From: B21-G16 sp003644825 [NCBI: Candidatus Zhuqueibacterota bacterium]
GTDB lineage: Bacteria > SM23-31 > B21-G16
Direction of reading: 5' to 3'
NCBI GenBank assembly: GCA_003644825.1
Contig: QNDJ01000059.1
Span: 1 to 7,779 of the forward strand
DNA: 7,779 nt
Below are positions 1 to 7,779 of the stretch, piece after piece; position 1 is the stretch's first letter, and every line of letters begins with the position of its first letter. A program made the position numbers and the translations under genes. Below the pieces are notes generated by a model. The model saw only the letters and a program-made list of their open reading frames with translations, did no database searches and was not told the DNA's origin.

Positions 1-22
1 ATATTATAGTTATATCAATAAC

Positions 23-48
23 ATTATCAATGATTGTCATTGAGTAAT
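23..48 (-). terminator. Weak hairpin downstream of dnaE
   Basis: TCAATGA (27-33) and TCATTGA (37-43) form a 7-bp stem with a 3-nt loop, extendable by ATTA/TAAT past one bulged base. It lies 20 nt beyond the dnaE stop, the right place for a terminator. However, it is AT-rich and lacks a proper T-run on the minus strand, so its role is doubtful. Confidence 0.25.
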
Positions 49-67
49 AAATCATTTTCCTGTTGTC

Positions 68-3000
68 TTAACTGGATAAAAACCCATAACTTTCAGGAAT
101 TTTATCAAGCCTTAATTCTGGTATAACAGTTTTTTCTAACTTATATAATTTGTCTACAATAATATTTGCTTCACCCTGGACTCTCGATTGAACTTTCCCT
201 TTCACAATATATGGTCCATACCCCTGAAGAATTTTTCCATACCTTTTATAAACATCCGGAAACATTATACATTCCATTAAACCTTCTTTATCTTCAATTG
301 TGATAAACTTTACATAACCGCCATTTTTAGATGGTGCTCTTCTCATAGTAACAAGCCAGCCGGCTACTTTTACCAATTGACCTTTCTTTTTCTCAAGCTC
401 CGACGAGCTGGTTATAGATAAATCCGATTCTATTTCCGGGAATAAACTCAATGGATGAGCAGAAATAGCATACCTCAATATCTGTAACTCATTAATAACT
501 TTTTGTTCTATTGAATAAGAAGGAAAATCTATATTTCTGGTAAAATAAATAGCAGGTTCTTTTTTCTTTTTATTTCTGAAAAAAATCTGAATTTTAGCCA
601 GTGCTTTTGCTTCATTTTCTTCAAGATTGTTTAACGCACCACATTTTGCAAGATTAACGGCTTCTCTTTCAGACGGGTTAACCCTGTATAAAAAATCGAA
701 TATATCCTTAAAATTTGATTTTTTTCGATTTTCTAAAATTCTTTCGATGGTTTTACTGGTAAGTTCATATACCGGGAAAAATCCTGAAATTATTGTGTTA
801 TCTTTAAAAGTAAACTCTCTTTCTGATATATTAACATCAGGTGGTAAAATATTTATACCAAGTCGCCTGCACTCTTCTATATATTCAGCTATCGTATAAA
901 AACCGCCACCGTTATTCAAAACAGCCGTCATATAAGCAGATGGATAATGTCTCTTCAAATAAGCAGAATAATATGATATCATACCATAAGTTGCACTATG
1001 AGCTTTATTGAAACCATATCCGACAAAATTTTCTATCATTTTCCATATTCTTTGAGCTGTATTTCTTTTTATTCCTCTTTCCATAGCACCCTTCACAAAC
1101 TTACTTTTCATAATTAACATTGTCTTTAAATTTCTGGATTTAGTCATAGCTCTTCTCAGTAAATCAGCTTCAGCCAGTGTAAACCCTGCAATAACATTGG
1201 CTATCTTTAAAACCTGTTCCTGATATAATATTACTCCATAAGTTTCCTTCAATACAGGTTCAAGAGATGGATGAAGATAGTTAACCTTTTCCAGTCCGCA
1301 TCTCCTTTTTACATAGAGGTCTTTCATTCCACCTTCAGCGGGTCCCGGTCTTATAACCGATATAGCTGCTATAATATCATTTATATTTTTAACCTTCATT
1401 TTTTTCAGGAGAGTCCTCATTATCGGGCTCTCAAGTTGAAAACAGCCAACTGTTTTACCGTCCATTAACATCTTAAAAGTTTCTTCATCATTCTCCGGAA
1501 TAAAATCAACATTTTTCATATCTGTATACTTTAAACAGTCATTTATAGCGCTTAACATCCTTACGCCTAAAAGGTCTATTTTTATTATTCCGATTTTTTC
1601 AATTGAATGCATATCGAACTGAGATATTATTAATCCCTTTCCTGATTTCTCAAGGGGAGTATAATCTGTAATTTCATCTGGCGCAATTACAACACCACCA
1701 AGATGAACAGAAAGGTGACGTGGAAAATCTCCTATAAACTTACTAATCCTGAGTATTTCCCTGTAAATTTTTCTTGAAATAGGATGATTTTTACATTCAG
1801 GAATTGTATTTAGAACTTTATCCAGTTTGTTTAAACTCTGATGAGGTAGAGATTTTGTGAGACTTCTTACTTCCTTTTCAGGGATTCCGTATGTTTTTGC
1901 AACATCAGCAATTGCAGACCTTATCTTGAAAGTATTAAAAGTACAAATCATTGCCGTTTTATTTTGACCATACTTTTTATAAATATAATTAAGAACATCA
2001 TCTCTTCTTCTCCAGCAAAGATCAAGGTCAATATCTGGTGGTTCTTTTCTTTCTGGATTAAGAAACCGCTCAAAATATAAATCATATTTTACAGGATCAA
2101 CCTTCGTAATATCAAGCACATAGGATACAATACTGTCCGCTGCCGAACCCCTTCCTACACAGGGAATACCATTCCCTTTACAATATTCTACAATATCTTT
2201 TACAATAAGAAAATAATCACAATAACCAAGTTGGTTAATTATGTCAAGTTCATATACAAGTCTTGACATCGCCTTTTCTGGAATTGGATTATATTTGCGT
2301 TTTAATCCTTCAAAACACTTCTTGTATAATAAAGAATATGGAGTTTCACCATCTGGTAAATTTAGAACAGGAAATATATTTTTCCCAGAGGAAAAACAAA
2401 ATTTACATCTTTTCGCAATCTCAACACTGTTCTTTATAGCATCAGGATACCTCTTAAAAATCTGTTTCATTTCAGCTACGGATTTAAAATACTGCTCTTC
2501 TGAGCCATCATACTCAACTTTTTCCAGTGTGGTATTTTTACTTATTGCACAAAGCACCTTTCTTATTGAATTTTCACTTTTATCAATTAAGTGAACATCA
2601 TTTGTAGCAACTACAGGAACTGAGTAAAGACGGGCAATCTCATAGAGTTTATACAAAGTTAATTTATCCTCTGGACTATGATATTGTAATTCAATAAAAA
2701 AATCCTCACCGAATACTCGCTTATATCTTAAAATCCAATCTCCTGCTTCTTTATTTTTTCGCTTAATTATTATATTTGTTATTCTACCCTTTTTACCCCC
2801 CGATAACAGAATCAGTCCATTTTTATGTTTAAATATATCATCATCAGATAAAGAAAATTTAAGATGACCACCTCTCAGCTTACCCAGTGTAATAATTTTA
2901 CAAAGATTTCTATAACCCTCTTGATTTTTTACAAGTAAAATAACAGAATTCGAATTATCAATTGTAAGTTGACTTCCAATAACAGGATGTATATTTTTTT

Positions 3001-3172
3001 CATTTGCTCTTTCAAAGAATTCTACTGCGCCTGATAGAGTATTGTGGTCTGTCAGAGCAATTGCTCTCATCTTCATAGATTCTGCTTTCTCAATCATTCT
3101 ATCAATCCTTATTGTGCTATCAAGAAGAGAAAAGTTACTGTGACAATGAAGGTGTACGAAGGATGTATCCAT
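68..3172 (-). CDS. dnaE: Short DNA polymerase III alpha subunit (C-family, DnaE2/ImuC-like, probably error-prone)
   Basis: C-family DNA polymerase catalytic subunit. Residue numbers count from an upstream in-frame GTG at 3196. A PHP domain (about 13-280) opens with HLHCHS and has TDH (49-51) and NDVH (199-202). The polymerase domain has GRGSAAD (348-354) and PDIDLD (387-392), giving catalytic D388 and D390. The third aspartate is D541 in KIDLLG. FNKAHSATYG lies at 729-738, a helix-hairpin-helix-like segment near 830-860 and an OB fold near 938-1020. The protein stops just after the OB fold, so the C-terminal tau-binding region of replicative DnaE (about 1160 aa in E. coli) is missing, as in DnaE2/ImuC enzymes. 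QIFF (870-873) could be a weak clamp-binding motif. I chose the ATG at 3172 because AGGA lies 9 nt upstream; the GTG has no Shine-Dalgarno. It overlaps dinB by 38 nt, suggesting translational coupling. The family call is firm; the translesion role is inferred. Confidence 0.9.
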   Translation of the reverse strand: MDTSFVHLHCHSNFSLLDSTIRIDRMIEKAESMKMRAIALTDHNTLSGAVEFFERANEKNIHPVIGSQLTIDNSNSVILLVKNQEGYRNLCKIITLGKLRGGHLKFSLSDDDIFKHKNGLILLSGGKKGRITNIIIKRKNKEAGDWILRYKRVFGEDFFIELQYHSPEDKLTLYKLYEIARLYSVPVVATNDVHLIDKSENSIRKVLCAISKNTTLEKVEYDGSEEQYFKSVAEMKQIFKRYPDAIKNSVEIAKRCKFCFSSGKNIFPVLNLPDGETPYSLLYKKCFEGLKRKYNPIPEKAMSRLVYELDIINQLGYCDYFLIVKDIVEYCKGNGIPCVGRGSAADSIVSYVLDITKVDPVKYDLYFERFLNPERKEPPDIDLDLCWRRRDDVLNYIYKKYGQNKTAMICTFNTFKIRSAIADVAKTYGIPEKEVRSLTKSLPHQSLNKLDKVLNTIPECKNHPISRKIYREILRISKFIGDFPRHLSVHLGGVVIAPDEITDYTPLEKSGKGLIISQFDMHSIEKIGIIKIDLLGVRMLSAINDCLKYTDMKNVDFIPENDEETFKMLMDGKTVGCFQLESPIMRTLLKKMKVKNINDIIAAISVIRPGPAEGGMKDLYVKRRCGLEKVNYLHPSLEPVLKETYGVILYQEQVLKIANVIAGFTLAEADLLRRAMTKSRNLKTMLIMKSKFVKGAMERGIKRNTAQRIWKMIENFVGYGFNKAHSATYGMISYYSAYLKRHYPSAYMTAVLNNGGGFYTIAEYIEECRRLGINILPPDVNISEREFTFKDNTIISGFFPVYELTSKTIERILENRKKSNFKDIFDFLYRVNPSEREAVNLAKCGALNNLEENEAKALAKIQIFFRNKKKKEPAIYFTRNIDFPSYSIEQKVINELQILRYAISAHPLSLFPEIESDLSITSSSELEKKKGQLVKVAGWLVTMRRAPSKNGGYVKFITIEDKEGLMECIMFPDVYKRYGKILQGYGPYIVKGKVQSRVQGEANIIVDKLYKLEKTVIPELRLDKIPESYGFLSS

Positions 3173-4355
3173 ACTTTCTAATCCTGTATTTTTCACTTAA
3201 TAATAAAGCTCTTGCAGGGATTACCGAAGTAAATCCGAAAAAATTTCTAACTCTATCCACACCAGTATTAACCTGTTCCTGTTTTATCTTTCCAGGGCAT
3301 ATGAATTTTTGTCTTTCCCTGTAATCAATTTCACCAGCTATAACCGCAACAAAACAAATTCTTTTCTTTTTATTATTTACTCTTTTATACAAATTTTTTA
3401 CAATGGAAAAAATCTTTTTACCATCGTCAGTATGGCTTTTTATAAATGTTGATACATTCACTACTCTATTGTCTGAGTATCTAATTTTTAGAGCTACTTT
3501 TCTACAAAACCACTTTTCATCTCGCAGTTTTTTCCCTATTCTTTCCGAAAGATAATTCAACATCGCAAGGATAAAATTTTCATTATCGGTGTCCTCTATG
3601 AAAGATGTTTCTCTGCTTATTTGCTTTGACATTTCCTTACATTTTACAGGTCTATCATCTATTCCATTTGCAAACTCCCAGATTTTCTGTCCATTAGCAG
3701 AACCAACAACCTGCATAATAAAACTTTTTGGCAGGTTTGCAAGCTCACCGACAGTCTTAATACCAAAACTGTTAAAAATCATTTCAATTTTTTTTCCTAC
3801 ACCCGGTATTTCTTTCACCGGTCGTCTGGATAAAAATTCCTTTTCTTTTCCTTCTGGCACTATTGTCAACCCGTCAGGTTTATTTATACCAGAAGCTATC
3901 CTTGCAACAAGTTTTGATGTAGAAATACCTATTGAGACAGTTATTTTCAGAGCTATCCATACTTCTTTTTTGATTTTCAGAGCTATTTCAACAGGAGAAG
4001 AATAAAATCGTTCAAAACCTGTTACATCAATATATGAATCATCCAGAGAACTCATTTCCACATAGGGTGTAATACCTTTTAATATTCCCTCTATAACCAT
4101 TCCTGCAGATTTATACTGTCTGTAGTCCCCCTTTAAAAAGACCGCATTCGAGCAAATTTCCTGAGCTTTTCGTAAAGGCATACCAGTATAAACACCGAAC
4201 CTTCTGGCATGATAATTTGCTGTATGAACACACCCTCTTTCATCTGCAAATCCACCTACTATAACAGGTTTATTTCTGAGTAATGGATTAAATCCTTCTT
4301 CTACCGAAGCAAAAAATGCGTCAGCGTCTATATGCATTATAACTTTTTTATTCAT
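3135..4355 (-). CDS. dinB: Y-family DNA polymerase, DinB/Pol IV-like, with altered catalytic motif
   Basis: Translesion DNA polymerase of 406 aa. The N-terminus MHIDADAFFASVEE gives the first metal-binding aspartate (D10) and a phenylalanine steric gate (F15). The palm motif is SLDDSYIDVTG (103-113) where the family normally has S-[IVL]-D-E-[AV]-[FY]-[LI]-D: D105 is kept, but the catalytic glutamate is aspartate (D106). SIGISTSKLVARIAS and NKPDG (141-162) are typical. The helix-hairpin-helix is EIPGVGKK to about 209, and the little finger covers about 240-350. The conserved tail VDRVRNFFG is at 366-374. The usual clamp-binding QLxLF just before it is replaced by RQKFIC (348-353). Unlike ImuB, it keeps most of the active site. 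It is the first gene of an operon with dnaE. The ATG start has no clear Shine-Dalgarno and lies about 20 nt from the predicted transcription start. Confidence 0.92.
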   Translation of the reverse strand: MNKKVIMHIDADAFFASVEEGFNPLLRNKPVIVGGFADERGCVHTANYHARRFGVYTGMPLRKAQEICSNAVFLKGDYRQYKSAGMVIEGILKGITPYVEMSSLDDSYIDVTGFERFYSSPVEIALKIKKEVWIALKITVSIGISTSKLVARIASGINKPDGLTIVPEGKEKEFLSRRPVKEIPGVGKKIEMIFNSFGIKTVGELANLPKSFIMQVVGSANGQKIWEFANGIDDRPVKCKEMSKQISRETSFIEDTDNENFILAMLNYLSERIGKKLRDEKWFCRKVALKIRYSDNRVVNVSTFIKSHTDDGKKIFSIVKNLYKRVNNKKKRICFVAVIAGEIDYRERQKFICPGKIKQEQVNTGVDRVRNFFGFTSVIPARALLLSEKYRIRKYGYILRTPSLSQ

Positions 4356-4380
4356 AATAAATTCTGAACATTTCTTTTAC

Positions 4381-4410
4381 ATTATACTATTAATAGTATA
4401 CAAATGTTCA
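4381..4410 (-). promoter_or_regulatory. Sigma-70-type promoter of dinB-dnaE
   Basis: On the minus strand a perfect -10 box TATAAT (4381-4386) lies 18 bp downstream of TGAACA (4405-4410), a 4/6 match to TTGACA. This places transcription start near 4374, about 20 nt before the dinB ATG. It lies downstream of the flagellin terminator, so the cassette has its own promoter. Confidence 0.65.
4383..4400. promoter_or_regulatory. Perfect 18-bp palindrome overlapping the dinB -10 box; candidate repressor operator
   Basis: TATACTATTAATAGTATA is its own reverse complement over all 18 bases. It fills the spacer and most of the -10 box of the dinB promoter, the classic position for a repressor site. Since dinB and dnaE2 genes are often in the SOS regulon, a LexA-type repressor is a reasonable candidate, but the sequence fits neither the Firmicutes (GAAC-N4-GTTC) nor the E. 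coli (CTGT-N8-ACAG) LexA box. A shorter pair, TGAACATTT (4365-4373) and AAATGTTCA (4402-4410), flanks it with a different centre. Confidence 0.55.
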
Positions 4411-4432
4411 CTATAAAAGTCAAGAAAAATTT

Positions 4433-4463
4433 ATAAAAAAAGGCAGCATAAAAGCTGCCTTTT
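4433..4463 (-). terminator. Rho-independent terminator of the flagellin gene
   Basis: A 10-bp perfect stem (arms 4438-4447 and 4454-4463, core GGCAGC/GCTGCC) has a 6-nt loop. Read on the minus strand it runs straight into a T-rich tract (TTTTTTATAA). It starts about 60 nt after the flagellin stop and isolates the dinB promoter from flagellin transcription. Confidence 0.88.
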
Positions 4464-4523
4464 CTGTGAGTGCATCCTGGCTGTTGGTGATTCTATGGCA
4501 ATAAGCTAAAGATATTTCTATTT

Positions 4524-5366
4524 TTATCTGAATAATGCCAGAACATTCTGTGGTACTACATTTGCCTGGGCTAATTGAGCAGTGGCTGTTTGTTGTAGTA
4601 TCTGAAGCCTTGTTGACTTTAGCTGTTCCATAGCTATATCAGCATCCAGAATTCTACTCTTTGTTGCATCAGTATTGGTTATAGCTATACTCAATGTAGC
4701 CTCCTTCACAGTTAATCTCGACACTGAAGCACCAATATTCTGAAGCATATCAGATACAGTCTCTATAGCTGTATTTACCTTAGCTAAAGCTGCACTTGCT
4801 CCTGTGGCTGTAAAAACTTTACTTGATACATTGCTTGAATCAACCTGGAGAGATGAGGAACTCGCAGACTGAGTTATTGCAAAATGCAGGGTATTTGTTG
4901 TTCCTTCTCCAGTTTGATATGAAACTGAATAGGTTCCATCTATCAGAGAAATGTTGTTGAAGGTTGTTTCTTCAACAATATCATCAATTTCGCTTGTGAG
5001 CTGGTCGATTTCAGTTTTTATAGCATTTCTCTCAGCGGAACCCAGGGTATCACTTGCTGCTGATGTAACTTTCTCTTTAATGGTTATAAGTATATCACTT
5101 ATATTTAACAATCCACCTTCAGCAATAGCAAGAACGTTTTTTGCGGTTCCAACATTGTCATAAGCAACAGATAGACCTCTGGACCTTGCACCCAATCTTC
5201 TGGAAATAACAAATCCAGCAGGGTCATCAGCTACTTCATTAATCCTTAAACCGGTAGCTAATTTTAACTGACTTATCTCCAGATTCCGGTTAATAAATTT
5301 AAGAGAATGAAGTGCATTAAAAGCAGCAATGTTGGTGTTAATTCTTGTGGAATCTCCAATAGCCAT
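4524..5366 (-). CDS. fliC: Flagellin (short filament protein)
   Basis: Structural subunit of the flagellar filament, secreted by the flagellar type III apparatus. It has 280 aa, no cysteine and no classical signal peptide. The N-terminal D0/D1 part (about 1-142) has RINTNIAAFNA, ATGLRINEVADDPAGFVIS and FNNISLIDG. The C-terminal D1/D0 part (about 192-280) ends in AQLAQANVVPQNVLALFR, the usual flagellin tail. Only about 50 Ser/Thr-rich residues lie between, so the outer D2/D3 domains are essentially absent. Five extra residues (GDSTR) precede the usual start of the INTN motif. The ATG has a strong AAGGAGG 8 nt upstream. A sigma-28 promoter and probable CsrA sites lie in the leader, a terminator follows, and the gene appears monocistronic. 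The segment matching the TLR5-recognised helix is LITIKEKV (93-100), lacking the usual Q-R pair. Confidence 0.96.
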   Translation of the reverse strand: MAIGDSTRINTNIAAFNALHSLKFINRNLEISQLKLATGLRINEVADDPAGFVISRRLGARSRGLSVAYDNVGTAKNVLAIAEGGLLNISDILITIKEKVTSAASDTLGSAERNAIKTEIDQLTSEIDDIVEETTFNNISLIDGTYSVSYQTGEGTTNTLHFAITQSASSSSLQVDSSNVSSKVFTATGASAALAKVNTAIETVSDMLQNIGASVSRLTVKEATLSIAITNTDATKSRILDADIAMEQLKSTRLQILQQTATAQLAQANVVPQNVLALFR

Positions 5367-5373
5367 TTTTTAT

Positions 5374-5413
5374 ACCTCCTTGTTTAATTTATTTCTGCCA
5401 TCCTTGACAGAAA
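5374..5413 (-). promoter_or_regulatory. Flagellin leader with hairpin and two CsrA-like sites
   Basis: In the flagellin mRNA a 6-bp stem (TTTCTG at 5408-5413 with CAGAAA at 5392-5397) presents a 10-nt loop, TCAAGGATGG, whose CAAGGATG core matches the CsrA consensus RUACARGGAUGU. The GGA of a second site lies 24 nt downstream: AAACAAGGAGGT (5374-5385), a 10/12 match that includes the Shine-Dalgarno. A loop site plus a Shine-Dalgarno site is the known arrangement of CsrA repression of Bacillus subtilis hag. That CsrA acts here is inference, since no csrA or fliW is in the window. Confidence 0.5.
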
Positions 5414-5451
5414 AATTAATTCTCATATTAGTATAGTTCAGCTACTCCATA

Positions 5452-5478
5452 TAATCGACACCCTTTAATCAATCTTTA
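5452..5478 (-). promoter_or_regulatory. Sigma-28 (FliA) promoter of flagellin
   Basis: On the minus strand TAAAGATT (5471-5478), then exactly 11 nt, then GTCGATTA (5452-5459). The FliA consensus is TAAAGTTT-N11-GCCGATAA; the halves match at 7/8 and 6/8 with correct spacing. Start of transcription is expected near 5445, giving a leader of about 80 nt. Confidence 0.82.
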
Positions 5479-5529
5479 ACATACTTTACATTTTTAACAA
5501 ATTATTAAGAAAATTATCATTATTTGCTT

Positions 5530-5556
5530 TAAAGTTATTAATTTTTTTGCCGATAT
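5530..5556 (+). promoter_or_regulatory. Sigma-28 (FliA) promoter of the 59-aa gene
   Basis: TAAAGTTA (5530-5537), 11 nt, then GCCGATAT (5549-5556). This matches TAAAGTTT-N11-GCCGATAA at 7/8 in each half with exact spacing, and is the better of the two sigma-28 sites here. Transcription should begin near 5563, about 40 nt before the small gene's ATG. It points away from the flagellin promoter. Confidence 0.88.
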
Positions 5557-5602
5557 TACTATTAGGAAAAATGTTTAAATGATTTTCGGGAGGTGTTAAA
5601 AA

Positions 5603-5782
5603 ATGGCTATTAATAAAGTTGAAGTTTTTAATATAAAGCCTGTTCCACCACCTTCAATCGAAAAAAATCCATTATTTGAAAAATATCAAAAAGAAAAATT
5701 AGAAGTAGAAAAAAATCCACCTCCACCTTTGCCGGAGGAAGTTAATACAAAACCAGGCTCTAAACTTGATGTAGTAGCATAG
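5603..5782 (+). CDS. Small proline-rich, charged protein co-regulated with flagellin (unknown function)
   Basis: A 59-codon gene that I do not recognise. Three features support it as real: a strong GGGAGGTG ribosome binding site (5588-5595) 7 nt before the ATG, a near-perfect sigma-28 promoter upstream, and a rho-independent terminator 35 nt after the TAG stop. The protein starts MAINKVEVFN, then has two proline clusters (PVPPP at 13-17, PPPPLP at 39-44) separated by a lysine/glutamate-rich, possibly helical stretch (LFEKYQKEKLEVEK, 24-37), and ends GSKLDVVA. It has no cysteine, no signal peptide and no membrane segment, and looks largely disordered. It does not resemble the FlgM anti-sigma factor, which is longer and has a conserved C-terminal helix. 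Its regulation suggests a late flagellar role, for example as a filament- or export-associated accessory, but this is inference. Confidence 0.85.
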   Translation: MAINKVEVFNIKPVPPPSIEKNPLFEKYQKEKLEVEKNPPPPLPEEVNTKPGSKLDVVA

Positions 5783-5816
5783 AAGAATTTATATATTATT
5801 TATTCAGAGTGGATGG

Positions 5817-5851
5817 AAAAAGGGTCATAAATTTGATTATGACCCTTTTTT
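5817..5851. terminator. Bidirectional rho-independent terminator between the 59-aa gene and etfA
   Basis: A perfect 14-bp stem (AAAAAGGGTCATAA at 5817-5830, TTATGACCCTTTTT at 5837-5850) closes a 6-nt loop. A T-run follows on the plus strand (after the small gene) and AAAAAGGG/CCCTTTTT symmetry gives one on the minus strand as well (after etfA). The etfA stop codon (5850-5852) sits at the base of the stem. Confidence 0.93.
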
Positions 5852-6836
5852 AATCTTTCATTATATTTTTTAGCTCTTCTGTTAAAGCTGGAACCACTTC
5901 AAATAAGTCTCCGACTATTCCATAATTAGCAACCTTAAAAATTGGTGCTTCTGGGTCTTTATTTATTGCAACAATCCACTTTGATGAAGACATCCCTGCT
6001 AAATGCTGGATTGCACCTGAAATTCCACAGGCAATATATAATGTTGGTGAAACAACTTTTCCTGTTTGCCCTACCTGGTCACTATGGGGTCTCCAGCCCG
6101 CATCAACGGCAGCTCTCGAAGCACCCACTACTCCATTAAGAACATCCGCAAGTTCCTCAATAATTTTATAATTATCTGGTCCTTTCATTCCTCTACCACC
6201 AGAAACAATTATATCGGCTTCAGTAAGGTCAACTTTCCCTTCCTTTTCCTGCAATATCTCTTTTACTTTCGATTTAAATTTATATCCGGAAAAATCTATA
6301 TTATACTCTTCCAATTCAGCCTTCTTATTTTCGTCAAAAATTTCAGCAGTAAATACTTTTGGCCTTAGAGTTATAAATTTTATTCTTGAGTTCGATCTTA
6401 TAGTAATAAAAGCTTTTCCTGCAAATATCGGTCTTTTTACTTCTATATTTCCATTATTTAAGTCCAATTTCACACAATCACTTATTAATTCAACATTTAA
6501 TCTGGCAGCAAGTCGAGGCGCCAGGTCCCGTCCCATAGCTGAAGCAGACATCAGTATCAATGATGGATTAATTTTTTCTACAATTTCGGATAAAGTTTTT
6601 GCATACCCATCTGTTGAATAACTTTCCAGTAATGGATTTCTTGCGTTTATTATTTTATCGACACCATAGATTCCAAGAGAATGAGAAAGAGTATTCTCAT
6701 TATTTTCTATAATTATTGCAATTAACTCTTTACCTAAATTGTTAGCGATTTTTTTTCCTGCTGTTGCTACTTCAAAAGAAACGTTTCTTAATTTTCCGTT
6801 TCTCGTTTCTGCAAATATTACAACCGGTCCCTCCAT
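5850..6836 (-). CDS. etfA: Electron transfer flavoprotein subunit alpha
   Basis: Alpha subunit of the cytoplasmic heterodimeric electron transfer flavoprotein, which carries electrons from acyl-CoA and related dehydrogenases to a membrane quinone reductase or another acceptor. At 328 aa it is full length. The N-terminal Rossmann-like domain (about 1-200) has VVIFAETRNG and MGRDLAPRLAARL. The FAD-binding C-terminal domain (about 206-328) has VSGGRGMKGPDNY, GASRAAVDAGWRPHSDQVGQTGK (238-260) and the signature LYIACGISGAIQHLAG (266-281), followed by INKDPEAPIFKVANYGIVGD. The ATG is preceded by GGGAGG. The gene starts 19 nt after etfB and ends in the bidirectional terminator, so etfBA is a two-gene operon with no iron-sulfur domain, dehydrogenase or quinone oxidoreductase gene alongside in this window. 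Subunit identity is secure; the redox partners are not visible. Confidence 0.97.
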   Translation of the reverse strand: MEGPVVIFAETRNGKLRNVSFEVATAGKKIANNLGKELIAIIIENNENTLSHSLGIYGVDKIINARNPLLESYSTDGYAKTLSEIVEKINPSLILMSASAMGRDLAPRLAARLNVELISDCVKLDLNNGNIEVKRPIFAGKAFITIRSNSRIKFITLRPKVFTAEIFDENKKAELEEYNIDFSGYKFKSKVKEILQEKEGKVDLTEADIIVSGGRGMKGPDNYKIIEELADVLNGVVGASRAAVDAGWRPHSDQVGQTGKVVSPTLYIACGISGAIQHLAGMSSSKWIVAINKDPEAPIFKVANYGIVGDLFEVVPALTEELKNIMKD

Positions 6837-6855
6837 TTGTTATTCCTCCCTTAAA

Positions 6856-7602
6856 TTAAATAATCTTTGCTTCCTCTTTTAAAAGCCGAACAAGTTCCTT
6901 TACAGCATCTGGACCTTCACCAACTATTTTCCCTTCAGGTCGTGGTTCAGGATATTCCATATTTAAAATTTCAATTTCTGAATCAGGAATCTGCAGTTCA
7001 ACCTCTTCAACAGGCTTTTTCTTTGCCATCATTATTCCCCTCAAAGATGGATATCTTGGTTCATTTAATCCTTTCTGAGCAGTTATAACTGCAGGCAATT
7101 CTGCTTCTACAATTTCCAGACCACCCTCGATTTCTCGTTCTGCTAAAACTTTTGAATCAGCAATTTCAAGTTTTGTAACAACTGTAATTGAAGGCAAATT
7201 CATCAACTCGGCTAACATCGGCCCAACCTGCATATTATCATCATCAACAGCCTGTTTTCCCAGAAGTATCAGGTCACAGTTCATTCCTTTTAAAATTTCA
7301 GCAAGCGCTTTTGCAACTGACAATCCATTGAGAATTCTGTTTTCTTTTATATGAATTGCTCTGTCAGCGCCCATTGCCAGGCCTGTTCTTATAGCTGATA
7401 TTGATCTTTCAGGACCAAGACATACAAGAATGACTTCACCGCCATTTTTTTCTTTTATCTTTAATGCTTCTTCAACAGCAAATTCATCATAAGGGTTCAA
7501 AACAAATGTTACGTTCGATTCTTTTATCCAGTTCTTTTCCGAATCAATTTGAACCCTTGTTTCTGTATCAGGAACCTGCTTTATACAAACTGCTATTTTC
7601 AC
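6856..7602 (-). CDS. etfB: Electron transfer flavoprotein subunit beta
   Basis: Beta subunit of the electron transfer flavoprotein, 248 aa, the usual family length. It opens MKIAVCIKQVPDTETRVQID, followed by NPYDEFAVEEALKIK (36-50). The nucleotide-binding loop is GKQAVDDDNMQVGPMLAE (115-132). The ETF-beta signature spans 172-197, with KGLNEPRYPSLRGIMMAKKKP. NPYDE and the DDDN loop resemble the AMP-containing, mitochondrial-type ETFs (GKQAIDDD) rather than the DGDT loop common in bifurcating EtfB, so a non-bifurcating ETF is favoured; this is inference from motif memory. Translation starts at a GTG (7600-7602) preceded by a strong AAGGAGG. It is the first gene of etfBA. Confidence 0.96.
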   Translation of the reverse strand: MKIAVCIKQVPDTETRVQIDSEKNWIKESNVTFVLNPYDEFAVEEALKIKEKNGGEVILVCLGPERSISAIRTGLAMGADRAIHIKENRILNGLSVAKALAEILKGMNCDLILLGKQAVDDDNMQVGPMLAELMNLPSITVVTKLEIADSKVLAEREIEGGLEIVEAELPAVITAQKGLNEPRYPSLRGIMMAKKKPVEEVELQIPDSEIEILNMEYPEPRPEGKIVGEGPDAVKELVRLLKEEAKII

Positions 7603-7633
7603 AATCCACCTCCTTTTATAAATTTAAAAATTA

Positions 7634-7662
7634 AATATAAATAATTTTAAAAACTAAATCAA
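7634..7662 (-). promoter_or_regulatory. Candidate sigma-70-type promoter of etfBA
   Basis: On the minus strand TTGATT (7657-7662, 4/6), a 17-bp spacer and TATATT (7634-7639, 5/6) lie upstream of etfB. The surrounding sequence is extremely AT-rich, so such matches arise easily by chance; this is only the best candidate in the interval. Confidence 0.4.
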
Positions 7663-7743
7663 GTTGCTTTTAAATCAAATTCATTTATATTCAATTTATT
7701 TAACATTAAATTCTTTGCAGGAATAAATATCCATAAAATTAAA

Positions 7744-7779
7744 GAGATTGCCATGCCCCTTATGGGGCTCGCAATGACA
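7744..7779. repeat. Palindromic intergenic repeat fragment of the TGTCATTGCGAG...GCAATCTC type, cut by window end
   Basis: On the minus strand the sequence begins TGTCATTGCGAGCCCC and ends GGGGCATGGCAATCTC. Outer arms ATTGC (7747-7751) and GCAAT (7771-7775) enclose inner arms GCCCC (7755-7759) and GGGGC (7764-7768) around a TTAT loop. Termini of the form GTCATTGCGAG/GCAATCTC occur in dispersed REP- or MITE-like palindromes in several bacterial groups, as I recall them. It is GC-rich compared with the AT-rich DNA beside it, suggesting an inserted unit. Confidence 0.6.

Follow-up and report, generated by a model that had tools for sequence, protein, structure and literature searches.

The window, by which we mean the whole 7,779-nucleotide stretch of DNA analysed, belongs to a draft genome (2.48 Mb, 493 contigs, 84% complete); judged by flagellin, its closest named relatives are bacterium SM23_31, CSMAG bins and a KSB1 bin, all of them MAGs. 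From left to right, it encodes a DnaE-type polymerase, a DinB-type polymerase and a flagellin, all on the minus strand, followed by a small gene for a protein of 59 residues on the plus strand, and finally etfA and etfB, again on the minus strand. The features in and around the small gene are the following:

4524..5366, minus strand: flagellin gene, 280 aa (PF00669, 4.8e-32; PF00700, 3.3e-15)
5453..5478, minus strand: sigma-28 promoter of the divergent flagellin, TAAAG-N13-TGTCGATT, 12/13 consensus positions
5530..5556, plus strand: sigma-28 (FliA) promoter of the 59-aa gene, TAAAG-N13-TGCCGATAT, an exact match of the TAAA-N15-GCCGATAA type
5588..5595, plus strand: ribosome binding site GGGAGGTG, read from the sequence, 7 nt before the ATG
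5603..5782, plus strand: likely 59-aa orphan gene, MAINKVEV...GSKLDVVA, an ORF with ATG start, TAG stop and genome-like codons
5669..5713, plus strand: predicted helix, residues 23-37, between two proline stretches (AlphaFold2, single sequence, mean pLDDT 77, pTM 0.35)
5756..5782, plus strand: C-terminal tail GSKLDVVA and TAG stop, fitting G-x-x-h-D-h-x-A
5816..5851, no strand assigned: terminator-like hairpin common to the 59-aa gene and the convergent etfA, with a 15-pair stem and a T run on the plus strand
5850-6836, minus strand: convergent etfA, from the ORF list, with its stop codon at 5850

Judged from its sequence, the frame at 5603-5782 is likely to be a real, undescribed gene with a sigma-28 promoter. 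An ATG frame of at least 59 aa arose in 49 of 1000 dinucleotide shuffles of positions 5367-5849, and one that also had a Shine-Dalgarno core in a single shuffle of the 1000. Its codon choice is genome-like to a degree equalled by none of 2000 synonymous recodings made with the background base composition. The frame is short and was found in one genome only, but these codon and shuffle statistics and the exact sigma-28 site in front of it speak for a gene, and we consider a spurious frame highly improbable. The anatomy of a late-class flagellar transcription unit, as originally predicted, is borne out by this exact site, by the ribosome binding site, which is present as claimed, by the gene-like frame and by a FliA encoded in the same genome. 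The terminator had been described as private; the stem of the hairpin runs into the stop codon of the convergent etfA, and the terminator is therefore shared.

The site at 5530-5556, which had been called a near-consensus FliA promoter, is the sole match to TAAAN{14,16}GCCGATAW in the window, and none of 200 dinucleotide shuffles contained one. It lies 51 bp from the divergent site of the flagellin. Across the six class genomes (the own genome and five others), the stringent form TAAAGN{12,14}TGNCGATA has 50 matches versus 13 for a reversed-pattern control, and the loose form TAAAN{14,16}GNCGATA shows no enrichment in the same genomes (256 versus 235). The sigma-28 consensus precedes several flagellins, fliS, a flgM-like gene and short FlaG-like proteins in this class. 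Seven stringent sites are present in the own genome; by our reading, five stand before a plausible gene start (the 59-aa gene, a flagellin, fliS and two large proteins) and two do not. The sigma factor itself is encoded at L183:2-784, which matches TIGR02479 (FliA_WhiG) with 280.8 bits for a cut-off of 189.6. What would be expected of a member of the sigma-28 regulon, namely an upstream promoter of the right type and a FliA gene in the genome, was thus found for the small gene.

Other genes behind sites of this type were seen in the class. A second unrecognised gene encodes 77-aa proteins, one in the own genome (L172:2028-2261, contig C241) and one in genome G001 (L148:1112-1345), which are 33% identical and end in FDMFI and FDTTV, respectively. 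Neither has a Pfam match over the cut-off, and the own-genome copy has no NCBIfam match either. Three 59-aa proteins whose core resembles FlaG are encoded downstream of sigma-28 sites, one each in G005 (L132:113-292), G001 (L150:158-337) and G003 (L156:1328-1507); their PF03646 scores are 21.0, 20.3 and 23.9 bits, of which only the last is just above the cut-off of 23.8. Stringent sites also occur before or near large proteins (L101, L086, L145 and L143) that, on inspection by eye, have the look of secreted proteins, as if the regulon included non-flagellar surface proteins.

The original prediction held that the 59-residue protein matches no described flagellar small protein, and we likewise found none in Pfam, NCBIfam, the PDB sequences or with a YjfB profile of our own. 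No Pfam family reached its cut-off (only PIGBOS1 was listed, E 0.4), and the searches of NCBIfam and of the PDB sequences gave no match of any kind. We detected no homologue in 40 other genomes, five of the same class and 35 further, with none of the same family among them. Of the 18 weak matches in these and the own genome (best E 0.037), none has the tail or, in the 250 nt upstream, a sigma-28 site; several cross stop codons or sit inside long frames. Among viral contigs, 77 pattern matches yielded no confirmed case. The neighbourhood of other flagellins was similarly empty: we scanned up to 700 nt upstream of ten loci, namely the two other full flagellins of the own genome (93% and 75% identical to that of the window) and eight further class loci, and found no closed divergent small ORF with a Shine-Dalgarno core, with two loci covering 132 and 345 bp only (the 132 bp belonging to an own-genome flagellin). 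Several loci have weak divergent ORFs lacking a Shine-Dalgarno core, and two show the start of longer divergent genes.

The helix at residues 23-37 is the sole element of at least four residues that AlphaFold2 predicts, the rest of the chain being extended. Its flanking proline stretches are PPP at 15-17 and PPPP at 39-42, and would make synthesis of the protein dependent on EF-P.

Because the own genome encodes FlgM, FliS, FlaG, FlgN and FliA separately, the 59-residue protein is no stand-in for any of them. FliS, FlaG and FlgN each lie elsewhere in the genome, and the separate FlgM gene matches PF04316 (8.7e-7, 29.5 bits, cut-off 25) while staying under the NCBIfam cut-off. The true FlaG of this genome ends in GMLFDLKI.

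The most informative feature of the protein is its tail, GSKLDVVA, which links it with an ending that recurs among flagellar accessory proteins. The strict form G-x-x-h-D-x-x-[AVI]-COOH ends 18 of 20 YjfB matches (19 from one search and one from another, whose weaker matches were left out; nine of the 20 are from one genus), 10 of 30 FlaG proteins examined among 34 matches, and none of 30 FlgN proteins examined among 38, whose tails have no G. In one of the two YjfB exceptions, the motif lies within a longer frame; the other is a 403-aa frame that is probably a chance match. A loose form, h-[DN]-x-x-[AVI], written after the YjfB and FlaG tails had been seen, is found in 16 of the 30 FlaG and 17 of the 30 FlgN proteins. 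FlgN was chosen because three of its tails had appeared in a background of 638 termini; minus those three, the count is 14 of 27. In a tabulation by hand of 16 genomes, the loose tail did not co-occur significantly in the FlgN and FlaG of the same genome (p=0.36).

Among background ORFs from the fetched loci, all of them 150 aa or longer, the strict tail was seen in 0 of 688 and the loose tail in six, counted with the fetched match itself omitted in family and tail loci and with loci L001-L019 and L238 left out. Four of these six end identically to FlgN tails already counted. The earlier background had the strict tail in three of its 638 termini, two of which had been fetched by the tail pattern and one of which is a FlaG. 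Against the same termini, a tail matrix trained on YjfB gives GSKLDVVA a moderate score that ranks sixth; of the five termini that score as high or higher (5/638), two had been fetched for the tail and two are FlaG.

At the DNA level, the tail pattern by itself proves nothing, given its reversed controls: the codon pattern GxxhDhx[AV] followed by TAG has one match across the six class genomes, in the window gene, versus seven for the control, and with TAA or TGA stops it has 13 versus 13. By reading, five of the 14 matches end long or complete frames, two end frames cut by a contig end (L177 and L178) and seven look like chance. Three of these five are flagellar by promoter or neighbourhood. 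Besides the window gene, these are a charged, Q-rich protein of 104 aa encoded directly after fliA in the own genome (L183:807-1121, contig C319), with the tail GSKIDIRV, and a protein of 118 aa in G003 (L185:1501-1857, contig C194), with the tail GNSVDLYV, whose gene lies between a rod-protein gene and fliF, as its neighbours are identified by Pfam. This position is usually occupied by fliE. Neither protein has a Pfam or NCBIfam family above cut-off. The other two, long frames with no flagellar link, are a ThiF-family protein (L186) and L181, which is N/Q-rich, fits no Pfam family and lacks a good sigma-28 site. Among the matches listed in a search of openly licensed literature, covering titles and the openings of abstracts, we found no description of the tail as a shared motif, which does not imply its absence from print. 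The available portions of the papers cited here contained no discussion of a role for the C-termini of FlaG and FlgN.

Several known families resemble the 59-residue protein in part. FlaG (PF03646) is likewise a small flagellar protein, and part of the family ends in G-h-h-h-D-x-x-[AVI]; it also serves as the model for the mechanism proposed below. The 59-residue protein differs in having no FlaG profile match and, by reading, no R-x-I-P motif. The export chaperone FlgN (PF05130) shares the C-terminal h-[DN]-x-x-[AVI] in the proportion given above, yet it has a larger helical chaperone domain of about 150 aa, to which the 59-residue protein has no match. The anti-sigma-28 factor FlgM (PF04316) is small and flagellar too, and a copy in G002 (24.7 bits in Pfam, just under the cut-off of 25, and therefore called flgM-like) stands behind a sigma-28 site, whereas the 59-residue protein has no Pfam or NCBIfam match to the sigma-binding part.

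YjfB (PF14070, putative motility protein) is likewise small, has a helix and carries the tail G-x-x-h-D-h-x-A, but it has a long helix region of the LKKALDxQ type where the 59-residue protein has two proline stretches. It has been described, in the available part of the source, as an uncharacterised small protein in the sigma-28 sub-module of flagellar superoperons (PMC11607428). Membership in this family, expected from the tail, was rejected. A profile of 18 YjfB sequences scores the 59-residue protein at -2.0 bits, which was matched or beaten by 173 of 397 scored shuffles and by 219 of 408 scored shuffles that kept the tail (500 of each made). Likewise, PF14070 does not match the protein, and finds nothing at E <= 1 in the own genome. 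As far as sequence comparison goes, the resemblance to YjfB is one of the tail only.

Starting from the gene, its sigma-28 site, and the tail with its recurrence, which are read from the sequence, we infer the expression, docking, partner and effect of the protein as follows. It may be a late-class accessory protein that attaches to the flagellar export machinery through its C-terminal tail, a reading that we hold with a probability of roughly 0.35. Through sigma-28, it would be made when flagellin is made, as a mostly extended chain whose single, charged helix has a proline stretch on either side. The tail G-x-x-h-D-h-x-A would act as a short linear docking tag, like those proposed for the C-termini of YjfB and FlaG and, less strictly, of FlgN, and would bring the protein to the export machinery, most likely to the docking platform on FlhA or to a chaperone attached to it. 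Once docked, it could tune how late substrates are delivered or exported, in the manner of Campylobacter FlaG, and may be exported too. The original prediction had spoken of a filament-associated, export or regulatory factor; the late-class unit and the absence of a described family behind that suggestion stand, and we have amended it with the shared terminator and with the fit of the tail to the ending of YjfB, FlaG and (loosely) FlgN.

The docking function of the tail is suggested by analogy with work on FlgN, FlaG and FlgE, as given in the accessible parts of these reports. In Campylobacter jejuni, FlaG binds FlhA and antagonises the delivery of flagellin by FliS as a competitor, limits filament length and is secreted (PMC12445086). 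Salmonella FlgN binds a hydrophobic dimple of FlhA (PMC7955116). A C-terminal targeting signal is described for FlgE, an early substrate, with residues unlike a tail of the GSKLDVVA type (PMC10936197). We found no link to the tail in the available part of a report on Helicobacter pylori FliS and HP1076 (PMC7248283). The two further tail proteins in flagellar operons of the same class argue for docking. Against it, the residue of FlgN critical for FlhA binding is, in what is accessible of that study, Tyr-122 and not the tail (PMC8527033); no homologue of the 59-residue protein was found, the DNA pattern of the tail is not enriched genome-wide, L186 and L181 carry it with no flagellar link, FlgN tails have no G, the loose tails of FlgN and FlaG do not co-occur significantly, and the matrix score is only moderate.

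Other readings of the protein have to be set against docking. It could be a highly diverged YjfB in which a proline-rich linker has replaced the second half of the helix: the size is similar, a central helix is followed by the same kind of tail, and M1, G52, D56 and A59 fall on invariant columns of a six-sequence alignment. We consider this quite improbable, since its profile score lies within those of the shuffles and PF14070 misses both the protein and, at E <= 1, the whole own genome. A regulator in the sigma-28 circuit, for example an anti-sigma factor or a translation-feedback factor acting on the divergent flagellin, would suit a small, charged protein and divergent promoters with 51 bp between their sites; the own genome has a separate FlgM (PF04316), to which the protein has no match, and this role seems very doubtful.

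The tail also ends, in its loose form, the cytoplasmic chaperone FlgN, which speaks against reading the protein as a small late substrate of export, destined for the medium or the filament, with a tail that is only part of an export signal and with no role at the gate. By eye, the protein has no Sec signal peptide. In favour of such a substrate are the promoter class, which is that of flagellin, the sigma-28 sites before or near large secreted-looking proteins elsewhere in the class (by eye), and the secretion of FlaG according to the accessible text (PMC12445086); on balance, we regard it as unlikely. Somewhat more remote is a lineage-specific orphan captured by a sigma-28 promoter, with little or no flagellar function and a tail that matches by chance. 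The missing homologues in the five other class genomes and the 35 further ones would fit this, as would the weak matches with neither tail nor nearby sigma-28 site and the two other full flagellins of the own genome, which have no such neighbour (one with 132 bp upstream only). The exact promoter, the codon usage and the absence of the strict tail from all 688 background ORFs count against it.

If docking is nevertheless the role of the 59-residue protein, the h-D-x-x-[AVI] tail, which in the small proteins is preceded by a G, could be a shared short linear motif through which soluble flagellar proteins of unrelated families bind to a single site on the export machinery. FlgN, FlaG and YjfB would belong to this set, as would unnamed operon proteins and sigma-28 orphans like the one described here. 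This generalisation is tentative, and the odds are against it. Were it true, lineage-specific regulators of filament growth could arise just by gaining a tail and a sigma-28 promoter, and the shared tail would help to detect unrecognised late flagellar genes, which are small and elude family searches.

At the other end of the window, the genes for the DnaE-type and DinB-type polymerases (68-4355) overlap at 3135-3196, and an imperfect TGAACATTT...AAATGTTCA palindrome lies upstream of them at 4365-4410. Together, the pair and the palindrome resemble a damage-inducible mutagenesis cassette, and may represent one.
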